Part shown: one piece after another, positions 1 through 42,133 of the stretch | How positions within the stretch are numbered: position 1 is the stretch's first letter | Layout of the letters: the number at the start of each line of letters is the position of its first letter | DNA from: a virus | Length of the DNA: 42,133 bases | IMG/VR virus record: IMGVR_UViG_3300042309_002892 | Span: 1 to 42,133 of that record | Strand: one strand, 5' to 3' | The notes under the pieces: generated by a model | Seen by the model: the letters and a program-made list of their open reading frames with translations, nothing else | Database searches by the model: none | What the model was told of the DNA's origin: nothing | Made by a program: the position numbers and the translations under genes

Positions 1-5
1 CCGAA

Positions 6-2087
6 GTGTGGAAGACGGCCGAGGGCTGGGCAGCTGAAGGGTTGCCGGACCTGCCCGCAACCGAGAGTGCCCTGATCCGCAGGGCAAAGCGGGAATGCTG
101 GACGTCCCGCGAGCGCAACGGTCGGGGCGGTGGCCGCGAATACGCGCTGGCGGCGCTGCCGAAGGCGGCGCGGGTCGAATATGGCCGCCGCCAGCTGATC
201 TCGGCCTCGCGCTCCGGCCTGCCGGCGCCGATCGCCGCGCCGGCGCCGACGCACATGCTGAAGGGCTGGCAACGCGAGTGCATGGAAGCCCGCGCCGCCG
301 TCCTCGCCGAGGTCGATCGGCTGGCGCTGACCGTCGGCCTGGTGCAAGCCCGGCTACTGGTCGAGCAGGCGTCGGCAGACGGGTCCCTAGACCCGGCGCT
401 GCAGCGCCTGGTCGACCGGGCGAATGACCGCCAGGGCAGTCGGTCCGGCGTCTCGGCCGTCACGCTGAAGCGCTGGCAGCAGATGCGGAGCCGGGGCGGC
501 GTGCCGGCCCTGGCGCCGAAGCCGGCCAAGACGGCGTCACCGGCGACGCCGGCCTGGCTGCCCCACTTCCTCGATCTCTACCAGATCCACGGCAAGCCCA
601 GCGTCGCGGCCTGCTGGGACCGCCTGGGCCGTGCCCTGCCCGAGGGCATGCCGGTGCCGCCGCTGCGCACCGTACAGCGCTATATCGAGCGGATGCCGGC
701 GCTGGAACGGAACCGGGGCCGGATGGGCATCCGGGCGCTGCGCGCCCTGAAGGCCTACACCAGCCGCGACGTCAGCGAGCTGTGGCCGGCGGCGGTTTAC
801 GTGCCGGACGGACATACCCTGAAGGCGACGGTGGCCCATCCGATCCACGGGCGGCCGTTCCGGCCGGAAATCACCGGGATCATCGACGTCTACTCGGCCC
901 GGATCGTCGGGTGGTCGGCGGCCCTGTCGGAAAACACGATCGGCACGCTGGACGCCTGCCGCCATGCCTTCGAGCGGTCTGGCGTCTGCGACATGTGGTA
1001 CTCCGACCGCGGTCGCGGCTTCAACAACGAGGCCTTCGACGACGAGATCGCCGGCTTCATCCACCGCTGGCAGGTCACGAAATGGCAGGCCCGGGCCTAC
1101 AACGCCCAGGCCCGCGGCGTCATCGAGCGCAGCCACCAGTCGCTGTGGGTCACCGGCGCCAGGTTCCTGCCCTCCTATGACGGCCGGGACGTCGATCGAG
1201 AGGCCCGGAAGCGGCTTTCAACGGCCATTGAACGGGATCTTCAGGAGCGCGGCGCGAGCCAGCTGCTGATGGACTGGGACCAGTTCCTGACCTGGGCCCA
1301 GCAGCAGGTCGACGACTACAACAACCGCCCGCACAGCGACCTGCCTGTGACCATGGACCCGGCGACGGGCCGGAAGCGGCACCAGAGCCCCAACGAGGTG
1401 TGGGAGGCGGCAGTTGCCGCCGGCTGGCAGCCCGACATCCTGTCGGCCGAGGAGCATCCGGACCTGTACCGGCCGCAGACCGAGGTGACGGTCAGCCGCT
1501 GCCTCGTCCGGTTCCGCGGCAATGAGTTTTTCGCCCCGGAATTGGACTTGTGGCACGGCCGGAAGGTGCTGCTGGGCTACGACATCCATGACGCCACCCG
1601 CGTCTGGGTCCGGAGCCTGGATCAGCAGCTGATCTGCGTCGCCCTCTGGAACGCGCACCAGACCAGCTATGTGCCGGTGTCCGTGGCCCGCGACGCCCAT
1701 GAAAAGCGCGTCGCTGCCCGGCTGAAGCGCGGCCAGGCCAGGATCGCGAAGATCGAGGCCGAACTGGGCCCGTCGCTGATCGACCACCAGCCGCCGCCGG
1801 TGCTGGAGCCCGAGGTTGTTATCCGGGCCGAAGCCGCCTTCGCGCGGCTCGACGCCCGGGCCGAGGCGCCGCCGGCGGCGGAGGTCACCGCCGCGCCATC
1901 CGGCCGGCCGCGATTCCGGGACCAGCTGCAGTTCGCGCGCTGGATCACCGCCAACCCCCACGAGGCGACCGAGAGCGACATCGCCCTGGCCCGCGACCTG
2001 GTCAAGAGGCCGGCGGCCCGGATGTGGCTGGAGAACGAGGGGGTCGACATCGAAGCCCTGCGGAACATCGCCCGCAAGGCCGCATGA
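6..2087 (+). CDS. MuA-like DDE transposase (5' end probably upstream)
   Basis: This protein joins and strand-transfers the phage ends during integration and replicative transposition. The N-terminus (EVWKTAEGWAAEGLPDLP-like, residues 1-60) is the Mu-type winged-helix DNA-binding domain. The RNase-H-fold core carries the catalytic triad: D268 in VPDGH, D334 in YSDRGRG and E374 in VIERSH. The Mu transposase beta-barrel domain follows at about 490-560 (EVTVSRCLVRFRGNEFFAPE). The last ~90 residues form the region that in MuA contacts MuB and ClpX. The length (693 aa) is close to MuA. The frame is open to the first base and the apparent GTG start lies inside the conserved motif, so the real start is probably a few codons upstream of the window. 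The MuB-like gene follows after 13 bp. Confidence 0.96.
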   Translation: MWKTAEGWAAEGLPDLPATESALIRRAKRECWTSRERNGRGGGREYALAALPKAARVEYGRRQLISASRSGLPAPIAAPAPTHMLKGWQRECMEARAAVLAEVDRLALTVGLVQARLLVEQASADGSLDPALQRLVDRANDRQGSRSGVSAVTLKRWQQMRSRGGVPALAPKPAKTASPATPAWLPHFLDLYQIHGKPSVAACWDRLGRALPEGMPVPPLRTVQRYIERMPALERNRGRMGIRALRALKAYTSRDVSELWPAAVYVPDGHTLKATVAHPIHGRPFRPEITGIIDVYSARIVGWSAALSENTIGTLDACRHAFERSGVCDMWYSDRGRGFNNEAFDDEIAGFIHRWQVTKWQARAYNAQARGVIERSHQSLWVTGARFLPSYDGRDVDREARKRLSTAIERDLQERGASQLLMDWDQFLTWAQQQVDDYNNRPHSDLPVTMDPATGRKRHQSPNEVWEAAVAAGWQPDILSAEEHPDLYRPQTEVTVSRCLVRFRGNEFFAPELDLWHGRKVLLGYDIHDATRVWVRSLDQQLICVALWNAHQTSYVPVSVARDAHEKRVAARLKRGQARIAKIEAELGPSLIDHQPPPVLEPEVVIRAEAAFARLDARAEAPPAAEVTAAPSGRPRFRDQLQFARWITANPHEATESDIALARDLVKRPAARMWLENEGVDIEALRNIARKAA

Positions 2088-2100
2088 GGGAGCGTGCAAA

Positions 2101-2862
2101 GTGAAAAAAACGTTCGTCAGAACAAGTAATACGGCCCGGTTCCTGTCCGCGATCACTGAGCTGGATGATCGCGGTGCAGAGGAAGCCTGCCTCGTCGTGG
2201 TGGACGGCGATCCGGGACTTGGCAAGACCGAGACGGTCCAGTGGTGGGTGACCCAGACGTCGGCGGTCTACCTTCGCGCCAAACAGGAATGGACCCCGAG
2301 CTGGGTGCTGCGGGAGTTGCTGGCAGCGCTGGACGAGAAGATGCCGGCCGCCAGCTTCGAGCGGATGTATGGCCAGGCGCTGCAGCGGCTGAGCGAGCGC
2401 GTGCGCCTGGCGGCCCGCGAGGAGCTGTCCTTCGCGGTGGTGATCGACGAGGTCGACTACGTCTCCAAGCGCGAGACGATCATCAACAACTTCCGCGACC
2501 TGTCGGACATGACGGAGATCCCCTTCGTCCTGGTCGGCATGGGCAAGGTGCGGCACCACCTGGCGCGCTTCCCGGCGGTGGCTTCTCGGGTCGGCAAGTA
2601 TGTCGAGTTCGAGAAGGCGACGATCGAGGACACGCGCATCCTGGTCGATGGCCTGTGCGAGGTGCCGGTCGCCGACGACCTGGTCAGGCTGCTGCACCGC
2701 GAGAGCCAGGGCCGCGTGCGTGAGATCAAGGAAGGCATCGCCGCGATCGAGCGGCGCGCCAGGCCGAACGGCGGCACCTGCACGGTGACGATCGCCGACA
2801 TGGTCGGTGAGGTGCTGCTGAACGACCGGGCGACCGGCAAGCCGCTCCGGGTGCGGGAATGA
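2101..2862 (+). CDS. MuB-like AAA ATPase, target-DNA activator
   Basis: This ATP-dependent DNA-binding protein is expected to select target DNA and stimulate the transposase. The 253-aa product has Walker A GDPGLGKTE at about residues 40-48, Walker B AVVIDEVDY at about 112-120 and a sensor-like VLVGMGK at about 142-148, followed by a helical C-terminal lid. This is the AAA/ExeA-type fold of transposon target-capture ATPases. The GTG at 2101 is chosen because GAGGGA lies nine bases upstream and the protein then starts just before the ATPase fold. An in-frame extension back to 1816 would overlap the transposase and read its DNA out of frame. It overlaps the next gene by ATGA. Confidence 0.93.
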   Translation: MKKTFVRTSNTARFLSAITELDDRGAEEACLVVVDGDPGLGKTETVQWWVTQTSAVYLRAKQEWTPSWVLRELLAALDEKMPAASFERMYGQALQRLSERVRLAAREELSFAVVIDEVDYVSKRETIINNFRDLSDMTEIPFVLVGMGKVRHHLARFPAVASRVGKYVEFEKATIEDTRILVDGLCEVPVADDLVRLLHRESQGRVREIKEGIAAIERRARPNGGTCTVTIADMVGEVLLNDRATGKPLRVRE

Positions 2863-3431
2863 GCGCGGCCGAACGCTACCGTCCCGAAGCGCTGCAGGCG
2901 ATCCTGGCGAAGCTGCCGGCGGGCACATGCCTGGGCATCGACGAGCTGGCCGGGCAGTTGCACTTCGCTCGGGCGCCGCTGGCCGGGATGCTGGCGGCCC
3001 TGGTGCTCGACGGAGCGATCGAGCGCGTCGAGCAAGGCTGCTTCCGGCAGAGCGCCAGCGCGAGCCCCTACGCGCAGCTTCCTGGCGTCGACCCCATCGC
3101 GGCTGACCGGCGGCGCCGGGCTCGCGCCAAGATCCAGCTGCGCCTGTGGCGGGCGATCCGCATGCGCCAGAAGTTCACCGTGGGCGACCTGATCCGGCTG
3201 GCCTCCAAGGACGGCGACAAGCCGATCGGCGAGGCGGCGAGCCATTATGTCCGGTGCCTGGCCAGGGCGGGCTATCTGCAGCCGCTGGCGCGTGAGAACG
3301 GGGCCCGCGCCCAGAAGCGCTGGCTGCTGGTGCGCAACACCGGGGCCGGCGCGCCGGTCACGCTGCGCACCGGCGCGTCCTTCTGCGTGGTCGACCCGAA
3401 CACGGGGGAGCGGGTGCCATGCAAGCGCTGA
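2859..3431 (+). CDS. winged-helix-like early phage protein
   Basis: The 190-aa product has two helical segments that look like winged-helix units. The first is residues 8-60 (ALQAILAKLPAGTCLGIDEL, then a second helix and a short wing); the second is about 95-145, where KFTVGDLIRLA and VRCLARAGYLQPL resemble a recognition-helix and wing pattern. Such two-winged-helix proteins are common right after the MuB gene in Mu-like phages and are presumed DNA-binding. The start overlaps the MuB-like stop (ATGA), so translation is probably coupled. The function is unknown. Confidence 0.8.
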   Translation: MSAAERYRPEALQAILAKLPAGTCLGIDELAGQLHFARAPLAGMLAALVLDGAIERVEQGCFRQSASASPYAQLPGVDPIAADRRRRARAKIQLRLWRAIRMRQKFTVGDLIRLASKDGDKPIGEAASHYVRCLARAGYLQPLARENGARAQKRWLLVRNTGAGAPVTLRTGASFCVVDPNTGERVPCKR

Positions 3432-3757
3432 GCGCCGAGGCCATGGACCTGCTGCGCCGCGCCGTCGCCGCCGAGGGCAGCCAGGCACGCGCCGCCAAGC
3501 GGGTCGGCATTTCCGCCGCCGCCGTCTCCCTGCTGCTGAAGGGCGAGTACGGCGCCGACACGACGAAGATGGAGCGGAAGATCCGCGGCGCGCTGGACCA
3601 GGTGACCTGCCCGCATCTGCGCCAGGTGATCACCGGCCCGGAGTGCATCCGCTACCGCACCCGCAACATCCCCACCCATGACCCGCGCCAGCTGCGGCAC
3701 TGGAACTGCTGCCAGAGCTGCCCGATCGGCGCGTGCCTGACCGGAGGGACGAAATGA
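3419..3757 (+). CDS. Cro/XRE-like HTH protein with Cys-rich tail
   Basis: Residues 9-58 fit a helix-turn-helix of the XRE/Cro type: an AARAAKRVGIS-like first helix, then AAAVSLLLKGEYGADT as the recognition region. The remaining half carries C62, C76 and a CCQSCPIGAC cluster near the end that could bind zinc. The product is 112 aa. The gene begins 13 bp inside the previous one. An XRE-type protein in the early operon could be a regulator, but the phage repressor is expected upstream of the transposase, so this is probably an accessory DNA-binding protein. Confidence 0.8.
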   Translation: MQALSAEAMDLLRRAVAAEGSQARAAKRVGISAAAVSLLLKGEYGADTTKMERKIRGALDQVTCPHLRQVITGPECIRYRTRNIPTHDPRQLRHWNCCQSCPIGACLTGGTK

Positions 3758-4026
3758 ACGACATGCCGATGATGCTCCAGTCCCTGGCCGGCCTGCTGCG
3801 CCGGCAGGTGGATCCCAAAAAGCAGCTCCTGATCATGAGAGCGGCGCAGGGCATGGCCCTGGCCGACTACCTGGACCACTCGGCCAAGTGCGTCCGCACG
3901 CTGCTGCGGACGCCGGTGCCGCACGAGGCGCGCGCCGGCGGCGACCTGACGGAGGGCGTCGTCGTCGACCTGGCCGCCGCGCGGCAGCGCCGTGCCGCGG
4001 GCAAGTTCGGAGGGCCGGTGTCGTGA
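3754..4026 (+). CDS. hypothetical early protein
   Basis: The 90-aa product is mostly helical and basic at its C-terminus (AAARQRRAAGKFGG). I do not recognise a family. The ATG at 3754 overlaps the preceding stop and is preferred over an upstream in-frame ATG at 3733, which lies inside the previous gene. Its support is the unbroken overlapping chain of genes on both sides. Confidence 0.66.
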   Translation: MNDMPMMLQSLAGLLRRQVDPKKQLLIMRAAQGMALADYLDHSAKCVRTLLRTPVPHEARAGGDLTEGVVVDLAAARQRRAAGKFGGPVS

Positions 4027-4325
4027 TCGGGACCCAGAAGGAGTTCAAGGCCCACGGCATCAAGCGGCAAGGCGAGATCGTGGCCTACATGGCGGTCGGC
4101 GCCGACCAGGTGGTGTTCTGGATCCAGACCGGCGACGGCCAGGTGCATCGCTACGTCGACGGCCCCCGCCAGGTGGCCGATCCGCTAGCGCTGGCCCAGG
4201 CGGTGCTGGCCGGCCGCAGCCCGCGCGGGCTCGGGGTGACCGAGCTGCTCAACATCCTCGCCGCGGCCGTGGTCGAGGGCGCGTCGACCGACGCGCCGCA
4301 TATGGTCGAGGGGGGCGCGCGATGA
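4023..4325 (+). CDS. hypothetical early protein
   Basis: The 100-aa product begins with GTG in a GTGA overlap with the gene before and ends in an ATGA overlap with the gene after. The first half looks like beta strands (EIVAYMAVGADQVVFWIQ, GQVHRYVDGPRQV) and the second half is helical. No family is recognised. Confidence 0.64.
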   Translation: MIGTQKEFKAHGIKRQGEIVAYMAVGADQVVFWIQTGDGQVHRYVDGPRQVADPLALAQAVLAGRSPRGLGVTELLNILAAAVVEGASTDAPHMVEGGAR

Positions 4326-4570
4326 TCATCGTCGGCGCCCTAATCGTCACCGCGTGGATCAGCCTGCTCGCCGGCATCGTCGGCGGCCTGTGCTGGCACG
4401 CCTATCGGCTCGAAGGCGTGGCGCTGCTGACGCGCCGCTTCCTGGCCGAGCTGGTCACCGCGGCCCTGCTGTTTTCCGCCGTCATCTGGGGCGTGCCGCT
4501 GGCCGGTGCCGCCTTCGGCATCGGGCAGGCGCCGACCATCCAAACCGCAAGCGAAGGAACTGACCGATGA
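4322..4570 (+). CDS. small two-helix membrane protein
   Basis: The 82-aa product has two hydrophobic segments, residues 2-24 (IIVGALIVTAWISLLAGIVG) and about 45-68 (LVTAALLFSAVIWGVPLAGA), separated by a short basic loop (ahead of ELV, a TRRF run). It is probably an inner-membrane protein made early in infection. The role is unknown; superinfection exclusion or host takeover are possibilities with no direct support. It overlaps both neighbours by four bases. Confidence 0.66.
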   Translation: MIIVGALIVTAWISLLAGIVGGLCWHAYRLEGVALLTRRFLAELVTAALLFSAVIWGVPLAGAAFGIGQAPTIQTASEGTDR

Positions 4571-5184
4571 CGTCTTCGACGATCCCCGACGGCTATCTCC
4601 GGGACGCCAAGGGGCGCCTGGTGCCCGAGAACCTGGTCAGGCCGTCCGACAAGCTGCAGGACCAGCTGGTGGCGAAGATGCTGGGCCACGCCGACGAGCT
4701 GTCGGCGCAGATCGCGCGCTTCAAGGCCCATTGCTTCGACGACGTCGGCAGCTTCGTGGACCTGCTGGCCGAGCAGTACGGGGTCACCCGGGGTGGCGGC
4801 AAGGGCAACATGAGCTTCAACAGCTACGACGGCACCCTGAAGGTGGTGATCGCCGTCGCGGACCACCTGACCTTCGGCCCGGAGCTGCAGGTGGCGAAGG
4901 GCCTGGTCGACGAGTGCATCGCCGAGTGGTCGCAAGGCTCTAACGACCAGATCAAGATGCTGGTCCAGCACGCCTTCCAGGTCGACAAGGAAGGCCGGGT
5001 GTCGCGCGAGGCGATCTTCGCGCTGCGCCGTATCGAGATCGAGGACGAGCGCTGGAAGCACGCCATGGCGGCGATCGGCGACAGCGTCCGGATCGAGGGC
5101 AGCAAGACCTATATCCGCTTCTACCGCCGGGCCACGCCCGAGGATAGCTGGCGGCCGGTCACCATCGACCTGGCGGCGGCGTGA
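4567..5184 (+). CDS. DUF3164 family protein
   Basis: The 205-aa protein matches the DUF3164 family found in the early region of many Mu-like phages. Family-typical stretches include YLRDAKGRLVPENLV at the N-terminus, AEQYGVTRGGGKGNMSFNSY at about 75-95, the DECIAEWS segment, and RIEIEDERWKHAMAAIGD followed by GSKTYIRFYRR near the C-terminus. The molecular function is not established. Family assignment is confident; function is open. Confidence 0.9.
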   Translation: MTSSTIPDGYLRDAKGRLVPENLVRPSDKLQDQLVAKMLGHADELSAQIARFKAHCFDDVGSFVDLLAEQYGVTRGGGKGNMSFNSYDGTLKVVIAVADHLTFGPELQVAKGLVDECIAEWSQGSNDQIKMLVQHAFQVDKEGRVSREAIFALRRIEIEDERWKHAMAAIGDSVRIEGSKTYIRFYRRATPEDSWRPVTIDLAAA

Positions 5185-5402
5185 TGAGCGTCGTCGCCAT
5201 CGCCAGGGCCAGCTGGACGCCGCGCGGCGCCGCGAAGGCCAGCCGGAGCCGCATCGACCGCATGGAGTCGATGCTGGAGGAGATCGCCGACCTCTGGGGC
5301 ACGGCAGACGGCGTCATCGTCGACGACTGCGACCGGGTGAAGGCCGAGCTGAAGAACCTGCGGGCCGCCGTCGAATATGCCGGGGAGAAGGCCGATGGCT
5401 GA
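5184..5402 (+). CDS. hypothetical early protein
   Basis: The 72-aa product has a basic N-terminus and a helical, acidic C-terminal half (RIDRMESMLEEIADLW, then DRVKAELKNLRAAVEYA) that could form a short coiled coil. The ATG at 5184 shares a base with the preceding stop; a GTG three bases earlier is an equally possible start. No family is recognised. Confidence 0.6.
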   Translation: MSVVAIARASWTPRGAAKASRSRIDRMESMLEEIADLWGTADGVIVDDCDRVKAELKNLRAAVEYAGEKADG

Positions 5403-5796
5403 GCCTCTCGCCCGCTTCGACGGGGCGGCCGTCTGGGCGACCCTCGATCCCAAGCACCAGGCGTCGATCGGCGCTGCGGCGCTGGAGCTGGTGGCGCTGT
5501 GGGCCCTGGAGGAACGCGTCTTCGAGGACAGGCCCCAGCTCGATCCTCGCATCGTCCGGGTGGAGCGGGCGATCGGCGACGACACGTTCATCGACATGCT
5601 GCGGCAGAGCGTCGTCGATGCCTATCCGCAGGATGGGCGCTGGGAGGCGGCTGACGGCGTCACGCCGTTGGTCCCATCCGAGATCGGCAGCATTTGCCGC
5701 ACCTGCGGCTGCAGCTTCAACGACCCCTGCCACCCGCCCTGCGGCTGGGTCGAGCCCGACCTGTGCAGCGCCTGCAAGGGGGCAGCCGATGCCTGA
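5395..5796 (+). CDS. Cys-rich zinc-ribbon early protein
   Basis: The 133-aa product has an N-terminal helical domain (GAAALELVALWALEERV) and a C-terminal cysteine cluster, with CRTCGCSFNDPC, PPCGW and LCSACKG between about residues 100 and 130. At least seven cysteines are present, spaced like a small zinc ribbon or a double zinc site. The role is unknown. Nucleic-acid or protein binding is inferred from the metal site only. Confidence 0.72.
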   Translation: MAEPLARFDGAAVWATLDPKHQASIGAAALELVALWALEERVFEDRPQLDPRIVRVERAIGDDTFIDMLRQSVVDAYPQDGRWEAADGVTPLVPSEIGSICRTCGCSFNDPCHPPCGWVEPDLCSACKGAADA

Positions 5797-6061
5797 CCAC
5801 CTTGCCGAGCTGGACGAAGCCGAGGTCGAGCAGGTCCAGCAGCTGGCGGAGCGGATCGTCGACCTGGTCGACGACGACCTGGTCGGACAGCCCCGGATCC
5901 TGCTGAACGCGATCCTGGCAGCGTACCGGGGCAGCGCCGTGGTGGCGGTCATCGACCACGGCTTCGGCCAGGCCGCCGTCCTGACGGCCCTGGCCACCGC
6001 GTACCGCGAGCTGCGCGAGGACCTGGCCGAGAACGCGGCGCCCCAGCCGCAACTGCACTGA
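5789..6061 (+). CDS. hypothetical acidic early protein
   Basis: The 90-aa product is acidic at its N-terminus (ELDEAEVEQVQQLAERIVDL) and largely helical. It overlaps the end of the Cys-rich gene by eight bases. A 16-bp gap then precedes the next gene, one of the few breaks in the early operon. No family is recognised. Confidence 0.64.
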   Translation: MPDHLAELDEAEVEQVQQLAERIVDLVDDDLVGQPRILLNAILAAYRGSAVVAVIDHGFGQAAVLTALATAYRELREDLAENAAPQPQLH

Positions 6062-6077
6062 CATCGAGGAGGTAACC

Positions 6078-7190
6078 ATGGACGTGCAAATCCGTACCCG
6101 TCTCCTCGCCGCTGCCCTGGCCGATCACGACGGCCTGGCCGCGGCGCTGACCGCCGCCAAGGAAGCGGAGGCCTGGCTGCAGTGCGGCCAGGCGCCGATC
6201 ACCATCGATTGGGACCGGGGCGAGGCACTCATGCTGGCGGCCCCCGCGGCCTCGCCGTTCGACGAGCCCGAGACTCCGGTCGATGCAGCGCCGATCGACC
6301 CGGCAGCCAAGGCGCCGGCCGCCGAGCTGGTGCGCGAGAACGGGCATAATACCCATTCTGCCGCCTCGGCCGAGCCGCCGCAGGCGAAGGCGCCCCCGAC
6401 GTCCTTCCGGCCCCGCTCCCGGTCGGGGGCGCCGGAGTGGCTTGCCGCAACCGTGGCGGCGGCCCGCAAGGTGCAGGCGGCCGGGGAGTTGATCCAGCCC
6501 AGCACCATGTCGCGCGAACTGGAGATCGCGTCGGCGGCCGCGGGCTGGCGCCTGGCCGAGATGGTCAAGGCCGGCCTGGCCACTGCCACGGGGCGCAGCA
6601 ATCAGCGCAGGTACGAGCTGATCGACACGATCCCCGGTATCGGGAATGGGCCGGTCGTGCCGGTTGAGGAGGCCGTGCTGGCTCCGGAGCCGGTCCCGGC
6701 ACCGGAGCCAGCCTCGCCTGAGCCGGAGACCGCCGAGGCGGCGCCGGCCGCATCCGGCCCCGACCCGGCTGACATCGGGGAGGCGCCTGCGGCCGCCGCG
6801 CCGGAGCCACAGATCGACCTGCCGTCGGCGCCGGTGGTGGTGGTGCCGACCCAGGATCGCCCGGCGACACCGGGGGACGCCGGCCCCGCGCCGACCGTGC
6901 CGCCTCCGCCGGCCGCGCCCAGGCCGCGGCCGCCGGTGCTGATGAACGTCCGCAGCGCCCGACCGGTGCCGCCGCCGCCTGCGATCCGACCGGCCGCGCC
7001 GATGCAGACGACGATGGACGACGTCGTCGCCTTCCTCCGGGGCCGCGGCCTGCAGGTTTCCAACGGGCCTCGGGGCTTCGTCTACCAGGGCCTGCAGATG
7101 TCGGCGCCTGAGCTGCTCAAGACGGCCAACATGATCCGCGAAGGGTTGCGGAAGCCGCTCCTGAGCGTCGCCGGCATCATGAGCCGGTGA
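6078..7190 (+). CDS. large Pro/Ala-rich early protein with HTH-like middle domain
   Basis: The 370-aa product has three parts. Residues 1-60 are helical. About 115-185 is a predicted winged-helix-like domain (STMSRELEIASAAAGWRLAEM, then KAGLATATGRSNQRRYEL). A long Pro/Ala/Glu-rich linker (about 190-310) leads to a conserved-looking C-terminal module (DDVVAFLRGRGLQVSNGPRG and ELLKTANMIREGL). It has the strongest ribosome binding site of the early region, GAGGAGGT at 6066-6073, five bases before the ATG. No family is recognised. The layout suggests a flexible DNA-binding protein tethered to a second interaction domain. Confidence 0.78.
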   Translation: MDVQIRTRLLAAALADHDGLAAALTAAKEAEAWLQCGQAPITIDWDRGEALMLAAPAASPFDEPETPVDAAPIDPAAKAPAAELVRENGHNTHSAASAEPPQAKAPPTSFRPRSRSGAPEWLAATVAAARKVQAAGELIQPSTMSRELEIASAAAGWRLAEMVKAGLATATGRSNQRRYELIDTIPGIGNGPVVPVEEAVLAPEPVPAPEPASPEPETAEAAPAASGPDPADIGEAPAAAAPEPQIDLPSAPVVVVPTQDRPATPGDAGPAPTVPPPPAAPRPRPPVLMNVRSARPVPPPPAIRPAAPMQTTMDDVVAFLRGRGLQVSNGPRGFVYQGLQMSAPELLKTANMIREGLRKPLLSVAGIMSR

Positions 7191-7525
7191 CCGCCATGGC
7201 CGCGATCGATCACTGCGATTGCCCGCCGGAGAGGCGCCGCCGCGATGCCGACGGCCGCTGCTTCAGCTGCGGCGGCACGCTCCCGCCGCAGGGCTGGTGG
7301 GGCCTGACAGAGGACGGCCGTGCCGATCTGGCCTTCGAGAGCAGCGTTGTCCCCAGGCCGGCGCCTTCCTCCTTTGAGGACTGGCTGTCCAGCCGCCCGA
7401 TCGACGAGGTGACGATCGACCTGACCTATCCGGGTGGCTACCTCACCGTCTCGCCCTGGGGCGTTTTCGTCAGGAGGTCGCCGCCCGGCCTGCTGAAGCG
7501 GATCCTCGGGAGGGCGTGGCGATGA
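7187..7525 (+). CDS. small zinc-ribbon early protein
   Basis: The product is 112 aa from the GTG at 7187, which overlaps the previous stop; an ATG at 7196 is an alternative. The N-terminus carries CDCPP, then 11 residues later GRCFSCGGTLPPQG, a four-cysteine knuckle. The rest is beta-rich and ends with a basic patch (KRILGRAWR). The function is unknown. Confidence 0.66.
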   Translation: MTAMAAIDHCDCPPERRRRDADGRCFSCGGTLPPQGWWGLTEDGRADLAFESSVVPRPAPSSFEDWLSSRPIDEVTIDLTYPGGYLTVSPWGVFVRRSPPGLLKRILGRAWR

Positions 7526-7905
7526 ACAGCATCGAAATCGCCCTCGGCATCTCCCGGATCAACGGCATGGTCCAGGCGGCGCGCGTGTTGAGCCGCGGCG
7601 TGAAGGACCAGGTCCGGACGGCGTCCATGGAGTTGATCCTGCTGGTCCGCGGCATGCGCCAGCTGCCGGTGGTGTCGAAGCCGATCATGCTGGGCGTGGA
7701 CGATCTCTGCGCCCTGCATGCCGGCTACGTCGAGATGCTGGAGGGCTGCGGCGCCAACCGCGTCGACATCGTCACCAGCTTCAACAAGACGCTGCGCGGC
7801 CTGCCGGCCAAGCCCGGCAGCGCCACCATCCCCACGATCCCCAACGGGCACGTCCTGGTCCGGACAGACGCGCTGCAGCGCCTGGCCGGCGGCGAGGAGA
7901 GCTGA
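7522..7905 (+). CDS. hypothetical early protein
   Basis: The 127-aa product starts at the ATG overlapping the previous stop. It is helical at the N-terminus (RINGMVQAARVLSRGVKDQV) with a hydrophobic centre (MELILLVRGMRQLPVVSKPI) but no clear membrane span. No family is recognised. Support comes from operon position and good coding character. Confidence 0.68.
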   Translation: MNSIEIALGISRINGMVQAARVLSRGVKDQVRTASMELILLVRGMRQLPVVSKPIMLGVDDLCALHAGYVEMLEGCGANRVDIVTSFNKTLRGLPAKPGSATIPTIPNGHVLVRTDALQRLAGGEES

Positions 7906-7906
7906 G

Positions 7907-8620
7907 ATGACCGACCTGCATGCCCTCCGCACGAAGCTGGACGCCCTGCGGCGCAAGACGGTGGAGAACGGCTGCACCGAGGCCGAGGCCGCCAGCGCTT
8001 CCGAGAAGATGGCCGAGATCCTGGCCAAGCACGGCCTGACCGAGGCCGATCTCGACAGGATGGAGATGACCGACCATCGCGAGACGGTCGCGAAGGCGCG
8101 GTCGCCGGTCGACCGGGTTTGGCTGACCGTGGGCGACTTCGCCCGGTGCGTCACCTATTTCCACACGCCCCGGCGCGGGAAGCGGTCAGCCGTCTATTTC
8201 GGCCGGGAGGTCGACGTGCTGGTCGCCGAGTATGTCCACGACGTGGTGGCGCGGGCCGTGGCCGCGGCTCGCAGCGCCTACAGGGCCTCGCCGGAGTTCC
8301 GGCGGCGACGACTGGCCAAGACCCGCGCGGCCGCAATGCGCGCCTTCGAGGACGGCCTGGCCGACCGTATCTGCGACAGTCTCCTGCGGGGCCTCTGGCG
8401 GCAGCAGGGCGGCACCGTCCAAGACATGCGCAATGCCGTCGTCCGCCGTCGCGAAGCGTTGATCGCCGTCCTGGGGGTCGACCTGGTTGGCCACGCCATC
8501 CCCGGTGCCAGACCAGGATATGACCGCGATCGGTGGAACGGCCAACGTGCCGGCGACAACCTGGTGGTCAACGCCGGCGTCGGCACGGCGACCGCGCCCG
8601 TAGCGGGGCTGCTGCGATGA
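7907..8620 (+). CDS. DUF2786-domain protein
   Basis: The 237-aa product begins with a DUF2786 domain (residues 4-50: LHALRTKLDALRRKTVENGC, ending AEILAKHGLTEADLD). The central part (about 75-160) matches the C-terminal region usually attached to DUF2786 in phage proteins. It contains an aromatic SAVYFGREVDVLVAEYVHDV segment and a very basic EFRRRRLAKTRAAAMRAFEDG segment. DUF2786 proteins are frequent in phage early operons, with no settled function. The basic segment hints at nucleic-acid contact. Confidence 0.85.
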   Translation: MTDLHALRTKLDALRRKTVENGCTEAEAASASEKMAEILAKHGLTEADLDRMEMTDHRETVAKARSPVDRVWLTVGDFARCVTYFHTPRRGKRSAVYFGREVDVLVAEYVHDVVARAVAAARSAYRASPEFRRRRLAKTRAAAMRAFEDGLADRICDSLLRGLWRQQGGTVQDMRNAVVRRREALIAVLGVDLVGHAIPGARPGYDRDRWNGQRAGDNLVVNAGVGTATAPVAGLLR

Positions 8621-8832
8621 GCGACGCCGAAGCCCGCCTGCGGGTCCTCTCGCTTCTCGCCTCGGGCCGGGGCTGGGCGGCCTTGCAGCTCGGCCACCAG
8701 CTGGGCCTGTCGCGCACTGAGACGTCCCGCATCCTGCAGCAGCTCCGCTATCGGCATTTCGCCGTCCACGATGGCGCCTGGGCCGCGACCGAGCTGGGCC
8801 GGCGCCAGCTGGCCAGGATCCTCTCGCCATGA
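8617..8832 (+). CDS. small winged-helix protein
   Basis: The 71-aa product is almost entirely a winged-helix domain: RVLSLLASGRGWAALQLGHQ forms helices 1-2, LSRTETSRILQQLRYRHF the recognition helix, and VHDGAWAATELGRRQLAR the wing and last helix. It resembles the MarR/ArsR fold. It overlaps both neighbours by ATGA and is a likely minor regulator or DNA-binding accessory. Confidence 0.72.
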   Translation: MSDAEARLRVLSLLASGRGWAALQLGHQLGLSRTETSRILQQLRYRHFAVHDGAWAATELGRRQLARILSP

Positions 8833-9179
8833 CCGAGGACCAGCTGCAGCTACTCGGCCGGCTAACGAAGGACGAGCTGCTGATCGCCATCACGACGCTG
8901 GTGCCGTTCGTCGACGATCGGCGGGTGGGCAGCGCGGTCCTGGATGCATTGGACGCTCGCACTACACGCCTCCGGGCAGCCTGGCAGGAGGCGCGCGCGG
9001 CGTCGAATGCAGCCCACGACGCATGGCGCGCCCGCCCCGTGAGCAACCGGCTGAGGGCCGAGTACCACACCGCATCATCCGCCGCCGACCGAGCTTTCGA
9101 CGCCACCGAGCGGGCGCATCGCGAATGGCAGCGCGCCTTCGCCTTTGGCCACGCTCCGACCGAGGGAGAACCGACATGA
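8829..9179 (+). CDS. hypothetical helical early protein
   Basis: The 116-aa product is predicted to be all helical. An alanine/arginine-rich central region (RAAWQEARAASNAAHDAWRA) could form a coiled coil. It sits directly before the GemA gene with a four-base overlap. No family is recognised. Confidence 0.66.
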   Translation: MTEDQLQLLGRLTKDELLIAITTLVPFVDDRRVGSAVLDALDARTTRLRAAWQEARAASNAAHDAWRARPVSNRLRAEYHTASSAADRAFDATERAHREWQRAFAFGHAPTEGEPT

Positions 9180-9658
9180 CCGTCCGTCTCGCCACCGTCA
9201 ACTCGGCCAAGCCCGACAGGGCGATGCAGCTGCGCCGGACCGAGCTGGGGCTTATCCACAAGGGCGCGGCGAAGCTGAAGCTGACCGACGACAGCTATCG
9301 CGCCTTCCTGCGGAACCTGACGGGCAAGGAATCGTCCGCCAACATGTCCGGGGCCGAGCGTGGCGTGGTGATCGACCGCCTGCGCGAGCTGGGCGCGCTG
9401 GAGGCGCGGCAGACCTACAGGGCCAGCGTCGGCGGCGGCCAGGCGGGCATGGTGCGCGGCATGTGGGCCGAGCTGCGCCAGCTCGGCGCGCTGAAGGACG
9501 CGTCCGACGACGCGCTGGACGCATTCGTCCGCCGGCAGACCCGGGGCGACGTTGCTGCCGCCCGCTTCCTGCGCGAGCCGCACCAGGCCCGGCCGGTGAT
9601 CCAGGCGCTGAAGGACTGGATCGGCCGTGTGAAGGCCGGACAGGGGGACGCGGCATGA
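9176..9658 (+). CDS. GemA-like regulatory protein (DUF1018, Mu gp16 type)
   Basis: The 160-aa product matches the GemA/gp16 family of Mu-like phages. The signature is LGLIHKGAAKLKLTDDSYRA, then FLRNLTGKESSANMSGAERG at residues about 25-65, with a second conserved block at MVRGMWAELRQLGAL (about 97-111). In Mu, GemA modulates host gene expression and DNA topology. The start at 9176 is the ATG overlapping the preceding stop. It places the family signature at the expected distance from the N-terminus. Confidence 0.92.
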   Translation: MTVRLATVNSAKPDRAMQLRRTELGLIHKGAAKLKLTDDSYRAFLRNLTGKESSANMSGAERGVVIDRLRELGALEARQTYRASVGGGQAGMVRGMWAELRQLGALKDASDDALDAFVRRQTRGDVAAARFLREPHQARPVIQALKDWIGRVKAGQGDAA

Positions 9659-9924
9659 CGAAGGCCGAGCGAGAGGCCTTCTTCGACCAGGTGATCGCGC
9701 CCGAGCTGGGCCGGCTGGGCCAGCTGTGCGAGGAGCGCGGCATCTCGTTTCTGGCGATGGCGGAGTGGGCGCCTGGTAGCACAGCCCTGTCGCTGACCGC
9801 GCAGGCTGATCGCGGCGCCGCCATGCACTTGGCCATGTGGGCAGCGCGGTGCCGCGGCAACGCCGACGCCCTGATCGGCGAGATCGCCCGGCTGTGCCCG
9901 GCCGAAGGACAGACGGTCCAATGA
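9655..9924 (+). CDS. hypothetical early protein
   Basis: The 89-aa helical product follows the GemA-like gene with an ATGA overlap. The sequence (AEREAFFDQVIAPELGRLGQ, then EERGISFLAMAEW) looks like a compact helical domain with two conserved-looking cysteines near the end. No family is recognised. Confidence 0.66.
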   Translation: MTKAEREAFFDQVIAPELGRLGQLCEERGISFLAMAEWAPGSTALSLTAQADRGAAMHLAMWAARCRGNADALIGEIARLCPAEGQTVQ

Positions 9925-10121
9925 ATAGGCCGCTGCCCCATCCCCGCGAGCTGCGGGCCAACGGCACGCTGTGCAGCCGCTGCGGCGACCCGAAGCACGA
10001 CGTCTGCTACCGCGGCCGCCCGGCGCCCGGCCATCCCGAGCCCTGCCTGGCCTGCAGCACCAGCCTGCTGCGCCTGGAGCGTCTCCGCCGGGAACGCGAT
10101 GGAGAGCCGGACTATGCCTGA
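9921..10121 (+). CDS. small four-cysteine zinc-finger protein
   Basis: The 66-aa product contains CSRCGDPKHDVCY and EPCLACST, a CxxC...CxxC arrangement spanning about residues 18-45, followed by a very basic helix (SLLRLERLRRERDGE). The start overlaps the previous stop. It is probably a small zinc-binding nucleic-acid or RNA-polymerase contact protein; the role is unproven. Confidence 0.68.
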   Translation: MNRPLPHPRELRANGTLCSRCGDPKHDVCYRGRPAPGHPEPCLACSTSLLRLERLRRERDGEPDYA

Positions 10122-10374
10122 GATCACGGCGCCCGACATCTCGGCGCTGCTCGCCGGCGATCACGTCCAGCTGGTCGACCGGCTGGCCCAGGGCGTGATC
10201 CGGCACCCGCATTTCTACTGGTATTGGCGCCGCCTGCTGGTGCCGCTGGAGCAGGCCGGGCTGCTGCAGATCACCCCGGATCCGGATCCGAGGATCGGGC
10301 GGAAGCGGATCCACATCGCATGGACCGAGGCCGGGCGCGAGGCGCTGGCCGGAAAGGACGCGACCCATGGCTGA
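10114..10374 (+). CDS. small winged-helix-like protein
   Basis: The 86-aa product looks like a winged-helix unit: DISALLAGDHVQLVDRLAQG, then YWRRLLVPLEQAGLLQITPD as recognition helix and wing, and a C-terminal helix (TEAGREALAGK). The ATG at 10114 is preferred because GGAGAG lies about seven bases upstream; an in-frame ATG at 10099 is the alternative. It overlaps the next gene by eight bases. Confidence 0.65.
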   Translation: MPEITAPDISALLAGDHVQLVDRLAQGVIRHPHFYWYWRRLLVPLEQAGLLQITPDPDPRIGRKRIHIAWTEAGREALAGKDATHG

Positions 10375-11320
10375 GAACACCGGAATCGAGTGGGCCGACC
10401 ACACCTTCAACCCCTGGATCGGGTGCACGAAGGTCAGCCCCGCCTGCGACTTCTGCTACGCGGAGAACTTCGCCAAGCGGATCGGCCAAGCAGAGCTGTG
10501 GCAAGGCGAACGGCGGCTGACCGGGGATAGTAACTGGGCCCAGCCGCTGCGCTGGAACCGCAAGGCCGCGGCTGAGGGCCGGCGGTATCGGGTGTTCTGC
10601 GCGTCGTTGGCCGACGTGTTCGACAACCAAGTGCCGACAGCCTGGCGCGATCGGCTGTGGAAGCTGATCCACGACACCCCGCACCTGGACTGGCTGCTGT
10701 TGACCAAGCGGCCCCAGAACATCCGCAAGATGTTGCCGAGCACGAAGCACAACGGTGTCGCCTGGGGTCAGGGGTGGCCGAACGTCTGGCTCGGCACCAC
10801 CGTGGAGAACCAGGACGAGGCCGACCGCCGCATTCTGTGGCTGCTGGACATCCCGGCGCGCGTCCGGTTCCTCTCATGCGAGCCGCTGCTGGGCCCGGTC
10901 GACCTGACCCGGGTCATCTATCCGAAGTTCCGGCAGCAGCATGAGTATGATCCGTTCATCGCCTATGACGTGCTGCGCGGCCACATCATCGGCCCCGACG
11001 ACGTCGGCCAGGCCAAGATCGACTGGGTGATCTGCGGCGGCGAGAGTGGGCCGAAGGCACGGGCGATGCATCCGGACTGGTCCCGCGGCCTACGCGATCA
11101 GTGCCAGGCCGCCGGCGTGGCCTTCCTGTTCAAACAGCATGGCGAATGGATTGGGGTCCCCGATCTCCGCTTGCTCCCAGGAGGCTCCGGACCAGGGTTC
11201 GGCGATTTCGACCACGCCGGCTATGACGACGAGCACGAGGCGGTCCGCGTCGGCAAGAAGGCCGCCGGCCGGATGCTGGACGGCCGCACCTGGGACGAGT
11301 TCCCGAAGGTGGCCGCATGA
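10367..11320 (+). CDS. phage Gp37/Gp68 family protein (DUF5131), three-Cys motif
   Basis: The 317-aa product clearly belongs to the Gp37/Gp68 (DUF5131) family. The opening is IEWADHTFNPWIGCTKVSPA with C20, C27 and C30 in a C-x6-C-x2-C motif. Further blocks are DWLLLTKRP at about 108, VWLGTTVENQ at about 139, RFLSCEPLLGPVDL at about 166 and DWVICGGESGPKARAMHPDW at about 220. The fold and cysteine triad resemble iron-sulphur radical-SAM-like enzymes, but the reaction is not established. In other genomes such genes are often paired with a partner called TcmP, which is absent here. The next two genes (DUF4326 and a methyltransferase-like protein) overlap it and probably form one functional cassette. 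Confidence 0.9.
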   Translation: MAENTGIEWADHTFNPWIGCTKVSPACDFCYAENFAKRIGQAELWQGERRLTGDSNWAQPLRWNRKAAAEGRRYRVFCASLADVFDNQVPTAWRDRLWKLIHDTPHLDWLLLTKRPQNIRKMLPSTKHNGVAWGQGWPNVWLGTTVENQDEADRRILWLLDIPARVRFLSCEPLLGPVDLTRVIYPKFRQQHEYDPFIAYDVLRGHIIGPDDVGQAKIDWVICGGESGPKARAMHPDWSRGLRDQCQAAGVAFLFKQHGEWIGVPDLRLLPGGSGPGFGDFDHAGYDDEHEAVRVGKKAAGRMLDGRTWDEFPKVAA

Positions 11321-11691
11321 CTGGCCGCCCCAAGCGGATCCAGCTGCGTCGCACCCGGGGCTGGCGTCTTCCGCCCGGCACGGTGAAATGCGACCGCAGC
11401 ACCCGCTGGGGCAACCCGTGGCGGGTGACCTGGGATCCGGGGAACGGCTGGTGCGTCATCGATCCCGACTGGCTGGCCCAGCCCCGGCGCTACTTCTGCA
11501 AATCCCGCGAGAGTGCCCACCGGTTCGCCGTGCTGCGGTTTCGGCGCTGGTCGCGGTCGCCCCTGTCCTGGCCGGCCCGGCATGCGGCAGAGCTGCGCGG
11601 CCGCGACCTGGCCTGCTGGTGCGGCCCCGAGCTGCCCTGCCATGTCGACGTGCTGCTGGACCTGGCCAACGGGCCGGAGCGTGCGGCATGA
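11317..11691 (+). CDS. DUF4326 family protein
   Basis: The 124-aa product matches DUF4326. Typical features are RRTRGWRLPPGTVKCDRSTR and GNPW near the N-terminus, and a closing LRGRDLACWCGPELPCHVDV. The latter holds a CWC-x5-CH motif (C100, C102, C108, H109) that may bind metal. The biochemical role is unknown. It overlaps the Gp37/Gp68 gene upstream and the methyltransferase-like gene downstream by four bases each. Confidence 0.88.
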   Translation: MTGRPKRIQLRRTRGWRLPPGTVKCDRSTRWGNPWRVTWDPGNGWCVIDPDWLAQPRRYFCKSRESAHRFAVLRFRRWSRSPLSWPARHAAELRGRDLACWCGPELPCHVDVLLDLANGPERAA

Positions 11692-12314
11692 CCGGCCTGC
11701 TGTTCCCCGACCTGGTTCCGATGCTGCCGCCGGAGCGGCCGGCCCCGCGCTATGACCTGCGGAAGGAACCGCGCCGGCCACGGCATCGCGACGACTGGTA
11801 CTGCGAGCGGCCGCAGGCGGTGCTGAAGCTGCTGTTCGTCGAGCTGATCAAGGGGCCGGCGCTGGATCCGTGCTGCGGCCGCGGCAACATCCCGAAGATG
11901 CTCCGCGGCGCCGGGATCCAGTGCCTGGGGTCGGACATCCGCGACCGCGGCTTCGAAGGTGTGGTCGCCGACTTCCTGGACCCCGGCTTCAGGCTGCCGG
12001 CCGGCGTCAGGACCATCATGTACAACCCGCCCTTCCGCAACGCCCAGGCCTTCGTACAGCGGGCGCTGGGTCTCGGCGTCGACAAGGTCTGCGCCCTGCT
12101 GCCGTTGACCTTCCTGGAGGGCGGCAAGCGCTATCGCTGGTACATGGAGGGCGGCCTGGTCCGTGTGTGGGTGTTCTCGAGCCGCGAGAGCATGCCGCCG
12201 GGGGATCTCCTCGAGGCCGGCGAGATCGAGCCCGAAGGCGGCAAGAAAGCATTCGCCTGGTTCGTCTGGGAGCGCGGCTGGCGCGGCCCTTGGCAAGGGG
12301 GGTGGCTGCCGTGA
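11688..12314 (+). CDS. class I SAM-methyltransferase-like protein (NPPF type)
   Basis: The 208-aa product has an SAM-binding motif I (ALDPCCGRGNI, D60-G66), an acidic loop (GSDIRDRG) and the catalytic motif YNPPF (N113-F116) used by N6-adenine methyltransferases. A conserved LLPLTFLEGGKR follows. The small size leaves little room for a target-recognition domain, so specificity may come from a partner. In Mu the DNA-modification gene sits at the other end, so this position is unusual. DNA adenine methylation is the likeliest activity; a different methyl acceptor is possible. Confidence 0.82.
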   Translation: MTGLLFPDLVPMLPPERPAPRYDLRKEPRRPRHRDDWYCERPQAVLKLLFVELIKGPALDPCCGRGNIPKMLRGAGIQCLGSDIRDRGFEGVVADFLDPGFRLPAGVRTIMYNPPFRNAQAFVQRALGLGVDKVCALLPLTFLEGGKRYRWYMEGGLVRVWVFSSRESMPPGDLLEAGEIEPEGGKKAFAWFVWERGWRGPWQGGWLP

Positions 12315-12682
12315 CCGCAGGAGCCCCGAGGCCGCCGGCGCAGGTGCAACCGTATATCGAGATCATCGGGCTCGACGCTACGCTGGCGCTGGTGCAGGAG
12401 TTCGGCGGGGTGCGGGCCTATGTGGCGAAGGATCCGCCGGTCGACAGCAAGATGGTGAAGGCGATCGGCATGGCGGCGGCCGTGCGCCTCGGGAAGGCGC
12501 TGGGCGGGGAATCGCCGCGGATCCCGGTCGCCCGCGCCTGGCTGGTGCAGCACTATGCCAGCCTGAAATGGTCGGTGCCGCGCATCGCCCGCGAGCTGCG
12601 CATTGCCGATTTCTCCGTTCGTCGTATTCTGAGCCGGACGGCCACCACCAGGGCCGACCCCCGGCAAACCAGCCTGTTCTGA
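12311..12682 (+). CDS. Mor/C-like middle-late transcription activator
   Basis: The 123-aa product resembles the Mor/C family. Residues 14-50 form a helical dimerisation region (YIEIIGLDATLALVQEFGGV). A GGE-x4-IP strand motif (65-72) aligns with the GGG-x3-IP of Mu Mor. A C-terminal helix-turn-helix at about 80-110 (SLKWSVPRIARELRIADFSV) completes it. In Mu these proteins activate middle or late promoters, and here the gene is the last before the lysis operon. The GTG start overlaps the methyltransferase stop. Its own stop codon lies inside the first copy of the 31-bp palindromic element, which is a natural candidate binding site. Similarity is judged by eye and is moderate. Confidence 0.72.
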   Translation: MTAGAPRPPAQVQPYIEIIGLDATLALVQEFGGVRAYVAKDPPVDSKMVKAIGMAAAVRLGKALGGESPRIPVARAWLVQHYASLKWSVPRIARELRIADFSVRRILSRTATTRADPRQTSLF

Positions 12683-12710
12683 CCCTCCGGCCCACCATGG
12701 TGCGCCTGAT
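12680..12710 (+). promoter_or_regulatory. candidate late-activator operator, copy 1
   Basis: This 31-bp stretch is repeated at 20710-20740 with one mismatch, and no other copy was noticed in the window. Its core at 12689-12706 is an 18-bp palindrome with one imperfect pair, GGCCCACCATGGTGCGCC. It overlaps the stop of the Mor-like gene and lies 50-80 bp before the endolysin start. TGACCC and CCTGAT, 19 bp apart, might be promoter hexamers, but this is weak. Confidence 0.6.
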
Positions 12711-12736
12711 CCCGGGTCGCTAATCGCCGCATCCTG

Positions 12737-12755
12737 CGGGCTCAACCGGAGCCCG
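12737..12755 (+). promoter_or_regulatory. hairpin covering endolysin ribosome binding site
   Basis: CGGGCTC and GAGCCCG form a perfect 7-bp stem around the loop AACCG. The GGAG at 12748-12751, the only good Shine-Dalgarno sequence for the ATG at 12760, is partly inside the stem. The structure could delay endolysin translation. No U-run follows, so it is not a typical terminator. Confidence 0.45.
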
Positions 12756-12759
12756 TTGA

Positions 12760-13638
12760 ATGCCCCTTCAAGACCGTGCGAAAGCAGCGTTGCATCTGAT
12801 CCCGGCGGGCTTCCGCGGGATGGCGCGCGCCCGCAGCTCCGGCATTTTCGAGAGCCTGGCCGACGACCTGAAATGCGAGGTCGCGGCGATCCAGACCTTC
12901 GTCATCGTCGAGGCCGGCGGCGCCGGCTTCATGAAGGACGGGCGCCCGAAGATCCTGTACGAGCGCCACCGCTTTCGGAAGCTGACCGGCGGCCGGTTCG
13001 ACCGGGTCAATCCCAGCATCAGCAATGCGAGCCCGGGGGGGTATCTCGGCGGGGCCGCCGAGTATTCGCGGATGGGCGAAGCCTATGCCCTCGACCCCGT
13101 GGCGGCCGTGATGTCGGCCAGCTGGGGCTGCGTACAGATAATGGGCGAACGCCATGAGATGGCCGGCTATGTGCTGCCGGGGGCGATGATCGGAGCCTTC
13201 TGCGACTACGAGGACGCCCAGCTCCAGGGCTTCGCCAATTTCATTCGGTCGGCCGGGCTGCAGCCGGCCCTGCAGGACAAGGTCTGGCTGCGCCTGTCGG
13301 ACGGCTGGAACGGCAAGGGCGGCCGGGCGAACGGCTATCCCGCCAAGCTGGCGGCGACCTATGCCCGCCAGCTGGCGGTCGCCCAGGATCCGGAGAATAC
13401 CGAGCGGCACGACATCGTCGAGATCCAGGCGATGCTGAACCTGCTCGGCTATGGACCGCTGGCGGTCGATGGCTGGTTCGGCGCCAAGAGCCGCGCCGCG
13501 GCCTATCGCTACCGCCAGGACCACAACCTGACCGGGCTGAGCATGCTGGGCCCGGACATGCGCGCGGCGCTGTACGAGGGCATCCCCGTGCCGCCGCCCC
13601 TCCCGGCCGCCAGGCGCGGCCACAACCCCGAGGTATGA
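12760..13638 (+). CDS. endolysin: N-acetylmuramidase with peptidoglycan-binding domain
   Basis: This is the lysis enzyme that cleaves peptidoglycan. The 292-aa product has an N-acetylmuramidase domain (DUF3380) at about residues 25-205. The probable catalytic E51 lies in FVIVEAGGAGF, followed by ILYERHRFRKLTGG and the ASWGCVQIMGERHEMAGY block. A peptidoglycan-binding-1 domain occupies about 215-275 (IVEIQAMLNLLGYGPLAVDG). There is no signal peptide, so release needs a holin. It is the first gene after the regulatory gap and heads the lysis cluster. Confidence 0.93.
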   Translation: MPLQDRAKAALHLIPAGFRGMARARSSGIFESLADDLKCEVAAIQTFVIVEAGGAGFMKDGRPKILYERHRFRKLTGGRFDRVNPSISNASPGGYLGGAAEYSRMGEAYALDPVAAVMSASWGCVQIMGERHEMAGYVLPGAMIGAFCDYEDAQLQGFANFIRSAGLQPALQDKVWLRLSDGWNGKGGRANGYPAKLAATYARQLAVAQDPENTERHDIVEIQAMLNLLGYGPLAVDGWFGAKSRAAAYRYRQDHNLTGLSMLGPDMRAALYEGIPVPPPLPAARRGHNPEV

Positions 13639-13639
13639 C

Positions 13640-14161
13640 GTGAAGATCTTCCGGTTTCTCGGATGGTTCCTGCTGGCCGCCGTCTGCGCGGCGCCGATCG
13701 CCCTGTCGCTGGCGTCGCTCCCGGCCATGGCGGCCGACGGCACCACCGTCGATTTCTCGCCGACGGCGGCGCTGCTCGGCCAGTACCTGGTGGTCGCGAT
13801 CGAGGGCCTGGTCGGCTTCGCGATCGCCTGGGCGTTGCGCTGGCTGCACCTGGACGGCAACACCAAGGCGCAGCAGCTGGCGGACCAAGCGCGGGCAGCG
13901 CTGCATGGCGCGGTCGAGAACGGCATCAGTCGGGCGTTGGCCGCCGTTGGGGGCTCGATTTCGTCCGTCGACGTGCACAACCAGGTGCTGGCCTCCGTTC
14001 TCGGCTATGCCCAGACGAATGCAGCGTCCGCCTTCGATCGGCTCGGCGCCTCGCCCGGCGAGCTGAGCAAGCTGATCGAGGCAAGGCTGGGGGAACGCGG
14101 CCAGCCGCTGACCTTCGTGCCGGCGCGCCAGGCGCAACCCCTGGCGGCGGCGCCGGCGTGA
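13640..14161 (+). CDS. putative holin (two-span membrane protein)
   Basis: The 173-aa product has a hydrophobic N-terminus (residues 5-32, FLGWFLLAAVCAAPIALSLA) that may be a signal anchor, and a second membrane span at about 46-66 (LGQYLVVAIEGLVGFAIAWA). A soluble helical C-terminal domain follows. Position between endolysin and spanin genes makes a holin the best call, although the long C-terminal domain is unusual for a small holin. The GTG at 13640 lies two bases after the endolysin stop. Confidence 0.7.
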   Translation: MKIFRFLGWFLLAAVCAAPIALSLASLPAMAADGTTVDFSPTAALLGQYLVVAIEGLVGFAIAWALRWLHLDGNTKAQQLADQARAALHGAVENGISRALAAVGGSISSVDVHNQVLASVLGYAQTNAASAFDRLGASPGELSKLIEARLGERGQPLTFVPARQAQPLAAAPA

Positions 14162-14358
14162 TCGGCGACATCCTCAAAGGGCTGGCCGCGTGGTTCAAGG
14201 CCGCGCTGCCGGCCCTTCTCGGCTATCTGGCGGGCCAGGCGCGCGCCAACGAAAAGCAGGCGCGGAGCGATGCGGACACCCTGGCGGAACAGAACGATAT
14301 CGGCGCCCGCGCTCCTGTTGGTCGGCGCCGCATCCTTGACTGGATGCGGGGGGCCTAG
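14158..14358 (+). CDS. i-spanin-like (Rz) small membrane protein
   Basis: The 66-aa product has an amphipathic to hydrophobic N-terminal half (LKGLAAWFKAALPALLGYLA) followed by a charged helical tail (QARANEKQARSDADTLAEQN). This suits a short inner-membrane spanin. A lipoprotein gene is nested in another frame over its 3' half, the classic Rz/Rz1 arrangement. It starts with GTG overlapping the holin stop. The assignment rests mainly on context. Confidence 0.6.
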   Translation: MIGDILKGLAAWFKAALPALLGYLAGQARANEKQARSDADTLAEQNDIGARAPVGRRRILDWMRGA

Positions 14359-14497
14359 CGTGTGCCCGGCCTTCCCACCCGCCGGACCGACGGCAGCGGC
14401 CGAGTTCGAACGGCATGCAGACGACATGCCGGCGACGGAGGAGTGGTTCGAGCGCCTCCATCACCTGGACCAGCAGCTGGCGGTGTGCCGTGGCTGA
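14270..14497 (+). CDS. o-spanin-like (Rz1) lipoprotein, nested
   Basis: The 75-aa product has a signal peptide with a lipobox, SAPALLLVGAASLTGC. Cleavage before the cysteine at residue 26 would leave a short periplasmic lipoprotein with a Pro-rich start (PAFPPAGP) and a helical end. The gene begins inside the Rz-like gene in a different frame and extends past it. Outer-membrane anchoring and pairing with the inner-membrane spanin would fuse the membranes at lysis. The ATG is poorly spaced from a GGAG, so the exact start is uncertain. Confidence 0.72.
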   Translation: MRTPWRNRTISAPALLLVGAASLTGCGGPSVCPAFPPAGPTAAAEFERHADDMPATEEWFERLHHLDQQLAVCRG

Positions 14498-14711
14498 TCC
14501 GATCGACCAGGCCAATGAATTGAGCGAGCGCCTCCGGACCGAGGCGCTCGCCGAGCAAAGGCAGCTCGCCCGGCAGCGAGCGCTGCGGCCGTCAAGGCCG
14601 GACTGCCTCGAATGCGGCGAGGAGATTCCGGCCAAGAGACAGGCCCTGGGGGGCGTGACGCGCTGCGTCGTCTGCGAAGCGCTGGTGGAAGCAACGGGAG
14701 GGGGGCGGTGA
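14490..14711 (+). CDS. DksA/TraR-type C4 zinc-finger protein
   Basis: The 73-aa product is a small TraR/DksA-like protein. An acidic N-terminal helix (DPIDQANELSERL, preceded by GTG) is followed by the C4 zinc finger C39-x2-C42-x16-C59-x2-C62 (DCLECGEEIPAKRQ and TRCVVCE). Phage and plasmid TraR-like proteins bind in the RNA polymerase secondary channel and alter promoter choice, so a role in late host takeover is plausible. The GTG at 14490 is chosen because it overlaps the spanin stop and gives the usual family length. Confidence 0.9.
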   Translation: MADPIDQANELSERLRTEALAEQRQLARQRALRPSRPDCLECGEEIPAKRQALGGVTRCVVCEALVEATGGGR

Positions 14712-15115
14712 TGCCGGATTGGATGAGGGAGTGGTGGCCGGCCTTTGCGGTGGTGGCGAGCGTGTTGTCGCCGCTGCTGATCGGGTGGATCGGCTGGTCG
14801 ATGCAGCAGCGCTTCGTGACCCGCGGCGACCATGACCAGTCGGTCAAGGACCGCAACACGAGCTTCGCAGGGCTGGAGCTGCAGATCGACGCCCACCAGG
14901 CCAAGACGTCGGAGCGCCTGGCCGGGACGGAGACGCGCCTGGCGCTGGTGGAGCGCGAGATCAGCCACCTGCCGACCCGGCACGATTTCGAGCGCCTGGC
15001 CGGCAGCATCGCCAGGGTGGAGACCGATGTCGGCAAGCTGCAGACCGGCGTCGACGGCATGAGCGAGAGCCTCAGCCGGATCACCGATCACCTGATGAGC
15101 GGGAGCGCGCGATGA
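14711..15115 (+). CDS. DUF2730 membrane-anchored coiled-coil protein
   Basis: The 134-aa product has one N-terminal membrane span (residues 10-30, AFAVVASVLSPLLIGWIGWS) and a long coiled-coil tail containing repeated ERL/TRL heptad-like segments (AKTSERLAGTETRLALVERE). This matches DUF2730, commonly found before the terminase genes in Mu-like phages. The function is not established; a spanin-like or anchoring role is possible. Confidence 0.85.
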   Translation: MPDWMREWWPAFAVVASVLSPLLIGWIGWSMQQRFVTRGDHDQSVKDRNTSFAGLELQIDAHQAKTSERLAGTETRLALVEREISHLPTRHDFERLAGSIARVETDVGKLQTGVDGMSESLSRITDHLMSGSAR

Positions 15116-15420
15116 GCTTCGCCGAGGCGATCGCCAAGAGCCGGCGCCTGGCCGTCCTTCGCCTTGTCGCCGAGGCTGAGGGCAGCTGCAACGAAAGCGT
15201 CGTCAAGACCGGTCTGGGTGCGCTCGGCTTCGTCGGCCGCCAGGCGACGGCCGAGGCGGTGCGGTCGGACCTGGAGTTCCTGCGCGACTGCGGTCTGCTG
15301 ATCCACACCTGGTACGACGGCCGGGTGCTGGTGGTGACGCTGACCCGGCGCGGCGAGGACTACCTGCACCGCGAGGCCGAGCCGATCGACGGCATCGACT
15401 ATCCCCGCCTGGGGAGGTAG
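15112..15420 (+). CDS. Mu gp26-like winged-helix protein
   Basis: The 102-aa product is a winged-helix-like protein typical of the slot before the small terminase gene. RRLAVLRLVAEAEGSCNESV is the first helix pair, AVRSDLEFLRDCGLL the recognition helix, and VLVVTLTRRGEDYLHRE the wing and last helix. It overlaps the DUF2730 gene by four bases and precedes the terminase operon by four bases. It probably binds DNA. Confidence 0.78.
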   Translation: MSFAEAIAKSRRLAVLRLVAEAEGSCNESVVKTGLGALGFVGRQATAEAVRSDLEFLRDCGLLIHTWYDGRVLVVTLTRRGEDYLHREAEPIDGIDYPRLGR

Positions 15421-15424
15421 CGCC

Positions 15425-15967
15425 ATGGCCCGCCCATCCAAGATCGACCGGCTGCCCGGCGAGGTCCGGGAGGAGATCGGCCGCCTGCGCGAGCGCGGGC
15501 ACACCATCGACGAGATCCTGGCGCATCTGCGCTCGCTGGGGGTCGACACCATCTCGCGCACCGGCCTCGGCGAACACGTCCAGAAGCTGGACGCGATCGG
15601 CGAGCGCATCCGGCAGAGCCGGGAGTTGGCCAGGGCGCTGATCGAGAAATACGGCGACGGCGGCGAGGACAGGCTGGCCCGAGCGAACATCGAGCTGATG
15701 CATGACTTCGTGTTCCGCCTGCAGACGGCCGTGGTGGACGGCGAGCCGGTGGAGCTGTCGACCCTGGACGCCCAGCGCCTGTCGGCGACGCTGCGGAACC
15801 TGCAGACGTCGGCCCGGGCCGACATTGACCTGGCCAAGGCGCGGAAGGCCTGGGCGGCCGAGCAGGCCGCGAAGCTCGACCAGGCCGTTGAGGTGGTTGC
15901 CGCCCGGCGCGGCCTCTCGCGCGACGCCGTCACGGATCTGAAGGCCGAGTTCCTGGGGATCGGCTGA
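15425..15967 (+). CDS. small terminase subunit-like (DUF3486, Mu gp27)
   Basis: The 180-aa product matches DUF3486/Mu gp27. It opens with MARPSKIDRLPGEVREEIGR and has a helix-turn-helix (HTIDEILAHLRSLGVDTISR), followed by a long helical region used for oligomerisation. The position directly before the large terminase and a one-base overlap with it support its role as the DNA-recognition subunit of the packaging motor. Confidence 0.9.
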   Translation: MARPSKIDRLPGEVREEIGRLRERGHTIDEILAHLRSLGVDTISRTGLGEHVQKLDAIGERIRQSRELARALIEKYGDGGEDRLARANIELMHDFVFRLQTAVVDGEPVELSTLDAQRLSATLRNLQTSARADIDLAKARKAWAAEQAAKLDQAVEVVAARRGLSRDAVTDLKAEFLGIG

Positions 15968-17445
15968 TGATCGAGATGCCCGAGGCCGGCCTGAAGGAGC
16001 GCCTGGCGGACGAGGCGCTGTTGCTGCCCTACCAGCAGCAGCTGCTGACCACCACGGCGCAGCACAACGTCGTCATCTGCGAGAAGTCGCGCCGGATCGG
16101 CTTCACCTGGGCGATCGCCGCCGACGCCGTGCTGGCCGCAGCCGCCGAGAAGGCGGCCGGCGGCATGGACGTCTTCTACATCGCCTACGAAAAGGAGATG
16201 ACGCGGGAGTTCATCGACACCTGCGCGGCCTGGGCGAAGCTGTTCGACAAGGCGGCATCGGTGGCGGAGGAGTTCGTCTTCGACGTCGTCGAAGAGAAGG
16301 CGATCCTGGCCTTCCGGATCATCTTCGCGTCCGGATTCGAGATCGTGGCGCTGTCGTCGAAGCCGCGCGGCCTGCGCGGCCGCCAGGGCTATGTGATCAT
16401 CGACGAAGCGGCCTTCCACGACGATCTGCCCGGGGTCATGAAGGCGGCGCTGGCCCTGTTGATGTGGGGCGGCAAGGTGCTGGTGATCTCGACCCACAAC
16501 GGGGTCGACAACCCGTACAACGAGTATGTCGGCGACGCCAAGAATGGACGGAAGCCCTATGGCTTCATCAGCATCACGTTCGACCAGGCACTGGCCGACG
16601 GGCTGTATCGCCGTATCTGCCTGGTCACCGGCAAGACCTGGTCGCCAGAGGCCGAGGCGGCCTGGCGCAAGGCCATCGTCGACTCTTACGGCGACGCGGC
16701 CGATGAGGAGCTGTTCTGCATCCCATCGCAGAACGCCGGATCCTGGATCCCGCCCGAGCTGATCCGGGCGGCCGTCCACCCCGATGCGGGCAAGCCCGAG
16801 CTGTTCGCAGGCGGCACGTCATTCATCGGCAACGACATTGCCCGACGAAGCGACCGGTGGGTGTCGACGGCCCTGGAGCGGGTCGGCGACGTGCTGTGGC
16901 ACCGCGAGGAGCAACTGCTGCACAACGAGACGTTCGCGGTCCAGGACTCGGTGCTCGACGACCAGGTCGCCTATTTCCGGCCGCTGCGCATCGCCATGGA
17001 CCAGACCGGCATGGGCGAAAAGCCGGTCGAAGACGCCAAGCGCCGCTACGGCGAGCTGCGGGTTGATGGCGTTCTGTTCACGGGCGACCGCCAGCTGTCG
17101 GTGGCGACGTCCGCGAAGCAAGCCTTCGAAGATCATCTGATCCGGCTGCCCGACGATCACGACCTGCTGGCCGATATCCGCAAGATCAAGAAGATCACGG
17201 GCCCGACCGGGGCGCCGCGGCTGCAGACCGGCCGGGACCGCACTGGCCACGCCGACCGGGCCTGGGCGCTGTTCCTGGCGATCGCAGCCGCCGACGGGAC
17301 GGGCCAGCCGGCCGCCGGCGCGACGGTCGACTCGCCGCCTGGCACCTATGCCGGCCGCCGGGAGGCCGAGCAGAGCCAGGACGGGATCGTGAGGATCGGG
17401 GCGCTGCTGCGCCGGCCGCCGCCGCTGATCGGCCGGCGGCGATAG
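15967..17445 (+). CDS. terminase large subunit (Mu gp28 type)
   Basis: This packaging motor protein pumps DNA into the prohead and cuts it. The 492-aa product has an ATPase domain with a Walker-A-like KSRRIGFTW (K40-W48) and Walker B YVIIDEAAFHD (V143-E147). The nuclease domain has an RNase-H-type set of acidic residues: D290 in IGNDIARR, D345 in AMDQTGMGEKP and D430 in TGHADRAW. Length and motifs agree with the Mu gp28 family. The portal gene follows after a ten-base gap. Confidence 0.95.
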   Translation: MIEMPEAGLKERLADEALLLPYQQQLLTTTAQHNVVICEKSRRIGFTWAIAADAVLAAAAEKAAGGMDVFYIAYEKEMTREFIDTCAAWAKLFDKAASVAEEFVFDVVEEKAILAFRIIFASGFEIVALSSKPRGLRGRQGYVIIDEAAFHDDLPGVMKAALALLMWGGKVLVISTHNGVDNPYNEYVGDAKNGRKPYGFISITFDQALADGLYRRICLVTGKTWSPEAEAAWRKAIVDSYGDAADEELFCIPSQNAGSWIPPELIRAAVHPDAGKPELFAGGTSFIGNDIARRSDRWVSTALERVGDVLWHREEQLLHNETFAVQDSVLDDQVAYFRPLRIAMDQTGMGEKPVEDAKRRYGELRVDGVLFTGDRQLSVATSAKQAFEDHLIRLPDDHDLLADIRKIKKITGPTGAPRLQTGRDRTGHADRAWALFLAIAAADGTGQPAAGATVDSPPGTYAGRREAEQSQDGIVRIGALLRRPPPLIGRRR

Positions 17446-17455
17446 GGGGAATGCG

Positions 17456-18943
17456 ATGGGACTGCTGACCAAGATCTTCGCGGCGTTCGGCGTCGACACC
17501 ACGGCGCCGGTCGCGATGCGCGAGGCCGCCGGCGTCACGATCGACGCGGACGAGATGCTGTACCGGCGTATTTCCGACCAGCGCCGCGACCTGCCGGCCG
17601 TGACCCAGCAGCGCATGCGCGAGCTGTCGCTGTACCTGTGGCGCGGCAACGGGCTGGGCCGCTGGCTGGTCGAAATCCAGGCCGCCTATCTGCTGGCCGA
17701 GGGCGTGCAGCTGACCGCCAAGGATCCGGAGGCGCAGGGCTGGCTGGACGAGTTCTGGACCGACCCGATCAACAACATGGTGCTGAAGCTGCCGAAGAAG
17801 GTCCGGGAGCTGTCCATGTACGGCGAACAATGCTGGCCGGCTTTCGTCAACACGTTCACCGGCCATGTTCGGCTCGGCTACATCGACCCGGAGAATATCG
17901 ACGAAGTCATCATGGACCCGGACAACCCGGAACAGCCGATCGGGATCTCCACCAAGGGCATCGACGACGTCAAGCCGCACAAATACCGGGTGATCGTCAA
18001 CGGTCCCGATTCGATCTTCACGGAGCGGACGCAGAAGCTTCGGGCGACCTTCACCGACGGTGAGTGCTTCTATTTCAAGATCAACGACCTGTCGAACACG
18101 TCGCGCGGGACGTCGGACCTGCTGGCTGTCGCCGACTGGCTGGACGCCTATGACCAGGGCATGTGGTCGGAGCTGTCGCGCTGGGAGGAGCTGCGGGCCT
18201 TTCTGTGGGACGTGGCCCTGAAGGGGGCGACGAAGGAAGAGGTCGACGCGCGGGCCGCCAAGATGGCGCCGCCGGCGCCCGGCTCCATCCGCGTCCACAA
18301 CGACGCCGAGGAGTGGAATGCGGTCACGCCGGACCTGAAGGCGCAGGACGGCAGCGGCTTCGCCCGGCTGTTCCGCAACCACATCCTGGGGGCGCAGGGC
18401 ATCCCCGAGCATTGGTTCGGCGGTGGCGGCGACGTCAACCGCGCCACCGCCGGCGAGATGGATGAGCCGGCCGAGAAGCTGCTGTCGATGCGGCAGGCGA
18501 CTATCGGCGCCATCCTGGTCGAGCTGGGCACATACCAGGTGCGCATGCGGGTGAAGGCAATCACGGGCGGTGAGCCGAAGGACATCGACCCCGAGGGCTA
18601 TGCCGTCACCGTGTCCTGGCCGGAGATGACGTCGAAGGACACGTCGAAATATGCCGCGGCCTTGGCGCAGGTGGTGGCGGCCGCAGCCATGGCGGTCGAG
18701 CGTGGCCTGGTGAGCGAGCAGACCGCGGTGGAGCTGATCGCGGCGATCGCCGGCCGGCTGGGCGTGGACATCGACGCGGCGGCCGAGCTGGCGAAGGCGA
18801 AGGGCGAGAAGGCCAAGCGCCAGGCCGACCAGCAGGAAGGCGACCTGTTCGGCGGCGTCGACGAGCTGGGCGGCGAGGATCCGGGCGGTCGGCCGCCGGG
18901 CGGCCAGGCGCAGCCCGAGGACCAGGCCCCCGGAGGGCTGTGA
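17456..18943 (+). CDS. portal protein (DUF935, Mu gp29)
   Basis: The 495-aa product is the portal, the dodecameric ring through which DNA enters the head. It lies between large terminase and MuF genes, and its central region (VRELSMYGEQCWPAFVNTFT, then YIDPENIDEV) is characteristic of DUF935. The C-terminal tail is acidic and low in complexity, with Gly, Gln and Asp repeats, as often seen in portals. GGGGGAA lies just before the ATG. Confidence 0.92.
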   Translation: MGLLTKIFAAFGVDTTAPVAMREAAGVTIDADEMLYRRISDQRRDLPAVTQQRMRELSLYLWRGNGLGRWLVEIQAAYLLAEGVQLTAKDPEAQGWLDEFWTDPINNMVLKLPKKVRELSMYGEQCWPAFVNTFTGHVRLGYIDPENIDEVIMDPDNPEQPIGISTKGIDDVKPHKYRVIVNGPDSIFTERTQKLRATFTDGECFYFKINDLSNTSRGTSDLLAVADWLDAYDQGMWSELSRWEELRAFLWDVALKGATKEEVDARAAKMAPPAPGSIRVHNDAEEWNAVTPDLKAQDGSGFARLFRNHILGAQGIPEHWFGGGGDVNRATAGEMDEPAEKLLSMRQATIGAILVELGTYQVRMRVKAITGGEPKDIDPEGYAVTVSWPEMTSKDTSKYAAALAQVVAAAAMAVERGLVSEQTAVELIAAIAGRLGVDIDAAAELAKAKGEKAKRQADQQEGDLFGGVDELGGEDPGGRPPGGQAQPEDQAPGGL

Positions 18944-20313
18944 TGGCCGATCGGCGGGACGAGGTCTTCCGCGAGACGGTCGCCGAGCTGATCCGCGAGC
19001 TGAAGACGCTGGAGGCCGAGGCCACGGGCGACGTCCGCGCGACGCTGGAGGCGGCGGAGGTGGAGATCGTCCGGCGCATGGCAGCCGGGCCGAGCGAATG
19101 GGACACCACCAGGCTGGCCCGCCTGCGGGCCGAGATCGCCGAGATCCTGGGCAGCGCCGGCGCCGATCTCGGCGACCGCCAGGCCGAGAACCTGGATGCC
19201 GCCTTCGAGGCCGGGACCGAGATCATCGACCGGCCGGTGGAGCGGGCGGTCGGGCTGGAGCTGAAGACCCTGCTGAACAGCCCGGACCGCCGCCAGCTGG
19301 CCGCCATGAAGTCGTTCATGACCGACCGCATGCAGGGGATCGCGTCCGACACGGTGGTGCGCATCAACGGCCAGCTCGGCCTGGTGCTGGCCGGCGTGAA
19401 CACGCCGAGCCAGGCCATCTCGGCGATCGCACCGCAGATCGAGGGCGGCCGGGCCCGGGCACTGATGGTGGTTCGAACCGAGTTGGGCACGGCGTTCTCG
19501 ACGGCGACGCAGCAGCGCCAGGTGCAGGCATCCCGCGTCCTGCCCGGGCTGCGCAAGCAATGGCGCCGGTCGGGGAAGATCCACAGCCGGCTGACCCACG
19601 ACCTGGCCGACGGCCAGATCCGGAAGCCGGAGGAGCCGTTCATGGTGGGCGGCATCCCGATCATGTTTCCCCGCGACCCAAAGATCCCCGCGAAGCACCG
19701 GATCAACTGCGGGTGCCTCCAGCTGCCCTACATGTCCCGGTGGGAGATGAGCCAGCCGGGTCAGCAGCCGATCACCCGTGAGGAGATGGCGGGCAGCGAG
19801 GCCAAGCGCCGGATCGCCGATGTCCGGGCCAGCCAGGTCGACCGCTGGGCGAAGACCCTGCTGGACCAGCGCCGCAGCGGTCAGGCCAAGCCGACCGGCA
19901 GCTGGCAGGGCGTGGGGCAGCTGTCGCCGGCGGTGCGGCAGGCGCTGGCGGTCAGAGGCGTCGAGCTGATGTCGACCGAGATCTCGATCAGCGACCGGGT
20001 CCTGCTGCACGCCGGCCGCCAGGGCAAGGTGGCGCGCGGCCAGGCCGTGCCGGACCGCGACCTGCGCCGGATCGCCGACCACCTGGAGGCGCCGCGCGCG
20101 GTGCTGTGGGAGCGCACCGGCGGCGACCCGACGCTGCACTACGTGTTCCACGTGCCCGGCGAGGCCCGGCTCGGCGTCGCGAAGGTGGGCATCCGCAAGA
20201 CGCGCTCGGCCGAGCGGCCACAGACGCACAACCGCGTCCTGACCATCGGCCTGATCGATGCCGCCAACCTGCGGGACCCGGCCCGGTTCGACCTGCTGGA
20301 GGGAGGTGTCTAA
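18943..20313 (+). CDS. MuF minor head protein with C-terminal toxin-like domain
   Basis: The 456-aa product contains the MuF/SPP1-gp7 domain at about residues 150-260 (VVRTELGTAFSTATQQRQVQ, then the family-typical HRINCGCLQLPYM at 252-264). This protein sits in the head beside the portal. The last ~120 residues (331-456) are an extra domain with ISISDRVLLHAGRQGKVARG at 347 (H356), a DLRRIADHLEAPRAVLWERT block and a TLHYVFHV strand. That pattern resembles the BECR-fold nuclease-like toxin domains fused to MuF in temperate phages. Toxin activity is inferred. The ATG at 18943 overlaps the portal stop; a GTG at 18940 is possible. No immunity gene follows; instead there is a ~500-bp non-coding gap. 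Confidence 0.9.
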   Translation: MADRRDEVFRETVAELIRELKTLEAEATGDVRATLEAAEVEIVRRMAAGPSEWDTTRLARLRAEIAEILGSAGADLGDRQAENLDAAFEAGTEIIDRPVERAVGLELKTLLNSPDRRQLAAMKSFMTDRMQGIASDTVVRINGQLGLVLAGVNTPSQAISAIAPQIEGGRARALMVVRTELGTAFSTATQQRQVQASRVLPGLRKQWRRSGKIHSRLTHDLADGQIRKPEEPFMVGGIPIMFPRDPKIPAKHRINCGCLQLPYMSRWEMSQPGQQPITREEMAGSEAKRRIADVRASQVDRWAKTLLDQRRSGQAKPTGSWQGVGQLSPAVRQALAVRGVELMSTEISISDRVLLHAGRQGKVARGQAVPDRDLRRIADHLEAPRAVLWERTGGDPTLHYVFHVPGEARLGVAKVGIRKTRSAERPQTHNRVLTIGLIDAANLRDPARFDLLEGGV

Positions 20314-20454
20314 GCCGCGTGAGGGACGCAACCCCCTCGCCGATCGCTCGGTTCCCCGTTCCGGCTACCAGGGCCGGACACAGGGGCTGCAGCCGATTTC
20401 GCAGCTCCCGCGGCTCACCCAGAAGATAGGCCGGAGGCGCCATCACGGCAAGAG

Positions 20455-20478
20455 CGGGCATCCTTGGACGGATGCCCG
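20455..20478 (+). terminator. terminator-like hairpin after MuF operon
   Basis: A perfect 9-bp stem, CGGGCATCC with GGATGCCCG, encloses the loop TTGGAC. No U-run follows on either side, so intrinsic termination is uncertain. It could instead be an RNA processing or protein-binding structure. Confidence 0.4.
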
Positions 20479-20570
20479 GGGTGTCCCGAATGCGTAGGAA
20501 GGCCCAGGAGGCCATTCGACGCCCCCGGGCCCGACGCCGGGTGCTGCGATCGGCCCGCGCCCGTCCTAGC

Positions 20571-20589
20571 CCGTTTAAGCACCGTTTAA
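20571..20589. repeat. paired CCGTTTAA direct repeat
   Basis: CCGTTTAA occurs twice with an 11-bp period in an otherwise very GC-rich spacer. One helical turn spacing would place both copies on the same DNA face, as for a regulator site. No binding protein can be named. Confidence 0.4.
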
Positions 20590-20709
20590 CGTCGATCCTG
20601 GTCGCCATCGACCCCGGCGATTTTGGCCCCGCTGCGGTGTAGCCGCACCCGAGGCCTGACCACCCCCTTTGCAACGCGCTCGCCTCGGGGCATGATCATC
20701 GGCAGGCGA

Positions 20710-20740
20710 TGACCCTCCGGCGCACCATGGTGCGCCTGAT
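20710..20740 (+). promoter_or_regulatory. candidate late-activator operator, copy 2
   Basis: This stretch matches 12680-12710 in 30 of 31 positions. The core at 20719-20736 is a perfect 18-bp palindrome, GGCGCACCATGGTGCGCC. It lies about 75-100 bp before the first gene of the capsid operon, equivalent to the position of the Mu promoter before gene I. Shared occurrence before two late operons suggests co-regulation. Confidence 0.62.
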
Positions 20741-20812
20741 GCGGCCGCCCTCTCCCCGCCATGATCCAGCGACCCGCCGGCCCCGTCCGGCGCCATCTGC
20801 TGGAGCAACCGC

Positions 20813-21349
20813 GTGAAGCCGCCGACCACGCCCAGGGGAAGCAAGGCGAAGCCCGCTTCCGCGACGGGCACCATCACCACCACCCCCGGACCCGAGGCCA
20901 ACGGAGCGCCGGCCGATGCGAACGCCACGCCGGCCGATGCCAGCCAGGCCTCGGGCAACGTGGGGTCCGATCAGCCGACGACCCTGGTCACCATCGTTCA
21001 TCCGGATCTGCCCGGCGCCGACAGCACGGCGCCGGCGGACCAGACGGCCGTGGCGACCGCGCCCGAAGCCCCGGCCGACGCCGGCCCGTCGGACGATGCC
21101 GAGGACGGCGCCGGCGACGCCGAGGCCGGCGACCCGGGCGACGGCACCATCACCGGGATCGAGGCGGCCGCGCTGACCATCCGCGACTTCGCGCGGACCG
21201 AGGGCGGCGAGATCGCCCGGGACGAGCGCGGCCGCGCCATCGTCGAAGATCGGCCGCTGCGCGAGACGGACATTATCGCCGACCGCGTCGACGGCGACAT
21301 CGTCCATTTCGTCCTGGCCGACGGCCGCAAGATCAGCGTGAGGAAGTGA
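20813..21349 (+). CDS. hypothetical head-region protein, Ala/Pro/Asp-rich
   Basis: The 178-aa product has a low-complexity N-terminal ~110 residues rich in Ala, Asp, Pro and Thr, then a short folded C-terminal part (ALTIRDFARTEGGEIARDER, RETDIIADRVDGDIVHFVLA). The GTG at 20813 has GGAG at 20802-20805. It lies between the regulatory gap and the capsid fusion gene, so a scaffold or head-accessory role is possible. No family is recognised. Confidence 0.7.
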   Translation: MKPPTTPRGSKAKPASATGTITTTPGPEANGAPADANATPADASQASGNVGSDQPTTLVTIVHPDLPGADSTAPADQTAVATAPEAPADAGPSDDAEDGAGDAEAGDPGDGTITGIEAAALTIRDFARTEGGEIARDERGRAIVEDRPLRETDIIADRVDGDIVHFVLADGRKISVRK

Positions 21350-21351
21350 CG

Positions 21352-23424
21352 ATGAAGACGCAGGGCCTGTTCCTCGAAGCCGTCGAGCTGGGCGATGCCG
21401 GCGCCCGCAAGTTCCGGATCCGGGTCATCCGGGCCGGCGCGTCCGGCAACGGCAATTACTACCCCGACCAGGTGCTGCGGGAGGCGGTGCCGATGTTCAA
21501 CGGCGCCCGCGTCTTCGAGAAGTCGGACGAGCAGCACCTGGCCGGCAAGGGCAAGGATGTCCGGCAGCTTATCGGGCGCCTGGTGGAGGCGAAGTTCATC
21601 GCCGGCCAGGGCACCGACGACGGCGAGATCCAGGCGGTGCTGGAGCTGATCCAGCCGACCGGCCCGACCGCGACCAAGCTGCGGGAAGCCTGGGATCGGG
21701 GCATGGCCGAGCTGTTCGGCTTCTCGATCGACGCCATGGCGAAGACGCGCCGACGCAACACCGCGCAGGGGCCGCTGCGCGAGGCCAAGGCCTTCACCAA
21801 GGTCAATTCCGTCGACCTGATCGTCGAGCCCGGCGCCGGCGGCCAGCTCATCAACCTGATCGAGGCGAAGGCCGATGGGGCTGCGCCGGAGGAGAACGCG
21901 ATGCGCGACATGATCATCCGCCAGATCGAGGCCAAGCGCCCCGAGCTGCTGAAGGGCAAGGACAAGGCGGCGCGCGACGCCCTGACCGACGAGGACCTGG
22001 AGACGATGCTGACCGAGGCCATGAAGCCGGCCGAGGCAGCGCCAGGCACCGGCAAGGCCAATGGCGGGAAGGACGGCCAGGAGGCCGGCGACCAGGTCGA
22101 TGTCGAGAAGCGGGTGACCGAGGCGATCGACCGGGCCAACAAGCGCGTCGAGCGCAAGGCGGCCATCAAGACGTCGATCGACGCCTCCCAGCTGCCGGAC
22201 GGGGCCAAGGCGCGCCTGACCGAGGCGATGGCCAAGCGGGTCGACGCCGGCGAGGACGTCACCGACGCGACCGTGCGCGAGGCGATCAAGGACGAGGGCG
22301 AGTACCTGAGCGAGGCCGGCGGCGGCCAGGTGCGGGTGCCGTTCGCCTCGATCCCGCCCGGCGGCAGCCAGGCCGAGAAGACCGACCAGCTGCTGGAGGC
22401 CTTCTTCGACCGCGAGCATAAGCACCACCGCGACGCCCAGTCTTTCAAGGCGATCTACGTCCACATCACCGGCGACGAGCGGGTGACGGGCATGCTGCGC
22501 AACTGCGACCGGGGTCGGCTGCGGGAATCGCTGATGCGGGAGGCGCTGGACAGCACCAGCTTCGCCGACGTGCTGGGTGACAGCATGACCCGGCGCATGG
22601 TCAAGGACTACAACCTCAAGAGCAACCTGGACGCCTGGCGCCAGATCGTCGACGTGGTGCCGGCCAACGACTTCCGCACCCAGGAGCGGACCCGCTTCGG
22701 AGGCTATGGCGACCTCCCGGCCGTGGCCCAGTCCGCCCCCTACGTGCCGCTGACCAGCCCGACCGACGAGAAGGCCACCTACGCGGTCACCAAGCGCGGC
22801 GGCACCGAGTCCGTGACGCTGGAGATGATCAAGAACGACGACGTCGGCGCGATCCGCCGGATCCCGACCCAGCTGTCCCGGGCAGCGAAGCGGACCCTGT
22901 CCAAGTTCGCGTTCGACTTCATCCGGACCAACCCGGTCATCTACGACACCCTGGCCCTGTTCCACGCCACCCACGGCAACCTGGGCGCGGCGGCGCTGGA
23001 CGCGACGTCCCTCGCCGCGCGGCGCCTGGCCATGCTGAACCAGAAGGAGGCCGGGTCGCTGGAACCGCTCAACATCGGCCCGCGCAGCCTGCTGGTGCCG
23101 CAGCAGCTGGAAGAGACGGCCGTCAACCTGTTCAACCGCAACACCAACAACGACAAGACGTTCATCCAGACCCTGACGCTGGACATCATCCCCGTCTGGT
23201 ACTGGACCGATGCCAACGACTGGGCGCTGGCATCCGACCCGGTCGACATCCCCGGCATCGAGGTCGCCTTCCTGGACGGCAAGGAGGAGCCGGAGCTGTT
23301 CGTGCAGGACAACCCGACCGTCGGGTCGATGTTCAGCAATGACCAGCTGACCTGGAAGATCCGGCACATCTACGGCGGCAACGTCCTGGACTACCGCGCC
23401 TTCGACAAGTCTGTCGTGGCCTGA
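21352..23424 (+). CDS. prohead protease-scaffold-major capsid fusion
   Basis: The single 690-aa product combines functions that Mu keeps in separate genes. Residues 1-165 look like a prohead serine protease: GNGNYYPDQVL at about 34, H62 in SDEQHLAG and S125 in LFGFSIDA as the likely catalytic pair. Residues 165-330 are charged and helical, like a scaffold. Residues 335-690 are a Mu-T-like/HK97-fold major capsid protein (FKAIYVHITGDERVTGMLRN, VTLEMIKNDDVGAIRRIPTQ, LLVPQQLEETAVNLFNRNTN). Cleavage by the protease should free the capsid protein. The ATG at 21352 follows the previous stop by two bases; reading the same frame further upstream runs through the preceding gene. Confidence 0.92.
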   Translation: MKTQGLFLEAVELGDAGARKFRIRVIRAGASGNGNYYPDQVLREAVPMFNGARVFEKSDEQHLAGKGKDVRQLIGRLVEAKFIAGQGTDDGEIQAVLELIQPTGPTATKLREAWDRGMAELFGFSIDAMAKTRRRNTAQGPLREAKAFTKVNSVDLIVEPGAGGQLINLIEAKADGAAPEENAMRDMIIRQIEAKRPELLKGKDKAARDALTDEDLETMLTEAMKPAEAAPGTGKANGGKDGQEAGDQVDVEKRVTEAIDRANKRVERKAAIKTSIDASQLPDGAKARLTEAMAKRVDAGEDVTDATVREAIKDEGEYLSEAGGGQVRVPFASIPPGGSQAEKTDQLLEAFFDREHKHHRDAQSFKAIYVHITGDERVTGMLRNCDRGRLRESLMREALDSTSFADVLGDSMTRRMVKDYNLKSNLDAWRQIVDVVPANDFRTQERTRFGGYGDLPAVAQSAPYVPLTSPTDEKATYAVTKRGGTESVTLEMIKNDDVGAIRRIPTQLSRAAKRTLSKFAFDFIRTNPVIYDTLALFHATHGNLGAAALDATSLAARRLAMLNQKEAGSLEPLNIGPRSLLVPQQLEETAVNLFNRNTNNDKTFIQTLTLDIIPVWYWTDANDWALASDPVDIPGIEVAFLDGKEEPELFVQDNPTVGSMFSNDQLTWKIRHIYGGNVLDYRAFDKSVVA

Positions 23425-23441
23425 GGCGGGGGACGTTCACC

Positions 23442-24116
23442 ATGGCCCTGGCCGATCTTCAGAAGCTGGTCGACGCGCAGGTGCGCGACGAGTCGACCGT
23501 CATCGCGGTCACGGACCGCGACGACGCGATCCGTCTCGCCGTCGTCCGGTACACTGAGGATCGGCCGCGGTCGATCGTGGTCGACACCACGGCGCCAGGG
23601 GGTCAGCGCCTGCCGCTGCCGGTGGAATGGGAAGACGAGATCTCGCGCGTCGTCGGCATCGAGACGCCGGTCGACCAGGTGCCGCCGGCCGAGCTGGCGG
23701 GCGACGACTGGCAGATCTACCAGGGCGCCGTCGCCCATGAAGTGCTGCTGCGCCAGGCTGTCGACGCGGGCCAGGCCGTGCGGTGGCGGATCACGATCGC
23801 CCATGTCCTGGACGACACCACCGACACGGTGCCCCTGCGCGACCGCGAGGCGGTGGCCTGCTGGGCGTCCGCACTGCTGCTGGACGAGCTTGCCGCCTAC
23901 TACGCCGGCCAGCGCGACACCACGATCGAGAGCGACCGGGTGGACTGGGGCAGCAAGAGCGCCGACTACGCGAAGCGGGCGGCGGCGCTGCGCAAGCGCT
24001 ACCTGGACCAGCTGGGGATCGAGGACAAGCGGTCGTCGCCGGCGGGCACCGTGGTCAGCTTCCGCGACCGGGACAGCCGCGGCCAGGACCGGCTGCTGCG
24101 GAGGTTCCCGCGGTGA
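23442..24116 (+). CDS. head-tail connector-like protein
   Basis: The 224-aa product follows the capsid gene, where Mu-like phages carry a DNA-packaging/connector protein. It is mixed alpha/beta, with a central helical block (REAVACWASALLLDELAAYY) and an end typical of gp6/gp36-like adaptors (SKSADYAKRAAALRKRYLDQ). The function is inferred from position and this helical signature. Confidence 0.75.
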   Translation: MALADLQKLVDAQVRDESTVIAVTDRDDAIRLAVVRYTEDRPRSIVVDTTAPGGQRLPLPVEWEDEISRVVGIETPVDQVPPAELAGDDWQIYQGAVAHEVLLRQAVDAGQAVRWRITIAHVLDDTTDTVPLRDREAVACWASALLLDELAAYYAGQRDTTIESDRVDWGSKSADYAKRAAALRKRYLDQLGIEDKRSSPAGTVVSFRDRDSRGQDRLLRRFPR

Positions 24117-24643
24117 TCTCGATTCCGATCCATCTCGACATGTCGGAGGTCGTCGCCGTCGCCCAGGCGATGCAGGTGGCGCCCGAGCTGGTCGACGCGC
24201 ATTTCCTGCCGGCGGTGCTGGAGGCGACGTTCCTCGCCGGCCGTGAGATCGTCGAGCGGACACCGCGGGGCGCCCACAACGCGCTGGCCTTGTCCATCCA
24301 GCCCCGCGAGCCGGAGATCGGTGTCGACTCCATCGTCGGCGTGGTCGGCACGCCGCTGGCCTATGCCGAGCCGGTCGAGGTGGGCAGCCGGCCGCATATG
24401 CCGCCGCTGCAGCCCCTGATGGACTGGGTCAAGGCCAAGCTGGGCAAGCCGGCGGCCGAGGTCGAGCCGATCGCCCAGGCGATCCGCTGGAAGATCTACC
24501 ACCACGGCACCAAGGGCGCGTTCATGTTCCGCGACGGCCTGAAGGCGGTGCAGCCGCAGATTGAGCGGATCATGGGCGAGGCGGCCCGGGGGCTGATCGC
24601 CGACCTGGCCGCCCTCGGCAAGTCCGGCGGGGGCGCGCCATGA
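24113..24643 (+). CDS. head-tail joining / tail completion protein (gp10-like)
   Basis: The 176-aa product starts with GTG overlapping the previous stop. It has the look of HK97-gp10/virion-morphogenesis-type proteins: LEATFLAGREIVERTPRGAH, followed by a variable middle (VGTPLAYAEPVEVGSRPHMP) and a helical end (FRDGLKAVQPQIERIMGEAA). In this location it should join head to tail. Mu's own G protein gene is missing from its usual place after MuF, and this gene may replace it. Confidence 0.76.
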   Translation: MISIPIHLDMSEVVAVAQAMQVAPELVDAHFLPAVLEATFLAGREIVERTPRGAHNALALSIQPREPEIGVDSIVGVVGTPLAYAEPVEVGSRPHMPPLQPLMDWVKAKLGKPAAEVEPIAQAIRWKIYHHGTKGAFMFRDGLKAVQPQIERIMGEAARGLIADLAALGKSGGGAP

Positions 24644-25113
24644 GCGCGCTGGATCCGATCCGGGCGGCGATCGTCGCCCTGGCGCAGAGCGTGCCCGACG
24701 TCGGCATCGTTCACGATCGCGAGCGCTATGCCTCCGCTCCGGAGAGGCTGCGCGCGCTCTACGTCCCCCCCGGCGATACCACCATCAAGGGCTGGTACGT
24801 GCGGCGTGTCTCGACCCAGGAGACCAGCGGCGCGAGCGGGCGCTGGGAGATCATCCACCGCTGGCGGCTGCGTGGCTTCCGCGGCTTCGTCGACGACGCC
24901 GGCAGCGAGAAGGCCTTCGACGCTGTGATCGAGGCGATGCGCGATGCCTTCCGTGACGACGAGACGCTGGGCAACACCGTGATCACCACCGTGGTCGGGG
25001 ACGGCGACAGCGCGATCGCCGGCCTGCAGGTCGACGAAGCCGGGTCGGTGATGTTCGCCAACGCCCTGTGCCACGCCGCGACCCTGACCCTCTACACCCG
25101 GCACTATGAGTGA
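24640..25113 (+). CDS. tail terminator-like protein
   Basis: The 157-aa product lies between the joining protein and the tube region, where the tail terminator is encoded. It is alpha/beta, with DPIRAAIVALAQSVPDVGIV at the start, a beta core (WEIIHRWRLRGFRGFVDDAG) and a helix (SEKAFDAVIEAMRDAFRDDE) that match the tail-terminator fold by general pattern. Function is inferred from order. Confidence 0.72.
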   Translation: MSALDPIRAAIVALAQSVPDVGIVHDRERYASAPERLRALYVPPGDTTIKGWYVRRVSTQETSGASGRWEIIHRWRLRGFRGFVDDAGSEKAFDAVIEAMRDAFRDDETLGNTVITTVVGDGDSAIAGLQVDEAGSVMFANALCHAATLTLYTRHYE

Positions 25114-25120
25114 GGATGCC

Positions 25121-25396
25121 ATGAAGTCTGGCGGGCTCTATCGGCGCGAGACGCCGGACGCCCCGGCCGAGCTGGTCGAGCGGACCAGGTCGGCGGATGA
25201 ACAGGATACCCCAGAGGGGCGGTCTGGTACGGCTCGCGAGGCCCCCAGCACCGGTAGCGGATCGGAGGGCCTCGTGCAGGACTCCGAAGGGCTTCATGCC
25301 GCCGCCCCGCACGCAGAGCAGGCGCCGGCGGCAGACGCCGACCAGGCCGAACCGTCGGTGCCTGCACCCTCCACCCGCACTCGAAAGGGGGGCTGA
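25121..25396 (+). CDS. small acidic Pro/Ala-rich protein before tail tube
   Basis: The 91-aa product has a short conserved-looking opening (MKSGGLYRRETPDAPAELVE) followed by low-complexity acidic sequence and a basic end (STRTRKGG). GAGG at 25112-25115 supports the ATG at 25121; an ATG at 25106 overlapping the previous stop is the alternative. Such short proteins are often seen before the tail tube gene in siphoviral transposable phages. The function is unknown. Confidence 0.6.
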   Translation: MKSGGLYRRETPDAPAELVERTRSADEQDTPEGRSGTAREAPSTGSGSEGLVQDSEGLHAAAPHAEQAPAADADQAEPSVPAPSTRTRKGG

Positions 25397-25399
25397 TCC

Positions 25400-26332
25400 A
25401 TGGCCCGCAAATTCTGGCGCAAGAAGGTCCTGCTGGTGAAGCCGGAGGTGACCTACGGCACCAACCCGGTGCCGACTGGCGCCGCCAACGCGATCCTGGC
25501 CGAGAATGTCGAGCTGACGCCGATGTCCAGCCAGACCGAGGAGCGCGGGTCTCTGAGGCCGCATTATGGGTCGAATCCCACCATGCGGACGGTTCTGAGC
25601 CAGAAGATCGCCTACGACGTCGAGCTGGCCGGGGCCGGTACCGCCGGTGCGCTGCCCGGGTGGGCCCCGATCCTGCGCGGGTGCGGCTTCCTGGCGACCC
25701 AGACGGTCGGCACCGACGTGGTGTTCGAGCCTGTGTCCTACGACCAGGAATCCATGGCCACAGTGTTGAACAACGACGGCACCAAATACGCCCTTCTGGG
25801 CGGCCGGAGCGACGCCGTGTTCACGCTGGAGGCCCAGAAGCGCCCGATGGTGCGCTACAGCTACACCAGCATGTTCCAGCTGCCCGTCACCGAGGCTCTG
25901 CCGGTGCCGGTACTCACAGGCTTCAAGAAGCCCTTGATCGTCAACAAGGCGAACACCGTCGTCACGTTGGGCGGCTGGGCCGCCAAGATGTCGAGGCTGA
26001 CCATCAATCTCGGCAACCAGATCGTCGCCCGCTTCATCGTCGGCGACGAGGAGGTGCTGATCACCGACCGCAAGGTCACCGGCACCGTGGTGGTCGATGC
26101 GGTAGCGCTGGAGACGTTCAACCCGTTCGCTCTCGCGGTGCCCGGCACCACCATTCCGCTGCATCTCGTCCATGGCGCGATCGCCGGCGCCATCATCGAG
26201 CTCGACCTGCCGACGATCGAGTTGGGCGAGGTGACCATCGGCCAGGCCGAGGGGGTCGAGCAGTGGACCATCCCGTTCAGTGCGCTGCCGAGCGACGCCG
26301 GCGACGACGAATTCACCGTCACCGTCAAGTAA
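25400..26332 (+). CDS. major tail tube protein
   Basis: The 310-aa product is a tail tube protein of long-tailed phages. It opens with RKKVLLVKPEVTYGTNPVPT and continues with beta-rich segments (SQKIAYDVELAGAGTAGALP, APILRGCGF), a pattern typical of this family. It is followed by the frameshifted chaperone genes and the tape measure, the standard tail order. The sequence is predominantly beta, as expected for a tube protein. Confidence 0.9.
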   Translation: MARKFWRKKVLLVKPEVTYGTNPVPTGAANAILAENVELTPMSSQTEERGSLRPHYGSNPTMRTVLSQKIAYDVELAGAGTAGALPGWAPILRGCGFLATQTVGTDVVFEPVSYDQESMATVLNNDGTKYALLGGRSDAVFTLEAQKRPMVRYSYTSMFQLPVTEALPVPVLTGFKKPLIVNKANTVVTLGGWAAKMSRLTINLGNQIVARFIVGDEEVLITDRKVTGTVVVDAVALETFNPFALAVPGTTIPLHLVHGAIAGAIIELDLPTIELGEVTIGQAEGVEQWTIPFSALPSDAGDDEFTVTVK

Positions 26333-26347
26333 AGGGGCATTGAAGCC

Positions 26348-26740
26348 ATGTTCATCGTCGCAGCCGAGCGTGAGTTTTTCTGGCCCGTCGACTTCTGGCA
26401 GGTGGGCCAGGACGGGCAGAAGGTGAAATCGACGGTCAAGTTCCGCTTCCGCCAGATCCGCCAAAGCGCCTTCGCCAAGCTGCAGCGCGACCTGGCGGAG
26501 ATCGGCAGGACCGCAGAGAGCGAGCAGGCGGCGCTGGAGGCTGCTGCCGACGCCTATGCGCGCATCGTGGCGGGCTGGGACAGCTCCACGATTGCGAGCG
26601 CGGACCAGGTTCCGCTGGAATTCTCGCGCCAGGCGCTGACCGACCTGCTCGACATCCCCCACGCCGGCGCTGGGATCCTGGTCGCCTATGGCGAGGCCAT
26701 CGCCCCGGGCGGGCGCGAGGAGCGCCGCCGGGGAAACTGA
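26348..26740 (+). CDS. tail assembly chaperone, upstream frame (G-like)
   Basis: The 130-aa product lies between the tail tube and tape-measure genes. Its helical sequence (FRFRQIRQSAFAKLQRDLAE) and the AGILVAYGEAIAPGGREE tail fit tail assembly chaperones that guide tube assembly on the tape measure. The stop codon at 26738-26740 follows directly after a GGGAAAC slippery heptamer. A fraction of ribosomes should shift -1 and make a longer ~252-aa protein by entering the next frame. Confidence 0.88.
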   Translation: MFIVAAEREFFWPVDFWQVGQDGQKVKSTVKFRFRQIRQSAFAKLQRDLAEIGRTAESEQAALEAAADAYARIVAGWDSSTIASADQVPLEFSRQALTDLLDIPHAGAGILVAYGEAIAPGGREERRRGN

Positions 26741-26769
26741 TAGCCGCCGTCCAGCACCTGCTGGGCGGC
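26731..26769 (+). other. programmed -1 ribosomal frameshift signal
   Basis: GGGAAAC at 26731-26737 is read G-GGA-AAC in the chaperone frame and is followed immediately by TGA. After a five-base spacer a hairpin forms from GCCGC (26743-26747) with GCGGC (26765-26769) and CCAGC (26751-26755) with GCTGG (26760-26764), with one 3-base bulge and loop ACCT. Slipping back one base enters the frame of the downstream protein. Lambda uses a closely related GGGAAAG at the same place. Confidence 0.85.
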
Positions 26770-26796
26770 GATGACTCCCCCGTCGACGAGGACACC

Positions 26797-27105
26797 TTGG
26801 CCGAGCTGCGCGATTACGGTGTGCCCGAGGATCAGATTGCCGAAGTCGCCCGGTCTCAGCAGGACCGGGCGGCGCCCGTGATCTGGCCGGAGAATGCCGA
26901 CTCCTTCAGGTGGTTCCTGGACGTCCAGACGCAGTGGCGCCTGGTCGTGGGTTTCGGCGTGTCGATGGTGCTGGGCCTGGACTATCCCGCCGTCGAGGCG
27001 TCGGCGCGGATGGCCAGGCGCCGGACGACGCCGCGGATGTTCGACGACATGCGCCTGATGGAAGCGAAGGCCCGGACGATCATGAACGAGGCGCGCAGTG
27101 GCTGA
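26797..27105 (+). CDS. tail chaperone extension (T-like, DUF1799), -1 frame
   Basis: The 102 residues from the first ATG resemble DUF1799 proteins (DYGVPEDQIAEVARSQQDRA, WFLDVQTQWRLVVGFGVSMV). There is no good start site near 26797, and the same frame is open back to 26737, the slip point. The product is therefore probably made only as the C-terminal part of a fusion that begins at 26348, with a junction RGN-LIAAVQHLLGG. It binds the tape measure in characterised systems. Confidence 0.85.
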   Translation: MAELRDYGVPEDQIAEVARSQQDRAAPVIWPENADSFRWFLDVQTQWRLVVGFGVSMVLGLDYPAVEASARMARRRTTPRMFDDMRLMEAKARTIMNEARSG

Positions 27106-30100
27106 CGGGGCCGGCACCACCCTCCGCCTCGGCGTCAAGATCGAGGCAGACACCCGTAGCGCCAAGACTGAGGTCGCCAGCTTTCGGGCCGAGCTGCAGC
27201 AGCTGGGCGCCGTTGGCGCCGGCGAGGGTGTCGGCGCGCTCGGCGCCGTCGGCCAGGCGGCCGAGGCGGGGCTGCAGGGTGCGGCGGCGGCCGCCGCGGC
27301 GGTGGCCAGCTCGGCCGGCGCCATCGCCGGCGCCGCAAGCGCCGCCGAGGCGGGGCTGCAGGGCGAAGGCCAGGCTGCGACACAGGCGGCGGCGGCACTG
27401 GGCAGCGCGGCCGAGGCCGCCCGGGCGGTGGCGGCCGCATCGAGCCCCATCGCGGCCGGCGCCGACGCCGCCGAGCAGGCGATCCGCGGAGAGAGCCAGG
27501 CCGCCAACGAGAACACCGCGGCGCTGCTGGCGACCACCGGCGCCCTGCGGGCCTTCATCTCCGCGCTGAACGACGGCCGATCGGCGATCCCGCCGGTCAA
27601 CGACAATCTCAGCGGCCAGGCGCGGGCGCTGCGCGACATCATCGAGACGGCCGATCCGGCCGCCCGCCGGGTGCGTCAGCTGGCCGAGGCCGAGGCGGTG
27701 CTGGCCCGCGCGGTCAGTGAAGGCACGATCAGCCAGACGCGGGCGACCGAGCTGATGCAGCGGTACAGCCAGCAGGCGACGATCGCGTCGGCCGGCGGCA
27801 GCCGCTTCGGCAATGTCACGCAGCAGGCCGGCTATCAGGTCGGTGACTTTGCGGTGCAGGTCGCCAGCGGCCAATCCGCACTGGTCGCGTTCACACAGCA
27901 GGGCGCCCAGGTGCTTGGCGTCTTCGGCCCCTGGGGTGCGATCCTCGGCGCGGCCGTCGCCGTCGCCGGCGCCTTGGCCGTCGGCATGGGGCTATTCGAG
28001 GACGAAACCGTCTCGTCCGACGAGGCGCTGAAGATCCACGAAGCGACCCTGAAGCGGTGGACGAATTCGGGGGAGCTGGCGAAGCAGAAGGGCGACCAGC
28101 TGGCGCTGACGTTCGCCGGCATGTCCGGTGCCGCCCGCGAAGCGGCAGCGGTGGACCTGCAGAGCCAGATCGACGAGCAGCTGGCCGGGATCGACAAGGG
28201 CGCCGACGAAGCGCTGAAGAAGCTGGGCAGCATCGGCGTCGCTTTCGACGAGGCCTATTCCCGGCCGGTCGGCGAATTCGGCCAGACGGTCGACTTCCCG
28301 GCCAGGCTGCGCCTGGATTTCGAGATCCCGCCCGACCTGCAGGCGAAGATCCAGACCGCGCTGCAGCCGCTGTTCGAAGGCAACCGCGACCGAGGCTTCC
28401 TGGCGGGCCTCCATGACCAGCTGGAGGCGATCGCCGGCCAGACGACCGGCGAAGCCCGTACCGCCATCGAGGGCATCGCCAGCAGCGTCTCGCGGCTGTC
28501 GACCAGCGCCCAGGGCGGCAGCGAGGAGATCCGGCTGCTGGAGGCCCGGATGCGCTTTGCCCGCGGCACGGCGACCGAGCTGGACAAGGCGCTGATCGAC
28601 GCGGCGATCGCCGCCGGCAAGCTGGGCAGCTCGGCCCGCGATTCCGCCGACATGGTCGACCGGCTGATCGGGTCGATTGACCGCTTCCTGGGGATGAAGG
28701 TCGCCCAGGGTATCGCGGACAAAGCCCAGAGCTTCGGCGGCCAGCTGCTGCAGGCGGTCGACGCGGCGCGCGCCCGGGCCGAGATCCAGCGCATGATCGA
28801 CGAAGACACCGCCGACGCGGCGGCCGCCGCCGGCGGCCAGGCGGCGCAGCGGGCGCGCCAGGTGCAGCAGGCGATCGACAAGGCCCGGGCCCAGGCGGGG
28901 CAGATCGCATGGGCCAACGGCGTGCCTGATGCCGCGGGCCAGATCGACGCCGCCGGCGTCGCCGCTGGCGCGGCGAAGCAGGCGGAGTTCGACGCGCAGG
29001 ACCGAAAGGCCGCCCAGCGCCAGGCGCAGCGTGAGAACGACTTCACGAGGGAGTCCGAACGCGTCCTGAAGGCGACGCAGGATGCGCGGACCCAGGCCGA
29101 CGCCATCGGCCTGACCAGCCGGGCGGCGGCCGAGCTGAAGACGCAGCAGGATCTGCTGAACGCGGCGCACAACGCCGGTATCCCGATCAACGATCAGCTG
29201 CTGGAGAAGATCAAGGGCCAGGCCGCCGCCTATGGCGAGGCGTCGGAGGCGCTGCGCCAGCTGCAGACCCAGGAACGCCAGCGCCAGCAGCTGGTCGGTG
29301 AAGGCATTTCGGCCGTCGGTGCCACCGCGACGCCGGAGGAGACAGCGGCGCGCGAGCTGGAGCGGTTGCGCCGCGCCCAGGCGCTGATCCGGGCGGGAGA
29401 CCCGAGGACGCTGGACCAGCTCGCCGAGGCCGGCCTGTCGGCGGATGAGGTGGGCACCGGCATCGAGCGGCAGATCACGCGCCTGCAAAACCCAGGCATC
29501 TACAGCGCCCTGGATGGCGCCCGGGCGTCGTTCGGCGAATTCTTCAAGACCCTGACCAAGGGCGGCGAGGAATCGGCCGCGTCGTTGGAGAGCCTGGGCG
29601 ACAGCCTGCAGAACCTTCTGATCGACAAGGCGATCTCCCAGCCGCTCGATAAGCTGGCCGGTCAAGGCATCGACGCGCTGGTGGGTGCAGCCACGGGCGG
29701 CGACAGCGGCTGGATCGGCCGGCTGTTCGGCGACACCCCGGCCAACGACAACCCCGCCGCCAGCGCGCTGTCGGCCCTGTCGACCGCGAATGCGACGGTC
29801 AGCGCGGCTACGGCGGTGATCAATGTCGGCGCCGCCACCGGGCTGGGCGGCGCGATCGGCGCCGTCACCGGCGGGCTGATCCCCGACCGGCCGGACGTGC
29901 AGCTGGACGGCCTGGCCGGGCAGTTGGGCGGCACGACGCTGAAGGGCGGCGCGGGGACCGACGTTCTGGCCCAGGGCGTCGACCAGATCGGCGGTGCGCT
30001 GCAGGGCGTGGCCCAGGGCGTCGCGCAGCAGGGCCAGGGCTTCCTGGGCGGCTTCGGCGGCGCGCTGGGGACGATCATCAACGGCATCGGCAGCCTGCTG

Positions 30101-30694
30101 GGCCAGGCCGGCGGCGATCTGGGCGGCATCGTCAGCGGAATCGGCAGCATCATCGGCATGTTCGGGCGCGGCGCCGCCTTCGGCCCGGGCGTGGTCGCCT
30201 TCGCCGAGGGTGGCGTGCCGAACGGTGGCGGCGTGTTCGACATCCCGACCCTGTTCCCGATGGCCGGCGGCAAGCTGGGCATCCTCAGCGAGGAGCTGCG
30301 GGACGAGGCAATCATGCCGCTGGTCAACGCCGGCGGATCGCGGTCTGTCAAGGCCCGCGGCCGCGACGGCAAGATCGTGCCGCTGCCGCTGTCGCGCCTG
30401 CCGGACGGCGACCTGGGCGTGGTCATGCCGCCGATCGCCGCCTTCGCCTCCGGAGGCGTGTTCGGCAGCGGTGGCGGGTGGTCGGGCGGCGGGGGCAGCG
30501 ACGGCGCGGTCAATATCACGGTCGTACCGCCGCCCGGCGTCCCCCTGGGCGGACCCAAAGTCGAGCAGCGGCGCAACCCCGACGGCTCGCGCGATCTGCG
30601 CCTGATCTTCGCGGAGCTGATCGGGGGCGAGCTGGCCGACCCGAATTCGGTGGCGAGCGACGGCCTGCAGCAGCAGCAGTTGAGGGGCCGCTGA
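27098..30694 (+). CDS. tail tape measure protein
   Basis: The 1198-aa protein sets tail length and is the longest tail gene except the tip. It has an Ala-rich helical N-terminal region, a hydrophobic stretch at about 265-310 (AQVLGVFGPWGAILGAAVAV) that may insert in the membrane during DNA ejection, and long coiled-coil regions (QARENDFTRESERVLKATQD-like). The C-terminal Gly-rich region (GGFGGALGTIINGIGSLLGQ) is usual for tape measures. The GTG at 27098 overlaps the chaperone extension. At about 3 residues per 0.45 nm, the tail would be near 170-180 nm. Confidence 0.95.
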   Translation: MADGAGTTLRLGVKIEADTRSAKTEVASFRAELQQLGAVGAGEGVGALGAVGQAAEAGLQGAAAAAAAVASSAGAIAGAASAAEAGLQGEGQAATQAAAALGSAAEAARAVAAASSPIAAGADAAEQAIRGESQAANENTAALLATTGALRAFISALNDGRSAIPPVNDNLSGQARALRDIIETADPAARRVRQLAEAEAVLARAVSEGTISQTRATELMQRYSQQATIASAGGSRFGNVTQQAGYQVGDFAVQVASGQSALVAFTQQGAQVLGVFGPWGAILGAAVAVAGALAVGMGLFEDETVSSDEALKIHEATLKRWTNSGELAKQKGDQLALTFAGMSGAAREAAAVDLQSQIDEQLAGIDKGADEALKKLGSIGVAFDEAYSRPVGEFGQTVDFPARLRLDFEIPPDLQAKIQTALQPLFEGNRDRGFLAGLHDQLEAIAGQTTGEARTAIEGIASSVSRLSTSAQGGSEEIRLLEARMRFARGTATELDKALIDAAIAAGKLGSSARDSADMVDRLIGSIDRFLGMKVAQGIADKAQSFGGQLLQAVDAARARAEIQRMIDEDTADAAAAAGGQAAQRARQVQQAIDKARAQAGQIAWANGVPDAAGQIDAAGVAAGAAKQAEFDAQDRKAAQRQAQRENDFTRESERVLKATQDARTQADAIGLTSRAAAELKTQQDLLNAAHNAGIPINDQLLEKIKGQAAAYGEASEALRQLQTQERQRQQLVGEGISAVGATATPEETAARELERLRRAQALIRAGDPRTLDQLAEAGLSADEVGTGIERQITRLQNPGIYSALDGARASFGEFFKTLTKGGEESAASLESLGDSLQNLLIDKAISQPLDKLAGQGIDALVGAATGGDSGWIGRLFGDTPANDNPAASALSALSTANATVSAATAVINVGAATGLGGAIGAVTGGLIPDRPDVQLDGLAGQLGGTTLKGGAGTDVLAQGVDQIGGALQGVAQGVAQQGQGFLGGFGGALGTIINGIGSLLGQAGGDLGGIVSGIGSIIGMFGRGAAFGPGVVAFAEGGVPNGGGVFDIPTLFPMAGGKLGILSEELRDEAIMPLVNAGGSRSVKARGRDGKIVPLPLSRLPDGDLGVVMPPIAAFASGGVFGSGGGWSGGGGSDGAVNITVVPPPGVPLGGPKVEQRRNPDGSRDLRLIFAELIGGELADPNSVASDGLQQQQLRGR

Positions 30695-31137
30695 TGACCT
30701 GGCCGACGCTGACCTGGCCGCCCGAACTGCCGCAGAAGCCGCGCGTCGACGGATTCCGAGAGCGGGCACCGATGACCGACCGCGAAACCACGGTCGAGCT
30801 GGGGGCCAGCATGGGCGGAAGTCGCGCGACCGTCGTGCCCGGCACCTTCGTCTTCTTCATGGATCTGCGGGTCCACCAGGTGCCTCGGCTGGACCGGTTC
30901 TACCGGACCGAGGCCCGGGGTGGCGTCCGCTGGTGGCGGTTTCCACGTCCCCGCCTGCACGGGTCGCCCCTGCTGCTGGCCGACGGGACGCCGATCCTGT
31001 TGGCCGACGGATCGCCGATCCTTCTGTCGTCGCATGTGGCGGCTCGGTTCAAGCCGGGTGTGCCGTTGGAGTACCCGCCCATGGGCAACGGGGTGTGGTG
31101 GCGGCCGCAGCTGCAGCTGGAGTGGCTGCCGCTATGA
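30694..31137 (+). CDS. tail-tip-region protein with short internal repeat
   Basis: The 147-aa product lies between the tape measure and the DUF1833 gene. The first part (TRDRETTVELGASMGGSRAT-like, then VVPGTFVFFMDLRVHQVPRL) is beta-rich. It then contains LLADGTPILLADGSPILLS, an eight-residue unit repeated. No family can be named with confidence. Position suggests a distal tail or tape-measure-capping component. Confidence 0.74.
   Translation: MTWPTLTWPPELPQKPRVDGFRERAPMTDRETTVELGASMGGSRATVVPGTFVFFMDLRVHQVPRLDRFYRTEARGGVRWWRFPRPRLHGSPLLLADGTPILLADGSPILLSSHVAARFKPGVPLEYPPMGNGVWWRPQLQLEWLPL
30976..31023 (+). repeat. 24-bp tandem repeat inside tail gene
   Basis: Two adjacent 24-bp units encode LADGTPIL and LADGSPIL with few base differences, and a partial third unit lies upstream. 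The repeat is in frame and could vary in copy number by slippage. Confidence 0.6.
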
Positions 31138-31667
31138 GGATCGTGTCCCTGACTCTGCGTGATGCGGCGACGGCGCGCGAAAGCGACAAGGTCCTGGCCG
31201 TGCTGTGCACGATCACCCATCCCGAGCTGTCGCAGCCGCTGCTGATCTCGTCGGACCCGAGCAGGCGGCTGCAGAACGACCCGCCGGTGTTCGGCACGAT
31301 CAGCCGCGGCAAGACCTTCCTGTTCATCGGGATGAAGGCGGTCTTGCCCGGCAGCGATCCGAAGACGGCACAGAAGGCCCAGTTCATGTTCGACAACGTC
31401 GGCGTGGACCGCGACCTGGTGCCCGGGCTCGAGCCCGCCCGGGTCAGCGACCTGGCGCTGATCAGCCCGACCCCGGCGAGGGTGCTGACCGAGCTGGCCT
31501 ACTCGACCACGCCGGATTTCGTCGAGCGGCGCTGGCCGAAGCTCGCGACCGTCAACACCACGATCCAGGGCACCGACGTCGTGCTTGACCTGGCGCGCAA
31601 CAACCGGGCCCGGGAGCCGGTGCCGGCCCTGACATTCAACGAATTCTTCTTTCCGGGGCTGTTCTGA
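31134..31667 (+). CDS. DUF1833 tail protein
   Basis: The 177-aa product matches DUF1833, a distal tail component of siphoviruses. The family pattern VLAVLCTITHPELSQPLLIS is at the N-terminus, and the FDNVGVDRDLVPGLEPA block (about 84-100) corresponds to the usual IDNVDRELV segment. It is followed by the NlpC/P60 gene, the typical tail-tip order. It starts at an ATG overlapping the previous stop. Confidence 0.85.
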   Translation: MRIVSLTLRDAATARESDKVLAVLCTITHPELSQPLLISSDPSRRLQNDPPVFGTISRGKTFLFIGMKAVLPGSDPKTAQKAQFMFDNVGVDRDLVPGLEPARVSDLALISPTPARVLTELAYSTTPDFVERRWPKLATVNTTIQGTDVVLDLARNNRAREPVPALTFNEFFFPGLF

Positions 31668-32119
31668 TGGCGGATTACAGCCGAATTCCGAGCGTGCCGG
31701 CGTCGCCTGATCATTGGTCGGCCCAGTACATTGACCTGCCCTGGCAAGAGAAGGGCCGCAGCCACGCCGGCGTCGATTGCTACGGGCTGGTTTTCCTGGT
31801 GCTGCGGGAGCAGCTCGGCATCGAGCTGCCGTCCTTCACCGAAGCCTATCTGTCCACCCTGGAGCGGGCACAGATCGAGGCGGCGATCGCCGGCGAGGTG
31901 GTGGAGCTGGCCACCCGCATCGAGCTGGCCGACGTGCGGCCCTTCGACGTGCTGGAGATCCTGAACCATGGGCGGCCGACGCATCTGGGCATCGCGACGG
32001 TGCGGCACCGGTTGCTGCACATCCAGCGCGACTGCCGGTCGGAGATGCCGCGCTGGGACCGTGGGGAATGGGCCGGCAAGGTGGTCGGGGCCTGGCGCCC
32101 GAAGGGGATCCCGGCATGA
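31667..32119 (+). CDS. NlpC/P60-type tail peptidase
   Basis: The 150-aa product has the cysteine peptidase pattern: C38 in GVDCYGLVFLVLRE and H106 in PTHLGIATVRHRLLHIQ. Tail-associated NlpC/P60 proteins open the cell wall at the site of injection. It lies between DUF1833 and the tail-tip gene as in lambda-like and gene-transfer-agent tails. It overlaps the next gene by four bases. Confidence 0.88.
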   Translation: MADYSRIPSVPASPDHWSAQYIDLPWQEKGRSHAGVDCYGLVFLVLREQLGIELPSFTEAYLSTLERAQIEAAIAGEVVELATRIELADVRPFDVLEILNHGRPTHLGIATVRHRLLHIQRDCRSEMPRWDRGEWAGKVVGAWRPKGIPA

Positions 32120-35100
32120 GGGCGGCGGCCGTCAGGGCGCTGCCGGCGCCGACAAAGCCCAGGGTGCGGGTGAAGGCCGGCCGGGGGGTGACGCCGGCCG
32201 CGGCCGACGGCGGGATGATCACTGTTGTCGGCAGCCAGACCCCGTTCCGGCTGGAGCGGCTGACCTGCGTCGTGCCATCCGGGCAGAGCATCGCCCAGCT
32301 GATCGGGCAGGCCTGCGGCGGCAAGATCGAACCGGAGCTGCTGCAGTTCGGCCGGGCCTTCGTCGGGCCGGAGCGATACGACCCGGAGGTGTGGCACCGG
32401 ACCTATCCGAAGCCCAACACGGTCCTGTCGTTCCGCATCATCCACGAAGACAGCACGGCCCTGAAGATCGTGCTGTCGATCGCCATCGTGGTGGCGGCCG
32501 TCTATGCCGGGCCGCTGATCGCCGGCGCGGCCCTGGGGACGACGGCCGGCGCCGCGGGGACCGCCGGCGCGCTCGGCTTCGGCGCGACACTCGGCACCTT
32601 CACCGCCGTCAGCACCGCCGCCACGCTGGGCGTCGCTTTGGCGGGCAACTTCCTGGTCAATGCGCTGTTCTCGCGGCGGCAGCCCTCGCTGAAGCAGCAG
32701 GCGCCGAGCCCGACCTATGCCTACGGCGGCAGCCGCAATGTCGCCAACAAGGACGGCCCCGTCCCGATCCTGCTCGGGCGGCACAAGATGGCACCCCAGT
32801 TCGGGGTCAAGCCGGTCACCGAGCTGGTCGGCAACGATGTCTATGCCATCCACTATTTCGTGTGGGGCTACGGCGCGATCGGGCGGCAGGATTACAAGAT
32901 CGGCCGCACGCCGCTGGAAGACTACGACGACTTCCAGATCGAGGACCGGGACGGCCTGCCGGGCGACGCGCCGCTGACCCTGTGGTTCGGCCTGCCGAAC
33001 GAAGCCCAGTTCAGCATCGATCTCAGCGAAGGGGCGGACTGGTCGGTCCAGCGCACCGCGCCCAATGCCGACAAGTTCACCTTCGAATGGCTGTATGCCG
33101 GCGGCCTGTTCAAGATCTCCGAGAGCAAGGGGAAGATCAAGGAGGCCAGCGGCACCGTCGAAGCCCAGTACCGCCGCGTCGGCGACGCCGACTGGATCCC
33201 GATCGGGGTCTTCGACGTCCAGGAAAAGAAGCAGGAACCGTTCCGGAAGGGGCACACCGTCTTCCCGGCCGGCGGTCGCGGCCAGTTCGACGTCCGGCTG
33301 CGATGCACCGAAGACACCAGCCAGGCGCAGAACATCCAGTGGACGACGCTTCGCAGCTTCACCAACGCGCCGCCGACGACCTTCCCCTACCCGCTGGCGG
33401 TGACCGTCCTGCGGATGAAGATGAACGGCCAGCTGTCGGGCGTCATCGACACCTTCAACGGCATCGCATCCAGCCGCTGCCCGGACTGGGACGTCGCGAC
33501 CCAGACCTGGATCGAGCGGGAGACCAGCAACCCCGCCAGTCTGTACCGCTATGTCCTGGAACACCCGGGCAATGAGGACCGGGTCGAAAGCGTCGACGAA
33601 ATCGACCTGGTGAAGCTGCAGGAATGGCACGACTACTGCCGCTTGAGGGGGCTGGAGTTCAACCAGGTCCGCGACTTCGTCGCCGGCGCCTATCAGCTGT
33701 TGCAGGACATCGCCGCCGCCGGCCATGCCACGCCTGACTGGGTCGACGGGCTGGAGACGGTGGTGATCGACCAGCCGAGCGACCTGGTGGTGCAGACCCT
33801 GGGACCGCAGAACAGCTGGGCCTTCAAACTCGTCCGCGCCTATCGGGACATCCCCGATGCGGTGCGGGTGCGCTTTGTCGACGCCGCCGGCGACTACAAC
33901 ACGAATGCCCAGCGCCTGGTCATCCGCGCCGGCGTGGCCCCGGAGGACGTCAGGAACACCGAAACCAGCGAGAAAACCGGCATCGTCCATGCCGGCCAGG
34001 TCTGGAAGGAGGTGCAGCGCGACCTGCTGGAGCTGCAGCACCGGCCGGATGAATACAGCGTCAACGTCCGCTGGCTGGACCTGATCTGCGACCGCGGCGA
34101 CCGGATCCAGATCGCGCATGACGTCCTGCGCCTGCCGGCCGGGCAGAGCGGCCGTGTGATGCAGACCGGTGGCGCTGGCGCGGTGCGCTGGGTCCGGCTG
34201 GACGAGCCGGTGACCATGGAGGCCGGCAAGCTCTACGGGGCGCGGTTCACGCGGGATGACGGCAGCCAGATCGTCCGGTCGGTGGTGACCATCCCGGGGA
34301 CGACCCGGCTGATCCGGCTGTTCGGCCCCGGGGACCTGCCGCAGGACGGGAACATCTTCTTCTTCGGCGAGGCCGACCGCGAGAGCAAGGCGCTGATCGT
34401 CAAGGCGATCGAAAGGCAGAGCGATTTCGTGGCCCGCCTGGTCATGGTCGACATGGCGCCGGAGATCGACGCGGCCGACAGCATGGTGCCGCCGGTGTGG
34501 GTGCCGCGGGAGCCTTCGCCGCTGGACGATGCTCCGGCGGTGCCGAAGATTACCTCGATCCTGTCGGGCGAGCTGGCGCAGGTGGTGGGCGACGACGGCA
34601 CGGTGCTGCAGCCCGTCATCGTTGGGGTCGGCGCCGGCAGCGGCGCCCCGATCACGACCGACCATTTCGAGTTGCGCTACCGGCTGAAGGATTCCTCGGC
34701 CTGGTCGACGGTGACGATCCCGGCGGACAAGGAGTCGACCTGGCTGCTCGGCTACGATCCCGCCGACATCCTGCAGCTGCAGCTGCGGGCCTGGAGCCCG
34801 GCCGGGGAGCCATCGCTGTGGTCGCCGATGATCGAGTACATGGTGCTGGCCCGGACGCGGCGGCCGCCCAATGTTGCGACCTTCGCCTTCACGCCGCTGT
34901 CCAATGGGCTGCGCCGCTTCGACTGGACGCTCAGCGACCCGGACGGCGACGGGCCGCCGGCGGACCTGTTCGGCTACAAGATCCGCTATCGCGCCGGCAT
35001 CTGGTCCAACTGGGCCGACCTGGGGCCACTGCACACCGGGGTACAGACCTCGTGGCCGATCGACACGGTGACGCCGCAGATCGCCGGGACCTACACTTTC

Positions 35101-36477
35101 GGCATCGTCGCGGTCCTGAACGACGGGCAGGAGAGCGCGCTGCCGCTGCTGTCAGTGGTGACCCTGCCCAACGGCGTCGCCCCCAACGTGCCGGTGGTGC
35201 TGGTGTCGCCGGCGACGCCGACCAACGACAACACTCTGAGCTTCAGCGGCACGGGCGACGCCGGCACCACGATCCACATGCTGGTGGGCGGTGTCGACGT
35301 CGCATCCATCGCCGTCACAGGCGGCGCCTGGGCCCTGACCAGCCCGCCGGTCGCCGACGGCTCCCGGTCCGTCACCTTCACGTCCGTCGACGCCGGCGGC
35401 CACGCCAGCGACCCGACGCCGCCGATCGTCATCCTGGTGGACACCGCCGCTCCCGGAAAGCCGGTGATCAGTACAGCGCCCGGGTCGACCTATGACAGGA
35501 CGCCGACGATCACCGGCACCACGACCGAGCCTGGCGCCCATATAGACCTCTACCGAGCCGGCTCGACGCCGATCGGCACCGCCACCGCGGATGGGTCGGG
35601 CAACTGGTCGATCACCTCGGCCGTGCTGCCGATCGGCGCCAACTCGATCACGGCCAAGGCCACCGACTCGGTCGGCAATCCGTCGGTGGCGTCCGACCCG
35701 GTCGTCATCACGGTCACCGCCCTGGACGCGGACGCCGCCGTCGCGATCGCGGCCTTCACCGTCGAGCCCAGCTCGGCCCGCATGGGGCTGATCAACGACT
35801 ACGTCCTGGCGCTGAAGGCCGCCGGGGTCTGGGCGAAGGCGACCTGGCTGTCCCTCCATGCCGCACACCATGAGCAGGCGGCGCGGGTCAACCTCCGCAA
35901 TCCCCTCCAGGTGGCCACCGCGATCAGCTCGCCCGTTTTCACGGTCGACCGGGGCTTCAAGGGGACCGGCAACGGTGCGACGGTCGGCGGCTACCTGTCG
36001 ACGGGCATCAACGTCGCCACGGCCGGGGGCGCCTATGCCCTCAACGACGCGCACCTGTCAGTTTGGGTCCGCACGGCCGCCACGTCGACGACGAACGGCG
36101 CCATGGCCGAGGTCGGCAACAACCTGGCCTTCATCAGCACCCACAACGCGACAGTGGGCCAGATCATTACCCGGCTGAACGACAACGTGTCGACCGGCGT
36201 GGCTGCTGGCACGCCCAACTCGACCGGCTTCTTCTGCATCTCGCGGGGCGCGGCCGCTTCATACGCCCGCTACCACGACACGACGTCGCTGGGCGACCTG
36301 TCGGTTACGTCGACGTCGGTGTTCAGCGACGTGATCACCCTGCTGCGCCGGGGCACGTCGACGCACAGCGATGCCGAGATCTCGGCTTCGTCCTTCGGGG
36401 GCAACTTGATCGCCGCGGAGGAAGCGGCCCTGCACGACGCACAGCACGCCTACCTGCTGGCCGTGGGTGCGATTTAG
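32116..36477 (+). CDS. tail tip / host-specificity protein (TipJ-like) with Ig-like domains
   Basis: The 1453-aa tail-tip protein starts with an alpha/beta region, then a hydrophobic segment at about 115-185 (LKIVLSIAIVVAAVYAGPLI), as in TipJ/J-type central fibre proteins. The core (about 190-850) includes the NVANKDGPVPILLGRHKMAP and QYRRVGDADWIPIGVFDVQE-type segments of the J family. Fibronectin-like parts are at about 870-1020. Two bacterial Ig-like domains are at 1024-1108 and 1108-1202, with VSPATPTNDNTLSFSGTGDA-type and VDTAAPGKPVISTAPGSTYD-type repeats. The last ~240 residues are a beta-rich receptor-facing domain. It should contact the host surface. Confidence 0.9.
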   Translation: MRAAAVRALPAPTKPRVRVKAGRGVTPAAADGGMITVVGSQTPFRLERLTCVVPSGQSIAQLIGQACGGKIEPELLQFGRAFVGPERYDPEVWHRTYPKPNTVLSFRIIHEDSTALKIVLSIAIVVAAVYAGPLIAGAALGTTAGAAGTAGALGFGATLGTFTAVSTAATLGVALAGNFLVNALFSRRQPSLKQQAPSPTYAYGGSRNVANKDGPVPILLGRHKMAPQFGVKPVTELVGNDVYAIHYFVWGYGAIGRQDYKIGRTPLEDYDDFQIEDRDGLPGDAPLTLWFGLPNEAQFSIDLSEGADWSVQRTAPNADKFTFEWLYAGGLFKISESKGKIKEASGTVEAQYRRVGDADWIPIGVFDVQEKKQEPFRKGHTVFPAGGRGQFDVRLRCTEDTSQAQNIQWTTLRSFTNAPPTTFPYPLAVTVLRMKMNGQLSGVIDTFNGIASSRCPDWDVATQTWIERETSNPASLYRYVLEHPGNEDRVESVDEIDLVKLQEWHDYCRLRGLEFNQVRDFVAGAYQLLQDIAAAGHATPDWVDGLETVVIDQPSDLVVQTLGPQNSWAFKLVRAYRDIPDAVRVRFVDAAGDYNTNAQRLVIRAGVAPEDVRNTETSEKTGIVHAGQVWKEVQRDLLELQHRPDEYSVNVRWLDLICDRGDRIQIAHDVLRLPAGQSGRVMQTGGAGAVRWVRLDEPVTMEAGKLYGARFTRDDGSQIVRSVVTIPGTTRLIRLFGPGDLPQDGNIFFFGEADRESKALIVKAIERQSDFVARLVMVDMAPEIDAADSMVPPVWVPREPSPLDDAPAVPKITSILSGELAQVVGDDGTVLQPVIVGVGAGSGAPITTDHFELRYRLKDSSAWSTVTIPADKESTWLLGYDPADILQLQLRAWSPAGEPSLWSPMIEYMVLARTRRPPNVATFAFTPLSNGLRRFDWTLSDPDGDGPPADLFGYKIRYRAGIWSNWADLGPLHTGVQTSWPIDTVTPQIAGTYTFGIVAVLNDGQESALPLLSVVTLPNGVAPNVPVVLVSPATPTNDNTLSFSGTGDAGTTIHMLVGGVDVASIAVTGGAWALTSPPVADGSRSVTFTSVDAGGHASDPTPPIVILVDTAAPGKPVISTAPGSTYDRTPTITGTTTEPGAHIDLYRAGSTPIGTATADGSGNWSITSAVLPIGANSITAKATDSVGNPSVASDPVVITVTALDADAAVAIAAFTVEPSSARMGLINDYVLALKAAGVWAKATWLSLHAAHHEQAARVNLRNPLQVATAISSPVFTVDRGFKGTGNGATVGGYLSTGINVATAGGAYALNDAHLSVWVRTAATSTTNGAMAEVGNNLAFISTHNATVGQIITRLNDNVSTGVAAGTPNSTGFFCISRGAAASYARYHDTTSLGDLSVTSTSVFSDVITLLRRGTSTHSDAEISASSFGGNLIAAEEAALHDAQHAYLLAVGAI

Positions 36478-36487
36478 GAGGGGATTG

Positions 36488-38851
36488 ATGGGTACGTTCG
36501 TCGTCGATATCGACCCAGCAGAGCTGCTGGACATGATCCTGGGCATCGCCAACGGGAATGGTGCCCTGATCGAACCACAGAAGCTGGCCGATCAGCTCCT
36601 CGGAACCGGTAGGGTGGCGCTGCCCGACGGGACGATGCCGACGCTGGAAGACGCCCTGGCCGACCTGAAGGTGCAGGTCGGGAACAACAAGCGTGGCGTG
36701 AAGACCATCGCCGAGCTGGCCACCCTCTCGCCAATGCCGCCCGACGGCTACCTGATCGACGTCACGGCCGATCCGGCGGACGTGGGCGGCAACATCAACG
36801 GGACCTATCAGCGCGACGCCACCGCACCGGCGGCGGGGCCTGTGCCGGCGGGCTGGTTCAGGACCGCGAACGGCCTGTCCGTCGTCAAGGCGGTGGCGGA
36901 CCTCGCCCTGGCCAAGGTTAACCCGCTTGCCGACGCCATCATTCCCGATTCGACGCTAGTGGTCTCCGGCGTGAACCTGATCCAGCGGTTCACCACGCCG
37001 ACGCCGGCCGGTCGCCGAGTGTCCGCGGGGATCACCGACGATTTCTTTCTCGCGCTGTTCAAGGGCCTCAAGGTCCTGGGGACGGGCGGCTTCACCATCG
37101 ACAAGAGTAATGATCCGGACGTCATTCTGCGGGTGAAGGGTGCGAATAACGGTCGGGTGATGCTGCAGCTGCACACTGATCCGGCTAAGACATTCGGGCC
37201 TTGGTCGAAATCGTCCTCATCTCTGTCGACCAACCCGCTCGGCGCCGACATCATCCACATCATCGTCTACGGCCAGAGCCCGGGCGAAGGGGCCGAGTCC
37301 CTGCCGGTGATGTCGACGGCGCCGACCGGCCACGCCGCCTATAAATTCGTCCGCGGCGTCCGGACCTTCAAGCTCGACGCCTATGCTCTGAACCCCACCG
37401 CGCGCCCCGTCAGCGACTTCGCCCTGACGCCGCTCTTCGAGGCACAGGACGGGTCGGTGGGCGAGACGATCGCCACGGCCAGCGCCGCCACCCTGAAGGA
37501 GTTCGTCTGCGGCCCCAACAGCCCCGTCGCCCGCACCGCCGCGCCGCAGATCCTGGTCACCTTCGCCGGCCGCGGCGGCCGCTTCCTGGATGAGCTGTCC
37601 AAAGTGCCGGTCCAGCCGGACGGTCAGGGCGCCTACTACGACACCACCATCGACGATGTCCGCCGGGCGAAGCAATATGCGGTGACGCAGGGTAAGAGCT
37701 ATGCGGTCGCCGGCATCGTCTGGATGCAGGGCGAGGCAAACAACGCCCTGCAGATGGTGCGCGGTGGTCCGACCCTGGACTATGCCGACTTCCTGGCCCA
37801 GTACCAGGCGTCGCTGCTCACCTTGGCCGACAACCTGGACGCCGACATCCGGGCGATCACGCTGCAGCCTGGGCGCATCCCGTTCCTGACCTATCAGACC
37901 GGTGCGCTGTCCGGCGGCGCCGCCTCCGGCCAAGCCCAGCTCAACGCGGCGGCGGCGCAGCCGAACAAGATTCAGATGCTTGGCCCGACCTACTTCGTGC
38001 CGTCCGCCAAAAACGGCAGCTATGTCTCAGGCGGCAGCACCGTCCATGGGAATGAGGTACACCTGTCCGCGGATGGCGAGCGGTGGTTCGGCTCCAATGT
38101 CGGCAAGCTGCTGTACCGGTTTCTGGTCCAGCGCCAGGCGAACCTCGCGTTGCGGCCGATTATGGCGCGGAAGCTCGACGTCCGGACGATCGAGCTGGTG
38201 CTGTCGGTTCCCCGGTCGCCGGTCAGGATCGACACCAACCTGCTACCGGCCCAGGGCGGAGCGGCCATGGGCTTCGCCATCTTCTACGGCACCGGCACCA
38301 GCACGACCGCCGGGCCGGCCATCACCTCGGTAACGGTGGTCGACGTCGATCGGCTGCAGATCAAGCTGGCGGCCGATCTCTCGGCCGGGACCGTGACGCT
38401 GGCATATGGTCAGTCCCGTCTTGTCGGCAACCTGTCGGCCGCCGTGGTCGACTGGCGCGATGGCGCCACACTGCCGAACGGCAATCCCAGCAAGGAGTTG
38501 GTCTTCAGCGGATCCATCACCTCACAGGTCGCGAAGCTGCTGGAGGAAGGCTGCTTCTTCGTCAACAACGTGACCCTGGGTGTGGAGAAGGCATGGGTGG
38601 CACGCTCCGTCTCCGAATCCGGCGGCCAGACCATCTTCAAGGGCGAGGCGTCGGATGTCTCCGGCAGCGGCTTCGCCGCCGGGAACACTGTCTCGGTCAG
38701 CCGGCCCACCGCCTATGGCTACGGCAACATCTGCGACGCCGACACGGCCGAAGGCGCTCTATCCTTCGCCGACCATAGCTATGGCACGCGCACCGGCCGG
38801 TATCCGCTGGCCAATTGGCTCACCGTCTTCAAGGACCTTGTCGTCATCTAA
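36488..38851 (+). CDS. tail fibre/spike with SGNH (SASA-type) carbohydrate esterase
   Basis: The 787-aa product carries an SGNH-hydrolase domain of the sialate O-acetylesterase (SASA) type in its middle. S264 is in YGQSPGEG, the oxyanion/WMQGEAN block is at 412-418 (E416), and H525 is in EVHLSADGERWFG. Such domains remove acetyl groups from surface polysaccharide. The N-terminal ~250 residues look like a tail-attachment region and the C-terminal ~250 are beta-rich. AGGAGGGG sits just before the ATG. With the acetyltransferase at 39983 it suggests an acetylated receptor. The esterase motif is clear; substrate is inferred. Confidence 0.85.
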   Translation: MGTFVVDIDPAELLDMILGIANGNGALIEPQKLADQLLGTGRVALPDGTMPTLEDALADLKVQVGNNKRGVKTIAELATLSPMPPDGYLIDVTADPADVGGNINGTYQRDATAPAAGPVPAGWFRTANGLSVVKAVADLALAKVNPLADAIIPDSTLVVSGVNLIQRFTTPTPAGRRVSAGITDDFFLALFKGLKVLGTGGFTIDKSNDPDVILRVKGANNGRVMLQLHTDPAKTFGPWSKSSSSLSTNPLGADIIHIIVYGQSPGEGAESLPVMSTAPTGHAAYKFVRGVRTFKLDAYALNPTARPVSDFALTPLFEAQDGSVGETIATASAATLKEFVCGPNSPVARTAAPQILVTFAGRGGRFLDELSKVPVQPDGQGAYYDTTIDDVRRAKQYAVTQGKSYAVAGIVWMQGEANNALQMVRGGPTLDYADFLAQYQASLLTLADNLDADIRAITLQPGRIPFLTYQTGALSGGAASGQAQLNAAAAQPNKIQMLGPTYFVPSAKNGSYVSGGSTVHGNEVHLSADGERWFGSNVGKLLYRFLVQRQANLALRPIMARKLDVRTIELVLSVPRSPVRIDTNLLPAQGGAAMGFAIFYGTGTSTTAGPAITSVTVVDVDRLQIKLAADLSAGTVTLAYGQSRLVGNLSAAVVDWRDGATLPNGNPSKELVFSGSITSQVAKLLEEGCFFVNNVTLGVEKAWVARSVSESGGQTIFKGEASDVSGSGFAAGNTVSVSRPTAYGYGNICDADTAEGALSFADHSYGTRTGRYPLANWLTVFKDLVVI

Positions 38852-38861
38852 GGAGAGTTCA

Positions 38862-39656
38862 ATGGACATCATCACCGCCACCGCGCCGGACGATCCGACG
38901 CTGCCCTTCGATGGCCCCCGCGGCTTCTCGACGTCGGGCCTCGCTGGGCTGTACTTCATGGATGGTACCGATACGACCGCGGCAATCGCGAATGCCGCCG
39001 GCGGTGCCGCGACGGCTGTGGTCCCGGCAGCAGGCCAGGCCTGGGCAGCAGCCGCGCTGATGACCAACGGCGGCATCAATCTGAAGGGCAACACCTACCT
39101 GCCTGGGCCGACGATCGACCTCACCACGGAATGGACGATGTTCGCCCATCTCGCCGTGGGCCTGCCGACACAGCATGACGGCGTCACGACCTGGCTGTCG
39201 CCGATCCTGTCGACCAACCAGTACGGGGCCAACAAGGGCGTCATTCTCTACTCGTCGGTGTCGGCTGGGTATCCGTCGGCGGCGAACGCTATCTCGCCCA
39301 ACCACCGGTGGTTCAACTCGGGTGCACAGGCGGCGGCGGTCTCCCTTGGTGCGCCGTCTGATGTGACCTACACCCAGTGCTATACCTTCGCGACGTCGTT
39401 CAAGTCGGGCAATCTTCGGTCGCGGATCTTCCGGGCGGGATCGAAGGTCGCGGAGGTGGTCAGCGCCGTGACCATCGCCAACATCGTCAACGGCGTGCCC
39501 AGCCAGAAGCCAACCGTCGGGACTCCTCTGCAGAACTACGCCGAGGCGAACCTGATGTGTGAGGTATGCGGCACCTATACTCGGGAGCTGTCAGACAACG
39601 ACCTAGCCACCGCGGATTTGATGTCGATCGCAGTGCGGCAGGGACGAGGGCGGTAG
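38862..39656 (+). CDS. tail/receptor-binding accessory protein
   Basis: The 264-aa product follows the esterase fibre gene with a good AAGGAGAG site. It is beta-rich, with a lectin-like (LamG-type) look (TEWTMFAHLAVGLPTQHDGV and GVILYSSVSAGYPSAANAIS), and ends in a short Arg-rich tail. The C-terminal domain of the tail-tip protein has a similar style. It may be a distal fibre or adhesin. No family is certain. Confidence 0.7.
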   Translation: MDIITATAPDDPTLPFDGPRGFSTSGLAGLYFMDGTDTTAAIANAAGGAATAVVPAAGQAWAAAALMTNGGINLKGNTYLPGPTIDLTTEWTMFAHLAVGLPTQHDGVTTWLSPILSTNQYGANKGVILYSSVSAGYPSAANAISPNHRWFNSGAQAAAVSLGAPSDVTYTQCYTFATSFKSGNLRSRIFRAGSKVAEVVSAVTIANIVNGVPSQKPTVGTPLQNYAEANLMCEVCGTYTRELSDNDLATADLMSIAVRQGRGR

Positions 39657-39789
39657 CCGCAGCGGCGTCGTCAAGCGCTCCGAAAAGGGCGCACGGGTCT
39701 TCGACAGGTGAAGTTGGATCGGAGGCGCGGCCTGGCCACGCCGCGCCTCCACTACGCTGTGTCGCCGGCAGGCCGGAGACCCGGCGAGA
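39657..39789 (+). other. intergenic region after the tail operon
   Basis: No gene is supported in this stretch. It contains the 11-bp-stem hairpin at 39721-39750. It marks the change from the tail operon to the right-end accessory genes. Confidence 0.55.
39721..39750 (+). terminator. strong hairpin at end of late operon
   Basis: GGAGGCGCGGC pairs perfectly with GCCGCGCCTCC over 11 bp around an 8-base loop (CTGGCCAC). It lies 65 bp after the last tail gene. There is no U-run, but in GC-rich bacteria such hairpins may terminate without one. A terminator is the best guess. Confidence 0.5.
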
Positions 39790-39924
39790 TCACCACTGCC
39801 GAGCGTTCCATTCCTCTTCCTCATCTTCAATCGGAGGAATCTTCGGCCAGACCCACTTACGGGTTACGGCCGCGGCCGCTGCGGCGGCGAATCCGATGAG
39901 GCAAATGACGCTGAATATGCTCAT
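39790..39924 (-). CDS. possible small single-span membrane protein
   Basis: The minus-strand frame encodes 44 residues: a hydrophobic N-terminal half (SIFSVICLIGFAAAAAAAV), a basic/aromatic junction (TRKWVWPKIPP) and an acidic end (EDEEEEWNARQW). This is a believable single-pass membrane protein with the positive-inside pattern. The upstream sequence has only a weak GGA. The frame occupies most of the gap between the tail operon and the acetyltransferase gene. No family is recognised. Confidence 0.45.
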   Translation of the reverse strand: MSIFSVICLIGFAAAAAAAVTRKWVWPKIPPIEDEEEEWNARQW

Positions 39925-39982
39925 AATCTATCCGTCTCAGCGGCGGGCGAAGGCCGAGCTGCACAAGAAGGGATAGCACGAA

Positions 39983-40522
39983 TTGAGCCTTTTGCGATCG
40001 GTCCTCCGCTCGTCGCCGGTCCGCGCTGTCACCCTGGGCATCATGAAGGCCGGCCAGGCTGTCGGACGCGTGGCAAGCGCCGCGAGAGCGGCAGCGCTGT
40101 TTCCGGGAGCGCCGGATTGCTTCTGCCATTGGTCCGCGGAGGTCAAGTATCCGGGGCGAGTGCAGCTCGGCCGGGGCGTCATCATTGGGCCGCGGTGCAC
40201 CATCGGAGCCGCCTCGCCGGTCGTGCTGGGCGATCACGTGCATCTCTCAAAGGGCGTCTATGTTGAGACCGCTGGCCTCGACTTCTCTGCCCCGTTGCCC
40301 TACCCGCACATCCACCGACCGATCACGATCGGCGATGGCGTCTGGATCGGGGCCGAAGCTATCATCCTGGGCGGTGTGACGATCGGCGCCGGCTCGATCG
40401 TGGGCGCCGGCGCCGTGGTCAGCAAGGACGTCCCGCCGCGGTCAATCGTGATCGGGTCACCATCGAGGGTCCGCGATCGCGGCGCGCCGCCAGAGGCCCA
40501 TGGACGGCTGCGCAGCGTCTAG
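39983..40522 (+). CDS. left-handed beta-helix O-acetyltransferase (WbbJ-like)
   Basis: The 179-aa product contains the hexapeptide-repeat beta-helix of acyltransferases: repeated IGxxxx units (GRGVIIGPRCTIGAASPVVL, DGVWIGAEAIILGGVTIGAG). The end, SIVGAGAVVSKDVPPRSIVI followed by GSPSRV, is the usual family signature. H101 or nearby His residues in YPHIHRPITIGDG are candidates for catalysis. Such enzymes acetylate O-antigen or other surface sugars. A TTG at 39983 is the best start. It lies outside the structural genes and next to a polymerase-like gene on the other strand, which points to lysogenic conversion. Confidence 0.85.
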   Translation: MSLLRSVLRSSPVRAVTLGIMKAGQAVGRVASAARAAALFPGAPDCFCHWSAEVKYPGRVQLGRGVIIGPRCTIGAASPVVLGDHVHLSKGVYVETAGLDFSAPLPYPHIHRPITIGDGVWIGAEAIILGGVTIGAGSIVGAGAVVSKDVPPRSIVIGSPSRVRDRGAPPEAHGRLRSV

Positions 40523-41820
40523 GCGGCCTCGCCGACCGGTGCCGCGACCTGGCGGCGCCTGGTGACGACGACGCCCACCCACAGCGCGACGAAGGCCAGG
40601 TTGTAGAAGACGCCGTACGCGCTCTGTATGGCGTTGATCACGACGGCAGAGGCCACCTGCATCACGAAGCAGATGTAGAGAGGCAGGGCGGCGACTTCCC
40701 CCAGCAGGACCCGCCGTCTTGTCCACGAGATCAGGGCGCCGAAGGCGACGCAGAAGACCGGAACAAAGGGGCCGAAGTCGACGTAGAGAGGTCCGAACAG
40801 GGTGGTGTAAATGCCCGGCCTCGGCGTCACCATAAGGGCGGCGTTGCCATCGAATGGGACACCCCAAAGGGTATATCCGAGTCGCGCGAACACGGTGAAG
40901 GTGTAGCTTCCGTACTGCAATCCGTTGTTATAATGCTCGACCAAATAGGAGAATTCCGGAACGCCGTGCGTGTAGTACTGGATGAACGTCGTGATGATGA
41001 AGAGCGTGTCCCTACCCCAGATCGAGAGCGTCGCTCGGATGTTGAAGTACTCTTGGGTGACGGGGGCGAGGTGGGTGAAGGCGGAAAGCTTGATGACGTT
41101 CTCGACCCTTAGTCCGATGTCTTCCAACCGCGCGATGAACAGCAGGCCGCCGACATAGACGAGGCCGAGGACCAGCAACCCGCAGAACGCAACGATCAGC
41201 TTCGACGTGCGCGGGAAGATGATGAACCGGGACAGGACCAGCATCCCGAGGCTCATGAACATGCTGGACCTGGAACCGATGACGATGGTCAGGAGCGGCC
41301 ACAAGGTCGCCAGGCCGATGCTCTTCCAGGACGACCCGACCCGCAGGCCGTTCCGCTTCGCCACGGCCTGCATCATGTAGGGCACCAGGCAGAAGGGAAC
41401 CAGGACGCTCGACAGCATCGACAAGGCGTTGGAACCGGCGGATTCGATCTTCTCCCGGTTCTGCATGAACTCGGTATCGATGGTGAGGCCGCGGAGGAAA
41501 ACCCAATCGGCCAGCCGCATGGCGACGCCAAGCGCCGCCAGGATGAAGGTGATCTCGTAGAGCTGTCGCAGTGTCCGCTGCATTTCGTCGCGATCGACGA
41601 CCACCGCCGGCCGATGCCGAGGCTCGAACAGCGCTAGCCCGAGCAGCAGACCCGAGAAGCACAGGCCGAGCAGCAGGTAGGGATAGTCGGAGCTGGCTGC
41701 ATAGAGCTGGATCGGAGCGAGCAGATAGAAGGCGATCCAGATCAGGCACGCCGCTCCGATCGCCTTCATCGGGGTGATCGACCGCTGGTTGATGACGCTG
41801 AAGTCGGAAAGCAGGGGCAT
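40519..41820 (-). CDS. O-antigen polymerase-like (Wzy/oligosaccharide repeat-unit polymerase) membrane protein
   Basis: The 433-aa product has about ten or more membrane spans and a large loop between about 250 and 360. Examples are MKAIGAACLIWIAFYLLAPI, YLLLGLCFSGLLLGLALF and LIVAFCGLLVLGLVYVGGLL. The topology, low sequence conservation and large outward loop (THLAPVTQEYFNIRATLSIW to LVEHYNNGLQYG) fit O-antigen/repeat-unit polymerases. It is on the opposite strand to the phage genes and overlaps the acetyltransferase tail to tail by four bases. The DNA is visibly richer in A/T than the phage core, which suggests separate acquisition. Serotype change is the inferred effect. Confidence 0.82.
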   Translation of the reverse strand: MPLLSDFSVINQRSITPMKAIGAACLIWIAFYLLAPIQLYAASSDYPYLLLGLCFSGLLLGLALFEPRHRPAVVVDRDEMQRTLRQLYEITFILAALGVAMRLADWVFLRGLTIDTEFMQNREKIESAGSNALSMLSSVLVPFCLVPYMMQAVAKRNGLRVGSSWKSIGLATLWPLLTIVIGSRSSMFMSLGMLVLSRFIIFPRTSKLIVAFCGLLVLGLVYVGGLLFIARLEDIGLRVENVIKLSAFTHLAPVTQEYFNIRATLSIWGRDTLFIITTFIQYYTHGVPEFSYLVEHYNNGLQYGSYTFTVFARLGYTLWGVPFDGNAALMVTPRPGIYTTLFGPLYVDFGPFVPVFCVAFGALISWTRRRVLLGEVAALPLYICFVMQVASAVVINAIQSAYGVFYNLAFVALWVGVVVTRRRQVAAPVGEAA

Positions 41821-41920
41821 CGACTATAGTCCGCTATGAATCGGCCGATCTTCGCTGGTCCGGCCGAGGATGGCTAGAACCTATGTTGCGCGGCCTCGGC
41901 AGGCGCGGGAGAGCAGGCGG
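41821..41920. promoter_or_regulatory. divergent intergenic region with palindromes
   Basis: Between the minus-strand polymerase start and the plus-strand final gene are two perfect 10-bp palindromes, GACTATAGTC at 41822-41831 and ATCGGCCGAT at 41840-41849. The first contains TATAGT just upstream of the polymerase ATG. TATGTT at 41883 could be a -10 element for the + strand. No strong -35 is evident. Confidence 0.4.
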
Positions 41921-42133
41921 ATGGCGAAACTGACCGATCAGCGGCGAGCCGAGCTGGACCGCTATATCGCTTGGCTGGCGCACGAACACAGGGCCGCGCT
42001 GATGGAGCGCTTCGGCCCTGAGTCCTTCCCGATGTTCTGGTTTCCGGACATGCCGGACATTGAGGCCGCGGTGGCGGACGCACCGCCGTCGAGCAGGGCC
42101 AGAAGGGTGTTGCGCGCCTTCGTCGATGTGTAG
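41921..42133 (+). CDS. hypothetical small right-end protein
   Basis: The 70-aa product (from ATG 41921) is helical and amphipathic (KLTDQRRAELDRYIAWLAHE) with an acidic C-terminal part (FPDMPDIEAAVADAPPSSRA). An upstream ATG at 41870 would add 17 basic residues. The stop codon is the last three bases of the window. No family is recognised. Its position next to the conversion genes does not reveal a role. Confidence 0.62.
   Translation: MAKLTDQRRAELDRYIAWLAHEHRAALMERFGPESFPMFWFPDMPDIEAAVADAPPSSRARRVLRAFVDV

Follow-up and report, generated by a model that had tools for sequence, protein, structure and literature searches.

Locus and gene content

The window analysed here is an IMG/VR virus record of 42,133 bases, taken over its whole length. 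It starts with a Mu-type transposase (phrog_310, 5e-143) followed by an AAA ATPase, and it encodes a GemA homologue and a Mor-like activator further along (Table 1). Because all three Mu hallmarks (transposase, GemA, and Mor-like activator) are present, the carrier of the cassette is, judging from its gene content, a Mu-like transposable phage. The cassette sits between GemA and Mor, in an early accessory slot of this phage that also contains a few small genes. Two of these precede the DUF5131 gene, and their forms with earlier starts retrieved no Pfam family above the cut-off and no PHROG match. For the Mor-like gene, the gene caller preferred an alternative start at 12344.

Table 1. Features of the GemA-Mor slot and of the adjoining and downstream phage genes (all positions refer to the window)
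Feature	Position	Strand	Evidence and remarks
GemA (Mu gp16) homologue	9176-9658	+	PF06252 2.1e-24; left border of the slot
Small gene between GemA region and DUF5131	9921-10121	+	gene call
Small gene between GemA region and DUF5131	10114-10374	+	gene call
DUF5131 (Gp37/Gp68), 317 aa, predicted radical-SAM fold, CX6CX2C, 'FCASLAD' type	10367-11320	+	PF07505 3.8e-92
DUF4326, 124 aa, CWC-x5-CH motif	11317-11691	+	PF14216 E 7.4e-19
Class I SAM methyltransferase, 208 aa, solitary	11688-12314	+	phrog_799 DNA methyltransferase 1.1e-45
Mor/C-like late transcription activator	12311-12682	+	phrog_836 late transcriptional activator 5e-25 (12311-12679); right border of the slot
N-acetylmuramidase	from 12760		Pfam search
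Mu-like head protein	from 21352		

The Pfam and PHROG matches agree with the preliminary description on the three genes and their names: DUF5131 (Gp37/Gp68), DUF4326, and an NPPF methyltransferase. That description had also taken the four-base overlap at each junction of the cassette as tight coupling and, from there, as a sign of one pathway. This argument fails, since an exact four-base overlap is found at 20 of the 51 junctions in the gene call of the window and an overlap of any length at 31. Thus, the overlaps are a habit of this phage rather than a special coupling of these genes, and any coupling must rest on comparative evidence. A GTGA overlap at 12311, read from the sequence, can extend the chain from the methyltransferase into the Mor-like gene.

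The early region of the phage also encodes a DUF7168/DUF2786 protein (7907-8620). A relative lies in the GemA-Mor slot of another locus (L198), with DUF5131 on one side and a methyltransferase on the other.

Fold and family of the DUF5131 protein

The three cysteines of the cluster motif (C20-x6-C27-x2-C30) are invariant in an alignment of 68 sequences, and the CX6CX2C spacing is present in 79 of 81 DUF5131 sequences. At the family level, the window protein weakly matched NCBIfam TIGR04471 rSAM_mob_pairA (2.6e-11). At the structural level, its AlphaFold2 (AF2) model (pLDDT 90.2, pTM 0.90) retrieved spore photoproduct lyase (SPL) as the best PDB match (Foldseek E 5e-4), and the VIA comparison with SPL 4rh0 gave Z 13.0 and rmsd 3.4 over 211 residues. 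The next VIA matches were RlmN (Z 9.9), viperin-like enzymes, and lipoyl synthase; all of them are radical-SAM proteins, with top Z scores from 13.0 to 8. At the profile level, hhalign of a 179-sequence DUF5131 profile against a mixed SPL/SplB profile gave Prob 93 and E 3e-7 over residues 11-152, with the cysteine motifs aligned; a first comparison with close SPLs alone had covered the CxxC stretch only, and SplB-like sequences had to be added. Searched by sequence against the PDB, the DUF5131 profile found no chain. Altogether, the fold, profile, and family evidence makes DUF5131 very probably a radical-SAM enzyme, which upholds the resemblance to Fe-S/radical-SAM enzymes proposed earlier for this protein. 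None of the papers searched names DUF5131.

DUF5131 and the SPL and SplB-like proteins share the radical-SAM barrel and a three-cysteine cluster motif in the same place, SPL being the nearest solved fold. However, the motif is CX3CX2C in SPL, and the column of the SPL hydrogen-donor cysteine, at the end of barrel strand 2, holds a serine (S80) in DUF5131. Since the cluster spacing differs and the donor column has a serine, DUF5131 is, as far as its sequence indicates, not a spore photoproduct lyase proper. It also differs in context, which here is that of a phage accessory gene without sporulation.

The conserved C78 lies two residues upstream of the donor column, in a region where the profile alignment is not beyond doubt. 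It was considered as the counterpart of the SPL hydrogen donor and dropped, given the serine in that column and the fact that C78 is specific to the FCASLAD type and missing in the FVNSMSD type (both described below).

These comparisons bear on the possibility that DUF5131 directly reverses a lesion in phage DNA, such as a thymine photoproduct, in an SPL-like manner. The clear margin by which SPL is the closest solved fold speaks in favor of such a repair role. Nevertheless, the altered cluster spacing, S80 in the donor column with a type-specific cysteine nearby, and the company of methyltransferase and ASCH-type genes, which suits modification better, render it very improbable.

SPL acts on DNA bases and RlmN on RNA bases, but viperin and lipoyl synthase act on neither nucleic acid; therefore, the fold matches do not show the substrate of DUF5131. 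By analogy with its base-acting relatives, we consider a nucleic acid to be its probable substrate, and the nucleobase would be the part acted upon.

DUF4326 and the NPPF methyltransferase

The DUF4326 protein of the window scored 68.6 bits against a Pfam gathering cut-off of 25. Across 77 sequences, R7, R12, R27, N33, C100, C102, and C108 are invariant, and the histidine of the motif is nearly so. Its AF2 model (pLDDT 92.9) gave no convincing fold match in the PDB and VIA searches (best Z 3.1), and its BFVD matches were DUF4326 proteins and one annotated NADAR-phosphatase fusion. Previous studies assigned DUF4326 to the rhodanese-phosphatase superfamily, reported SLOG, Macro, and NADAR fusions, and predicted that it acts on ADPr phosphates (PMC9503650, PMC7824862), placing it between NAD/ADPr signalling and DNA modification or restriction-modification systems (PMC7824862, PMC9503650). 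This prediction is compatible both with a joint modification module and with genes acting independently; for DUF4326 itself, NADAR or ADP-ribose chemistry is a rival only.

The same domain is found in mycobacteriophages, Gordonia phages, and large DNA viruses, sometimes directly downstream of DUF5131 (Shweta, Squirty). In those viruses it mostly lies beside an FVNSMSD-type DUF5131, whereas in the window it lies beside the FCASLAD type.

The methyltransferase matched no Pfam family. Its motif IV, (D/N)PP(Y/F), is present as YNPPF at residues 112-116, and NPP is invariant in a six-sequence alignment. This motif points to an enzyme of the N6-adenine/N4-cytosine type, presumably methylating DNA. 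The gene belongs to the orphan phage DNA methyltransferases (phrog_799) and differs from them in its link to a DUF5131 gene. When viral contigs were scanned with the single sequences of the DUF4326 protein and the methyltransferase of the window, no relatives were retrieved.

DUF5131 types and the TcmP systems

We distinguished two DUF5131 types. FCASLAD is found in the window and in most phage-type loci, and FVNSMSD accounts for each of the five TcmP-paired copies tested and for many phage copies linked to DUF4326. In PADLOC, the window protein matched PDC-M41B (1e-57) and PDC-M30B (3e-56), that is, the B component of candidate defence systems in which TcmP is component A. The TcmP proteins next to chromosomal DUF5131 copies matched PDC-M30A/M41A. 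The cassette differs from these candidate pairs in being phage-borne, in its FCASLAD type, and in having no TcmP beside DUF5131, where the neighbors are DUF4326, the methyltransferase, and small genes with no TcmP match.

Among 40 genomes with a phage-type DUF5131, TcmP scored over the cut-off in five, each time beside a second, different DUF5131 copy, and a TcmP-type match was present in only two of 160 phage-type loci. TcmP adjoins another, chromosomal copy and was ruled out as a missing partner. The earlier remark that TcmP is absent was accurate, but the suggestion that the methyltransferase takes its place was not: TcmP pairs with a different, chromosomal DUF5131 branch, and therefore nothing is missing from the cassette, its absence being a matter of type and not of replacement.

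The same matches raise the possibility that the phage gene is the orphan half of such a system. The B component of PDC-M30/M41 would mark self nucleic acid, TcmP would attack what is unmarked, and a solo B gene on a phage would mark the phage itself. This would agree with the PADLOC matches of both components, with the scarcity of TcmP in phage-type loci, and with the solo methyltransferases that accompany solo DUF5131 genes; phages keep orphan methyltransferases, which offers a parallel. On the other hand, the phage type and the TcmP-paired type differ, so their marks may differ too, and the PDC systems are themselves candidates (one TcmP copy has a GMT-like wHTH and no Pfam nuclease). We regard this explanation as unlikely.

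Recurrent neighbors of DUF5131

A DUF5131 gene lies within about 6 kb (12-kb locus) in 19 of 80 viral DUF4326 loci, against 160 of 50,697 phage records with DUF5131 anywhere (BLAST with the window protein); the two figures come from different methods and serve as a rough yardstick only. Unless a tree is named, the locus counts in this section and the next do not correct for relatedness. On the DUF5131 tree, the pairing with DUF4326 requires 13 changes for nearby genes and six for overlapping pairs, and both the FCASLAD and the FVNSMSD types pair with DUF4326. Because of this, we consider that the pairing recurs and was not inherited once.

ASCH-type proteins are the other frequent company. Counting up to four genes away from DUF5131, we found them in 28 of 80 viral and 26 of 80 genomic loci, compared with one of 66 DUF4326 loci without DUF5131, a control that consists largely of actinophages. 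Phage DUF5131 genes neighbor ASCH proteins more often than TcmP. The main neighbor cluster ('KTQTRR') is provisionally identified as ASCH, Pfam ASCH being matched by five of its 32 members, all weakly (best E 0.0013). In Rhizobium phage RHph_N28_2, an ASCH annotation was deposited for the gene directly downstream of DUF5131. ASCH proteins are a link to modified-base readers, and we thus counted them toward a modification role of DUF5131. The window itself yielded no ASCH-like gene. Three Mu-like phages (L345, L358, and L367) carry ASCH-type proteins in the GemA-Mor slot with no DUF5131 there.

The exact trio is another matter. Within four genes of DUF5131, DUF4326 occurs in three of 80 viral loci and a recognised methyltransferase in 15 of 80, and most loci have neither. 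A P0003-type methyltransferase was present in none of the 80 viral DUF4326 loci, and the three genes side by side were repeated in no other locus among those fetched. The genome of the isolated Rhizobium phage vB_RleM_PPF1 encodes DUF5131, with DUF4326 three genes beyond it, as well as an ASCH-like protein and methyltransferases of the P0003 and C5 types. Regarding co-occurrence in other phages, proposed earlier as a check, DUF5131 recurs with DUF4326 and, in Mu-like slots, with a methyltransferase, and PPF1 has all three, but the adjacent trio does not recur.

GemA-Mor slots of other Mu-like phages

We collected 80 Mu-like loci by DUF3164 alignment, irrespective of DUF5131, and their GemA-Mor slots were mostly empty or small. 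In other Mu-like lineages, all four DUF5131-bearing slots contained a DNA methyltransferase, compared with a recognised one in three of 66 Mu-like slots without DUF5131 (Fisher 3.8e-5) and in one of 11 such slots with at least three genes (Fisher 0.0037); four lineages are few, and three of them were found only through DUF5131 searches. The methyltransferases were of two unrelated types: P0003-type (L198, L209) and MT-A70 (L174, L175/L014). The right border of the L198 slot is Mor-like by iterated profile only. A single clade of Mu-slot DUF5131 proteins was rejected (AU test p 1.2e-4).

Taken as pairs, the three genes keep company beyond chance neighborhood, and their union in a single pathway is a proposal.

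A competing explanation is that they are independent early morons that the slot merely collects: an orphan methyltransferase against restriction, a DUF4326 protein engaged in NAD/ADP-ribose counter-signalling, and DUF5131 as a radical-SAM enzyme with a separate task. Accessory slots do gather unrelated morons, which counts against a joint module, and most gene junctions of this phage overlap anyway. Moreover, of the loci fetched, the window alone has all three genes side by side. DUF4326 is also found apart from DUF5131, for example in a Mu-like phage (L347) whose GemA-Mor slot holds DUF4326 but no DUF5131 and no recognised methyltransferase, and its rhodanese-phosphatase placement with predicted action on ADPr phosphates would suit such a role (PMC9503650, PMC7824862). 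Against independence, the adjacency of DUF5131 and DUF4326 arises repeatedly on the tree, and DUF5131 recurs with a DNA methyltransferase across Mu-like lineages that do not form one clade. We take the independence of the three genes as a serious possibility, although not a probable one.

Proposed function

Our preferred reading, held tentatively and at a little under an even chance, is that the cassette works as an early module that modifies nucleic acid or counters restriction through radical-SAM chemistry, acting on phage DNA in a joint protective role. The general idea of nucleic-acid modification from an early accessory slot, already present in the preliminary description, was supported. 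Overall, its radical-SAM identity, gene co-occurrence, and modification idea stood, while its overlap argument and the replacement of TcmP did not.

In such a module, the NPPF methyltransferase would methylate the exocyclic amine of a base in phage DNA, most likely adenine N6 as suggested by its motif. DUF5131 would bind a [4Fe-4S] cluster through C20, C27, and C30 and reduce SAM there, and the 5'-deoxyadenosyl radical would then alter a nucleobase, by a chemistry modelled on the base-acting relatives SPL (DNA) and RlmN (RNA). More speculatively, DUF4326 could act on the product or on a nucleotide precursor in one small step, by hydrolysis, in a phosphatase-like manner, or as a sulfur relay. 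The benefit would be phage nucleic acid that host restriction fails to recognize; action of all three proteins on the same base is speculative.

A stricter version would be a two-stage DNA hypermodification, in which adenine N6 is methylated, DUF5131 functionalises the base by radical-SAM chemistry, and DUF4326 finishes the product. We think this improbable. If true, radical-SAM chemistry would serve to mask DNA, paralleling Mu's mom by an unrelated route, and the scheme would hint at the role of the B half of PDC-M30/M41.

Among transposable phages, Mu has its own optional function in mom (and com), and mom is a GNAT-fold enzyme encoded at the right end. The cassette is likewise optional and may modify phage DNA. 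However, it consists of a putative radical-SAM enzyme and a methyltransferase, among others, and lies in the early GemA-Mor slot.

DUF5131 occurs in phages, prophages, and candidate defence pairs. Its radical-SAM identity, together with its ties to DUF4326, ASCH, and slot methyltransferases, turns into a testable question whether these enzymes make a radical-SAM mark on phage nucleic acid. A companion question is whether TcmP systems read such a mark. PPF1, an isolated phage with the whole gene set, makes testing practical.

Other genes of the phage

Apart from the cassette, the phage encodes a hexapeptide-repeat transferase (40043-40522, + strand; PF00132 1.8e-16) beside its tail end; the opposite strand encodes a 433-aa protein that matched no Pfam family (40519-41820, - strand). 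This pair is possibly surface-modifying, in a lysogenic conversion role. Finally, a 787-aa protein (36488-38851) follows a 1453-aa tail-region protein and weakly matches SASA (sialic-acid-type acetylesterase, 6e-4); it is possibly a tail enzyme acting on a receptor or capsule.
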